Shown here: positions 1 to 64,000 of the stretch, one piece after another
How positions within the stretch are numbered: position 1 is the first letter of the stretch
Layout of the letters: the number at the start of each line of letters is the position of its first letter
Assembly: GCF_045679555.1 (NCBI RefSeq)
Contig: NC_092091.1
Location: 14,965,572-15,029,571, forward strand
DNA from: Salvelinus alpinus
Taxonomy: Eukaryota; Chordata; Actinopteri; Salmoniformes; Salmonidae
Reading direction: 5' to 3'
DNA length: 64,000 bases
Notes under the pieces: model-generated
Database searches by the model: none
The model's input: the letters and a program-made list of their open reading frames with translations, nothing else
What the model was told of the DNA's origin: nothing
Made by a program: the position numbers and the translations under genes

Positions 1-1500
1 CCGCGGTCATGGTCATAATCCAGACTAGTGAGGGTTAGTGAAGCGGAAGTACTCCATTAAAGACAACGGAAAATCATGTCAAAACTGTTTATGTTATTTG
101 CCTGCCAACCTAAACAGAGTATGATTAAGCTGATTAGCATAGGAGAAAGTACATCAAAGACATTGATAAGCAGTTGTCGATCAACTCATAGACACAGTCA
201 TAAATCACACTTAAAAGATATACTATGCAGGAATTGCTCTGCCATTTTCTGGTTGCTCAAATTCTAATACTTCACCTAATTTCAGTTTATGTGACAAAAC
301 AAACAAGTATAGTGTAGAGAATATTTGTACCATCAAAACTGCTGTGAAATATATTTTCCATAACCAAAGATATTGTATTTTCAGCTGTCTGAAGCTGGTG
401 TACAAAACCAAGAGTAAAATACACAAACGTGAAACTTAAGAACGGGAAGCACAGAAATAGTGCACACAGAACAGATTTATCGCTTCTTAGACCTGCTTTC
501 AATGAGAATGACAGATCTATAACACACTTTTCTATGTTAATTTGGTTGCGGCTTTAAAAGATAAATATTATAGATAAATATTATTTGGCTTTTTAACTTT
601 TCAGATCACTCTGGTGCAGTATTTATAAAACCAAATTGAGTGAAAAAGCTAAACGATCAAATTATCATGTGCCTCAATGTAGTTGTACATTTTAAAAGCA
701 TGGTACATTGACAATATGAATGCATATTGTAAATTGTAAATTCATTATTTAGTTGATTTCTACTTAGAAACCTAACATTTGGCAAGGGAGTAGCCCTACA
801 TCATAAATGTGTACTATAAATTAATTAATTCATGCTATTTTCTGCTCCTCCATCTCAAGAGAATGTGTCTACTGAGGTTAAACAAGGAATTATAAATGTA
901 CAAATTTAGTAACTTAGTTCAGTGATTTTGAACACGTTAAGTCAAAACTTTATTTCTCTGTGCATGTGCTCCCACCATTGGCCTCTGCACTTAGCTACAA
1001 TTTCCTTGTGTAGCACTGCCCCTCAGCTGACATTAAGAAACACTGCATGTTCAATCCCTGACAATAGTTTTTTTAAGTCTTTTGACAGCTTTTGACCTAT
1101 TCAACGATGGGGGTACAAAATCCATTTTAGGACATCCTCAGTTGTAAGTCATGGCTTTCAGTATCACCTGAAAAAGTGTCCTCCTCATCCCTAAAGGCAA
1201 TTAGCTGGAACAGACTCATCTCTGCCCAAACAACCTTGTGTCCCGAACCTTGGCTTGACGCTATAGGGAATCAGTAAAATAGGAGTCACTCATCAGACCA
1301 AATTGCTTCTCATAGCAACTGTAATTACATGCAAAGCTCTACCTACCTCAGTAGAAGCACATAGCACTCCTACACTCACTCTAGGCTTACACGTCACATT
1401 CCTTCCACTTATTTAACAGTAGCCTTGTTTGAGGCTGGTTAGCAGCATGCGGCATTGTTTTGTTTGTTGTTTAAAACATCAGCTAATGAAATATGTAAGT
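1..1500. other. AT-rich non-coding flank
   Basis: No gene, RNA or recognisable transposon could be supported here. Open frames are short, lack family resemblance and overlap on both strands. The stretch is AT-rich and contains no long simple repeat. It lies downstream of brd1 (minus strand) and is read as intergenic. Confidence 0.4.
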
Positions 1501-1504
1501 AGGC

Positions 1505-1775
1505 TTGGCTTGTGCGAGCCAGAACGGCTCCTAGGGAAGGAGCCTATCTCCTGTTTCTGTAGCGTGAGGCAGCTAGATGTACAAGTACACCCCCTAGACA
1601 GGACGCTGGTGTATGGCAGGGCCATACCACCCCAATCTATATCCTTATTGCTAAGTGCTAAGCAGAGACACATCAGGCCCCATTTTTACAGTCTTTGGTA
1701 TGACTCAGCCAGGGATTGAACTCACAACCTTGCAATCTCAAGGCGGACACTCTAACCATAAGGTCACTGAGTTGG
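1505..1775 (-). repeat. tRNA-derived SINE
   Basis: On the minus strand the segment starts with a tRNA-like head: a B-box-like GAGTTCAATCCC follows a degenerate A-box about 35 bases downstream of CTCAGTGACC. A tRNA-unrelated body of about 200 bases runs down toward 1505. This layout is that of a polymerase III SINE. The exact family was not identified. It lies outside the brd1 coding region. Confidence 0.55.
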
Positions 1776-1951
1776 TAAACTCTAATGATGAAATATTGCG
1801 CCTGATCAACTCTAAATATTCATTTAATCCTTCAAATACATTTGTTTTATAATCCAGCATTTACTTGAAACTTGTCTTTGTGTTTCTGAGTTGTCCAGGA
1901 CCGTGTGGTGGTATCGAGCTGCAGCACAGCGATAAAGGACGCAATATTGGA

Positions 1952-2226
1952 CAGCACCATTGAGGTCATCTTCATTTTGAAGTAGTCAATGTTCTTCTTC
2001 TACTACTTCTATGAGTAAACAAACTGAAAGGGAGCATACTGCCACCGGGGAGGTATAAAGCCAAGGTTGGCGATTTACTGCCACCTACAGTTATGGAATG
2101 TTTGCTCACGAATATAATTAATTGGCTGATTGGTGACCTGGATGTAATTATGTGATCCTTCCTTAACCCATAGGAAGTCCCATCCAGTTGACTACTTCAA
2201 AATGGTGAAAGTCCTCAATGGCGCTG
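1952..2226. mobile_element. MITE with ~38-bp terminal inverted repeats
   Basis: The left end (CAGCACCATTGAGG, continuing to TTTTGAAGTAGTCAA) is the reverse complement, with a few mismatches, of the right end that begins near 2188 (TTGACTACTTCAAAA) and closes with CCTCAATGGCGCTG. The 275-bp interior has no open frame. No matching target duplication is visible at the outer ends. A second, rearranged copy lies in reverse orientation at 20288-20995, which confirms that this is a dispersed element. Confidence 0.7.
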
Positions 2227-2530
2227 CACATGCTAAAATGGGCTTTTGGGCACTAGAGTCATCTATCTATCTCTATGAGTTGTAGGTGCTAGGAGGCTTT
2301 TCTGAGAATTTTATGTGCCTGATTGAATGCTTTTTTTTACTGTGCAGACTCTACTTTGTCCTTGGAAGGTGGTGGTATAGGCTTATTTGTGTTTTGCCAG
2401 TGATAAAAGTGTGAGTGTTAAAATCTCATAATTTCTATATTGAATAATGAATATGAAATATTTAAAATGTAAAAGATCATTAAAGATTAATTCTGTAAAT
2501 GTTCATGTTTAAAATATGTAGTGGTGCAGC

Positions 2531-2927
2531 TAATGCTGCATTCGTCACCACGTGGGAGGTGGGAATGTACTAGTTGTGAAGTGGTAAATATCCGTTGGAT
2601 GTATTCACGTGCTTTGAACTTGTTGAGAGATTGGCTAATGGCGAACAAGATACGTAAACAATAAACTACAAGTATAGCTATGATGAATGTAAACAAATGA
2701 TAGTGTTCAAAAACTATATTAACAGATTCCTTTATATAAAGAATATTTTGTGGTTGCATTTAACTGCAGAAAAGTCACTTCCTTGGTAGGTGATGTAAGA
2801 GGTCAGCATGTGGGAGAAGTAGGAGCTCAGGATGATAGTTTCCCACTAGGAATTACCAGTTGGAGGGCCGTCAAGTGGATTTATGTGTTCATTCCCACTT
2901 CCCACTTGGTTACGAACACAGCATTAT
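2531..2927. mobile_element. non-autonomous element with inverted ends
   Basis: The left end reads TAATGCTGCATTCGTCACCA followed by CGTGGGAGGTGGGAAT. The right end, reverse complemented, reads TAATGCTGTGTTCGTAACCA followed by AGTGGGAAGTGGGAAT. These are about 36-bp terminal inverted repeats around an AT-rich interior of some 320 bp. The open frames inside look like chance frames. This is probably a MITE; its superfamily is unknown. Confidence 0.5.
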
Positions 2928-2929
2928 TA

Positions 2930-5752
2930 CCTACCTTTGGTATCTTCCAGGTATGGGCAGGGCTATCTGGCAAGGTTATGAAAGTCAGTTTGGGCCAGTG
3001 TTATCTTCTCACTATCTGGTGAGTTAGCCTTTCGTTATTTAAAGCAGCTGTCGATGTAGCTTTGTTTTTAGTTAATCACTTAATTTTGTTTTACAATGTT
3101 TTTGTATTTCGGTCTTTGGGAGCCTTGCAAGCAAATACATAACTTGCCACGACTCCTTCCACTCTACCAACACCATCTAGCCTCCAGTGCCATACTTTCA
3201 AGATTGTGGCCTCTTTCTTACACTACTATCCAACCTTCACATATCTGTTTCATGTCACTTTTGCAGCGTGTCTTTTTGAGACATATTTTTGGTGGTTCTC
3301 TGAAGAACAGTTTGACATCTTTGACACAGTCTTGTGGAGAGGTACAATAAGTGTTTATTAGGCTTGTTGCACATGACTCAGCGGTCATGACCTGCCTGTC
3401 CCACCCATGACCTGCAGTGTCACTGAATTTCATCAAATACAATGTGGTGCAACTGCATCAGTCGATCGTTGTGAACCTTGGGAGGACATTTCCCTTTCCC
3501 TAGTGATAGGCTAATGATCAACATACTGTTACAGCGTTTGCTGCCTGACATTGCAGGCCTAGCACTATCCCTCTGCACTGCAGGCATTGTCTTCCTTCCC
3601 CAAGCGACGAGGTGGCATGCAGAAATAACGCATTCCAGACTCACCTGCTGGGGTTCTCGCACGTAATTACACAGCCGTCTGCCCCACACACACGAGAGGG
3701 ACTGCTGCCGAACTAGCGGATAATTAGCTCAGTCAAAAGTTCTCTGATGAGGCTGATGCTGGGAGATTGATCTTCACGGTTAGTTGACTTTCTCCGGCTC
3801 ATGCCGCTGCAGCCTTCCTCCCCAAACAATTAGCATCCGATTGAGGGAGATGTCGGCGGTGAGAAGCCCACTGTTTCTGCATGGACTATGTGCTGCTCTG
3901 ACATACAGTCCTGGAGAAAATAATTATTTTTGCCATGTTCAGCCATTAAAGTAAACATACAAGATCAATGTCAAAGTTTATTATAACACTTATGGTTTTG
4001 TAAGGCAATTATCAAGAAAATTTGCATTTAGGCTATTTGATAGCATTGGACAGAAACTTCTAATCTAGACCATGGTTGTACTATCATGTATTAGATGAAG
4101 GTGGCAGTAGACATGTGATTTGACCTCTTATATGCGGCCCCTTGGTAAACGTAATTAGAAATTAAATGATCAAGCAGCAGACGTTTGCCATGCCATAGCT
4201 CCACCTTGTGGTAGTCTCTGTATGTCTGTTTCATTTCATCAAACACAAAATCCATACAACACAGAAAATCAGTGATTCAATAACATTTTTTTTTATTTTC
4301 AGTGTTTTATAAAAATACTGGACTTTGCCAGCATCTACTCCATTGGCTATAATGTGGTTTTCCCAGAGAATAAGACTAGTAAAGTCTATTTATAGAACGT
4401 CCATATGAAACTGTATTTTGGGATGAAGAAAAAAATAATTCTACCCACTGCTCCCCAGATCCTCCCAACTGAATAAAATGCCATGGATTCTATTCCCACC
4501 TTTAAGATTAGTGCCTCTGGTAAAAAAATAAAAAATAAAATATGCAAAGAGGGCCTCTACAGCTGGCTCTTAGTGAGCCATTAGTATCTCTTACGATTCT
4601 TTCTATATAAAGTAATGCATATACATTTCTCCTTTACAATAAATTACTACAGGCACAGTCACCCATGGTCATGGTCCCTGTAACAGTCAAAACTATTGTG
4701 TACGAAGACAACGTTTTGCAGGTTGTTATTCACCGATCACACACACACACACACCACAAAAGGCAACAAAAAATACATTTTTTTTTTTAAATTTATGAAA
4801 ATCTGGGCAGCTGATTTTTGGTTGTGTGTGAATGATGCACTTTCAGCTTTTTAAACACTGAAAGCATCTGATGCATACAAGTATAAAGATTTATATAAAT
4901 ATGTACAAAAAAAACAAACACCAATTCCGGTAAAAACATTCTTGTTTTTAAAAACACATTAATGCCAAGAGAAGCTTTTCCATAAACTTCGATAACTTAA
5001 GAAACCGTAAAAAATTTTGCTCAAATTAATAACAAAAAAACGTTCAATCAATACAGTATATTTTTTCCCCCTGGTTGAGTCTGTTGTAGCCTAGACTTGC
5101 ACAGGTTGTAGCACCAGCAAATATTTAATATGCACCATAGTGCTGCCATGAATCACCCCTGCAGTATAAATAGCAAGAAAGTGAACACGCAGTACCAATA
5201 ATACATGAAAACAGAATAAATTAGTGTCAGGCCTTGTGCAGGTATTTACAGGGTTAAATCCAGGGTTGCTGTAGAGAGTAGATTGGAGTGAGAATCATGA
5301 TGGCAGTGAAGGTTGCAGCAGTCTTGCAGAACATTACAAGACAGACTCATCTCCGGCACATTCATCACATTAGACCAGTGATTTTCACAAGTCGGTCCTT
5401 AGACGCCGTATGAAGGTTTTTGCAGCCGCCAACCCAATTGCTTGAGTTTAGTTGCATAGCTCATAGATTCATTTGAATATACTGCAAGCTACAGTATTTA
5501 GAATGGAATAGATTAAAATGGAGCATACGCAGCGTGGAGTCATACCATTTACCCATGAGCAGCTCAGTTAACATAATCAAGACACAAGGTGGAATGAAAA
5601 CCTGCAACAAGAAACCGTTGGGCTGCTCCTCCACTACAGAGGAGACAGTAAACAATGATGGGTGTGAGGAATACCAGGGCTGCTGTGGAATATCAAGTAA
5701 ACAGAGTTAAGGAAGGACTCCCCCTAGAGGTGAGGGGGTTGCATGACCAGAT
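2930..5752 (-). other. brd1: brd1 3' flank and probable 3' UTR
   Basis: This lies immediately downstream of the brd1 stop codon on the minus strand. AT-rich, largely unique sequence continues to about 3900 and would fit a long 3' untranslated region. Minus-strand AATAAA candidates (TTTATT on plus) occur near 4290 and near 3978, but none can be proved to be the cleavage signal. A short (CA)n tract lies at 4739-4757. From about 3000 to 3900 I see no recognisable feature. Confidence 0.4.
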
Positions 5753-8700
5753 TCAGTCCACATCGCAGGGCTCGCTGCTAGGCACATTCCCGACCTGGCT
5801 CCGGTGGCTCATGGCGCGCTGGAAGGCGGTCTGCACAGCTTTACGGATGCCAGAGGAGCAGCCCTCCTTCAGTTTGAGCTTGTCCATGGTCTTATTGATA
5901 CCAAAGGCATCCATCTTGGATCTAGGAAGCCATTGCCTGTCAAATAAAGTGACATAGCGTTAGTATTATGCTACATCATATTACCTCTGACTACTACTGG
6001 TCCTCAAGAAAACTTGAACCTGGGCATTTAAACGGTTGGCCACGTTAGAAGACTATACAAGTGGCGAACCATAGAAGGGGAGCATCATCTCACCAGCTGT
6101 GCTTGTTGTCGAAGAAGTGGACGAGGAAGAGTTTCTCTTCGGACTTGTACTGCATCAGCTCTCCGACTCTGAGGACGTCCAGAGGGGGCAGGGAGACCCC
6201 GTGGTGGTGACGCCCCGCCCTCGGCAGCTTGGGGTCTATGATCTGCATTGAGGGGGGGGGGGGGGGGGGGAAAGTGATTGACTCTAGTGGTCTGAAAACA
6301 AGAGGACGCAGTGAATCCTGGTGGTGCAGCAGTGGTTCAGATTGGTGGACCGGAACTGACAATCACACTAACAACAAACTACCAAACACAGATGCCATGC
6401 TACCCGAGTCACCCGGAAAGCTCTAAGCGATCTGTATTACTCCTCAGCGACTCCTAACACACTCATACCATCCACAACACATTGGAGCTGAGCAGCTTGC
6501 TGCATGGGTGAGCACAAACACGAGCTACACCACTTACGATGAGACGAATGGATGGGAAATGAGACATATAGATGGCCAGTCTCTGGGACACAGGCTCTCA
6601 CTCACCAACGCAGGGTAGGAGGGATATCCACTACATTTTGCCCAAACTAGTTTAAGGGGTTCAGCACTAGAGGACATCCAAATATTTCCGTTGACAACTT
6701 CTACGGAAGCAGGAATAACGACAAGCAAGTTATGGGGGGGTTCACTGCAAACAGACGAGAATACTACTCTAAAAGCCATGCTCACACTGATAGGGAAAGA
6801 CAACAGTAGCAAACAAAAACAAGAATGTACGTTCACACACAGGGAAATATTACAGGGCATCAAAATATTGAAATAGTGTTAGTTGTATGAATTATGAAAC
6901 AACACAAGGTCGATGTAGAGGGTAACCATTCTGCAGTTTGAGACCAAGGAGAAGACGACCGAAAACTTCTGAATTATGTATAGGAAGTGGGATTGATTAG
7001 TCTGGACAGGGAGACCATTGCTGCCTTAGGGCATGTCAGCTCAGGCTACTGGGACATAAAAAAAATAAAATAAATACCAACCATGGCCCCAGTGTGCAAA
7101 GAGCCTCAGCTGTCTGCTGTCAAACGAGCTCATGTTCCATGCTCAGACGCAGTCTTGCCAAGAACACAAACTCCTGTCTAAATCAAAATACACTGCTCAA
7201 AAAAATAAAGGGAACACTTAAACAACACAATGTAACTCCAAGTCAATCACACTTCTGTGAAATCAAACTGTCCACTTAGGAAGCAACACTGATTGACAAT
7301 ACATTTCACATGCTGTTGTGCAAATGGAATAGACAACAGGTGGAAATTATAGGCAATTAGCAAGACACCCCCAATAAAGGAGTGGTTCTGCAGGTGGTGA
7401 CCACAGACCACTTCTCAGTTCCTATGCTTCCTGGCTGATGTTTTGGTCACTTTTGAATGCTGGCGGTGCTTTCACTCTAGTGGTAGCATGAGACGGAGTC
7501 TACAAACCACACACGTGGCTCAGGTAGTGCAGCTCATCCAGGATGGCACATCAATGCGAGCTGTGGCAAGAAGGTTTGCTGTGTCTGTCAGCGTAGTGTC
7601 CAGAGCATGGAGGCGCTACCAGGAGACAGGCCAGTACATCAGGAGACGTGGAGGAGGCCGTAGGAGGGCAACAACCCAGCAGCAGGACCGCTACCTCTGC
7701 CTTTGTGCAAGGAGGAGCAGGAGGAGCACTGCCAGAGCCCTGCAAAATGACCTCCAGCAGGCCACAAATGTGCATGTGTCTGCTCAAACGGTCAGAAATA
7801 GACTCCATGAGGGTGGTATGAGGGCCCGACGTCCACAGGTGGGGGTTGTGCTTACAGCCCAACACCGTGCAGGACGTTTGGCATTTGCCAGAGAACACCA
7901 AGATTGGCAAATTCGCCACTGGCGCCCTGTGCTCTTCACAGATGAAAGCAGGTTCACACTGAGCATGTGACAGACGTGACAGAGTCTGGAGACGCCGTGG
8001 AGAACGTTCTGCTGCCTGCTACATCCTCCAGCATGACCGGTTTGGTGGTGGGTCAGTCATGGTGTGGGGTGGCATTTCTTTGGGGGGGCCGCACAGCCCT
8101 CCATGTGCTCGCCAGAGGTAGCCTGACTGCCATTAGGTACCGAGATGAGATCCTCAGACCCCTTGTGAGACCATATGCTGGTGCGGTTGGCCTTGGGTTC
8201 CTCCTAATGCAAGACAATGCTAGACCTCATGTGGCTGGAGTGTGTCAGCAGTTCCTGCAAGAGGAAGGCATTGATGCTATGTACTGGCCCATCCGTTCCC
8301 AGACCTGAATCCAATTGAGCACATCTGGGACATCATGTCTCGCTCCATCCACCAACACCACGTTGCACCACAGACTGTCCAGGAGTTGGCGGATGCTTTA
8401 GTCCAGGTCTGGGAGGAGATGCCTCAGGAGATCATCCGCCACCTCATCAGGAGCATGCCCAGGCGTTGTAGGGAGGTCATACAGGCACGTGGAGGCCACA
8501 CACACTACTGAGCCTCATTTTGACTTGTTTTAAGGACATTACATCAAAGTTGGATCAGCCTGTAGTGTGGTTTTCCACTTTAATTTTGAGTGTGACTCCA
8601 AATCCAGACCTCCATGGGTTGATAAATTTGATTTCCATTGATCATTTGTGTGATTTTGTTGTCAGCACATTCAACTACGTAAAGAAAAAAGTATTTAATA

Positions 8701-11700
8701 AGAATATTTCATTCATTCAGATCTAGAATGTGTTATTTTAGTGTTCCCTTTATTTTTTTGAGCAGTGTATATACAGTACCAGTCAAAAGTTTGGACACAC
8801 CTACTCAGTCCAGGGTTTTTCTTTATTTTTACTATTTTATACATTGTAGAATAATAGTGAAGACAACAAAACTATGAAATAACACATATGGAATCATGTA
8901 GTAACCCCCCAAAAAAGTCTTCAAAAAAATCCAAATATATTTTATATTTGAGATTCTTCAAAGTAGTCACCCTTTGCCTTGATGACAGCTTTGCACACTT
9001 TTCGCATTCTCTCAACCAGCTTCATGAGGTAGTCACCTGGAAAGCATTTTAATTAACAGGTGTTCCTTGTTAAAAGTTAATATGTGGAATTTCTTTCCTT
9101 CTTAATGCGTTTGAGCCAATCAGTTGTGTTGTGACAAAGTAGGTGTGGTATACAGAAGATAGCCCTATTTGGTAAAAGACCAAGTCCATATTATGGCAAG
9201 AACAGCACAAATAAGCAAAGAGAAAATGACAGTCCATCATTACTTTAAGACATGAAGGTCAGTCAATCCGGAAAATTTCAAAAACTTTGAAAGTTTCTTC
9301 AAGTGCAGTTGCAAAAACCATCAAGCGCTATGATGAAACTGGCTCTCATGATGACCGCCACAGGAAAGGAAGACCCAGAGTTACCTGCTGCAGAGGATAA
9401 GTTCATTAGAGTTACCAGCCTCAGAAATTGCAGCCCAAATAAATGCTTCAGAGTTCAAGTAACAGACACATCTGAACATCAACTGTTCAGAGGAGACTGA
9501 ATCAGGCCATGGTTGAATTGCTGCAAAGAAACCACTTTTATTTTATTTAACTAGGCAAGTCAGTTAAGAGCGAATTCTTATTTACAATGACGGCCTACCC
9601 CAGCCAAACCCGGACGATGCTGGTCAAATTGTGCGTCGCCCTAAGGGACTCCCAATCACAGCCGGTTGTGATACAGCCTGGAATCGAACCAGGGTCTGTA
9701 GTGACGCTTCTAGCACTAGATGCTGTGCCACCGGGGAGCCCGAAATTCTATTAAAGGACACCAATAAGATGAAGAGACTTGCCTGGGACAAGAAACATGA
9801 GCAATGGACATTAGACCGGTGGAAATCTGTCCTTTGGTCTGATGAGTCCAAATGTGAGATTTTTTGTTCCAACCGCCGTGTCTTTGAGACGCAGAGTAGG
9901 TGAACGGATGATCTCCGCCTGTGTGGTTCCCACCATGGAGCATGGAGGAGGTGTGATGGTGCTTTGTTGGTGACAACATTATTTATTTAGAATTCAAGGC
10001 ACACTTAACCAGCATGACTCCCACAGCATTCTGCAGCGATACGCCATCCCATCTGGTTTGCCTTAGTGGGACTATTATTCGTTTTTCAACAGGACAATGA
10101 CACAACAGACCTCCAGGCTGTCTAAGGTCTATTTTACCAAGGAGAGTGGTGGAGTGCTGCATCGGATGATCTGGTCTCCACAATCACCCAACCTCAACCC
10201 AATTGAGATGGTTTGGGATTAGTTGGCCTGTAGAGTGAAGGAAAAGAAGCCAACAAGTGCTCAGCATATGTGGGAACTCCTTTAAGACTTTTGGAAAAGC
10301 ATGCCAGGTGAAGCAGTTTGAGAAAATGCCAAGTGTGCAAAGCTGTCATCGAGGCAAAGGGTGCCTACTTTGAAGAATCTCAAATATTTTTTGATTTGTT
10401 TAACACTTTTTTGGTTACTACATGATTCCATGTGTTATTTCATATTTGAGGTCTTCATATTATTCTACAATGTAGAAAATAATAAAAAGAAAAGAAAAAC
10501 CCTGGAATGAGTAGGTGTGTCCAAACCTTTGACTGGTACTGTATATTGTACCAATCTTAGAACTTGTTAACCAGTTGAGACAAATAAAATCCCCTCTACT
10601 TAACCTGGGTACCAGTCTGTGTTAATATTCCAATTATTGCCACTCCTTGTCATGCTAAACAAATGTTTGGTATATGACACAGAGTACATGGAGTGGAATG
10701 TTAGCACAAAACTAGTCTGGATTTCAAGCTACCCTCTACTTGCCTAAGCTGAGACTTGCAGTCCATTGGAAGCCAATACATGCACAGGATTCCTTGAGGT
10801 TTACTGGCCAATTCGTTTTGGAAAAATTGGAGAATTCCAAATGACTCAGAATAAAGTTTTAAAAAGAAACTAATATGAATACACTTTTGGTGACAGGGCA
10901 ATGGCAGATGACTATGTTAGCTATTCCAGAAAGAAATGATAAACCGCTACCACAAAAATGGATACATGTATCATTCATAATTTAAGTCCCATCCTGGCCT
11001 TTATCTCCTGAAAGTGTGTTTGTGCTAAGAACCAGTGTCTCACCTGCTGCAATCTTAGCGGCTTTGGTGAAGTCCCCATTTCCGATACAGGTGATGAGTG
11101 CGTTTTTGTCGTCCACTGTGCTCCTACGTGCCATGGATGGCCTTCCTTTCCCACTTTTTGGCACGCTGACCGTGCTGCAGGAAACAAAGGGAAACTAATG
11201 TGCCAATAGTGCAACATCCTGCCTTTGACCACAGGCGGCTCTTAGAGCAGACGCTGGATATAAATGCTAACATGGCACTGTGATGTAGGCCCACTGCCTA
11301 TCCTGTACCTGGTACTACACAGTAGAGTGCTGCAGGCAGAGAGGCTGAATTATTGCTAATGTGCTGAGGTGACAATCATACCTGGTGCTACACAGCACGC
11401 TGCCGCTAGGGGAGATGCTAGACTCGGAGGTGCAGCGCCTGCGAGGCTCCATCGGCCTAATGGGGCTGGTTTCAAGCTCCGGCTCGACAACAAATCCATT
11501 AGCTAGTCCTGGAGACAAGAAAAAAAATCTCCATTACATTTTGCATGGGGGAAGAAATATGACTTTTTGATTATTTCAATTTAACACTGGGCTTTACCTG
11601 TGTCAAGACGCTTGATGGGGGATTCCTCCTCATCCTGGTCACAGTCTCCACAGGCACTGTGGGTCCTCTTCCTGGGTAGGAGGAGAGTCTCCAGGCGAGG

Positions 11701-14700
11701 AATGACCACTGAGAGGAAGGATTTGGTGCCCAGCAGCGGGCAGCCGAGCTGATGCTCAGCTGTCCTTGGGGGCTTCTGCGGGCTGGCATTCTTGGACTTG
11801 CGAAAGAGCACATTGGTCCGCCTGTTGCCCGTGCTAGAGGGCTCTGGGAGCGTGGAGGTGGCCCCAACACTAAGGTGACTGTCGGAGACCAGCGGGTTAG
11901 AGATGTGCCCGTTGAGGGTATCCCGGGGTACTGAGGTAGCGGTCTTGACACCGTTGCACTTGAAAGTCTTCTGGCTCTTGATGGGCTTGAGCATGGGAGG
12001 TTCTGAATGACTGTCTGAGTTGAGAAGTGGCGGCGACGAGTTCAACGGCTCTAGTTTCGGTGGGAGCAAAGACTCCCCTTCTATACAACCAAGACAGAAT
12101 CACAGTAGGAAATGAAAACATCCTGACATGTAGAACAAGCAAGCCTTAGCTAATAGCCTACAGTTCATCAAATGAGACATCAAAGCAAGGAGAAAGCATT
12201 ATTGAACCAATTCTTTGCTTTTAGACCACCTGGTACATACCCTCTTCCTGTGTGCTGTGTCGAGTGGGGGGCAGTGGTTTCTCCTCAGTCTCTGCTGGTT
12301 TCGGTTCAGAGGGGGCGGCAGCGGGGTGTCGCGTCTTTAGGTATATCTCGCTGCGAACATCTGTGATGGTCTTTTTGAGCAGCTTCAGTCGCTTGCTGCG
12401 AGACGGACTGGACTTCATGGCACTGCTCATATCCAGCTTCTCCAGCAGCTCTTTCAGTTGCCCTTCCAAAGACATGTGCTGCCGGTTGGCTGGGTTTAGT
12501 ATCTGGTCCACTGCAAGATACACAAACAACAACTTGATTGGCTGAGCTCAGTTGTGGCCCCATTCCAAAATGCTATAGTACCATAAATCAATAGTTGGAT
12601 TCAGCAAAGGGTATTTAGTTGATTTGGCTGTGGACCGATTAATATAGAAGTAAACATATGTAGACCATGTTCTTACCATCGTCCCAGGAGAAAGGGGAAG
12701 GAGCCTCCACCTTGGGCTGCTCAGGAAGGTGCATCCCGCTGGCAAAGTCAAAGCCGATTCGCTCAGCCTCCCGACGAGTCTTCCTGAGGATGGCCCCGCC
12801 TCGGTCTTGCAGACGCAGACCGGCCTTGTAGAAGAACGTGTCCTTGGCGTTGTACTTCATGCAGTTGAATATGATCTGATCGAAGTCAGCCTCAAACTCC
12901 ACCAGGCTCTTGTAGCCGTGGGCATCAATGCGCTTCCTCATGGTGGAGAAGTCCATTGGCTTCTTGATGTGGTCCAAGTAGTCAGGCACCTGAAAGGGAT
13001 GGGGAGATGGCAAACAAAACATGATGCTGATAGAAAGGGTACCCAAAGAATGAATTAGAACCATATGGTACCATTTGTTTTTAATCTGTGGAAGTAACAT
13101 TCTATTGTGGGGTGTGGGGGACCTTACCTCATTAACACTGACAGGCTGGGCAAAGATCTTGGCTGGGTCCTTCTCCTGAAGCTGGTCCAGTACGGCTCGA
13201 AGTAGAATATTTAAAGGTGTGAGCTGTACCTCTAGAACAGACTGTTGGAGCTTCATCTGAAAGGGGACAGGACAGAACACAAAGCTGTAGCAGTATACTA
13301 ATATTTACTAAGGCTTCCAACAACCAATCCTAAAGCCGTTTCAACAACAAGCTAGGTTTCCATCCAATTGGCGACAGATTTTCATGCAAATATTCTAAAA
13401 TATGCATAAAGAAAATATGCGCATTTTCCCACCAGTGGTGTGTTTTCACCAAACGGACTCGTTGAGGATAACAATCAGCGTGTGATGTAGTGCACTTTTT
13501 TTTTTTACATTTTCACAAAGTTTTCATGTACCAAATAAAAATCTAAAGTTCGTGTTTCCATCGCATTTCACTCTACCGATAGTTTTGTCACAAAAACTGT
13601 TGCGTTATATAGCAAATGTGCCTTCTCTGGTCTTGGAACATGCGCTCTAGCCAAGACCTCACCAATACAGTGCAGGAAGGCTGTGCAGGTAGGCTATGCA
13701 TAAAGAATGCATACATAATGAGATTCGTATGGATATGAGCGAGAATATTTTTTATTTGTCAAACAGCAGTCAACCATCGATCATCATGTCACCAGAATCA
13801 GACCGTCAATATTTATTGGAAAGTAGCATCAAGACCACTGTGCACTTTCACCACCCTGTGAATTTCATCATAACTTATTTCATCTGTAGCCTAATAAACC
13901 GCATGCTTTCCCGAGTTGTAGTGGGGGGGACCACACACACCATATCATCTTTATCATCTTACTTCGATATGGTGGTTTTTATATCAATATTTGTGCATAA
14001 AAAGGCATTTCCATCACCATTTCTCATAATTAATTTTCCAGACACAAAAAGATCCTACCATGTCGAACAAAAAAAATGATATTTCGGTATTTCTAAAATT
14101 GTACCGAAACGTCCGGTTTCCATTACAGCTTTGATTGTACTCAGTATGACTCGCATAAAAACTGTAGATTCAAACATGGTTACAGATTATTTCAAAAGGA
14201 GATGAAATTCATTTTACCACATTTTATTTATAGGAGGGCTCACAACTATCCATTGATATGCTGTCACAAACGTTCTAATTTCACTACTGTGGAAAATAAC
14301 CAATTCTCTGTACCTCCTCTCTCTTTAGCTTCTCCCTCTTCCTGATCAGTTCTAGCAGTAGGCGAGCTCGCTCCAGGTCTTGGCGTAGGCGGTGCCATTC
14401 CTTTAGCTGCTCCTTCATCGCTTGATTATCCTCCACCCTGCTGTCCTGTAACATCAGAGTCCAAAAAGGCATTTTAATGTACATTCACAAGACATAAATC
14501 TCAGGTAAAGGGGGGCAGAAAATGACAAGGCACTACCTTCAATGGACACTGGTGGAGAGCCATTTTGAATATGGCTCTGACTAAAATAAACTAGGCTAAT
14601 TTGAATTACATCTCTTCTCTTTTTTGTAGTATATATTGAAATGAATGGCCCATCTCAATTTATATGTGTAATATTATGTAGTGTCATGTATATTATGCAT

Positions 14701-16576
14701 TTTATTTGTTGTGTTTTGTTTCCTCTTTGGACCCTAATAAAACACCATTATAATACCAAAACGTTTGATAAAACGGTGCAAACACAGGAAACTGCTCCAT
14801 ATTTATCAAATCAACTATTAGCCTGCTTTATTTTGATTTCCGAGTTTGGGAGAAAGGTTTTAAAACACAAGAAAAGTAATTTTTAAAGCAGACACGATTC
14901 TCTATCTCGAGGATTTGGATACCATGAAAGTTACTGAACAATTAAACTGACCACTGGACTGACCAGCGGCTCTGGTTTGGGGACCTGGGTGTTAGCCTGT
15001 AGCCGCCTGATCAGCGGGACGCCCTTCCTTGACTGTCTCTTCAGCATCCAGTAGCTCAGGACCCGCTCCACAAACACCTTCTTCTTCTGGACAGACACTT
15101 GATTGAGGATTGTGTCAAAACTGGGGGGGGCATATGTTAGCATTGGTCATTTAGGAAAATATTTAGAAACATTTGATTGGTAGACAAATGAAGTAAAAAA
15201 TTATATGCCTACCTGCTGGGGGTTATACTAGGCCCAGGTGCAGCAGGAGCCTCTTCCTCTACCTCAGGGACCACCACTATTATCTTACTCTTCTTCAGCC
15301 ACCCTTTTAACCTCCTCCTCCCTCTTTTGTCACCCCTCTTGTGACAGACACCGTTTTTAGCGTGGCCTTCCTCGTAGATGGCAAGGGGTCTCCGGGTGCA
15401 CCCTTTAGGAGTGTGAGCGCAGCAGAAGGCTGTCTTCTTCACAGAGAAAGTGGGCGAACCGGTCTCTGTGAATTCCTTGACAGGCTCCATTTTCATGTAG
15501 AGGCCGGCCTTTTGGGCACAGCTGACATGAAAGGCTGTGTAACAGTTAACCTTGTGGCACTGGATGCAGGCCCCGGCACCCTTCTCCTTGCAGAGGTAGC
15601 AGGTGAGCTTCCAGCGGGCGGGCGGAATATTGCTGACACCGTCGATGGGCTCGATGAAGACCGTGTCAGAGAAGCCCACCTCTGGCACCCACAGGGCACA
15701 CACCACGTGGCCCCAGCGGTCATCGTCCGTCTTTTTCAGGGCGCCGCCCTTGTTGGGGCAGAAGACACACTCAGCGGGCCGTGAGGGGCACTGGAGGCAG
15801 TGGCGACACAACCACTGGCCCTCTGGGATGTAGGGAACACCGTAGCACTCCTGGTGCACGGCCATGTTGCAGGAGTCACAGAAGAGAATAACATTGCTGT
15901 CCTGGCCGTCTCCGTCCATGCAGATGCAGCAGACAGCGTCCTCGTCGATGAGGGACTGGGGGTCACTCCGGCCCTTGCTGTCAAAGGAGGACTCCTTCTC
16001 AAAGCGATCCATAAGGAACTCAAAGAGGTTCTGGGACACCTGGCTGATACCCTCACTTTTCCTCTTGTCGTTGAGTAGATCCAGCCAGGCGTAGTCCTCC
16101 TCATCCATGTCGTATTCCACCTCCTCATCCAGCTCTTCGGCCGTCTTCTCACAATACATATAATAGATGGAGGGCCTCCGAGACACTGCGGGAAGGTTGT
16201 ACTCCACAGTGCGGAACTTGGGTTCCAAGAGGGCGCTCCCTTGCGGGTCAGCGCCATGTGTGGTGGTGAGGGCAGTGCCCCTCTTCTGCTGGTTGTCTTT
16301 GAGTCTCACCGAGCGCACCAGGACTAGCTGGGGCTTCTCGTTGTTCTCCTTGTTGCTGTTGCACTCCATGATCTCTTGGGCCGTGGGGTCATCATCGGTG
16401 ATGACATCCAACTTGTCATAGATGCTGATCCTGTGCACACGGCCATCTATCTCCAGGTCCACCATGCGCTGGGCCTGGGCGTAGGTCAAGGTCTCCTTGT
16501 TCGGTGAGGGTTTGATGGGAGAGGGGGGCCTCTGGGGCGTGGACATGCGATTATGATGCCGTACTTTTTTCTTCAT
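5753..16576 (-). CDS. brd1: bromodomain and PHD finger protein BRD1 (BRPF2), 12 coding exons
   Basis: This is a chromatin scaffold of MYST acetyltransferase complexes; family knowledge links BRPF2 mainly with HBO1/KAT7. Coding exons on the minus strand are 16576-15213, 15120-14964, 14445-14314, 13256-13128, 12989-12677, 12510-12241, 12080-11598, 11508-11382, 11174-11044, 6700-6606, 6242-6094 and 5936-5753. All junctions are GT/AG, and the phases join to 3534 nt, giving 1177 residues plus stop. Visible parts: the N-terminal BRPF/EPc-like region (about 25-170, including [10 protein letters not shown] and [13 protein letters not shown]), PHD1 (about 214-264), a zinc knuckle and extended PHD (about 265-390), the bromodomain (about 553-660, acetyl-lysine-binding Asn at about 641 in MKYNAKD) and the PWWP domain (from about 1050, [14 protein letters not shown]). 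The motifs [10 protein letters not shown] and [15 protein letters not shown], and the PRLETLL-PRKR stretch, separate BRD1 from BRPF1 and BRPF3. The start was chosen at the first ATG after a splice acceptor nine bases upstream. No frame break was seen. Whether this is the a or b paralogue is undetermined. Confidence 0.95.
6245..6270. repeat. poly-G/C tract at a brd1 splice acceptor
   Basis: A run of about 20 G on the plus strand (a C-rich polypyrimidine tract on the coding strand) lies immediately upstream of the acceptor of the penultimate coding exon (6242). It probably serves as an unusually C-only pyrimidine tract and would be prone to length change. Confidence 0.7.
7191..8767 (+). mobile_element. 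Tc1-like transposon in a brd1 intron
   Basis: The element begins CACTGCTCAAAAAAATAAAG and ends with the inverse (TTTATTTTTTTGAGCAGTG). It is flanked by TA on both sides (7189-7190 and 8768-8769), the normal Tc1/mariner target duplication. Its 1577-bp length and single internal transposase frame fit the family. It lies in the 4.3-kb intron between the exon ending at 11044 and the exon starting at 6700, antisense to brd1. Frameshifts in the transposase show it is not autonomous. Confidence 0.93.
7488..8511 (+). pseudogene. Tc1 transposase pseudogene
   Basis: The frame opens with [20 protein letters not shown] and an HTH-like region rich in Arg (about residues 1-110), followed by the first catalytic Asp in LFTDESRF. 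It then breaks near 7965, resumes in a second frame with QDNARPH (second Asp), and breaks again near 8290 within the WP-RSPDLNP block. The third frame carries PIEHIWD with the last acidic residue and ends at 8511 (TGA). At least two frameshifts therefore inactivate it. All three acidic catalytic residues are still encoded. There are no host-gene features. Confidence 0.88.
9194..10340 (+). pseudogene. decayed Tc1 transposase, split by a SINE
   Basis: Fragments in several plus-strand frames carry recognisable Tc1 pieces: MARTAQISK near the start, [20 protein letters not shown] followed by LWSDES (first catalytic Asp) after the SINE, then QQDNDTT-like and NPIEMVWD-like blocks near 10090-10220. 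Stops and frameshifts are frequent. The gene is dead. It serves only to identify and orient the element. Confidence 0.8.
9536..9747 (-). repeat. salmonid-type SINE inserted in the Tc1 element
   Basis: Read on the minus strand, a tRNA-like head (GGCTCCCCGGTGGCACAGCA, then a B-box-like GGTTCGATTCC) is followed by a conserved body and the tail AACTGACTTGCCTAGTTAAA. The same tail ends the repeats at 20530, 20698 and 34180. The insertion cuts the transposase reading region, so the SINE arrived after the Tc1 element. Confidence 0.8.
10542..11043 (-). other. remaining unique sequence of a brd1 intron
   Basis: This is the intron sequence between the Tc1 right end and the brd1 exon at 11044-11174. 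It contains no open frame or repeat that I can name. Confidence 0.5.
13340..14135. repeat. probable old DNA-transposon remnant in a brd1 intron
   Basis: The segment in the intron between exons 14445-14314 and 13256-13128 starts with GCTAGGTTTCCATCCAATTG. Similar text (CCGGTTTCCATTACAGC) recurs near 14110. That, together with the AT-rich interior, suggests a dispersed repeat, but clear inverted ends and target duplications were not seen. The family is uncertain. Confidence 0.35.
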
Positions 16577-16585
16577 CTTGAAGAG
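15213..16585 (-). other. brd1: brd1 large first coding exon
   Basis: The exon begins after the acceptor ...GGTTCTTTAG at 16586, has nine untranslated bases, then the ATG at 16576. It encodes about 454 residues, covering the BRPF N-terminus and both PHD fingers. Cysteine/histidine spacing in [20 protein letters not shown] and the [17 protein letters not shown] block matches a C4HC3 PHD. The extended PHD includes [25 protein letters not shown] and [14 protein letters not shown]. The donor is AG|GTAGGC at 15213/15212. Confidence 0.9.
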
Positions 16586-17768
16586 CTAAAGAACCAGCAA
16601 AAAAAACAATTTGATTAAAATTGCACTTGGGGCAATACCAACCAAGATTGTAATAAATCATTAGCCAGCCACAATTTCCATTTCTTGGTTTCAGTTGTGT
16701 GTACTATTCTGACATAACAAGACAATTCATTAACAAGACAATGCCTAGTCCCGAATGTGGCGATGTTTTCCATTGTGCAGCATTGTTAGTCCCGAATGTG
16801 ACTATGTTTTCCATTGTGTACAGCATAACCATGTACATTTACATGGATGTAGAACAAACTAAACGTCCCTTGTCTGTCACCCATGTTTAATCAAATTATA
16901 TTTTAACTTACTCTGACGATTTATTGTCCGTGGGGTTGCTCATTCAGCTGGTCGACATTCGAAGTATTATTAAACAGACTACAACATGTGTGTCTCTGTG
17001 TGCAGAAATAATGTTGTTTGCTCGTGACCTAAGGCACGTGCACAAGACGGAAGTACATGCAAGTGATGCATTTATACTAACCCAAGTCTAGCAGGTGTTT
17101 ACATGGTTTAGCGAATGTGCCAGAAATGTCAATGGTAATACCTGCGCTATTAAAAGTCGGGTAAATAATACTTTCCTGTGGATATTTTCCCTCAAATTTC
17201 GACCAGCTGAATGACCAATCACACAAACAACCGGTAGAGTAATATCACATGTAATTGTAGTCAACATTCTGGGTTGTAAGAAAACGTGTCAAGTTTCTGA
17301 TCTTTTTTCAGACTAAGTTATACAAATAACTTGTATCAGTCTGATTAATTAGGCAACCATTAGTTACCCTGGTTAACGTTAGTCAACTGTCAAAAAAAAT
17401 AACATATAGCTAGATAATGTTAGCTAACTTACTAACTTGGCAATGCTAAGTTGTGCTAGTTAGCATTAGCTAGTTAACTGCTTAAACAAGTCACAATTAG
17501 ATAGCTACTTTAAAGCAATGGTAGGTGCCGTTGTAGCTATTAGGCTAGCTGGCTAGAAGTTAACTGGTTAACGTTCGCTAGGCTAAATTAGCGTAAAGCC
17601 AGTTTGTGGCTAGCAAATTAGCTAGATTCCGAGCAAACGCAGTAACTACTGAGCAAACTAACGTTAGCTTCAATTTGTTGAACGTTGAGCAAGGCATAAA
17701 TATCATATGTATATGAAGCCAGGAGAGGGAGATCCCGTAAAAGCACAGCGCCAGCAGTCTCACTTACT
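16586..17768 (-). other. brd1: brd1 intron 1
   Basis: The intron runs from the noncoding first exon (donor CTA|GTAAGTGAG) to the acceptor at 16586. It contains a 42-bp imperfect direct duplication (copies starting at 16747 and 16789), an inverted-repeat pair at 16933-17222, and a stretch rich in GTTAGCTAAC-like words at 17390-17680. No coding sequence was recognised. Confidence 0.6.
16933..17222. repeat. short inverted-repeat element in brd1 intron 1
   Basis: GGTTGCTCATTCAGCTGGTC (then GACATTCG) on the left is mirrored by the right-hand sequence, whose reverse complement reads ATTGGTCATTCAGCTGGTCG. Arms are about 25 bases and the interior is about 240. This could be a MITE. A target duplication was not found. 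Confidence 0.4.
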
Positions 17769-17840
17769 AGAAAGAGTTAGCTAGCTAAGACAGTTCGTTC
17801 ACAATACGCCAAGAGGGAAATATGGCGTCGGACTAAACAA
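17768..17840 (-). promoter_or_regulatory. brd1: brd1 noncoding first exon and core promoter region
   Basis: On the minus strand GTCCGACGCCATATTTCCCT (CCATATT resembles a YY1 site often found at TATA-less starts) leads into about 70 bases ending in a strong donor CTA|GTAAGTGAG. This is the best candidate for the 5' noncoding exon that joins the coding exon at 16585. The transcription start itself cannot be fixed. An alternative donor (CAAAG|GTAGGTAT) lies upstream at 17970. Confidence 0.5.
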
Positions 17841-18469
17841 GAATCCGAGTCCATTCGTTAAAGTTATACATTTTCCCCACTAGCATGTATAATTCATTTA
17901 TATAAATTATTTTAGGTCGGTCTAAAAAGCATGCGTGTGTGTGGATAGGAAATTTGGCTATACCTACCTTTGTATTTTCAGTAATTCTGCTTTTGAAAAC
18001 AGCAGCGCTTGCAGGCAATGGCGCCGAAGTAGCCTGCGCAGAGCAGCAGCAGTAAATCCACACACAATCCTCTCATCCAACGGGCACCGCTCGAGCAGTT
18101 TTGAATTATAAATTTGAAAGATACCAAGAGGTATCCACGACGACTGTCTAAATTCCAAATTCGATTCTATTTCAAACATAAATATTTCGGGAAAGCCACC
18201 AAATACTAGCTAATGTCCTTTTCCAACTGGCTAATAATCAGTAACTAGCAAGCTGCCCCTGGTTTCTTTTCCCCAACAACAATGCGGTTGTGCAATGTGC
18301 AGCGACTCCATAGAGATGGATAGAGCACGCTAGTTCCCAAAATCTAGTTTTAGCATGGGCAGCGCTTTCTACTTTAAGTTTTATTGGCGAATCGCAACCA
18401 ACTGACAGGTGCATACGGCGCCACATACTGTACTGGATTGTGAGGCCGGTCACGATCTATCTATACCAC

Positions 18470-20285
18470 TATATTCTCCTAACTAACCCTTAATTTCTAA
18501 TAATATATAATAATTCCCTTCAAGCCTCACTACTCCCATCAGCCCCACCCCAAATACCTCCCATCACCCCCACCCAAAATACCACCCACTCCACATTCCT
18601 GTCCAACCTCTCTGACCATATCAAACAACCTCTCCGTTTCTACTTCATACATTTCACAAAATAATAATACATGTTCAACCGTTTCTTCTACCATACATCC
18701 ATTACACATTCCAGTACCAATTTCAAAGATGAATTAAATCACTAATTCCCTTATCTCATCCTACAACAAATAACATCCTACCTTCTCTTCTCATTATATG
18801 ACACTATTTCCCATACAGATTTCCTTACACTATAAAAATGTCTGCCCTTTCATCCCATTGTCTCTGCCAGCAATCATAACACATTTTTCAGGATCAATGT
18901 TTTTATTTCCCCTCTACCCAACTGCACCTGTATATGCACAATTGTATATGCACAATATAATTTTTCACTGCTCTTTTTGCTATTATATCTACGATATAAT
19001 TTCCATAAACACCTGTATGACCCGTAATCCAACAGAACAGAATTTCAATACCATTTCTTTGTAACCCTAATAACAGCATCATTCTTTCTAACCATAAATC
19101 CTCACGTTCTGACTTTCCAGATCTTAAACTACACAAAAGTGATGCAGAGTCCCAACATATTACTACTCTTCTTGGTTGCACCTCCTCTGTCCATTGCAAT
19201 CCAACAATTATCGCAACCATTTCTGTTGAATATACAGATAAATCATTAGTCTCTTGCATAGATTAACATCAAACTCAGGAATAAGTACAACTGCTCATGT
19301 GTTCCCATTCAGGGGATCCTTTGAACCTACTTTATACACCTCAAGACATTAATACAACTGATTACTAATATATTGATACACTATTGTTTCTACATTATCT
19401 TCTTCACACCATTGTTTATTTTCTTCTGTCATGTTGATTCTGTCATGCTAAGATCAACATGTGGTCTTGTATAAAACCATTGCGACACATTTCCTATTGC
19501 CACAGATGGCCCTATAACAATATCTCTGAGTCCATAGTGGCATTTCCCCAGTATCTAATATGCATATCCTTGCTTCAGGTCCTGAGGTACAGGCAGTTAG
19601 ATTTGGGTATGTCATTTTAGGGGAAATTCAATAAAAAAAATGGTATTATCCTTAAGAGGCTATCCTTAAGGGATAGTGGCATTTCCCCAGTATCTACTTG
19701 TAAAGCCTCAACCGGTGTAGTTTTAAATGCACATCCTGAGTGGCCTCACTTGCATCCTATCAAGGCGCAACAGTGATGTAAAATCCACAGAACCATATAC
19801 AAAGCACCCATAATCTACGGACGATCTCATCAAAGTACGATAAATATTCAGTAAAAACTGCCTATCTGCTCCCCCAATCATCACCAACTATTGTCCTCAT
19901 GAGATTCAATAATTTCTTACATTTAGTCTCAATACCTGTCAGATTTTCATCAAACCATAGCCCCAAATACTTAAATTCTGTTACCCTTTCCATTCGTTCT
20001 CCAGATAATAAAACATCTTCCTTAATCTTTTTGTTAGCGAACAACATATGGCAAGATTTAGCATTCCTCTACTGCTTCCATTTTCTCTATTACATATATT
20101 ACATACATATATTACATCTATTACATACATATCCTTCCCCTTTTCCAAATGGCACCATCATCTGCATATAACGCTGCCCCTATACCCTGTCCAATATTCC
20201 CAAAGATATCATCAATCAACGTGAATAAGGTAGGACTAATAGCACTACCCTGTGGAGTTCCATTTTCCACCTCATATTCTGGGCA
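18470..20285 (-). mobile_element. I-clade-like LINE remnant with RT and RNase H
   Basis: Minus-strand fragments give the reverse-transcriptase block NGTPQGSAISPTLF near 20250, then LYADDGAIWK near 20160, the connection region (EFKYLGLWFDENL) near 19960, and an RNase H-like domain at 19260-18960 (VVICWDSASLLCSLRSGKS; WITGHTGVYGN). Order and strand fit the 3' half of an I-type LINE. Frames are broken, and a 115-bp insertion sits at 19558-19672. The 3' end lies near 18470. The copy is 5' truncated, with no target duplication identified. Confidence 0.75.
19534..19696. repeat. 115-bp insertion flanked by 24-bp direct repeats
   Basis: The identical 24-mer starting ATAGTGGCATTTCCCCAGTA occupies 19534-19557 and 19673-19696. 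The sequence between begins ATATGCATATCCTTGCTTCA and ends near CCTTAAGAGGC. The same core recurs at 56492-56592 elsewhere in the window, so it is a dispersed repeat that inserted into the LINE remnant. Confidence 0.8.
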
Positions 20286-20351
20286 ATGTCATTGAGGACA
20301 GTTTGAAGTAGTCAACTGGGTGGGACTTCCTGTGTTGAGGAAGTATCACAT

Positions 20352-20455
20352 CATAGGAGGTTGGTGGCACCTTAATTGGGAAGTGGAATCAAACACATGG
20401 TTTCCACACTATGTGTTTGATGCCATTCAATTTGCACCATCCTCCCCTCAGCAGG
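20352..20455. mobile_element. fragment of a palindromic hAT-type MITE
   Basis: It starts CATAGGAGGTTGGTGGCACC and passes through a self-complementary centre (AACACATGGTTTCC ... ATGTGTTTGATGCCATTC) to CCTCCCCTCAGCAGG. It is related to the complete copies at 24743-24896 and 59177-59336. The right end is shortened. ATCACA occurs on both sides, a possible partial target duplication. Confidence 0.6.
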
Positions 20456-20529
20456 ATCACAATTCCATCCAGGTCATCAGCCAATTAGTTATACTTATGA
20501 GCAAACATTCCATAACTGGTCACCAATCT

Positions 20530-20697
20530 TTTTTTAACTAGACAAGTCAGTTAAGAACAAATTCTTATTTACAATGACAGCCTACCAGAGAACAGTCTTG
20601 TTCAGGGGCAGAACAACAGATTTTTTACCTTGTCAGCTCAGGGATTCAATCCAACAACCTTTCAGCTCTAACCACGAGGCTACCTGCCACCCCCTTT
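20530..20697 (-). repeat. SINE copy 1 of an adjacent pair
   Basis: On plus it starts with the tail (TTAACTAGACAAGTCAGTTA) and runs through TTGTCAGCTCAGGGATTCAA toward a tRNA-like head near 20690, so the element is on the minus strand. The salmonid SmaI/HpaI-like SINE type is inferred from the tail. Confidence 0.75.
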
Positions 20698-20876
20698 TTT
20701 TTATTTTACCTTTATTTAACTAGGCAAGTCAGTTAAGAACAAATTCTTATTTTCAATGACAGCCTACCAGAGAACAGTCTTGTTCAGGGGCAGAACGACA
20801 GAATTGTACCTTGTCAGCTCGGGGTTTCGAACTTGCAACCTTTCAGTTACTAGTCCAACGCTCTAACCACCTTTGC
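20698..20876 (-). repeat. SINE copy 2 of an adjacent pair
   Basis: It has the same orientation and sequence as the preceding copy, including the tail AACTAGGCAAGTCAGTTAAG, CAGGGGCAGAACGACAGA and the B-box-complement region GTTTCGAACTTGCAACC. The head ends in CCAACGCTCTAACCAC. It lies inside the MITE copy of 20288-20995. Confidence 0.8.
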
Positions 20877-20995
20877 TTTATACCTGTTCAAACAACACCA
20901 GGTGGCAGAATCCACCCTTTCAGTTTGTTTACCAACTTATAGAATTAGTAGAAGAAAATGTACTACTTCAAAATGAAGTATCGCTCATAGCGATA

Positions 20996-22480
20996 GTTAA
21001 GAGGATCCAACATGTTATCTGTCCTAACATGGCATCTGTGAGAGCATAGGCAGCGCCATGGTTTCCACTAGTTACAACAGCCACAAAGTCAAAATTGTCT
21101 ATAACAAATTAGGAAAATCAAACTGTACTTTTTGGTCTTAATTTAAGCGAAAATCAGGAAGTTGTGAGGGTGAAGAAAATGGTCTGTTCGACATTGCAGC
21201 CGAATGTTCATGCGACTCCCGACTTACTGATCCACAAATCACCTTGCTTCATAAATAACTGCTGGCTATTATTTGTAGATCAGTCAATCAGTCACTATTT
21301 ACCCACAATGCATCATGGATTTGATGCTCTCGAAAATGGTAATTGAGAACGTCCCAGTTGTGGTGCTGGGGGGGTGGGTCGTCACTAGTTACCACAGCCA
21401 CAAAGTCATAAACCCAGCCTATTTCTTACATTTCTCTTCTCCAAAATGTTATTTTAAACCTAACCTTAAACCCAACCTTAACCACACTGCTAACCTTATG
21501 TCTAACCCTTACCTTACATTAATACAAAAAAGCACAATTTTACGATATAGCCCATTTTTACTTTGTGGCTGTGGTAACTGGTGACAACCAGTAGGGAGCG
21601 CTTTCTTCTTGGGAGTAGGCCACTGTGCTTGGTATGTCGATCATGGAAAAACCAAGCCCCACGTGGCTCACAAGAATTTCCCACAAAGGCCTAGGGTGGC
21701 AGGTCGCCTATCCCAAGGTTTGAATCCCAAATGCGATAGGAGAATCTGATGGGGAGTGAGCCAGCAACTGGAGGGCTCTCCACTAACCTTTCATCCCAAA
21801 TGTAATGCGCTCAGGGATAATAGTACAACAACAAAAAAGGACATTTTAAAAAATGAACTATGATTTTCGTCAAAAGCCCTCTCCCTATAGTTTTTGACAA
21901 CTGAATTGCTTGTTGCAGATATTATCCCCAATAATGTAAATCTAAATGTCATGATGTATATCTATAAATTAACTGTCCTCAAACAAATCAAGCAAAATTG
22001 CTTTTTGTCCCCTGTAGTAGTTGTCACGCAAACACACAGTTGATATTGGTGTTGCAAATGCCTGTACGGCAAGAATTAAGATTTGTATTATTTTATTATT
22101 AAAAAAAATAAATGATGAGCGTTTGTCTTTTTGGACTCGTCTCCTTCGATCCTTCTGTGCTGTGTGCACTGTGCACCTTCCCACTCGCACACAGACACCA
22201 AGCCCCTCCCCCCGCAACAACAAATACGAAAGATCTCTTCTTCCTCTCTGACAGCAAGCAGTTTCAACTCGCTATTTACATTTGATGTTTGGTCCAACAG
22301 AATCAGTCGATACCTTTTCTATCTACACCCTTTTTATGTCTCAACTGCCAAAATGTAAAATAGAGCAGAACCCACTAAAACAGGATTATCAATGAACATG
22401 ATTGTAGAAATTAAGGTTCAGTTTCTGTCGCGCGCAGAAAACGTAAACAAACCAAAACATTTATTATTTCGTGAATGGCC
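20996..22480. other. intergenic, mostly unassigned
   Basis: No gene was recognised. The stretch contains short AACCCTAACCTTA-like words at 21450-21510 and a possible decayed SINE near 21690-21780 (GGTTTGAATCCC). Neither has defined borders. Confidence 0.4.
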
Positions 22481-22489
22481 ATAAATGTG

Positions 22490-22850
22490 AAAAAAATCTA
22501 GGTATGACATTTAATATATATCGCCCCGCCCTACGGATGTTCAGTATTTGCACACCAGTATTTCTACTTGCACATCATCTGCACATCTATCACTCCAGTG
22601 TTAATTTGCTAAATTGTAATTACTTCGCTACTATGGCCTATTTATTGCCTTACCTCCTCACGCCATTTGCACACACTGTATTTTTATATCGTGTTATTGA
22701 CTACGTTTGTTTATTCCATGTGTAACTCTTTGTTTTTGTTTGTGTCGCACTGCTTTGCTTTATCTTGGCCAGGTCGCAGTTGTAAATGAGAACTTGTTCT
22801 CAACTGGCCTACCTGGTTAAATAAAGGTGAAATTAAAAAATAAAATAACG
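22490..22850 (+). repeat. LINE-derived 3' end with SINE-like tail
   Basis: The segment ends with GAGAACTTGTTCTCAACTGG, then CCTACCTGGTTAAATAAAGG and an A-rich stretch. This hairpin plus AAATAAAGGT tail is the same structure that ends the SINEs at 9536, 20530, 20698 and 34180. No reverse-transcriptase frame is visible, so only the 3' untranslated end of a LINE is likely to be present. Confidence 0.5.
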
Positions 22851-24110
22851 TTTCCTCCGATGCAAAGAATTGTGAAGAATATATTAATTCCCAATGATGG
22901 CCACCATGTGGCACTATAACAAAACAAAAAGGTATCCATTCTCTTTGAAATGAACCATCCCATTGTAAACTAGGACCAGAGTTGGCATTTATCAAAGAAC
23001 CAGAACAAGGAATTTTTCAATGTGGACAAATTGACAGATGCTACCTTTAACATAATCTTAACTCCAGTCCACCTGGTAATGATGCATTTTGTGAAATACC
23101 TGCTAGTTTCACAGTGCTCTGATTCGTCACCAACGTAATCTAAATGGAATTCATTCAGGTTACAACAAGTTCCTCTGCACTATTCATAAAAGAAAGATGA
23201 CACCTGCTCTACAGAGAGAATGTTCACAAAAGGAGGTATTGAAAGGGCAAGGAACAACGTGTTCCCTGATTCTGGGACAGAGCACAGGGCTCGTGTGTGT
23301 ATTCTATGGTCTGACTGCCAGTGCAGTTGTGGTGCAGGTGGTCAATTAAGGTCAGGATGACCATGAAAACCACACTGACTTACCAAGGCCAAGGACATTT
23401 ACATGACATTCTTTCCCATTACAATTTTACAAGCTGTTTAATTCATCTTTTCAATAAGAAGGTAACCGGCTCGAAATAGAAACATTGTCGAATCAGAACA
23501 GGAACAAAGGAAAGAACCTTTATTAATGCAGACCCAGAGTTTATTTGTAGGTTTTAATGTTGTTTTTATTGGCAACTGGGAAATTGCATCAACGTGATCA
23601 AAAGTGTTTAAAACAGAAACAAATGTGTGTAAACAAAAGATGATGGAAACGTTGTACTGACTGGGGGTGTGTCAGGCTTGTTGCCATGGTGTGTCTGGAT
23701 GTTTCAGGAGGAGAACTGCTTATTTTCCTTGGTTGTTTTGAAGGAGCAGAGTGATTCGAGAGGTAGTGCTGATGCATACCAAAGAATCTCCTGGCGTGAA
23801 TGAAACTCCTGAGTTGAGAGAGGGGCTGGGGGTCAGGATGGGGGCAACCTGAGATGAACTCCCCAGCTCTCGTTGGCCTTAGCTGGTGATGATGGTAGCG
23901 GGACAGAGGCCAGGAAAACAGCAGGCCCTGTGCTTCCAGTTAGCCTCCTTGACCTGTGATGATCACAAACACACAGCCCCTTCCGCTCTAATGTGCTCTC
24001 TCCCTTCCGCCTCCATCAGCATTATTCCACTCTAAATCACTGTCAATAAAGTCTCACAAAGTAAAGCTCTTTCAAAGTCTTAGGCGGAGAAAATAACAGC
24101 TATGGTTTAC

Positions 24111-24141
<31 letters not shown>

Positions 24142-24734
24142 AGTGTGGTTTTGTATGTCAAGGGGTTTCCCATACTTCCTAAGCTGAATAGTGTCACTGT
24201 AGGATATAAAACCACCCAACGTTTATGTTGGAGGTTCCCAGATTGGAAGATCTAAAGCAGATCTAATTGGATCGAGAATCTGTTGGGCAATGTTTGTTCA
24301 GTTGACTTTCATCTTGTCTTTGAACTACGAATTCTCACTGATCAACAGGTGCACGAAGGATTGGTCCAATGTGAACCCGATGCTGTCGTTTGTCTTGGAT
24401 ATCCTTGTTTGGCTGTTTTCCTTGAGGTCTGTTTACAATAAACCTTGTACCCACAAGACAGAGAGGGACAACCACTGTACTTAGGCAGAGGGTAGGGTAG
24501 AGAGATAATTTTCTTTCTTTTCTTACAAGCATGGGGTAGATCAGTACTCTTTTCCACAGTACTTTTCTGTGTGATCTCGGTAACTCTATTTCCAGGCCAA
24601 TATTGATTCATCTGGTTTTTGTTTAATTGGGAAGGAAGATCTGACAAAATAGGTTTTCCTATTTGAGAACATAATAGGCTCACACAGCAGAAGAATTTGA
24701 CATGCAAAACCACACCAACCTGGCTTCTCAGTGG
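22851..24734. other. intergenic, no gene recognised
   Basis: The sequence is mostly unique and AT-rich, with an (A)n run at 24119-24142. Short open frames show no family resemblance. Nothing further can be supported. Confidence 0.4.
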
Positions 24735-24742
24735 GTGCTCAC

Positions 24743-24896
24743 CAGTGGAGGCTGCTGTGGGGAGGACGACGTAATAATGGCTGGAACGGAGCGAATGGAA
24801 TGGCATCAAACCATGTTTGATGTAGTTGATACCATTCCGCTCCAGCCATTACCACGAGCCCGTCCTCCCTAATTAATGTGCCACCAACCTCCTGTG
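24743..24896. mobile_element. palindromic hAT-type MITE with perfect 8-bp target duplication
   Basis: GTGCTCAC occurs at 24735-24742 and again at 24897-24904, directly abutting the element. The ends are CAGTGGAGGCTG and, reverse complemented, CACAGGAGGTTG. The interior is largely self-complementary (AATGGCTGGAACGGA versus TCCGCTCCAGCCATT). Eight-base duplications and CA-GG ends fit the hAT superfamily. The element is 154 bp and non-coding. Confidence 0.88.
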
Positions 24897-24904
24897 GTGC
24901 TCAC

Positions 24905-26690
24905 TATAGCAGAGATATGACTGTTTTCATAGATTATGACCACTTTTGTTTTTATTTAGACTGCTCTGTGAAACATTCAGTGTGATTTCAATGTTCTTTA
25001 AGATGAAATGTAATAACAACATGTTTTTCACTCAACTGCACAACCTGTTTTTCATCAAAACCTTTTGACAAAACAGACAAACTGTGATATACAGAGGCAT
25101 TAACGAAGGCATTAAAGCACTCATTATATCATGAGAAACAAACACGTTTTAGTGTTTGATCCCCACTAGTTGGCGCAGTGTTACAGTTCTTAAGGCAGTG
25201 TAAGTGAGGTGTGATTGTCTTGAATGGGAGCAATAAATGGTTTTCCAAACACACTTGGCCCCGAGAGTCCAGCCACCTGTAGCTGATATTCCTCTCCAGA
25301 ACATGTTACTGCAAAAAGCAGTAAAAAAAAACATTAAGCAATAACATTTGACAATGATACATCAGTGCAAACACTCAACTGAAACAAGTGCTCAATATTC
25401 TACTACAATTGATTCTACACATCCAAAGTCATTGTCATTGTCTAAATCCCCTGCAGGGGCAGATTGGCCATCTGGCAATTCTGGCAAATGCCAGATGTGC
25501 TGAACCATTTTATTTTATTTGGGTGGGCTGGTTGAAATTGACACACACACACACAAATGTGTATTTTATATAAAAATAAAACAATGAAAAAGGTGACTGG
25601 TGGCTCATGGGCCTGTTAAGAGTTTTTTTGTTATTTGTTATTTCTCTGTTATACTTATCTATAATGGGCCTTTGGCTGATCAGTCACAGTTACCATGCCC
25701 TAGCTCAAGACCAAACATTTTAAAAGTAGGCTACATAAAAGTAGACAAAAATTCCAATCTCAATCAAAATGCAACAGCTGTTTAGCGTATTGGTTGGCTG
25801 CCTTTAGAACCATGCGGAGCATCACTCGGAGAGAAATCATTAATTAAAATCATTCAAAATACTACACCAGAGAGCATGATTTGGCCACAGAGGATCATTA
25901 GCTTCTTTTAATAATGAGCTGTGGATTGTCTTAAGCTCGCAATTTGGGCTACGCGTGCGGCAAATAGCTTACCAAATAGCTGATTGTTGAGTTGCAGTGG
26001 TCAGTGAAAATCTGTTAAATAAGCCTATCGCGATATTTCAAAATACTACAATCATAGGAAATCCCCGGTGAGTGCGTTCATATTCACTGTCTTTATCATT
26101 GGATCAGTACCACTGTCTTGGATCAGTACCACTGGAACGTTCTTTTCTCCTCCAGGCTAGATGGGCGTCATATTGTACAATTTGTGTTTCCCCTTTTCAT
26201 AAGCCTAGATTAGATGGTTGCATTCAAGACAAGCTTGTTTTTACTGATCAGTTTGTCAGTGTTAGCTGAGTAGGCTACTATTTTTGTTGTATTAAAATAT
26301 ATGTTGCTTATGTCTCCAGTCATATAAAGTGTAGTAGAATTGCATGAAATGTGTTTATAAAAGACCACATTTTTCACAGTGCTAAGAAAGGAGAAAAAAC
26401 ATCTCTGATTAGGCCAGGGCCGAACTACCGCATTTGGGCTCCATAGCTTTAACTTCCCACCACCGATGGGCTGGTTTTCTGACAGGCTGAGCTGAAGTCA
26501 TGCAAACTCACATTCAAAGTCAAATTCGGCATCAGCAAAGAGACCTGCTTCGATGCTGTCATCATGGATCGTAAAGTAATGGAAACGGTGCCTATAAACA
26601 TAGAAAGAGCATATTCTGTATTGTCAGATCACTCAAAACAAAACAAAATGTGGCCAGATAAAAGCATGATTTGGTCAAATGGTAAAGTGC
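24905..26690. other. intergenic, partly repeat-derived
   Basis: A transposon-like left end (CAGGGGCAGATTGGCCATCT) occurs at 25454, but no matching right end was found. The rest contains no recognised gene. A short (CA)n tract is at 25541-25555. Confidence 0.35.
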
Positions 26691-27700
26691 ATTATCAAAT
26701 CAAATCAAATTGTATTTGTCACATGCGCCGAATACAACAGGTGTAGGTAGACCTTACAGTGAAATGCTTACTTACAAGCCCTTAACCAACAATGCAGTTT
26801 TAAGAAAATACATACAAAAAAGTAAGAGATAAGAATAACAAATAACAATAGCGTGGCTATATACAGGGGGTACCGGTACAGAGTCGATGTGCGGGGGCAC
26901 CGGTGTCGAGGTAATTGAGGTAATATCTACATGTAGGTAGAGTTATTAAAGTGACTATGCATAGATAATAAACAGAGAGTAGCAGCAGCGTAGAAGGGGG
27001 GGGGGGGGGGGGGGGCAATGCAAATAGTCTGGGTAGCCATTTAATTAGCTGTTCAGAAGTCTTATGGCTTGGGGTAGAAGCTGTTTAGAAGCCTCTTGAA
27101 CCTAGACTTGGCGCTCCGGTACTGCTTGCCATGCGGTAAAAGAGAGAACAGTCTATGACTAGGGTGGCTGGAGTCTTTGACAATTTTTAGGGCCTTCCTC
27201 TGACACCGCCTGGGATAGAGGTCCTGGATAGCAGGAAGCTTGGCCCCGGTGATGCACTGGGCCGTACGCACTACCCTCTGTAGTACCTTGTGGTCGGAGG
27301 CCGAGCAGTTGCCATACCAGGCAGTGATGCAACCAGTCAGGATGCTCTCGGTGGTGCAGCTGTAAAACATTTTGAGGATCTGAGGACCCTTGCCAAATCT
27401 TTTCCGTCTCCTGAGAAGAAATAGGTTTTGTCGTGCCCTCTTCACGACTGTCTTGGTGTGCTTGGACCATGTTAGTTTTTTGGTGATGTGGACACCAAGG
27501 AACTTGAAGCTCTCAACCTGCTCCACTACAGCCCCGTCGACGAGAATGGGGGCGTGCTCAGTTCTCCTTTTCCTGTAGTCCACAATCATCTCCTTTGTTT
27601 TGATCACATTGAGGGAGAGGTTGTTGTCCTTGCACCACATGGTCAGGTCCTCATGTAATCAAAGTGTCTGCCCTGTACTTGTGCCGTCGCTGGGACCTGC
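26690..27700 (-). mobile_element. Rex1/CR1-like LINE, 5'-truncated
   Basis: On the minus strand a frame at 27640-27062 (192 residues) begins WCKDNNLSLNVIKTKEMIVD and includes FKFLGVHITKKLTWSKHT, GCITAWYGNC and TAQCITGAKLPAIQDLYPRR. These are the region after the catalytic core and the C-terminal end of a non-LTR reverse transcriptase. About 370 bases of 3' UTR follow, with a G-run on plus at 26997-27016. The element ends in repeated TTTGA-type units near 26700. A second copy lies at 30894-32270. Confidence 0.85.
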
Positions 27701-29130
27701 TGTTGTGATGAGCGTGCCACTCTCCTCTCCCCCGTGCGCTCAAGGGGAAAAAAGGCACTCTGATCATATAACATTTAAAATGCAATTGCACAAAAAAATA
27801 CCCCTTTTTAAGCTTTGTCCCCTTGTCCCTGTCGAATAGATGAGGGTTTCACCTTTCTGTAGGTTTACTTTTTACTTCTCAACTCTCACTATTTAGCTCA
27901 ATATCAACTATTTTACAACCAAGGTTATATTATATTGCTTTGCGATATGGAGTCAAATGTGCACCGGCCATTGCGAGGGCATAGCCCTATAGGTCTCATG
28001 GGTAGTAGCCTACAACTGCAAAGTTTTTTTAGGACATTACATTTACTGTCGGATGAATACATGGCTACTAGCAGTGGGTATTATATTTAGCGTTATCTAC
28101 TTAATAACTCTAAATATTCCTCAAGTGTTGAAACACAAATGAATTAGCCTATGATATTAGTTAGTGCACATAAAGAGATGTATGTAATTCATCTCTATTG
28201 AACAAAAATAATAATCTGAATCTTATTTTAATAGTATAATATAGCTACTATAGTCAAACTAGAGTCATAATTCATGAAATGGATTATGTTGCACATCAAC
28301 ATTTCTTGAATAACTCAGTAGTTTATTTATACTTCTTAATAAAGCACTATGAATGACTTTATAAGATGATTGCTCATGATTTGGTCGGGGGCTGATGTCA
28401 CCAACTGTGAAGGTTAGTGGCACCAGCGACACCAGGGGAACGTCTTACTCTGGAGCCATGTATTAGTAATTAACACTTGTGTACAGTAGGTGTTGATTCA
28501 GGCGAACAGGCACTAATTTTAAAAATTGCCAAGTTGTTAGCTTGGCTTTTATAACCTGTAAGGCTTAAGCAGACAGGCAGACCGACAGACAGAGTGACAG
28601 CAGAGAGGATGCTGAGACAGATAGACAGCACAAAAGTGAGGCAGACAAAATGGCTAGAGCAGAGGTCCAGTTCTAGTGGTGAGTTGGATCTCCAGTGGTG
28701 TTTAAATTGTGTATTTGTTTCGAACATGAACTGGTTATAGAAGAGGGGACCATGTCTCGCCAGTCACTGGTACATAAATTGTTAAGAAACGTTGTACTGT
28801 CCTTGCAATGTTATGTATCAGCACTACTGCCTGTGTCTAAGTAGGGTGTGGTGTGTAGGGTCAGGTTCTATGTGTGAGGATGGGTGTGTGTGTATGGCTG
28901 ATGGCCCACCGCGCAGTGATGTGGGCTGGTGTGGATAAAATGCCAGGGCTGAATTCTTGTACTAGTCCTCCCCTGTTCCCCTGTTCCTAAATGCATGACT
29001 GAATGCCTGCCCGAACTGGTGAGAAGGTTTTTTGGATGAAATGCTGCCTGCCAAGTTCTTGTTCTTGGCCATGGATTAATTTACGCATGTAATGTAGTGG
29101 GTGTCTTTGGCACCTTGGACCCACTTACTA
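27701..29130. other. intergenic, unassigned
   Basis: The sequence is AT-rich and unique-looking. It contains a purine-rich stretch with repeated CAGACAG-like words around 28570-28640. No gene or dated repeat could be supported. Confidence 0.4.
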
Positions 29131-29141
29131 TCCCCCCTCTG

Positions 29142-29297
<156 letters not shown>

Positions 29298-29417
29298 AAA
29301 AGACAGGAGGAAATGAAAATTCCATTCTTTCCAAATTGATGTTATGCAACCATTCTTGTGTGCTGAAATCTCTAGAACAATTAAACAAAAAAGAGGACGA
29401 GCGATGTTTAGGTTTAG

Positions 29418-29560
29418 TGTTAGAGAACCAGTGATGGCTAGTTACGGTTAGGGTTAGAGAACCAATGATGGCTAGTTAGGGTTAGAGAACCAGTGATGGC
29501 TAGTTAGGGTTAGAGAACCAGTGATCCCTTTAGTTAGGGTTAGAGAAGCAGTGAGGTATG
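29418..29560. repeat. short minisatellite, ~28-bp unit
   Basis: Five imperfect copies begin TTAGAGAACCAGTGATGGCT, at 29419, 29454, 29482, 29510 and 29540. Spacing is 35, 28, 28 and 30 bases, so single units vary in length. The last copies diverge. Confidence 0.85.
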
Positions 29561-29602
29561 GGTTTTTTGGTTAGTGCACCATTTGTAGACTACATTGATG
29601 GA

Positions 29603-30173
29603 CATTTCTACTGGGTCTTGCAGGGTTTGGGTCCACCCTCTCTCTTGTTCATTACATTTCTACTGGGTCTTGCAGGGTTTGGGTCCACCCTCTCTCTTGT
29701 TCATTACATTTCTACTGGGTCTTGCAGGGTTTGGGTCCACCTTCTCTCTTGTTCATTACATTTCTACTGGGTCTTGCAGGGTTTGAGTCCACCTTCTCTC
29801 TTGTTCATTACATTTCTACTGGGTCTTGCAGGGTTTGGGTCCACCCTCTCTCTTGTTCATTACATTTCTACTGGGTCTTGCAGGGTTTGGGTCCACCTTC
29901 TCTCTTGTTCATTACATTTCTACTGGGTCTTGCAGGGTTTGGGTCCACCTTCTCTCTTGTTCATTACATTTCTACTGGGTCTTGCAGGGTTTGGGTCCAC
30001 CCTCTCTCTTGTTCATTACATTTCTACTGGGTCTTGCAGGGTTTGGGTCCACCTTCTCTCTTGTTCATTACATTTCTACTGGGTCTTGCAGGGTTTGGGT
30101 CCACCTTCTCTCTTGTTCATTACATTTCTACTGGGTCTTGCAGGGTTTGGGTCCACCCTCTCTCTTGTTCATT
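29603..30173. repeat. 52-bp minisatellite, 11 copies, with 156-bp higher-order unit
   Basis: Eleven tandem copies of a 52-bp unit start CATTTCTACTGGGTCTTGCA and end near CTTGTTCATTA. Copies differ almost only at one C/T position in CCAC(C/T)CTCTC. Their order is C,C,T,T,C,T,T,C,T,T,C, so three units form a repeated 156-bp block. Because 156 is divisible by three, long open frames arise across the array. They are not evidence of a gene. Confidence 0.97.
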
Positions 30174-30893
30174 CAACTTCTCCTTGCTTATACACATGAA
30201 CAGAACAAGGATAGGTCCAAAGTAAACATGACTAAAAGGATCCTAGAATCCCATGTTCAATGTCAACGTGTTGAGATGATGACATACCGACGAGGCAAAT
30301 CACAAGCCTAGTGATGACGGGTAGAGACCAGTTTTTATTGATAGAGATTGACTCAAGGCTGTGGCCTCTTACACAGCTTGGAAACCGAAATCCAGGTTGG
30401 GTGTATTACTCATTGATGCTAAAACATCACTGCACTGAAGGCTGAGGATGACTCACAGTTTCCAGCCTGTTTCCAAAACAGAGCATAAAGCAAAACAATG
30501 ATGAGATCACCTCTCTTTGACCATGCTTTTAAGGTCAATACACTTCTGTTTTATGCCCATTGAACCTTCTCCTTAGACTTTGCAACACACACACACAAAC
30601 ACACGTATCACAAACAGCCTGATATACTGTATCTGCTGGACAGTGACTGTTGGTGGAACATGACAGAGAAGATGCTGGCTCTACTGATCTCAAGAAATGA
30701 GGGAGAATGGTAGTCACCTGCTCAGGGTGACACCGCACTTTTTATACCCACATGGTGCCTCCTAATGCCACAGAAATAAACACTAGCATCAGCTCTGGCT
30801 GTATTCCTATTCATGAAATCTAACCATGGATATAAATCCAGATTAGGAACAGAGTGCTGGAGAGAACACAGAATTATCATGAGTCACTGGAAA
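30174..30893. other. intergenic, unassigned
   Basis: No recognised gene or repeat. A short AC-rich stretch lies at 30588-30606. Confidence 0.4.
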
Positions 30894-32270
30894 TATCAAA
30901 TCAAATGTTACTTGTCACATACGCCAAATAAAACAGGTGTAGACTTTACCGTGAAATGCTTACTTACAAGCACTTTCCGAACAACGGAGAGTTAAAAAGT
31001 ATGAATAAAAAATGTGCTAATAAACAGAGTAGCAGCAGTGTGTGTGTGTTGGAGTGTCAGTGTAGTATGTGTGGGTAAAGTCAAAGAGCCCGTGCAAGAA
31101 TGTCAGTGAGAAAAAAAAGGGGGGTCAATGCAAATAGTCTGGGTAGCCATTTGATTAACTGTTCAGCAGTCTTATGGCTTCGGGGAAGAAGCTGGTCAGG
31201 AGCCTTTTGGTCCCAGATTTGGCACTCCGGTACCACCTGCTGTGCGGCAGCAGAGAGCACAGTCTATGACCTGGGTGGCTGGAGTCTTTGACATTTTTTA
31301 GGGCCTTCCTCTGACACCGCCTGGTATAGAGGTCCTGGATGGCAGGGAACTCAGCCCCAGTGATGTACTGGACCGTGCGCACCATCCTCTGTAGTGCCTT
31401 GCAGTCGGATGCCAAGTAGTTGCCATACCAAGCGCTGATGCAGCCAGTCAGCATGCTCTCGATGGTGCAGCTGTATAACTTCTTGAGGATCTGAGTGCCC
31501 ATGTCAAATATTTTCAGCCTTCTGAGGTGGAAGAGGTGTTGTTGTGCCCTCTTCACAACTGTGTTGGTATGTTTGGACCATGATAGGTCCTTAGTGATGT
31601 GGACACCAAAGAACTTGAAGCTTTCGACCCACTCCACTACAGCCCCGGTCGATGTGAATGAGGGTGTGCATTCACATCAGCTCATTTGTCTTGCTGACGA
31701 TGAGGGATAGGTTGTTGTCCTGGCACCACACTGCTAGGTCTCTGACCTCATCCCTGTAGGCCCTCTCATCAAAGTCGGTAATCAGGCCTACCACCACTGT
31801 GTCGTTGGCAAACTTAATGATGGTGTTGGAGTCGTAAACGGACACGCAGTCGTGGGTGAACAGGGAGTACAGGTGGGGACTAAGCACGCACCCCTCTGGG
31901 GCTCCTGTGTTGAGGGTCAGTGTGGCGTATGTGTTGTTACCTACCCATACCACCTGGGGAGCGGTCCGTCAGGAAGTCCAGGATCCAGTTGGAGAGGGAG
32001 GTCTTTAATCCCAGGGTCCATAACTTAGTGATGAGCTTTGGAGGTCACTATGATGTTTAACACTGAGCTGTAGTCAATGAACAGCATTGTCCTGGTGGGT
32101 AAGGGCAGTTTGGAGTGCAAATTGGTGTGGGATCAGGATGTCTGGGATGATGGTGTTGATGTGAGCCATGACCAGCTTTTCAAAGCATTGCATGGCTACA
32201 GATGTGAGTGCAACAGTGCGATAGTTATTTAAACAGGTTACCTTGGCGTTCTTGGGCACTGGGACTATGG
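30894..32270 (-). mobile_element. Rex1/CR1-like LINE with reverse-transcriptase core
   Basis: Minus-strand fragments run in order: [20 protein letters not shown] (about 32230), LNTGAPEGCVLSPHLYSLFT (about 31900), IIKFANDTVVVGL (about 31810), then a C-terminal frame at 31637-31155 with FKFFGVHITKDLSWSKH and TVQYITGAEFPAIQDLYTRR. The 3' end near 30894 matches that of the 26690 copy. The catalytic FADD is FAND, and the frame is broken in at least three places, so the element is inactive. It is 5' truncated. Confidence 0.88.
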
Positions 32271-33650
32271 TGGTCTACTTGAAACATGTAGGTATTACAG
32301 ACTGGGTCAGGGAGAGATTGAAAATATCAGTGAAGACATTAGGTAGTCAATTGAATGATTTTAGGTCATTGGAATATGCTATGATAACGGTACTGCATGC
32401 CAACACAAGTTATGGTGAAGGATCCTTTTTTTTTCTCAAGACATTTACATATTGTGACATGACTAAATTACTGGACAGAGTTTGTTCTGCCTGTTTTGAA
32501 GGGTGATATTTGGGACATTGAGATGGGGACATTGTGTTTATGTGTCAGTGTGCTGTGTTGTGAGCTGGCTGACAGTTCCGGATAGCCATGCAAAAACATC
32601 TCCGCAATAACAGGAAGCAAGGAGACAGCTTTGGAAAAGACAACCCATTTGTGTTGAATTAAAGGCAATTACATAGTGCTGATTGATCTGTTGCTCAAGG
32701 TATATGGCTTGATGTAATTTATTTAGTCATCAATATGCTTCTGAAGTGTTCTGTTCTCTTTCAATTCTTGCCGGCCTTGAGTCAGTTTGCACCCGCTCAC
32801 AACACCCTCGTAGCATTCTTGTGGAATGCGCTGTCCATCATCAACAGGCTCTCTATATGGCAGGCTCTCTTTCCACCACTTCCTCAGAGGTCTGGGCCTT
32901 GTGGCGTCATGTGACATCAGACTCTTGCCCTTCTAAACATGACATAGATTGCTTGTTTCTTTGGGGGGAAAAAATCATAGAATGTGTAATGTATGTCAAT
33001 AATACGACAGTATACTTCATTCCCTGTATGCTACACATTATTATATCAAATTGTGTGTATTAATGTATTATTAAGTAATTCCCTTATAGATACTCTGGAA
33101 TAATGGTAATATTTTATGTAGGGGGTTTTGAGCTGCAGGAATGCCCATGCAAGTTGAGGCAGACACTACCCTCATGATGACATGATGGTTGCTTAGCTAT
33201 GATCAGCTGTCTTAGTGCTTAGAAAGGAATTATGCCCTGAGGAGGTCCTGATTGATCATATGGAGAGGGAATTATAGGATGTTTCTCCTACACTGATTCG
33301 CAAATGCCTCCCCTTATTGAATGCATCACTAGACATGGTTATGACTGATTTTGACAACTGTCATTTCATGCTTCTGATGGTGTGACTGTGGCTATTATTA
33401 CACATGGTTTAACTTGTTAACTACATCTGAGGATCAAAAATCCGTAAAACTCTATAATCACCTAGTTTATTTTAGTGTTGATTGGTCATTGAATAGGCCT
33501 TAGTGACATTCTTTGATAAAGAAAAAACGTGCTGAAAAAAGACAAGCAAGGCACTGTTTGCTAACTTAAGCTTTACAAGGGCTTGATTTTCTGGGTGTGT
33601 TAATGTTTGCCTATAGCATATAGACGGAAGGCCTCTTGATGAAGCTGTGG
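32271..33650. other. intergenic, unassigned
   Basis: AT-rich sequence without recognised genes or defined repeats. Short frames overlap on both strands and look random. Confidence 0.4.
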
Positions 33651-33654
33651 GACA

Positions 33655-33755
33655 TTTACATGTCAGGGCAGAGAGACAATGCCCTATTACCCAAGGCACT
33701 CAGCAGACTTGCCTAATTAAATAAAGGTTAAATAAAATAAATATAGACACAGTTG
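33655..33755 (+). repeat. SINE 3' end
   Basis: The tail GACTTGCCTAATTAAATAAA followed by GGTTAAATAAAATAA is preceded by AAGGCACTCAGCA. This is the plus-strand 3' end of the SINE family seen elsewhere in the window. The tRNA-like head is missing or too decayed to see. Confidence 0.6.
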
Positions 33756-33884
33756 TCAAGCCACATATGGGGGGAATGCTACATTGGGCTGCTTATATAC
33801 ATTGTGTTTAACGTTAGAAACTTTTTTCCCCAGAGAGAAAACCATTCCTGGTTTAGCATCCAACTAAGCAATAATAATAAATAA

Positions 33885-34022
33885 TATATGCCCTTTAGCA
33901 GACGCTTTTATCCAAAGTGATTTCCAGTCATCTGCTCATACATTTTACGTATAGGTGGTCCCAGGAATCAAAACCCACTACCCTGGCATTACAAGCACCA
34001 TGCTCTACCAACTGAGCTACAG
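33885..34022 (-). repeat. V-SINE-like tRNA-derived SINE
   Basis: On the minus strand the head GTAGCTCAGTTGGTAGAGCA contains a clear polymerase III A-box, and the B-box-like GTTTTGATTCC follows. The 3' end reads GGATAAAAGCGTCTGCTAAA, the L2-type tail. It is about 140 bp. It is not a functional tRNA because there is no acceptor-stem pairing. Confidence 0.8.
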
Positions 34023-34164
34023 AAGATGTATCAGCAAGGTGATTCACCTAAAGGTTACCCAGTTGACATGTTGATTGACAAATGATTCTTGTTCGAAGCT
34101 CACGCCCAAGAATAAAACAAGGCATCTATTCTCTGCTGGAGCTGAAACCTGAGCATTGGTTACT

Positions 34165-34622
34165 TTTAATTTTAATTTGTAACCTTTATTTAACTAGGCA
34201 AGTCAGTAAAGAACAAACTCTTATTTACAATGATGGCCTACACCGCACTAGCGGTTCTGGGGGGGGCAGTGCCCCTGTGACAACAATTTTGGACCCCCTT
34301 GTGGCCCCCCTAAATGTGGAGTATGAAATAATTTTTACAGAACTAATTTTTGCTATCGTTCTTGTTTTACATCCGTTAGTAATGTAACTGGTCCCTCTAA
34401 CAGTACAACTGGCCCCAGCTTGGCCCCCCCAGTTGAAATGGTCTAGAACCGCCACTGCTACACCGGCCAAACTCAGACAACGCTGGGCCAATTGTGCGAC
34501 GCCCTATAGGGCTCCCAATCACGGCCGGTTGTGAAACAGTCTGGATTTGAACCAGGTTGTCTGTAGTGATGCCTCTAGCACTGAGCTGCAGTGTCTTACA
34601 CCACTGCACCACCTGGGAGCCC
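34165..34622 (-). repeat. SINE split by a hAT MITE
   Basis: The two parts (34165-34245 and 34458-34622) join into one SINE of the type seen at 9536, with tail AACTAGGCAAGTCAGTAAAG (plus-strand view) and head ending GGTGCAGTGGTGTAAGACAC on the minus strand. The interruption is a 212-bp element with an 8-bp target duplication. Confidence 0.82.
34246..34457. mobile_element. hAT MITE nested in a SINE, perfect 8-bp duplication
   Basis: CTACACCG stands at 34238-34245 and 34458-34465, directly abutting the element. The ends are CACTAGCGGTTCT and, reverse complemented, CAGTGGCGGTTCT. The interior is non-coding and contains GGGGGGGGCAG and TTGGCCCCCCC as subterminal inverted G/C runs. The right end matches the CAGTGGCG ends of the larger element at 49424-51246. 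Confidence 0.9.
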
Positions 34623-34629
34623 ACAAGAG

Positions 34630-36029
34630 GCAGCATCACTGAACCACTTCTGCCATAGGGGGCAGCATCAGATCACTGGGACATTTGGTGTCAATGCTAT
34701 TCCTGGGATCTTGTGACTCAGATGTTAGTCATTCTTGTAGTCAGTGCTTCATCATATGAAAATGACTCATAGATCGCAATACTCAAGAGAGTATGATTGC
34801 TGTGCATGTGGTAGCAGGAAAATGGCTATGACCAGCTAACATTATTCCAAAACATGAGTATGGGCTCATGTTATTGTGATGAGCATTGTTTGGAGTAGTT
34901 TATGTATGACTAGTCAAACTTCACAACACAGACCTCATTAATATACAAAAGGTTTATTTGAAATTTTGGTATGAAAAATAATCTCCCACCATTACTTCAC
35001 CCATTTGAATTTAAACTCACATTTCAGTCTCATTGAAGGGATTAATGAGATTTAAAATTGAATCAACCACAAGTTCATTTGTTTTCATATTTTTCAATAG
35101 ATAACCAATACAGAACAATTGTGATATTTTCTAAATGAGAAATTACCGGAATGCAAAAAAGGCCATGTAGAATTTTATTTCTGGGATTTCCATGAATTGA
35201 TAAAATAAATAAATAGCCACAGTGTGGAATGTCTAGTACAAATAAATAATTTTACATGGGAGAATGTACATAAATATACATACTAATAGTAAGAAGAAAA
35301 GAAAGTCGATGAATATTGCATTGATTGTGCATTTCACACACAGGTCCCAGCCAAGCCCGGTGCTGTGTAGTGTCAGCAGAGATGGGGTACAGAAACGCAA
35401 GTGTATGAAACCCTACGAAGCCATTGAGAGAGGTTTTGATGCTTTCAGTACACATTCAGAGAAACAGATAATAAACCCCATTTCCACACAGCTGTGCAGG
35501 CATTTACAGTGAAAGAGCAGCAGAAAGTTTGTGTTGTGGATGAGTGTGCGTTTCAAGTATTCCACCATGTCGGTGGGCGGGATCCTGCGTCACATGGTCC
35601 TGTCATGGGATTGGCTCTTAGCGAGACGGGGTTACTCTGGTTAGGTATTTCTCAAGCAACAGACAACCCAACACAAGATTCATATAACTACAGCCACACC
35701 AAAGCAGCAAAAAAATAAAGGCACTCCAAATCAACGAAAATACAAAAACAGAGTTCATACTCTATAAGAGCAGCCAGGAGATCTGATATAAGGGGGTTAC
35801 AGAACATGAACCAGCTAAAATTAAATCTTGAAATAAAAGAATGCTGGTCAAACCACCCAAGTGACAAGTTCCCAGGTGAGGAAACATTTCCTCAAAACAA
35901 CAATGACAGAGTTAGAGGGAAAACCTTAAATTATAGTTGCCAACGAAAAGTCCTGTTAACTCGCTCTATTCGAGACTGAGGACCCACAAGTCTGCAAAAA
36001 TGTCCCCTTCACACAACAAGGTTGCCCAA
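34630..36029 (-). other. pim3: probable pim3 3' UTR and downstream flank
   Basis: This follows the pim3 stop codon on the minus strand. AT-rich sequence with several minus-strand ATTTA motifs (for example around 35205-35255) would suit an unstable growth-response mRNA, a property known for PIM transcripts. Minus-strand AATAAA candidates lie near 34950. The end point is not established, and the stretch 34630-34920 shows nothing. Confidence 0.45.
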
Positions 36030-38646
<2,617 letters not shown>

Positions 38647-39000
38647 TATTACTCGTCCCCAAAAATAAACTCCAAATTCAGGTTCTGAAAATGATGTCCA
38701 ATTGAGCACGAGGACAACGAAATGCCAAAAATAAAACGCAGATCAGTCTTTAATTTCACAGCGAGAATAACGTTGAAAAGTAGTATTCCAACAAATAATA
38801 TGTTGTTCTTCCCTTCAGATCAAAATCCAGAAAATGCTTCCTTCTGCGCACATGTGTTATTGTGAGCGTTAAAAAGTACCAGTCGGCCACTTCGAGATGT
38901 GCCCGATGATTCTCCCCGCGCACTCTGTAATCTCTGGCTGTAACGAGGTCGAAGCTACTCTTTAAAACCAATATTATTACACGTAAAGGGAGTAGCGTAG
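38647..39000 (-). promoter_or_regulatory. pim3: pim3 5' UTR and promoter region
   Basis: On the minus strand ATTGG (inverted CCAAT) is followed by TTTTAAAGAG near 38967-38958, a possible TATA-like element. About 310 bases then lead to the ATG at 38646. A more GC-rich stretch (CGCGGGGAGAATCATCGGGC) lies near 38900-38920. The start site is inferred only. Confidence 0.35.
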
Positions 39001-39691
39001 ATCCCTCCGCCTCCTTGTTTTTTCTTCAAATTAGAGTATTAATTTATCCGATTTCAAAGACCTCACGATTGTTTCAACAAATCTAAACCTTGATGAGTTG
39101 ACAAATATAGACTCAAACTCAATTCTAAAATGTATTTAAAAGACATGCACTATTTTCCTGTAGTAAGCCCATGAGACGCCCAAGGATCTTGTGACTGAGT
39201 AGTGCATTGTTCCATGAGAAATGGTTCATTCTATCCGGGTTCCTTGGGACCTTCCTTGGGACGTTCCCTACCCTAAATCCTACCCTAAACCTTAACTATA
39301 ACCCCTTTACCTAACCCTAACCTTAACCATTATCGTAACCATTTTACATTTCAACTTCATTGGGGTAAGGAAATAGAGGACTGATTTGTGTCCAGTCCAA
39401 TTGAGCCAATCCTATTTCCGGCACAGAAACCATAATATGTTGGTGACCAAGAATAGAATAAACAGGAATATTAATTTAACTGCAGGCCTATGTGGCGGGA
39501 ATGTATTTTCCCCACCTTCTCACTTGAACTTTGGAAATAGATCATAATAAAGCATATGTAAAGTTAATTAGTAGATGTATTTTCCATTTTCCATGGCATT
39601 AATTCAATTGTCCATCAAAATGTCCTCTTTCCCTAAAATGTTGATACTGTAAGAAGAAAATCCCTAACAGGATTGTATTGCTTCAGTCAGT

Positions 39692-40274
39692 CAGTGGTGC
39701 AAAGTACTTAAGTAAAAATACTGTAAAGTACTACTCAAGTAGTTTTATTGTGGTATCTGTACTTTACTATTTCTATTTTTGACAACTTTTACTTCACTAC
39801 ATTCCTAAAGAAAATAATTTACTTTTTACTCCATACATTTTCCCTGACAACCAAAACTCGTTACATTTCCAATGCTTAGCAGTACAGGAAAATGGTCCAA
39901 TTCCCGCACTTATCAAGAGAACAATCCTGGTCATCCCTACTTCCTCTGATCTGGTGGACTCACTGAACACAAATGCTTGATTTGTAAATTATGTCTGAGT
40001 GTTGGAGAGTCCCCCTGGCTACCGATAAATAAAAATTGTGCCGTCTGGTTTGCTTCATATAGGTCATTTGAAATGATTTGTACTTGTACTTTTTATACTT
40101 AAGTATATTTGAGCAATGACATTTATTTTTGATACTTATGTATATTTAAAACCAAATATTCTTAGACTTTTCCTCAAGTAGTATTTTACTGGTTGACTTT
40201 TATTTGAGTAACTTTCTATTAAGGTATCTTTACTTTTACTCAAGTATGACAATTGGGTACTTTTTCCACCACTG
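39692..40274. mobile_element. hAT-type non-autonomous element upstream of pim3
   Basis: The ends are CAGTGGTGCAAAGTAC and, reverse complemented, CAGTGGTGGAAAAAGTAC. The interior contains many AAGTACTTAAGTA-like subterminal motifs in both orientations. The flanks CAGTCAGT (39684-39691) and CTGTCAGT (40275-40282) match at seven of eight bases, consistent with an old 8-bp target duplication. It is 583 bp with no transposase. Confidence 0.78.
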
Positions 40275-40917
40275 CTGTCAGTGCAAATAATTGTCTATAG
40301 AGGAAGCTAAAATGATAATAGGCAGTGTGTAGTATGTCATAGTATGTCAATGTTTATCCAATTATAGAATACCCCCAATTAATGAACTCCCACTCAATGT
40401 AACACTTGACTATTTATGCCAAAGCACTGTTTTCCTATGTCTGTGTGAGCTAAGTGGATAATAAAGTGGTCACTGTGTGTTGGAATTTTTGTCAAGACTA
40501 CAAAGACAATTTTAACATGTACTATATTGCAACCTATTTTGATGAACCAGATAGTCTTTCTGCAATATTCTTGTGGTTTCAGTCCCCCATAGAAAGCAAG
40601 AGGATCAGCCAACCATGTGCCATGATACACTGTGTAGTGAATTTCCCTGATGGATCCCGTTCCCCCATCATCTGTCAGGAGGACGTGCCACAGTTTGTTC
40701 CTGTGGGGGGGGGGGGGGGGGGCAAGTCTAAGATAAGTCAAGGTCTATGATGCAATTTTTTTATTAATTGTTACATGGCAGATGTGGGTCTTTGAGGACT
40801 TTGTCTTAATGAATAGCAAAATGTGTTAATGCTTAACATAGAGAGTTATAGAGCAGATAATTGTTATCCTCTGCAGACTTATTATTATTATTTTTTTAAA
40901 TATATATATATATATTT

Positions 40918-41570
40918 TTTTTAAATGTATTTATTGAATATCCGAAACATACAATATGCTTGCAGTGAAGCCGCTCAACAACTACATCATACCAGTCATC
41001 CAACAGATTCCCATTCAGAGCGACACACAGAAGCATCCAGGGTCAATGCACTGCTCAAGGGCACGTTGACAAATCTACCACCAGGGTAAAAAACGTGAAC
41101 CCGAACCCTCCAAGATCCCCCACAGTACCCCAATAGCTGTCCCTCAACCATTCGAGACCCCTCCCATAGTCCCCCCAAGAAGAAAAATAAAAAATACAAC
41201 TAATTATATTCCCCACCGCCAAGAACCCCCCAATGCACCAACAACCAAGAGAATGAACTGAAGAGAAGAAAGGAAAAGACAGAAGAAAACAGCAAACAAC
41301 AAAGCAAAAAAAATAATAATAATTATACATTTAAAACAAAGGACATCAAGGACAATTAAAATCATAACAGCTATGTCAACTGTATATGTTTGTGTATATG
41401 TCTGGCACTATTACATGTATGTGTGTGTTCTTGTATGTGTTTATTTGAATGAGAGTGTGTGTATATGCATGTGTACAAACACCTGCACGGCATCAGCCTC
41501 AGGCAAACCGGCATTAGTTGAAAAACTCTGCCCCTCAGTGTCATTCAAACTGACTTTTTATTATGTTTTA

Positions 41571-41601
<31 letters not shown>

Positions 41602-42400
41602 TTTTAGCTTTGACCATCATTCTATCTCCCACACAGCAACTCCACTCCCACTTGTCTTCAATTCCACATCCTAACCCTCAGCTTCCCTCAGCCCATCCCA
41701 TCTATCTCTGCTGGCCACCCACTTCAGGTTTCTACGCAACACATATCTTTCAACTATGCTGTGATGTTTAACGTACAATTTCAATCTATCTAATCGAATA
41801 GAATCCACAGATTGCGAGTTGAAGATAAATACTTTAACTAAGAGTATTAGTATATTAGTAAATGACTGACCCGGTCTCTTCAGATCTCCTAACAGTACTA
41901 TTTCTAGGGTCAATTTTAGATCAATGCTATGCATTTTCAGCCATTCCTGAACCTGAAACCAGAAACAGGCTACCTGAGGGCAATACCAAAATAAATGGTC
42001 TATTGATTCTGTATCCTCACAACAAAATCTGCAGAGCTTCGATGATTCTATGCCCCAAATATTCAACATTTTGTTGTTGGCAAGAATTCTATATAATAAT
42101 TTTAGCTGAAAAGCACGAAGTCTTGAATTTTGCGTTGTTTTATATATCAACTCATACTCATACCATGGAATCGGTACATCAAAATCTCTTCCCAACTATT
42201 TTGCAATTTGTATGGCACAGTTGTCAACATCCTGGTCCTCAAATGAAATTGGTATATTTTCCTATTTATGCTAGTTTTATTCCTCCACCAATTTTGATCC
42301 TTTATATTGGGCAGACAGACCAGTTCCCTACCTCCTCCCGCTGCCACCTGCCTCCTCCATTTTGGGGGTAATGCTGTAATCAATTTGTTGTACTCTTGGA
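40918..42400 (-). mobile_element. L1/Tx1-like LINE, 3' part
   Basis: Minus-strand frame 42195-41671 contains VPIPWYEYELIYKTTQNSRL, AFQLKLLYRILANNKMLN and CRFCCEDTESIDHLFWYCPQ (a Cys/His zinc knuckle). This is the C-terminal region typical of L1/Tx1 elements. An upstream frame (42383-42147) continues the protein after a frameshift near 42190. A long 3' UTR runs to an A-rich end (T-rich on plus) near 40920. It is 5' truncated. Confidence 0.8.
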
Positions 42401-42572
42401 TTGAGCAAACCTTCCTTCCTCTGCAGACTTATTAATTGGTGTGTGTTATTCATCCTCTGAAATACTTTCCGATTATGCATTTGTTATAATGCATAAATCC
42501 AGAAAATATATTCTACATTTTAACACCAAAACTTCTCAAGACACACTGCCAAACAGGTTTCAAAACAAACTA

Positions 42573-43965
42573 TACTGAACAAAAATATAGACGCAACATG
42601 TAAAGTGTTGGTCCAATATTTTTAATTTCATAAGCTGAAATGAAAGATCCCGGGAAATTCTCTATACGCAAATTTTTATTTTATTTCTCTGTGCACAAAT
42701 TTGTTTACATCCCTGTTAGTGAGCATTTCTCATTTACCTAGATAGTCCGTCTACCTTACAGGTGTGGCATATCAAGAAGCTGATTAAACAGCGTGATCAT
42801 TACACAGGTGCACCTTGTGCTGGGGACAATATTGGCCACTCTAAAATGTGCAATTTTGTCACACAACACAATGCCACAGATGTCTCAAGTTTTTATGGTG
42901 CGTGCAATTGGCATGCTGACTGCAGGAATGTCCACCAGAGCTGTTACCAGATAACTGAATGTTAATTTCTCTACCATCATCACCCACAACATCGTGGACC
43001 TCTACATCCACAGCCCAGGACCTCTACATCTGCCTTTTTCACCTGCGGGATCGTCTGACACCAGCCACCCAGACAGCTGATGAAACTGTGGGTTTGCACA
43101 ACAGAAACCATTTCATGGAAGCTCATGTGCGTGCTCGTCATCTTCACCAGGGTCTTGACCTGACTGCAGTTCCACGTCGTAACCAACTCCAGTGGGAAAG
43201 GCTCACCGTCGATGGCCAATGGCATGCTGTAGAAGTGTGCTCTTCACAGATGACTCCCAGTTTCAACTGTACCGGGCAGATGACAGACAGCGTGTATGGC
43301 GTCGTGTGGGCGAGGTGTTTGTTGATGTCTATGTTGTGAACATAGTACCTCTTGGTGGAGGTGGGGACTATGGGATTGGCAGGCAATAGCTACAGACAAC
43401 AAACACAGTTGCATTTTATCGATGGCAATTTGAATGCACAGAGATACCGTGACGAGACCCTGAGGCCCATTGTCGTGCCATTCGTCCGCCGCCATCACCT
43501 CATGTTTCAGCATGATAATGCACAGCCCCATGTCGCAAGGATCTGTACACAATTCCATAGCCTGCATGCTCACCAGACATGTCACCAATTGAGCATGTTT
43601 GGGATGCTCATGATTGATGTGTACAACAGCGTGTTCCAGTTCCTGCCAATATCCAGCAACTTCGCATCGCAATTGAAGAGGAGTGGGACAACATTCCATA
43701 GGCCACAATCAACAGCCTGATCAACTCTATACGAAGGAGATGTGTCGCGCCACGTGAGGTACTGACTGGTTTTCTATTCCACTCCCCTATCTTTTTTTTT
43801 AAAGGTATCTGTGACCAACAGATGCATATTTGTATTCCCAATCATGTGAAATCCATAGATTAGGGCCTTATGGATTTATTTAAATTGACATATTTTGTTA
43901 TATGACCTGTAACTCAGTCAAATCTTTGAAATTGATACTTGTTGCATTTATATTTTTGTTCAGTG
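42573..43965 (+). mobile_element. Tc1-like transposon, decayed
   Basis: The left end ACTGAACAAAAATATAGACG is mirrored at the right by TATATTTTTGTTCAGT, with TA beside each end. The 1.39-kb length and internal transposase traces fit Tc1. One terminal base differs between ends, so borders are good to a few bases. Confidence 0.88.
42960..43745 (+). pseudogene. decayed Tc1 transposase
   Basis: Pieces of the transposase occur in all three plus frames: HFMEAHVRARHLHQGLDLTA, LFTDDSQFQLYRADDRQRVW (first catalytic Asp), DGNLNAQRYRDETLRPIVVP, and HDNAQPHVAR (second Asp). Several frameshifts and stops separate them, and the PNxxEH block is altered (SPIEHVWD-like text is disrupted near 43590). It is non-functional. 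Confidence 0.8.
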
Positions 43966-46440
43966 TAGCTATATTTTGTGGTAAAATTTTAGATTTCAAA
44001 CTAAAATCATAAATATGGCTGTAAATTCCTTTATTTAATCTGTTGAGAAGTCAATATTACCCACCCCTGATTGGACTCAACCTTGAGTAATGTTTATTGT
44101 GTGTGTCACTTTTGTTATACAGTCGCTCTATATAAATTGAGATAACCAATTAGTGTTCTCAAGGGCAAGTGGTTTTAAAAGTGCAAGATCAGAGGCGACT
44201 AGGACAACTTATCTCAACAACTTGCTATTATATAAACGTCACTGTTGATATGGCTGCTATAATTAGGTGCAGGAGCTTTGATCTTGGAGGTCATGCTTGA
44301 AAAGCTCAGCTATGTACAGAAGTTTAACCTTTGTTTAGGATTTCCATTTTTAATTGAAATGTGCGGCTCTCGTGATCAAGTGTGGAACTTTGGAATGCGT
44401 TTGTGAGTGTGCATCTCTTTCATGTGACATGTCGCATGTTTCAAACATTTGCACTATTTCCCAAGTCATGTAACCTATGGAATCATGTACACTGTAATGG
44501 GGTTACTGTGAATTTGACATCAGCTTACAGGCAGCTCTGTGGCAAGTAAAATGATGTGTTTCATATTACAGACCACCTACTGTAATAAACTGTAGATACA
44601 GTATCAAAGCCGTCAATAAGGGCTGACCCCTGGTGGTGACCCCACTCTCCGAGGGTGTCTCAGGGGGAGTGTGAATGTGGGATATACAAAAAACACATCC
44701 ATTTCACACCACACACATGTACAGGTGTGAAAGGTTGCTGTTGATAATGGACACCCCACTCTCCGAGGGTGTCTCAGGGAGAGTTGGAATATGGAAAAAC
44801 AATATAAGACAAATATAAGCACCCACCAAATTATTATTATTATTATTACGTAGGAGCCCCACAGTCCAAGGGGATAAAATGATGCTTAGTCATTCTGATT
44901 TCAGAATCATTGAACGGACATTTTATGTTGCTTTCTTAAGATGCATCTCCTCATATTTTACATAACTGAACCTTGACAATATGCAAAGTATTGCCAGCCA
45001 ATGTGATCAGTTGATAAGGTGGAATGTGATGAGTTTCTCACTAAATACACATGATTTGGTGGTACTTTAACATGTCTGAGTCCACACAGTTGGTTGAATA
45101 TGATTTGGAAAGATTGCCTTTTTCTTATTCAATAAGACGTACATGTGGCTAATGATATCATCACGATCAGCTGTGTGTGATCGTGATCATGCGTGCATGA
45201 TCTTTGTTAAGCATGGTTATTAGTCTATATTTATACGTGTGTCTCTCTCTCACACACAGACAAACAGACTGTCTATTGAGGTAATGCGCTCTCCTGAGTT
45301 GCTTTTTAAATTAGGCTGCTGTCTGAAATAATGTTACATAATGCTGTCACACCAAGCACTGTCATAGTGCTACAGCCTTGCATAACTGTTTAATAATAGA
45401 TGGATAATAGTAATTGCAATCAACTTATTAATAATATAATAATTATAATACTTATTATTGCTCATATATTCCTTTTTACATGTCGAGATGATTCAGAAAC
45501 CTTTCATAAGCACATTTCTTTCTATAAAAGAATGGCAAAAGGGTTATGACACATTTGGCAAAGCATGAGATGTAAGACCTTTTATATCAGATTTTTACAA
45601 ACTCGTCCTCACCCTAGCACTACACAGCTGATTCAAATAATCAAAACTTGATGGTGAGTTTGGGACACCATGTTTTATATCACTATAAATAGCATGATTT
45701 GGTTTATAAATGATTTGTGCAGCATCTATGCAGTGCTTAGAAAGACTTCATGAATGCTATAAAAAAAAGCCTTATAAGTTGTTGTTTGTTTAACGTGGGA
45801 CCTTGTGAGAAGGTCAAAGTAAGTGGGCAACTCTAGAGTATGGCCTACTTTACGGAACATTTGCAACAATGGAGGCTGCCGTTTTAGGGTTGGGTCATGA
45901 AAAGGTGGGCAGTAAGTACCAAGTCCCAGGTAAACATTCACTTGATTTCCTAACCCCTCCCCTTGCTGCTAACGCACAGTGTTTACTCCTAACAGGCTGT
46001 TCAGGACAGTGTGTGCTTCACATAAACACCAGGAGAAGGGACAGAAATGCCCAGAGGGCTGAAGCAGAGGACTTTATAAAAAACTAAATCTTGTTTGATT
46101 GTGCTGCTGAGAATGAGATTTATAGCAATATACTTTGCGCCCAACACAGATTCTGTGGTGCCACACTCCTGTGCCTGTTGCGATGTGGCATGCTTCCCAC
46201 CTGAACTTGGCCCAGTAAACCTTTTGTAATGTGAAAGGCACACAAAACAGAGTGTGATTTTGAAATGTGAAACAGATTTGATGCATTTTACTACTAAACT
46301 GTAATTGGGGCTGGAGCTTTATTTTCACCCAAGAAAACATGTCATGTGGGTTGATGATTGCTGTTTATGTCTGCATTAGTTGTCTTTTCAATTTGATCAA
46401 ATGTAACGTAATAAATTACAGTATTACATGGACTAAAAGT
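43966..46440. other. intergenic, mostly unassigned
   Basis: A 26-bp sequence beginning CCCCACTCTCCGAGGGTGTC is present at 44640-44665 and 44754-44779, followed by an (ATT)n tract at 44831-44848; this may be a LINE 3' end. Otherwise I see no recognised gene or bounded repeat. Confidence 0.4.
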
Positions 46441-47260
46441 CAGATTCACTCCAAATTTGGTCTTTGGACTCATCACAACAGTCCCTTAAGAGTTTGAGAA
46501 AATAACGTTGATACATTCAAAGATGGCTACGCTATACCAGTAGATGCATATTAGCACTACTATGCTAAAATAGCCTATGAAAAATGTAAAACATCTTCTT
46601 CTCATGAACCATAGGACCAAATGACTTCAAATGTGGAATATAAGGTCATGTACATGTCTTAACTTAGTAAGCTAACGGATCGGTCAAAAGATGGTTATTG
46701 ACAAATCAAACATCAGATTTTACATGTCCATTTAAACAACTGTAAATCCACTCCACAGTGGCTTATCAACTTGAAACTTGTCATCGCTATCATGGACGTG
46801 CCTAAGATGTACCTTAATGAATTTGTTATTTATATTTTATAAACAAGGAAACTATTAACAACTCATTCTTTGCATGTGTAAAGCTAATGCTTAAAATCAT
46901 CTGCAATCATCTTCTACTCATGAACCATATGCCAGATTCACTCCAGATTTTGTATTTAGACTTTTACATCAGTCTTTAATGGAAAGAATTGTTTCTGCAT
47001 TCAAATATGTCCGCACTGTACCTATAGGTGCACATTAGCACATTTGCTAATGCTAAAAATGCTTAAAAAATCTTCTTCTCATGAACCATAAATCAGAATG
47101 ACTCCAGATTTGGTAAATAGATTCATTGAATTAGCCTCTAATGAATTTGAGAATGATTAGTTGCTGCTTTCAAGCCATGCTACAACACTTGATAGCACCA
47201 TATCACACCAGGGCTATACGAACTGAACCAATGGACATGGGACCATGACATTTGGTATGT
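46440..47260. repeat. degenerate ~160-bp tandem repeat
   Basis: CTTCTTCTCATGAACCATA-like words occur near 46590, 46911 and 47073, a spacing of about two and one units of 160 bases. Each is followed by ACTCCAGATTTGGT-like text. The array is old and diverged. Confidence 0.55.
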
Positions 47261-47272
47261 AAACCTTATGTA

Positions 47273-48876
<1,604 letters not shown>

Positions 48877-48878
48877 TA

Positions 48879-49095
48879 TATGTCCTTAGAAGCTGTGTGT
48901 ATATAAAATCACTGCAACCTTAGATGGCTGCAGCAGACCAGTTTGAGGCATTATAGATGTCATTGGCACCAGTGGCACCGTAGGATACGGAGCTTCCCAA
49001 AGTCAGGGAGCGTGGTCGACAAACGGATTGGGAAGTAGGTCCCAAAGGGATCTTCCTAGCGTTGGAGGTGAGCAGTCATTACTCGTGTGAGACAC
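48879..49095. other. short unassigned spacer
   Basis: No feature was recognised between the Tc1 right end and the hAT transposase remnant. Confidence 0.4.
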
Positions 49096-51620
49096 TTACT
49101 GATTCTGTTTTCTGTTAGAAACATTCACAGCCAAGGGAAGGAGGCAAGGTTCACTTTTGAAAGACTCGCTCTCAGTTAAAAAATATTTCCTCCGAATCCA
49201 CTGATTCGGGTCACTCATCTGTAGAATGTTTTTGTATTTCCCCTGCATGCTTGCTTTCCGTTTCCCAAATTTGTCTGTTACATAGACAATGAGACACATT
49301 TTATTTTCATTACACAGACAGACAGTTCCTCTCTCAATGTGAAAAATCTTTAAAACACTCCCAACCGATAACCACCAAACCTCGGTGTGAAATAGAACAT
49401 TGTCATGCTCTGACCCATATCTCCAGTGGCGACCCGTCATTCAGGGCAGGTGGGACATTTTTTTGGGGGGGCTTACTGGTTTTGAATTTTATTTTGACAT
49501 TAATACGTGTCACATATCAGTTTACAAACAATGTAAACATGTATATTTTGAAATCATTGAGTTAATAAAGCTGCATACAGCTCAGTGTTCTGTCACTCGT
49601 GGGAGCAGTACTGTACGTCACCGCCAAGTCTAAGGGTAGAGCTCGAAATATCAAGCCCCTTGGATGCTGCCATAGAGTTACATTAGAAGTGCCCATCCAA
49701 GAAGACTCAAGGTCATTGGCCACAGACAAAATGACGTCAAATCACGTTATATGTACAGTAGCTTTGATTGGACTGAATCTTAGCTAGCGGTCATCATGAT
49801 GAATCAAGTCGACAATCTACTGGCAAATCCTCTTTAATCCTTGTCAAATGAAGAGAAATAATGAAGAGAAATTATAGATAAAACGTATCGGTGCTCATCG
49901 GCCATTGGACATAAACATTACACAACAAGTTGGAAATCGCAAATTCAACAATGAGTGGTTTGGAAGGAATCAGTGACAGTGGCTAACTGCAAGCATTGCA
50001 AAGCAATCACTAGCCTGCTATTCAGTGGAGTGGCTGTGTGGTCCCAAATCTGGGATTAAGTGTCTCTTTTCCAAGTTTAAAATGATAAACATTCAACATT
50101 GGCCATGCTGTCAATGAAGCATGATTTGTGCCACTCTCAAAACAACTGTTAACTCGGAACTGCAAAAACATGACTTCAGTGAGTTCAAGGCAATCCGGAA
50201 AAAACGAGCTCCGACTGGGAAATACGTTTTGAACGGTCATCCAACTCGGAAATGTAAGTCGGGAACTCTGGCCTCTTTGTAGAGCTATGACCTGAAGATC
50301 AATGACATCATCATGATTCAACCTTGTTTTTTTCAGAGTTCCCAGTTGTCTTGAAAGCACCATAAATCCAGAGAAGGCTAGACTTTGATGGCAAAATTTG
50401 CCCACGAAGGACCGCCGTGCCACCTTCCTGTTCAAGTGAGCGCAGCACAACAAGGTGAGTCCAGAAATGTATTGTATGCTGCTGCATAAATTATGTAATA
50501 TACCAGGGAGATATGTATACTGTAGCTAAGAAAGTAATACTAAGTGTATGTTGTGTAGTAAGCTGTTAGTAGCCCATGTGCCTCACCATAATATTTTAAT
50601 CTGTTTTCACCTCTTAATTTTGCCTACTGTTCTGACTTGGTGGTGCACATGTAGCCTATAACCTGTTTTAGAGAAATGTAATCATAACATTTTGAAAGAG
50701 CTTTCATTGTCTGCTTATATGCCCCATTTATTTAGCCTACAGTTCTGACTTGGTGTACATGGAGAACACAGTAAGAACGGCCCATGTTCTGAATTCTGTC
50801 ACTGTACATTTCAAAAGTGCTAAACAAATAGTTATATTGACTACGTCCGTCCTAGCTCGCTCAATAATGTCTTAATCGAAATTACTCTTGTCGTCCACAT
50901 ATTCCATAATTTGTCCATCTCAATTGTCAGTAGAAACCACATTTGTTTAAGCACGTCAACCATATCAGCTATGTTTTTTTAAAGGCAGTAAATGAGGCTG
51001 AATGAACTGTTTCGCTGCCAGACAAGGCTCCGCTGATAGGCAGGTGTAGCAGTGGTAAGGTGTTGGGACTGCTGACTCTGCTGTTGGGACAGCTTTATGT
51101 AGACCCTAACAGTTTGTGGGCACCATTTGTCACCATTATAATTAATGTATTGTTTAGTGTTGTGTTGTGTAGTGGCTTTGCTGGCATGCATCCCACTTTT
51201 ATTATTTTTTTGCCCCACCAAGATTTACATGTTAAAATCGCCACTGCATATCTCCACATAGTTATACAAACATGCGCACGCAATGGATGTGGTTTGATGT
51301 GGATTACAATTGAAGTTACCTGCTGCAGTATATCTCCGAGTTCTGTGCTCAGCTCTTTTGCTGGCAGTTGCTCTTGGTGTATCATACAATGCGTCCATAT
51401 GGGAGACACATTCATAATTAGAGTGCAGAGGCTTGCCTGCCGTCCCGCCATAAATGGAGCCTCTTCTGTGCAAAAGCCCACCATTCGATCCCATGGAATC
51501 TCTTTTTCTTCAATATAGCCACGCAGCACACTGAACATCCCCTGTACCGTTTCATCCTCGGGAATCGTGAGACAAAACAATATGTCCTCGTGAATAGCAT
51601 CTACTGACATGTATAGCAAA
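49096..51620 (-). pseudogene. ZBED-type hAT transposase remnant, split by an insertion
   Basis: The part at 51620-51255 reads (minus) MSVDAIHEDILFCLTIPEDE, IPWDRMVGFCTEEAPFMAGR and IWTHCMIHQEQLPAKELSTE. The part at 49415-49096 continues with GSEHDNVLFHTEVWWLSVGS. Together they are the central part of a ZBED/Charlie-like hAT transposase domain. The order is exactly that of the family once the 1.8-kb insertion and one copy of its target duplication are removed (MWRY then GSEHD). Stops and frameshifts elsewhere show an old fossil. A domesticated gene is unlikely. Confidence 0.82.
49424..51246. mobile_element. non-autonomous hAT element with perfect 8-bp duplication
   Basis: CATATCTC flanks both sides (49416-49423 and 51247-51254). 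The ends are CAGTGGCGACC and, reverse complemented, CAGTGGCGATT. Subterminal G-rich/C-rich runs (TTTTTTTGGGGGGG at left, TTTTTTTGCCCCACC at right) resemble those of the 34246 MITE. The 1823-bp interior contains no transposase frame. An internal repeat with ACTCGGAA words lies at 50140-50350. Confidence 0.88.
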
Positions 51621-52011
51621 CAAAAGTCAATGCATGGGCATTTCAGCCCTCACAGCTAACGTACATTTGAAGAGCATAAGCTGGGGAGTTTTTAAGTTTC
51701 TTCTTGATTGCTAGCAGTAGAATACATTCTTTGTTCAACAGTGTTATCAGGACAAAGGTGTTGATGTGAGTTTCTGTGCCTCTGCCTCCCCACACATTGT
51801 TTTCACCATATCAATTTGGGTCCGGTAATATCTGAGTCTCTGCAATAGTGTTTGGTTTCATAGTGTAGCGGGCTTAGCCATTCACTGTGGGAATGATTCA
51901 AGTGTGACCTTTTCCCATGATCTAAGGATGCTCTCTGGTTGAATTTTATCTTTTGGATTTAAATAATTTTCATTATATTTTGAAGGTTAACCATATTACA
52001 ATGATTTTGAG

Positions 52012-52432
52012 ATAATGGTCTGGGGCTGTTTTTCATTTTTGGGGTAGGCCCCTTAGTTCCAGTGATAGGGAATCTTAACACTACAGCATACAATAATTTT
52101 CTAGTCAATTCTGTGCTTCCAACTTTGTGGCAACAGTTTGGGGAAGGCCCTTTCCTGTTTCAGCATGACACTGCCCCCGTGCACAAAGCGAGGTCCATAC
52201 AGAAAATGTTTGTCAAGATTGGTGTGGAAGAACTTGACTGGCCTGCACAGAGCCCTGACCTCAACCCCATCGAACACCTTTGTGATGAATTGTAATGCTG
52301 CCAGACCTCACTAATGCTCTTGTGGCTGAATTGAAACAAGGTCCCGCAGCAATGTTCCAATATCTAGTGGAAAGCCTTCCCAGAAGAGTGGAGGATGTTA
52401 TAGCAGCATACTTTTGGTCATATAGTGTAAGT
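52012..52432 (+). mobile_element. 5'-truncated Tc1 remnant
   Basis: The plus strand carries the last third of a Tc1 transposase: [20 protein letters not shown], then [19 protein letters not shown], followed after a deletion by the C-terminal end and the terminal repeat ACTTTTGGTCATATAGTG. It is the same family as the element at 60112-61285. The 5' terminal repeat is absent. Confidence 0.85.
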
Positions 52433-52519
52433 GTTATCAAACAATGAAACATAGCTATAGGATATAGTGCAGAAACAAAGGGTCTTCCTCAGGTGAAACG
52501 CCTTAAATAAAGTCTTCAT

Positions 52520-52523
<4 letters not shown>

Positions 52524-52558
<35 letters not shown>
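52524..52558. repeat. (CT)n microsatellite
   Basis: About 17 CT units directly adjoin the 3' end of a LINE fragment. Confidence 0.95.
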
Positions 52559-53958
<1,400 letters not shown>

Positions 53959-54840
53959 GCAGGAGGGGTTGATGGGGAAGGTCATGAGGGCAACACACAG
54001 TCAGGAAGGATGTCCTGGAGTCTGGGAGACAGAGTACACACTAATCTCCTACTAAGACAGGAGATGACTGTCTAGAGACATCCCTTCAATATATTATTTA
54101 ACATTTTGAGCCCAGCTTGGCATTTAGCTTTACAGTCATTTTTACCAAAAATCTTTATCTTTAACTCTGTTGTTTACGAAATGAGACAAATAACATTTTA
54201 TTTTATCTGATGTTGAGACTCATACAACTCTAAGGGCTACTTTTATCAATTTCCACTGAAATCTTTACAAAAATGTTAACATCATCAATGTGTTCTTTTA
54301 GTTATTTCCATTTGTGAAGTGCTCTCGTCATGTGACTGAGTTTTTGTCTTATAGTTGCCTCCACTAGGAGCTGATCGGAACAATTCAAGTAAGCCATACT
54401 TGATTTGGATAGGTTTGACTAGATGCATTACATTCATTCCCTGCTGTGTATTGAGTCACATGGGATTCATCTTGACGAGGAGTGGTGCCATGGCATGTGA
54501 ATGTTAAATCAACCTGTTCCCATGCTCCCGGTTTTGTCTAGAAGGGATAGAGCGTTTGTCAAAACTTACTTTTCGTAGCAGGTTTAGGAGAACTTACACA
54601 GCAAGTTAGGAGAATTAACATAGCAGGTTAGAAAAATTAGGTTAAGGTTAGGAAAAGTGTTAGGGTTAGGGTTAGCTAAAATGCCCAAGAACACAACTTT
54701 TGATGTACATTTTCTAAAATCTGTATCCCTTCTAGTAGTGACCCATGCTCCCTTACTATAGGCAAATTAGGCTTGACATGTTGTGCTTACTATTGACTAA
54801 ACAAGTGGAGTTGGCCTCAAAGTGAACATGATAGGGGAAG
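53959..54840. other. intergenic, unassigned
   Basis: Unique-looking sequence. AGGTTAGGGTTAGGGTTAG-like words at 54640-54675 resemble telomere repeats but are short and imperfect. No gene was recognised. Confidence 0.4.
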
Positions 54841-55123
54841 GTACAGATGTAGGATCTTAATTTGAGCTAGTTTCCTACAGCAGAAAAATAATCCTGCAGC
54901 AACAGGAAATGTGAATTATTATCTGGATTATAATGAATGGACATTTTTGTAGGGGCCGATACATTTTTGGCAAGGGAAAATCTGAAGTCTGAAATTTCAA
55001 AGTGGAAATTACAAAGTTTAGAAACCTTTTTAAACCTAAAATATACCACAAATTTTACATTTCCTGCATTGCAAGAATGTTCTCCTGCAACAGGGTGATC
55101 AAATTAAGATCCTACATCTGTAC
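54841..55123. mobile_element. palindromic MITE
   Basis: GTACAGATGTAGGATCTTAA at the left is mirrored by TTAAGATCCTACATCTGTAC at the right, with further inner pairing (CAGCAACAGGAAATGT ... ). The 283-bp interior is AT-rich and non-coding. The ends may include a TA target. A partial copy lies at 63660-63905. Confidence 0.8.
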
Positions 55124-55157
55124 ATCAAGCCAGGTTCCTAATGCAGCTTTGGTTCCT

Positions 55158-56025
55158 AATGCTGTTACATTTACATTACATTTAAGTCATTTAGCAGACG
55201 CTCTTATCCAGAGCGACTTACAAATTGGTGCATTCACCTTATGATATCCAGTGGAACAACCACTTTACAATAGTGCATCTAACTCTTTTAAGGGGGGGGG
55301 GGTTAGAAGGATTACTTTATCCTATCCTAGGTATTCCTTAAAGAGGTGGGGTTTCAGGTGTCTCCGGAAGGTGGTGATTGACTCCGCTGACCTGGCGTCG
55401 TGAGGGAGTTTGTTCCACCATTGGGGTGCCAGAGCAGCGAACAGTTTTGAGTGGGCTGAGCGGGAACTGTACTTCCTCAGAGGTAGGGAGGCGAGCAGGC
55501 CAGAGGTGGATGAACGCAGTGCCCTTGTTTGGGTGTAGGGCCTGATCAGAGCCTGAAGGTACGGAGGTGCCGTTCCCCTCACAGCTCCGTAGGCAAGCAC
55601 CATGGTCTTGTAGCGGATGCGAGCTTCAACTGGAAGCCAGTGGAGAGAGCGGAGGAGCGGGGTGACGTGAGAGAACTTGGGAAAGTTGAACACCAGACGG
55701 GCTGCGGCGTTCTGGATGAGTTGTAGGGGTTTAATGGCACAGGCAGGGAGCCCAGCCAACAGCGAGTTGCAGTAATCCAGACGGGAGATGACAAGTGCCT
55801 GGATTAGGACCTGCGCCGCTTCCTGCGTGAGGCAGGGTCGTACTCTGCGAATGTTGTAGAGCATGAACCTACAGGAACGGGTCACCGCCTTGATGTTAGT
55901 TGAGAACGACAGGGTGTTGTCCAGGATCACGCCAAGGTTCTTAGCACTCTGGGAGGAGGACACAATGGAGTTGTCAACCGTGATGGCGAGATCATGGAAC
56001 GGGCAGTCCTTCCCCGTTAGTTCGT
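55158..56025 (-). mobile_element. L2-like LINE, 3' part
   Basis: A continuous minus-strand frame (55963-55322, 213 residues) contains AKNLGVILDNTLSFSTNIKA, LVISRLDYCNSLLAGLPACA and LRSLHWLPVEARIRYKTMVL, and ends in HLFKEYLG. This is the C-terminal region of the L2/CR1 group. The 3' UTR ends GTCGCTCTGGATAAGAGCGT, then CTGCTAAATGACTTAAATGT and an ATGTAA-type tail. The frame is unbroken, suggesting a fairly young copy. It is 5' truncated near 56025. Confidence 0.88.
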
Positions 56026-56163
56026 TTGTTAGTGAATGTATTCTTCCGTCCCAGGGGAATTTATGTCACATAAGTATTTTAGTGAGCCTGGCCCTATGCT
56101 TTTTGATTCTCTCCCAAACATTAACCTCTACTGGATCGGTGTGTCTCCCCATGGGACGTTTAA

Positions 56164-56215
56164 GCTAATGTAGGCTAATGTAGGCTAATGTAGGCTAATG
56201 TAGGCTAATGTGATT
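56164..56215. repeat. 10-11-bp tandem repeat
   Basis: Five near-identical copies of GCTAATGTAG in a row. Confidence 0.9.
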
Positions 56216-56491
56216 AGCATGAGGTTGTAAGTAACATGAGCATTTCCCAGGACATAGACATATCTGATATGGGCAGAAAGTTTAAATTCTTGTTAATCTA
56301 ACTGCACTGTCCAATTTACAGTAGCTATTACAGTGAAATAATACCATGCTATTGTTTGAGGGGAGTGCACAATTATGAACTTGAAAATGTATTAATAAAC
56401 CAATTAGGCACATTTGGGCAGTCTTGATACAACATTTTGAACATGAATTGAACATAAACATCAAAGTGTTTCCTTTCAAATGGTATCAAGA

Positions 56492-56592
56492 ATATGCATA
56501 TCCTTGCTTCAGGTCCTGAGCTACAGGCAGTTAGATTTGGGTTTGTCATTTTTGGCGAAAAATGAAAAAAAGGGGCGGATCCTTAAGAGGTT
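56492..56592 (+). repeat. dispersed repeat, second copy of the 19558 insertion
   Basis: It begins ATATGCATATCCTTGCTTCA and ends GGATCCTTAAGAGG, matching the insertion at 19558-19672 over about 100 bases. No duplicated flank was found here. Confidence 0.7.
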
Positions 56593-56880
56593 TTTAAATT
56601 ATCCTGTCTATTATATCAGCTGTCCTTTGTTTGTCATGCAGGCCTCGTAGTTTGTTCTCCCTTTCTTTCTCTGGGTCCCATGAACGAAGCGCTCCTTTTT
56701 TCCTTCATCACATGCCAAACCTATTAGGGTAGAGCTGCTGATGGCTTTTTATGAGACACCTTGGAGCAATCTGGAGCTTCTGTTTATTTTTGTCTTTTGT
56801 ATACGAACATACTTAGGAGCCAACCATTTGTGAGCACAGGGGAACAAAAGACTTGTCTGTACCTGTGTCAGCTAATTTGT

Positions 56881-57425
56881 GTTGCTTCGTCCCGCAACAA
56901 GCTGTTGTTTACAGACGTTGCCAGGTGTCCGTTGCCTGGTGTCCTTGATCGACCAAATCTAAACTATTCGGTTTTACTAAAATAACGTTTCCAGTCAACA
57001 GAGGAATATCCAATATCTCTAGGAACAATAACTACGATTCGACATGTTGAATGTGTCGTTTGCTATCAAATAAGCGTTTAAAACACATTTTTATCCAGGG
57101 TCTCCCATTTTCCGCCTGTGGGCTGCCATTGTAGTCCATTCTAGACCATGCAGTCATGCGAGAGTAAGCTACAATGCAATCTCCCACTTCTACAGGCGGA
57201 AAATGGGAGACCCTGTATAAAAACGAGTTTTAAACACTTATTTAAAAAGCGAAGAACACGTTCAACATGTCGAATCGTAAGTATTGTTCCTGAAGAGATT
57301 GGATATTCCTCTTTTGACTGGAAACCTTATTTTTGTGAAAGAATAGTTTAGATGTGGACGCCAGGCTATAGAAGCTTTCGCATCGAGCCGTCTGTAAACA
57401 ATGGCTCGTTGCGGGATGAAGCAAA
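56881..57425. repeat. large imperfect inverted repeat (~240-bp arms)
   Basis: The left arm 56881-57119 and right arm 57192-57425 are reverse complements at most positions. Shared blocks include GGAATATCCAAT, ATTCGACATGTTGAA, GGGTCTCCCATTTTCCGCCT and ATCTAAACTATTC. The loop is about 72 bases. No open frame spans it. It could be a foldback transposon or an inverted duplication. Confidence 0.85.
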
Positions 57426-57769
57426 GTTCTGTGCAGATAGCATTGTATTTGTAAGCAATTTGGCGTTCATGGGAAGAATACATGTGTTTGGCCCCCTTGC
57501 TTCTTTTGACGAGAACAGGTTTCGGGGCAGTGTGGGTTCGATCATTTGGATAATGTGCCATTTAATTGCACTTCCTTAGCTTGTCAAAAAAAACAACAGT
57601 TTCCTACTTCTGCAACTTCTCCTCTGCCTCTCTTGACCTCTATCACTAGATCTTTCTATACAACACCATTATCTTTGGACTGCAGATTTCATTAACATGG
57701 ACTCAGTCCTAAATCCTACTTTAGTAACATGGTGTACCTTTACAATAACATGGTTTGCTTTGCAATAAT

Positions 57770-57945
57770 GGGCGGTGGGTAGCCTAGCGATTAAGAGCGT
57801 TGGGCCAGTAACTGCAAGGTTGCTGGTTTGAATCCCTGAGCCCACTAGGTGAATAATCTGTCGATCTACCCTTGAGCAACGCACTTTATCCTAAGTACTC
57901 CTGTATGTCGCTCTGGATAAGAGCATCTGCTAAATGTAATAATGT
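57770..57945 (+). repeat. HpaI-type SINE
   Basis: The tRNA-like head GTGGGTAGCCTAGCGATTAA (A-box region) is followed by GGTTGCTGGTTTGAATCCCT (B-box) and the tail GTCGCTCTGGATAAGAGCAT, then CTGCTAAATG. The tail is the same as the 3' end of the L2-like LINE at 55158-56025. The length and layout match HpaI-type salmonid SINEs. Confidence 0.88.
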
Positions 57946-59168
<1,223 letters not shown>

Positions 59169-59176
59169 ATAAACAA

Positions 59177-59336
59177 CAGAGGAGGCTGGTGAAGGGAGGA
59201 CTGCTCATAATAATGAATGAATTGGAGTGAACGGAGTGGGTATCAAACACATGGAAACCAGGTGTTTGATGTGTTTGAGGCCATTCCATTACTATGAGCT
59301 CATGTTCCCCATTGGAAGTGCTGCCAGTAACCACTG
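59177..59336. mobile_element. palindromic hAT-type MITE with perfect 8-bp duplication
   Basis: ATAAACAA occurs at 59169-59176 and 59337-59344. The ends are CAGAGGAGGCTGG and, reverse complemented, CAGTGGTTACTGG. The interior is partly self-complementary around CACATGGAAACCAGGTGT. It is the same family as 24743-24896 but with a more diverged right end. Confidence 0.85.
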
Positions 59337-59344
59337 ATAAACAA

Positions 59345-60111
59345 GAATAGGGGACACATTTGAAGAACTATCAAACTGGGGTATCTTATTTCCAGAGAAC
59401 CCATCTTTAAATTGGTAAATGTATAGAATAGAATGCTAGTTAATCCGAGGTTATTGACTCATATAACCCTGGCTTAATCCTTGTGCTTGGGCTAAACTGT
59501 GATACGACTAAAACTCCTCTCAAGCCCTCAGAAGGTGTAACATTGATGTTATGCTCATTTGTCAAATGTAGTAGCCACCTGAATCCCTGTTACCTCAGAT
59601 CTCAGCTGGAATGACAGGCAGCTTTGAGCTTAGATAGCCTTTGTTGTCTGGGTCTGGGTTGCGTCCCTGTTGATGCAAACTGAGTCCAGCGGTTTATTTC
59701 AAGCTGAGCTTTGAAGAAAGGGAGAGCCCTTGAACAACTGTTTCTAAATAAGGCCAGTGTTGGGAACCTTTACGCACGCACACAGACGCACTCTTTCCAC
59801 TGCTCCCCCGCTATCGACCACCAGGGCGCCCGCTGAAGTGCCTGACGTGATCCTGCAACTTCATTAAAGGCTCCTTTGGTCTTGGTCACTTGACGGGAGC
59901 TTGAAAGAGAGTGATGACTGGAGACTGGGGATGGTTGAGAATAAAACACAGCTGTTTTTAAAAAGCTGTCAGAGTGTGTGTCTTGGGGGCGGATTGTGTG
60001 TGTAAAACTACTTTAGCATGTGTATTTGAGGGAGCTGGTGCGTGTTTGTGTGTTACCAGTTACAGACTGGAGGGCGACTGTGTGTGTGTTTATAGACCAG
60101 AGACAGACATA
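59345..60111. other. intergenic, unassigned
   Basis: No gene or bounded repeat was recognised. Confidence 0.4.
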
Positions 60112-61285
60112 CACTATACATACAAAAGTATGTGGATACCCCTTCAAATGAGTGGATTCAGCTATTTCAGTCACTCCCGTTGCAGACAGGTGTATAAAAT
60201 CGAGCACACAGCCATGCAATCTCAATAGACGAATATTGGCAGTAGAATGGCCTTACTGAAGAGCTCAGTGACATTCAACGTGGCACCATCACAAAATGCC
60301 ACCTTTCCAACAAGTCAGTTTGTCAAATTTCTGCGCTGCTAGAGCAGCCCTGGTCAACTGTAAGTGCTGGTATTGTGAAGTGGAAATGTCTAGGAGCAAC
60401 AATGTCTCAGCCCCGAAGTGGTAGGCCACACAAGCTCACAGAACAGGGACACCGAGTGCTGTCATCGGTTGCAACACTCACTATCGAGTTCCAAACTGCC
60501 TCTGGAAGCAACAAGAACTGTTCGTCAGGTTCATGAAATGGGTTTCCATGGCCGAGCAGCCACACACAAGCCTAAGGTCAATTTGCACAATGCCAAGCGT
60601 TGGCTGGAGTGGTGTAAATCTTGCCGCCTTTGGACTCAGGAACAGTGGAAACGCATTTCCTGGAGTGATGAATCACGCTTCACCATCTGGCAGTCTGACG
60701 GACAAATCTGGGTTTGGCGGATTCCAGCAGAACGCTACCTGTCCCAATGCATAGTGCCAACTGTAAAGTTTGGTGTAGGAGGAATAATGGTCTGGGGCTG
60801 TTTTTCATGGTTTGGGCTAGGCCCTTTAGTTCCGGTGAAGGGAAATCTTAATGCAGCATACAATTACCTTCTAGACGATTCTGTGCTTCCAACTGTGTGG
60901 CAACAGTTTGGGGAAGGTCCTTTCCTGTTTCAGCATGACAATGCCCCCGTAAACAAAGCGAGGTTCATACAGAAAATGTGTGGGAGAACTTGACTGGCCT
61001 GCACAGAGCCCTGACCTCAACCCCATCGAACACCTTTTGGATGAAATGGAAAGCCGACTGCGAGCCAGGCCTAATCGCCCAACATCACTGCCCGACGTGA
61101 CTAATGCTCTTGTGGCTGAATGTAAGCAAGTCCCCGCAGCCATGTTCCAACATCTAGTGGAAAGACTTTCCAGAAGTGAGGAGGCTGATATATCAGCAAA
61201 GGGGGACCAACTCCATATTAATGCCCATGATTTTGGAATGTGATGTTTGACAAGCATGTGTCCACATACTTTTGGTCATGTAGTG
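60112..61285 (+). mobile_element. Tc1-like transposon, decayed
   Basis: The left end CACTATACATACAAAAGTAT is mirrored by ATACTTTTGGTCATGTAGTG. TA lies on both sides (60110-60111 and 61286-61287). The 1.17-kb length is below the usual 1.3-1.6 kb and reflects internal deletions. The transposase is on the plus strand. Confidence 0.92.
60248..61243 (+). pseudogene. decayed Tc1 transposase
   Basis: A plus-strand frame at 60418-60993 holds [20 protein letters not shown] (first Asp), [16 protein letters not shown] and [10 protein letters not shown] (second Asp). A deletion near 60978 shifts the frame. The next frame (60980-61243) has [20 protein letters not shown] (Glu) and the C-terminus INAHDFGM. 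The N-terminal part is disrupted near 60345-60480. It is inactive. Confidence 0.88.
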
Positions 61286-61308
61286 TATCAATAAAGAACA
61301 CACCTCTT

Positions 61309-62718
61309 TTAACTTCTTAGCGCTAGGGGACAGATTATTATTTATTTTTTAAATAACGTGCCCAACGTAAACGGCCATTTTCTCTGGCCCAGATCGTAGA
61401 ATATGCATATAATTTACAGATTAGGATAGAAAACACTCCAAAGTTTCCAAAACTGTCAAAATATTGTCTGTGAGTATAACAATACTTATTCTGCAAGCGA
61501 AAAGTGATATAAAAAATAAAAAATCTGTGTTCCCTGGCCCGTCTAACCTCCATTTAAAGGGGTATCAACCAGATTTCTTTGCCAATGGCTTCCTCAGGCT
61601 GTGACCAGGCTTTAGACATAGTTTCAGGCTTTTATTTTGAAAAATTAGCAAGTTTTTTCAAAAGTAGTCAGGTGTCCTCTGAATTTTTCCTGCGCGCGAG
61701 AGAGGGGCACCCCATTTTCCTTTTGTCTCTTAATGAATAGGTTATGGTCCAGGTGAAATATTATCGATTATGTTTGTTAAAAACAACCTGAGGATTGATT
61801 ATAAAAAAACATTTGACATGTTTCTACGACCATTACGGATACTTTTTGGAATTTGTCGACCGGAACACGGCTTTGATTTTCTGAACATAATGCGCAACCC
61901 AAATGGCGTTTTTTTGTGATAAAAGTAATATTTATCGAACAAAAATAACATTTGTTGTGTAACTGGGAGTCTCGTGAGTGGAAACATCCGAAGATTATCA
62001 AAGGTAAGCGATTAATTTCATTGCTTTTCTGACTTTCGTGACCAAGCTAACCAAGCTAATATAAGGCTAGCTGTTGTAGCATTGAAAGCTACACTCACTA
62101 AAGCTTGGATTTCTTTCGCTGTAAAGTATATATTCAAAATCTGACACAATAGGTGGATTAACAACAAGCTAAGCTGTGTTTTGGTATATTTCACTTGTGA
62201 TTGCATGATTATAAATATTTTTAGTAATTATTTTTAATCTGATACGTTTGGAAATTTTAATCTTCCTTTCAGGACCGGAACGAGGCTGTAGTTTTCTCAG
62301 CATAACGCGCAACCCAAATGGCGTTTGTTTGTTATAAAAGTAATATTTATCGAACAAAAATAACATTTATTGTGTAACTGGGAGTCTCGTGAGTGCAAAC
62401 ATCCGAAGATTATCTAAGGTAAGTGATTAATTTTATTGCTTTTCTGACTTTCGTGACCATGCTAATTTGGGGCTAGCTGTTGTAGCATTGAAAGCTACAC
62501 TCACAAAAGCTTGGATTTCTTTCGCTGTAAAATATATTTTCAAAATCTGACATGATAGTTGGATTAACAACAAGCTAAGCTGTGTTTTGGTATATTTCAC
62601 TTGTGATTGCATGATTATAAATATTCTTAGTAATATTTTTGCATTTGGCGCCCTGCAATTCTAGCGGTTGCTTAGGAAAGGGATCCCGTAAAAGGGATCC
62701 GTAGCGCAGAGAAGTTAA
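61309..62718. mobile_element. TTAA-flanked element with inverted ends
   Basis: TTAA stands at 61309-61312 and 62715-62718. Between them the ends are CTTCTTAGCGCTA and, reverse complemented, CTTCTCTGCGCTA. TTAA targets suggest a piggyBac-like mode, which is an inference. The interior has no transposase frame but contains a 415-bp direct duplication. Confidence 0.6.
61859..62641. repeat. 415-bp tandem duplication
   Basis: The copy starting ACCGGAACACGG (61859) repeats from ACCGGAACGAGG (62274) over almost all of its length, including ATGGCGTTT, GGGAGTCTCGTGAGTG, CATCCGAAGATTAT and AACAACAAGCTAAGCTGTGT. It lies inside the TTAA-flanked element. Confidence 0.88.
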
Positions 62719-63403
62719 GCTGTGTATGGCTCCCTCCGATTCCCTTCCATCTCCTAATTAAATGAAAATGTACCTCTTTCACCTGTCAGTATATCAGTGC
62801 ACTTATTCCTATATGTAGCACAAAAGCTCAGATTACCCCACCCCTGATAGCATCATGACCTCTCCTTGACATGCATGTTCTTGTGGGATGAAGCGTAATA
62901 ACGTCTGGTCCTGGGGGAAAAAGAGCTTTACAAAGATGTAGCCAGCTGTTCCTTTTCTGTTCCGGCCTCTGCTCCTCCTCCTCCTCCTCCCCCTTACTCT
63001 TCACCGGAAGTTATCATGTCTGTAGCAGCTGGGGTATATTAAGAAATGCAAACAATGGGGCTGGAGCAAACACAGAAACAATTCAGAGATACTGCACGGC
63101 GAGTGTGTGTAAACTTGGCAGCAGGGTCCAAGGTGGCAGCTTGTTTGTGAAGGATGCATAGTTAAAGAGTTACAGATGAGCAGGCAGGGGATGTCTGGGA
63201 GGAACACACAGAACTCTGAGAAGCTGTCTGTTCTAGTCTCTGTCACTCTCTGTTTACCCCGTCTTTTGGTTCCTGTCTGGGACTGTCTCTCCTTGTGTCT
63301 ATCTCTGTGGTAGTTTCTGTAATTGATATATCATTGACGGAATCGATCCGTATGGTCGTTCTTAGCCTTTTCTGTGTGTGTGTGCGTGCATGTGCGTGCC
63401 CTT

Positions 63404-63441
<38 letters not shown>

Positions 63442-63655
63442 ACGTGCATGCGTGTATTTCCGCATCTAAGTATCTTTGACTGTCTCTTTCCCTGTTCCCT
63501 GGGCTCTGCATCTGCGTCTCAGACATTGTGTTGTCTGTGTGCTGTAATTGGGCCTGTGTTTATGATGTTTTTTTCCACTATGAGGAGACTGCTGATGTGG
63601 CAGCTAAGCCGACCCGAGGACCAGACACAGGAAATACTCTAATTAGCACATAGCC
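62719..63655. other. intergenic, unassigned, with a (GT)n tract
   Basis: (GT)n runs from about 63405 to 63439. A CTC-rich stretch lies at 62972-62990. No gene was recognised. Confidence 0.4.
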
Positions 63656-63659
63656 TCTG

Positions 63660-63905
63660 AAAAATGATTTACAGATGCTGTATCTTATTTTGATCATCCT
63701 GTTGTTGCAGGAATTTTAAAAGGCTTCAAAGGTTTGTAATTTCCACTTTAAAAAATCTGACTTGATTTGCCCTAACAAAAAATGTATCAACCCCTACAAT
63801 TTCTTTTCCATTAATTCAAATCCACATAACAATTCAAATGTCCTGTCGCTGCAGGATTATTTTCCTGCTGTGTGAAACTGGCTCAAATTAAGACCCGACA
63901 TCTGT
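63660..63905. mobile_element. partial copy of the 54841 MITE
   Basis: GATTTACAGATGCTGTATCT at the left, then CTGCAGGATTATTTTCCTGC, and TCAAATTAAGACCCGACATC near the right end match the 54841-55123 element in order, with a deletion and more mismatches. Confidence 0.6.
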
Positions 63906-64000
63906 GCTAACAAGCTGCACTTAAGAAACTCAGTTTAGATCATATTATAGGTACATTCAAAAGAATAAAGTCTTGTACTGAGGGGTCTCTATATTTCCTT

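Follow-up and report, generated by a model that had tools for sequence, protein, structure and literature searches.

The window, that is, the whole stretch of 64,000 nucleotides that was analysed, comes from C6:14965572-15029571 of a 2.37-Gb genome and carries on its minus strand exons with EPL1, PHD and bromodomain at 12639-16585, which we take to belong to a BRPF-like gene, and a Pkinase-domain exon at 37459-38001, presumably of a protein kinase. Overlapping open frames built of a short repeated unit are found at 29555-30311. Further along lies the nested pair of transposons studied here, an 1823-bp element (the insert) within the remains of another transposon (the fossil), whose features are collected in the table below. 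A Tc1-like copy to the left of the fossil (47489-48882, minus strand; right end placed by eye) has a Sleeping Beauty-type HTH domain and a pair of open frames, 186 and 205 amino acids long, that overlap. Another Tc1-like fragment, recognised by eye at 52015-52440, starts where the fossil match ends.

Features of the nested elements, in positions of the window
Feature	Position	Strand	Basis or remark
Fossil, last recognisable piece, beyond a deletion of ~250-285 bp	48988..49019	-	matches to L046, L035, L045
Fossil Buster-like hAT, part past the join in coding order	49020..49423	-	relatives' alignment, L075 match
Target-site duplication, left copy (CATATCTC)	49416..49423	.	sequence; single copy (as GAGATATG) in 11/11 aligned relatives
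Younger non-autonomous hAT element (insert), 1823 bp; family consensus 2023 bp	49424..51246	+	genome copies, consensus alignment
Insert terminal inverted repeat CAGTGGCGA	49424..49432	+	element's first 22 bases found exactly 324 times genome-wide, control 0
Dead vestige resembling start of DUF4371-type hAT transposase	49799..50030	+	family TAG stop at codon 22; 13-bp tandem duplication
Third, MITE-like repeat within the younger family	50129..50366	+	found as an insertion in certain other fossil-family copies too
Insert terminal inverted repeat, TCGCCACTG on + strand	51238..51246	-	23-base family 3' end word (consensus form) found exactly 527 times, control 0
Target-site duplication, right copy (CATATCTC)	51247..51254	.	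sequence
Fossil Buster-like hAT, upstream part in coding order	51247..52014	-	relatives' alignment, L075 match

The first-pass annotation of this DNA had reported an octamer duplication and inverted ends flanking an 1823-bp element, and all of its coordinates were confirmed exactly: the octamer CATATCTC occurs without a mismatch on both sides of the element, an exact 8-bp flank repeat having a chance of 4^-8, or about 1.5e-5 (arithmetic). The sequence TCGCCACTG is the reverse complement of CAGTGGCGA, and the inverted match of the insert ends stops past 9 bp. Terminal repeats starting with CAG are a mark of hAT elements. The insert thus shows the hAT features of an 8-bp duplication and short inverted ends that start with CAG (9 bp, both ends). 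The span 49416..51254 that had been assigned to the whole feature covers the element and its duplications, but the fossil extends beyond it, with a total reach of about 48988-52014, and has lost both of its outer ends.

The site without the insert was sought in the same genome with a query composed of the flanks minus the insert and minus one octamer. From 559 first-look DNA candidates the best 40 were scored and gave 49 rows. All 38 scored places other than the window run through the join and have no insert; nine further rows each add a second piece from one of these places, and the window itself appears as two rows. Such a query favours insert-free places, yet the window was still split in two. 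In each of 11 aligned fossil relatives a single GAGATATG stands at the site. These correspond to 10 independent insertions, as two of them, L035 and L036 (C6:36.13 and C6:36.41 Mb), are 0.9% apart and have the same target duplication, and are therefore probably one duplicated segment. The paralogous copies of the fossil, which had been named as a check, are in this way shown to lack the insertion at all the places scored.

The two halves were also said to rejoin in reading order. They do belong to one gene, which is continuous in the relatives, but the proposed junction MWRY/GSEHD is frame-shifted by one base: all 11 aligned relatives have one base more than the window right after the duplication, and copies such as L041 read LCGDMGSEHD at the join. 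At the protein level, the 619-aa open frame of the relative L075 gave one match of 115 bits over the join of the joined fossil (residues 225-432). When the insert was kept, this broke up into two matches of 84.7 and 42.7 bits; none of 200 shuffles scored above 23.5. The protein search, in which the best 150 of 3934 candidates were scored, yielded five stop-free relatives of 574 to 619 aa, which align from residue 3 to residues 187-197 and cross the join at residue 118; in most rows listed the DNA relatives of the fossil are broken by stops.

A genome search with the insert sequence, likewise named beforehand as a check, found it elsewhere in great number, with 7163 first-look candidates, the best 40 of which gave 71 matching pieces including the window. 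Twenty further copies were fetched; L016, whose ends were unclear, was dropped, and the other 19 were aligned with the window to a consensus of 2023 bp. The window insert is a decayed copy, 4.8% from this 20-copy consensus, and K2P distances to the consensus range from 0.048 (window) to 0.138, values that are biased by the choice of copies for their likeness to the window. The reversed end words, used as controls, had no exact match for either the 5' or the 3' word.

Flanks were compared over 8 bp in 21 insert copies (the window and the 20 fetched). Agreement was complete in four of them (window, L011, L015 and L018), 6/8 in one and 5/8 in two; the other 14, many of them with decayed ends, did not exceed 4/8. 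In five insert copies of 520 to 2896 bp, chosen because both of their end words are exact, the agreement was 8/8 in two cases, 7/8 in two and 0/8 in one. The letters of the duplication vary among insert copies, as is expected of separate insertions. The target rule of Ac is nTnnnnAn. This pattern is fitted, by eye, by one (L015) of the eight insert-family duplications with 7/8 or better agreement, and none of the eight is centred on TA, so that both the Ac rule and the Buster rule fail to describe them.

Within the insert, the stretch from 50129 to 50366 resembles an insertion of about 250 bp in the fossil-family copies L041, L043, L045 and L040; L044 has a shorter piece of it, and L046, L034, L035 and L036 have none. 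The counterpart in L041 lies at about 3112-3362 in coding orientation. This third repeat has ends of about TGCAGCGTTCAAAACAACTGGGAACTC and, by eye, TAA-like flanks, and it sits at different places in the insert family and in the fossil family. Its presence in the insert-family consensus indicates that it most likely entered the insert family before the latter spread.

The insert had been described as having no transposase of its own. No usable frame is indeed present in this insert, but it retains a dead transposase-like start, which is seen in the window as a pair of matches that overlap around a 13-bp tandem duplication and has, as in the family, a TAG at codon 22. A stop occurs at this codon in 10 of the 12 fetched loci and is TAG in the seven with one stop. 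One copy, L049, preserves 71 stop-free codons that resemble a transposase start. A search of the genome with this peptide gave 4503 first-look candidates, and among the best 150 rows scored about 15 were stop-free in the match (by eye), the longest open frame being 224 aa.

A profile made from 12 vestige peptides matched residues 31-97 of the 734-aa ORF of L072 with 15.8 bits and L074 with 13.0 bits, compared with 7.0 bits for the best of 2000 shuffled sequences; none of the other eight of ten DUF4371 ORFs was among the matches listed for this profile. The loci L072, L073 and L074 seem to be members of a single family, so that the similarity of the vestige would be support from one lineage. 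The L072 ORF contains, according to Pfam, DUF4371 (77.9 bits) and the hAT dimerisation domain Dimer_Tnp_hAT (42.9 bits), both over the cut-off, and Pfam gave nothing over the cut-off in the vestige or in the other frames of the insert. Most likely, to judge from these similarities, the insert family arose from a DUF4371-related hAT by internal deletion and multiplied while already dead.

No autonomous relative with the same ends, such as the first-pass annotation had envisaged, was found among the end-word pairs fetched and the vestige-peptide rows scored. Among the first 100 listed of the 324 and of the 527 exact end words, six same-strand 5'/3' pairs less than 3 kb apart were picked by eye. 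In the five of these pairs that were retrieved, no open frame listed exceeds 140 aa, and no transposase of this kind was seen by eye. The long insert copies among these pairs represent the same element plus other sequence. Insert-like ends were not seen at ten DUF4371 loci taken from the 150 scored matches, where about 1.5 kb of flank was inspected and the ends may lie outside it.

The fossil family differs in its ends and targets. Six copies cut at the ends measure 1913 to 2305 bp and have the ends CAGCGGTTCCCAAACT and AGTTTGGGAACCCCTG, the family form being CAGCGGTTCCC, and the 8-bp duplications are mostly centred on TA. Of 12 rows, eight had two recognisable ends. The flanks agree at 8/8 in L035 and L036, counted as one duplicated segment, 7/8 in L034 and 6/8 in L041 and L046; lower values were found for L043 (3/8) and for L039 and L045 (1/8; the same place, where the 5' end was mispicked). 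By eye, 11 of 14 flanks from eight independent insertions are TA-centred, in agreement with the Buster target rule nnnTAnnn (PMC3517528).

An 8-bp duplication and inverted ends, as in hAT elements, are thus present in the fossil family too. Pfam found no hAT domain over the cut-off in the fossil, in the peptides of its relatives or in L075, and gave just a weak zinc finger below the cut-off; NCBIfam gave nothing over the cut-off, and the solved structures gave no match for the fossil-family proteins. The peptide L032 beat the best shuffle (8.1 bits) against nine of the ten DUF4371 hAT ORFs; neither the peptide L041 nor the joined peptide of the window (6.6 versus 6.7 bits) beat the shuffles against these ORFs. 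The catalytic region of the fossil family does resemble the DUF4371 ORFs. The fossil was filed as hAT-like on account of its ends, its duplications and the similarity of L032 to the DUF4371 ORFs, Pfam giving no hAT domain. Its earlier designation as ZBED-type appears fair, if indirect, as it rests on the target rule and one related open frame; ZBED5 is grouped with the Buster elements (PMC3606216). It seems that two kinds of hAT are involved, Buster-type for the fossil and DUF4371-related for the insert.

It is very probable that a non-autonomous hAT, mobilised in trans, inserted into a different hAT, a degenerate copy of Buster-like type. A transposase made elsewhere would have mobilised the element, which would have been pasted into the degenerate Buster-like copy, and filling in of a staggered 8-bp cut at the target would have produced the duplication of CATATCTC. 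The mover may have been an enzyme of the DUF4371 kind, and the fossil was presumably already dead when it was struck. Behind this reading stand the observed anatomy of the locus, the uninterrupted site in the relatives, the large insert family with no usable transposase frame in the insert, and two distinct sets of ends and target preferences in the insert and fossil families. It is tempting to speculate further that the insert family, which numbers hundreds to thousands of copies with the same dead start (10 of 12 loci translated), chose its targets outside the Ac and Buster rules and owes its whole amplification to a DUF4371-type enzyme acting in trans, relatives of which, with long open frames, remain in the genome; as a whole this proposal is tentative, and we consider it rather unlikely.

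Had the inner and outer parts been one composite element moving together, with the octamer repeated by chance, the 240-bp stretch at 50129-50366 that the insert has in common with the fossil-family copies L041, L043, L045 and L040 would find a ready place. However, what is shared is a separate repeat, which lies at another position in the fossil family and is missing from L046, L034, L035 and L036; the insert is missing at the join in 38/38 scored non-window places, and it is bounded by ends of its own and, in several copies, by duplications of its own. The composite element was rejected because of the uninterrupted sites elsewhere and the separate nature of this repeat, and its probability is negligible. 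Alternatively, the fossil might, when it was struck, have been a domesticated hAT transposase acting as a host gene. ZBED and Buster-type genes are described as repeatedly domesticated in vertebrates (PMC3606216), and this genome does contain relatives whose open frames measure 574 to 619 aa; but 559 first-look DNA candidates, inverted ends and target duplications are the marks of mobile copies, and stops break the DNA relatives in most rows listed, which leaves domestication highly improbable.

A further question is whether the transposase of the fossil's own Buster-like family moved the insert, as 8-bp duplications and ends starting with CAG are common to both families. Beyond CAG, however, the ends diverge (CAGTGGCGACCC in the insert, CAGCGGTTCCCA in the fossil), the eye counts of TA-centred sites stand at 0/8 insert duplications (7/8 or better) versus 11/14 fossil flanks, and the vestige in the insert resembles another kind of transposase, so that a mover from the fossil's family is improbable, if somewhat less so than domestication.

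The nesting itself, and not the intact duplication, places the insert later than the fossil, and for these two insertions the order proposed in the first-pass annotation, an older fossil followed by a younger insert, was borne out. Its use of the intact duplication to date the insertion was rejected, as 16 sites remain unchanged at 4.8% divergence with a probability of 0.46; the intact duplication tells the mechanism, not the date. The distances agree with the order (insert 0.048, fossil 0.097). The ranges of the families overlap (0.048-0.138 for the insert, 0.058-0.116 for the fossil), which means that the insertions are ordered and the families are not, and their periods of activity may have overlapped. 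For the split of the Salmoninae genera, a similarity of 94-95% and 14-23 million years are given in PMC2198921. On the salmonid scale, 4.8% from the consensus would amount to some tens of millions of years if the host is a salmonid, and no age is claimed here. For a second empty-site test in a duplicated gene region, a partner of the BRPF-like exon, 94% alike, was located at C9:47.82 Mb; an 8-kb stretch there, picked by distance alone, contained nothing resembling the window.

Among known systems, Mar, a Buster MITE family of Drosophila, is according to the account in PMC3517528 likewise a non-autonomous hAT with transposase relics and 8-bp duplications, and is said there to derive from a full-length element by internal deletion. 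Mar is itself a Buster element with TA-centred duplications (PMC3517528), whereas here TA-centred duplications number 0/8 in the insert family and the Buster-like partner is the target. The nested Tc1-like transposons of salmonids (PMC2198921, 2007) likewise place a DNA transposon within a DNA transposon in fish; the nests in that account are Tc1-like, hAT elements not being mentioned in the part concerned, and the present case is a hAT within a hAT. The fossil family is like the Buster group and ZBED5, as described in PMC3606216 and PMC3517528, in its mostly TA-centred 8-bp duplications and its related 619-aa frame in this genome; the fossil itself is a broken relic, likened to them indirectly. 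As to the DUF4371-type hAT transposases, the 71-codon vestige of the insert is like residues 31-97 of such an ORF, but the insert keeps just this start, with stops, and its ends were not seen at the 10 loci.

Nested transposons of this kind are ordinary for such genomes, and the nesting is real and well supported. The general picture is unchanged by it; the locus offers a clean worked case of transposon layering in which the empty-site test was passed, and which helps in repeat annotation and in ordering insertions at one place. It also illustrates that a 'transposase-free' family can still share a dead transposase-like start that points to the kind of mover.

The ends of the CAGTGGCG type are, we assume, Tip100-like. 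The target preference of the Tip group is described in PMC3942097 as not having been investigated. A literature search for the end words gave no match, and both the insert and the fossil families may already carry names in Repbase or Dfam. At L052 (C6:68728000-68728170) the 22-base end word was found in both orientations about 50 bp apart with further inverted sequence flanking it, and a second such short opposed end-word pair lies at C3:57035343-57035427.
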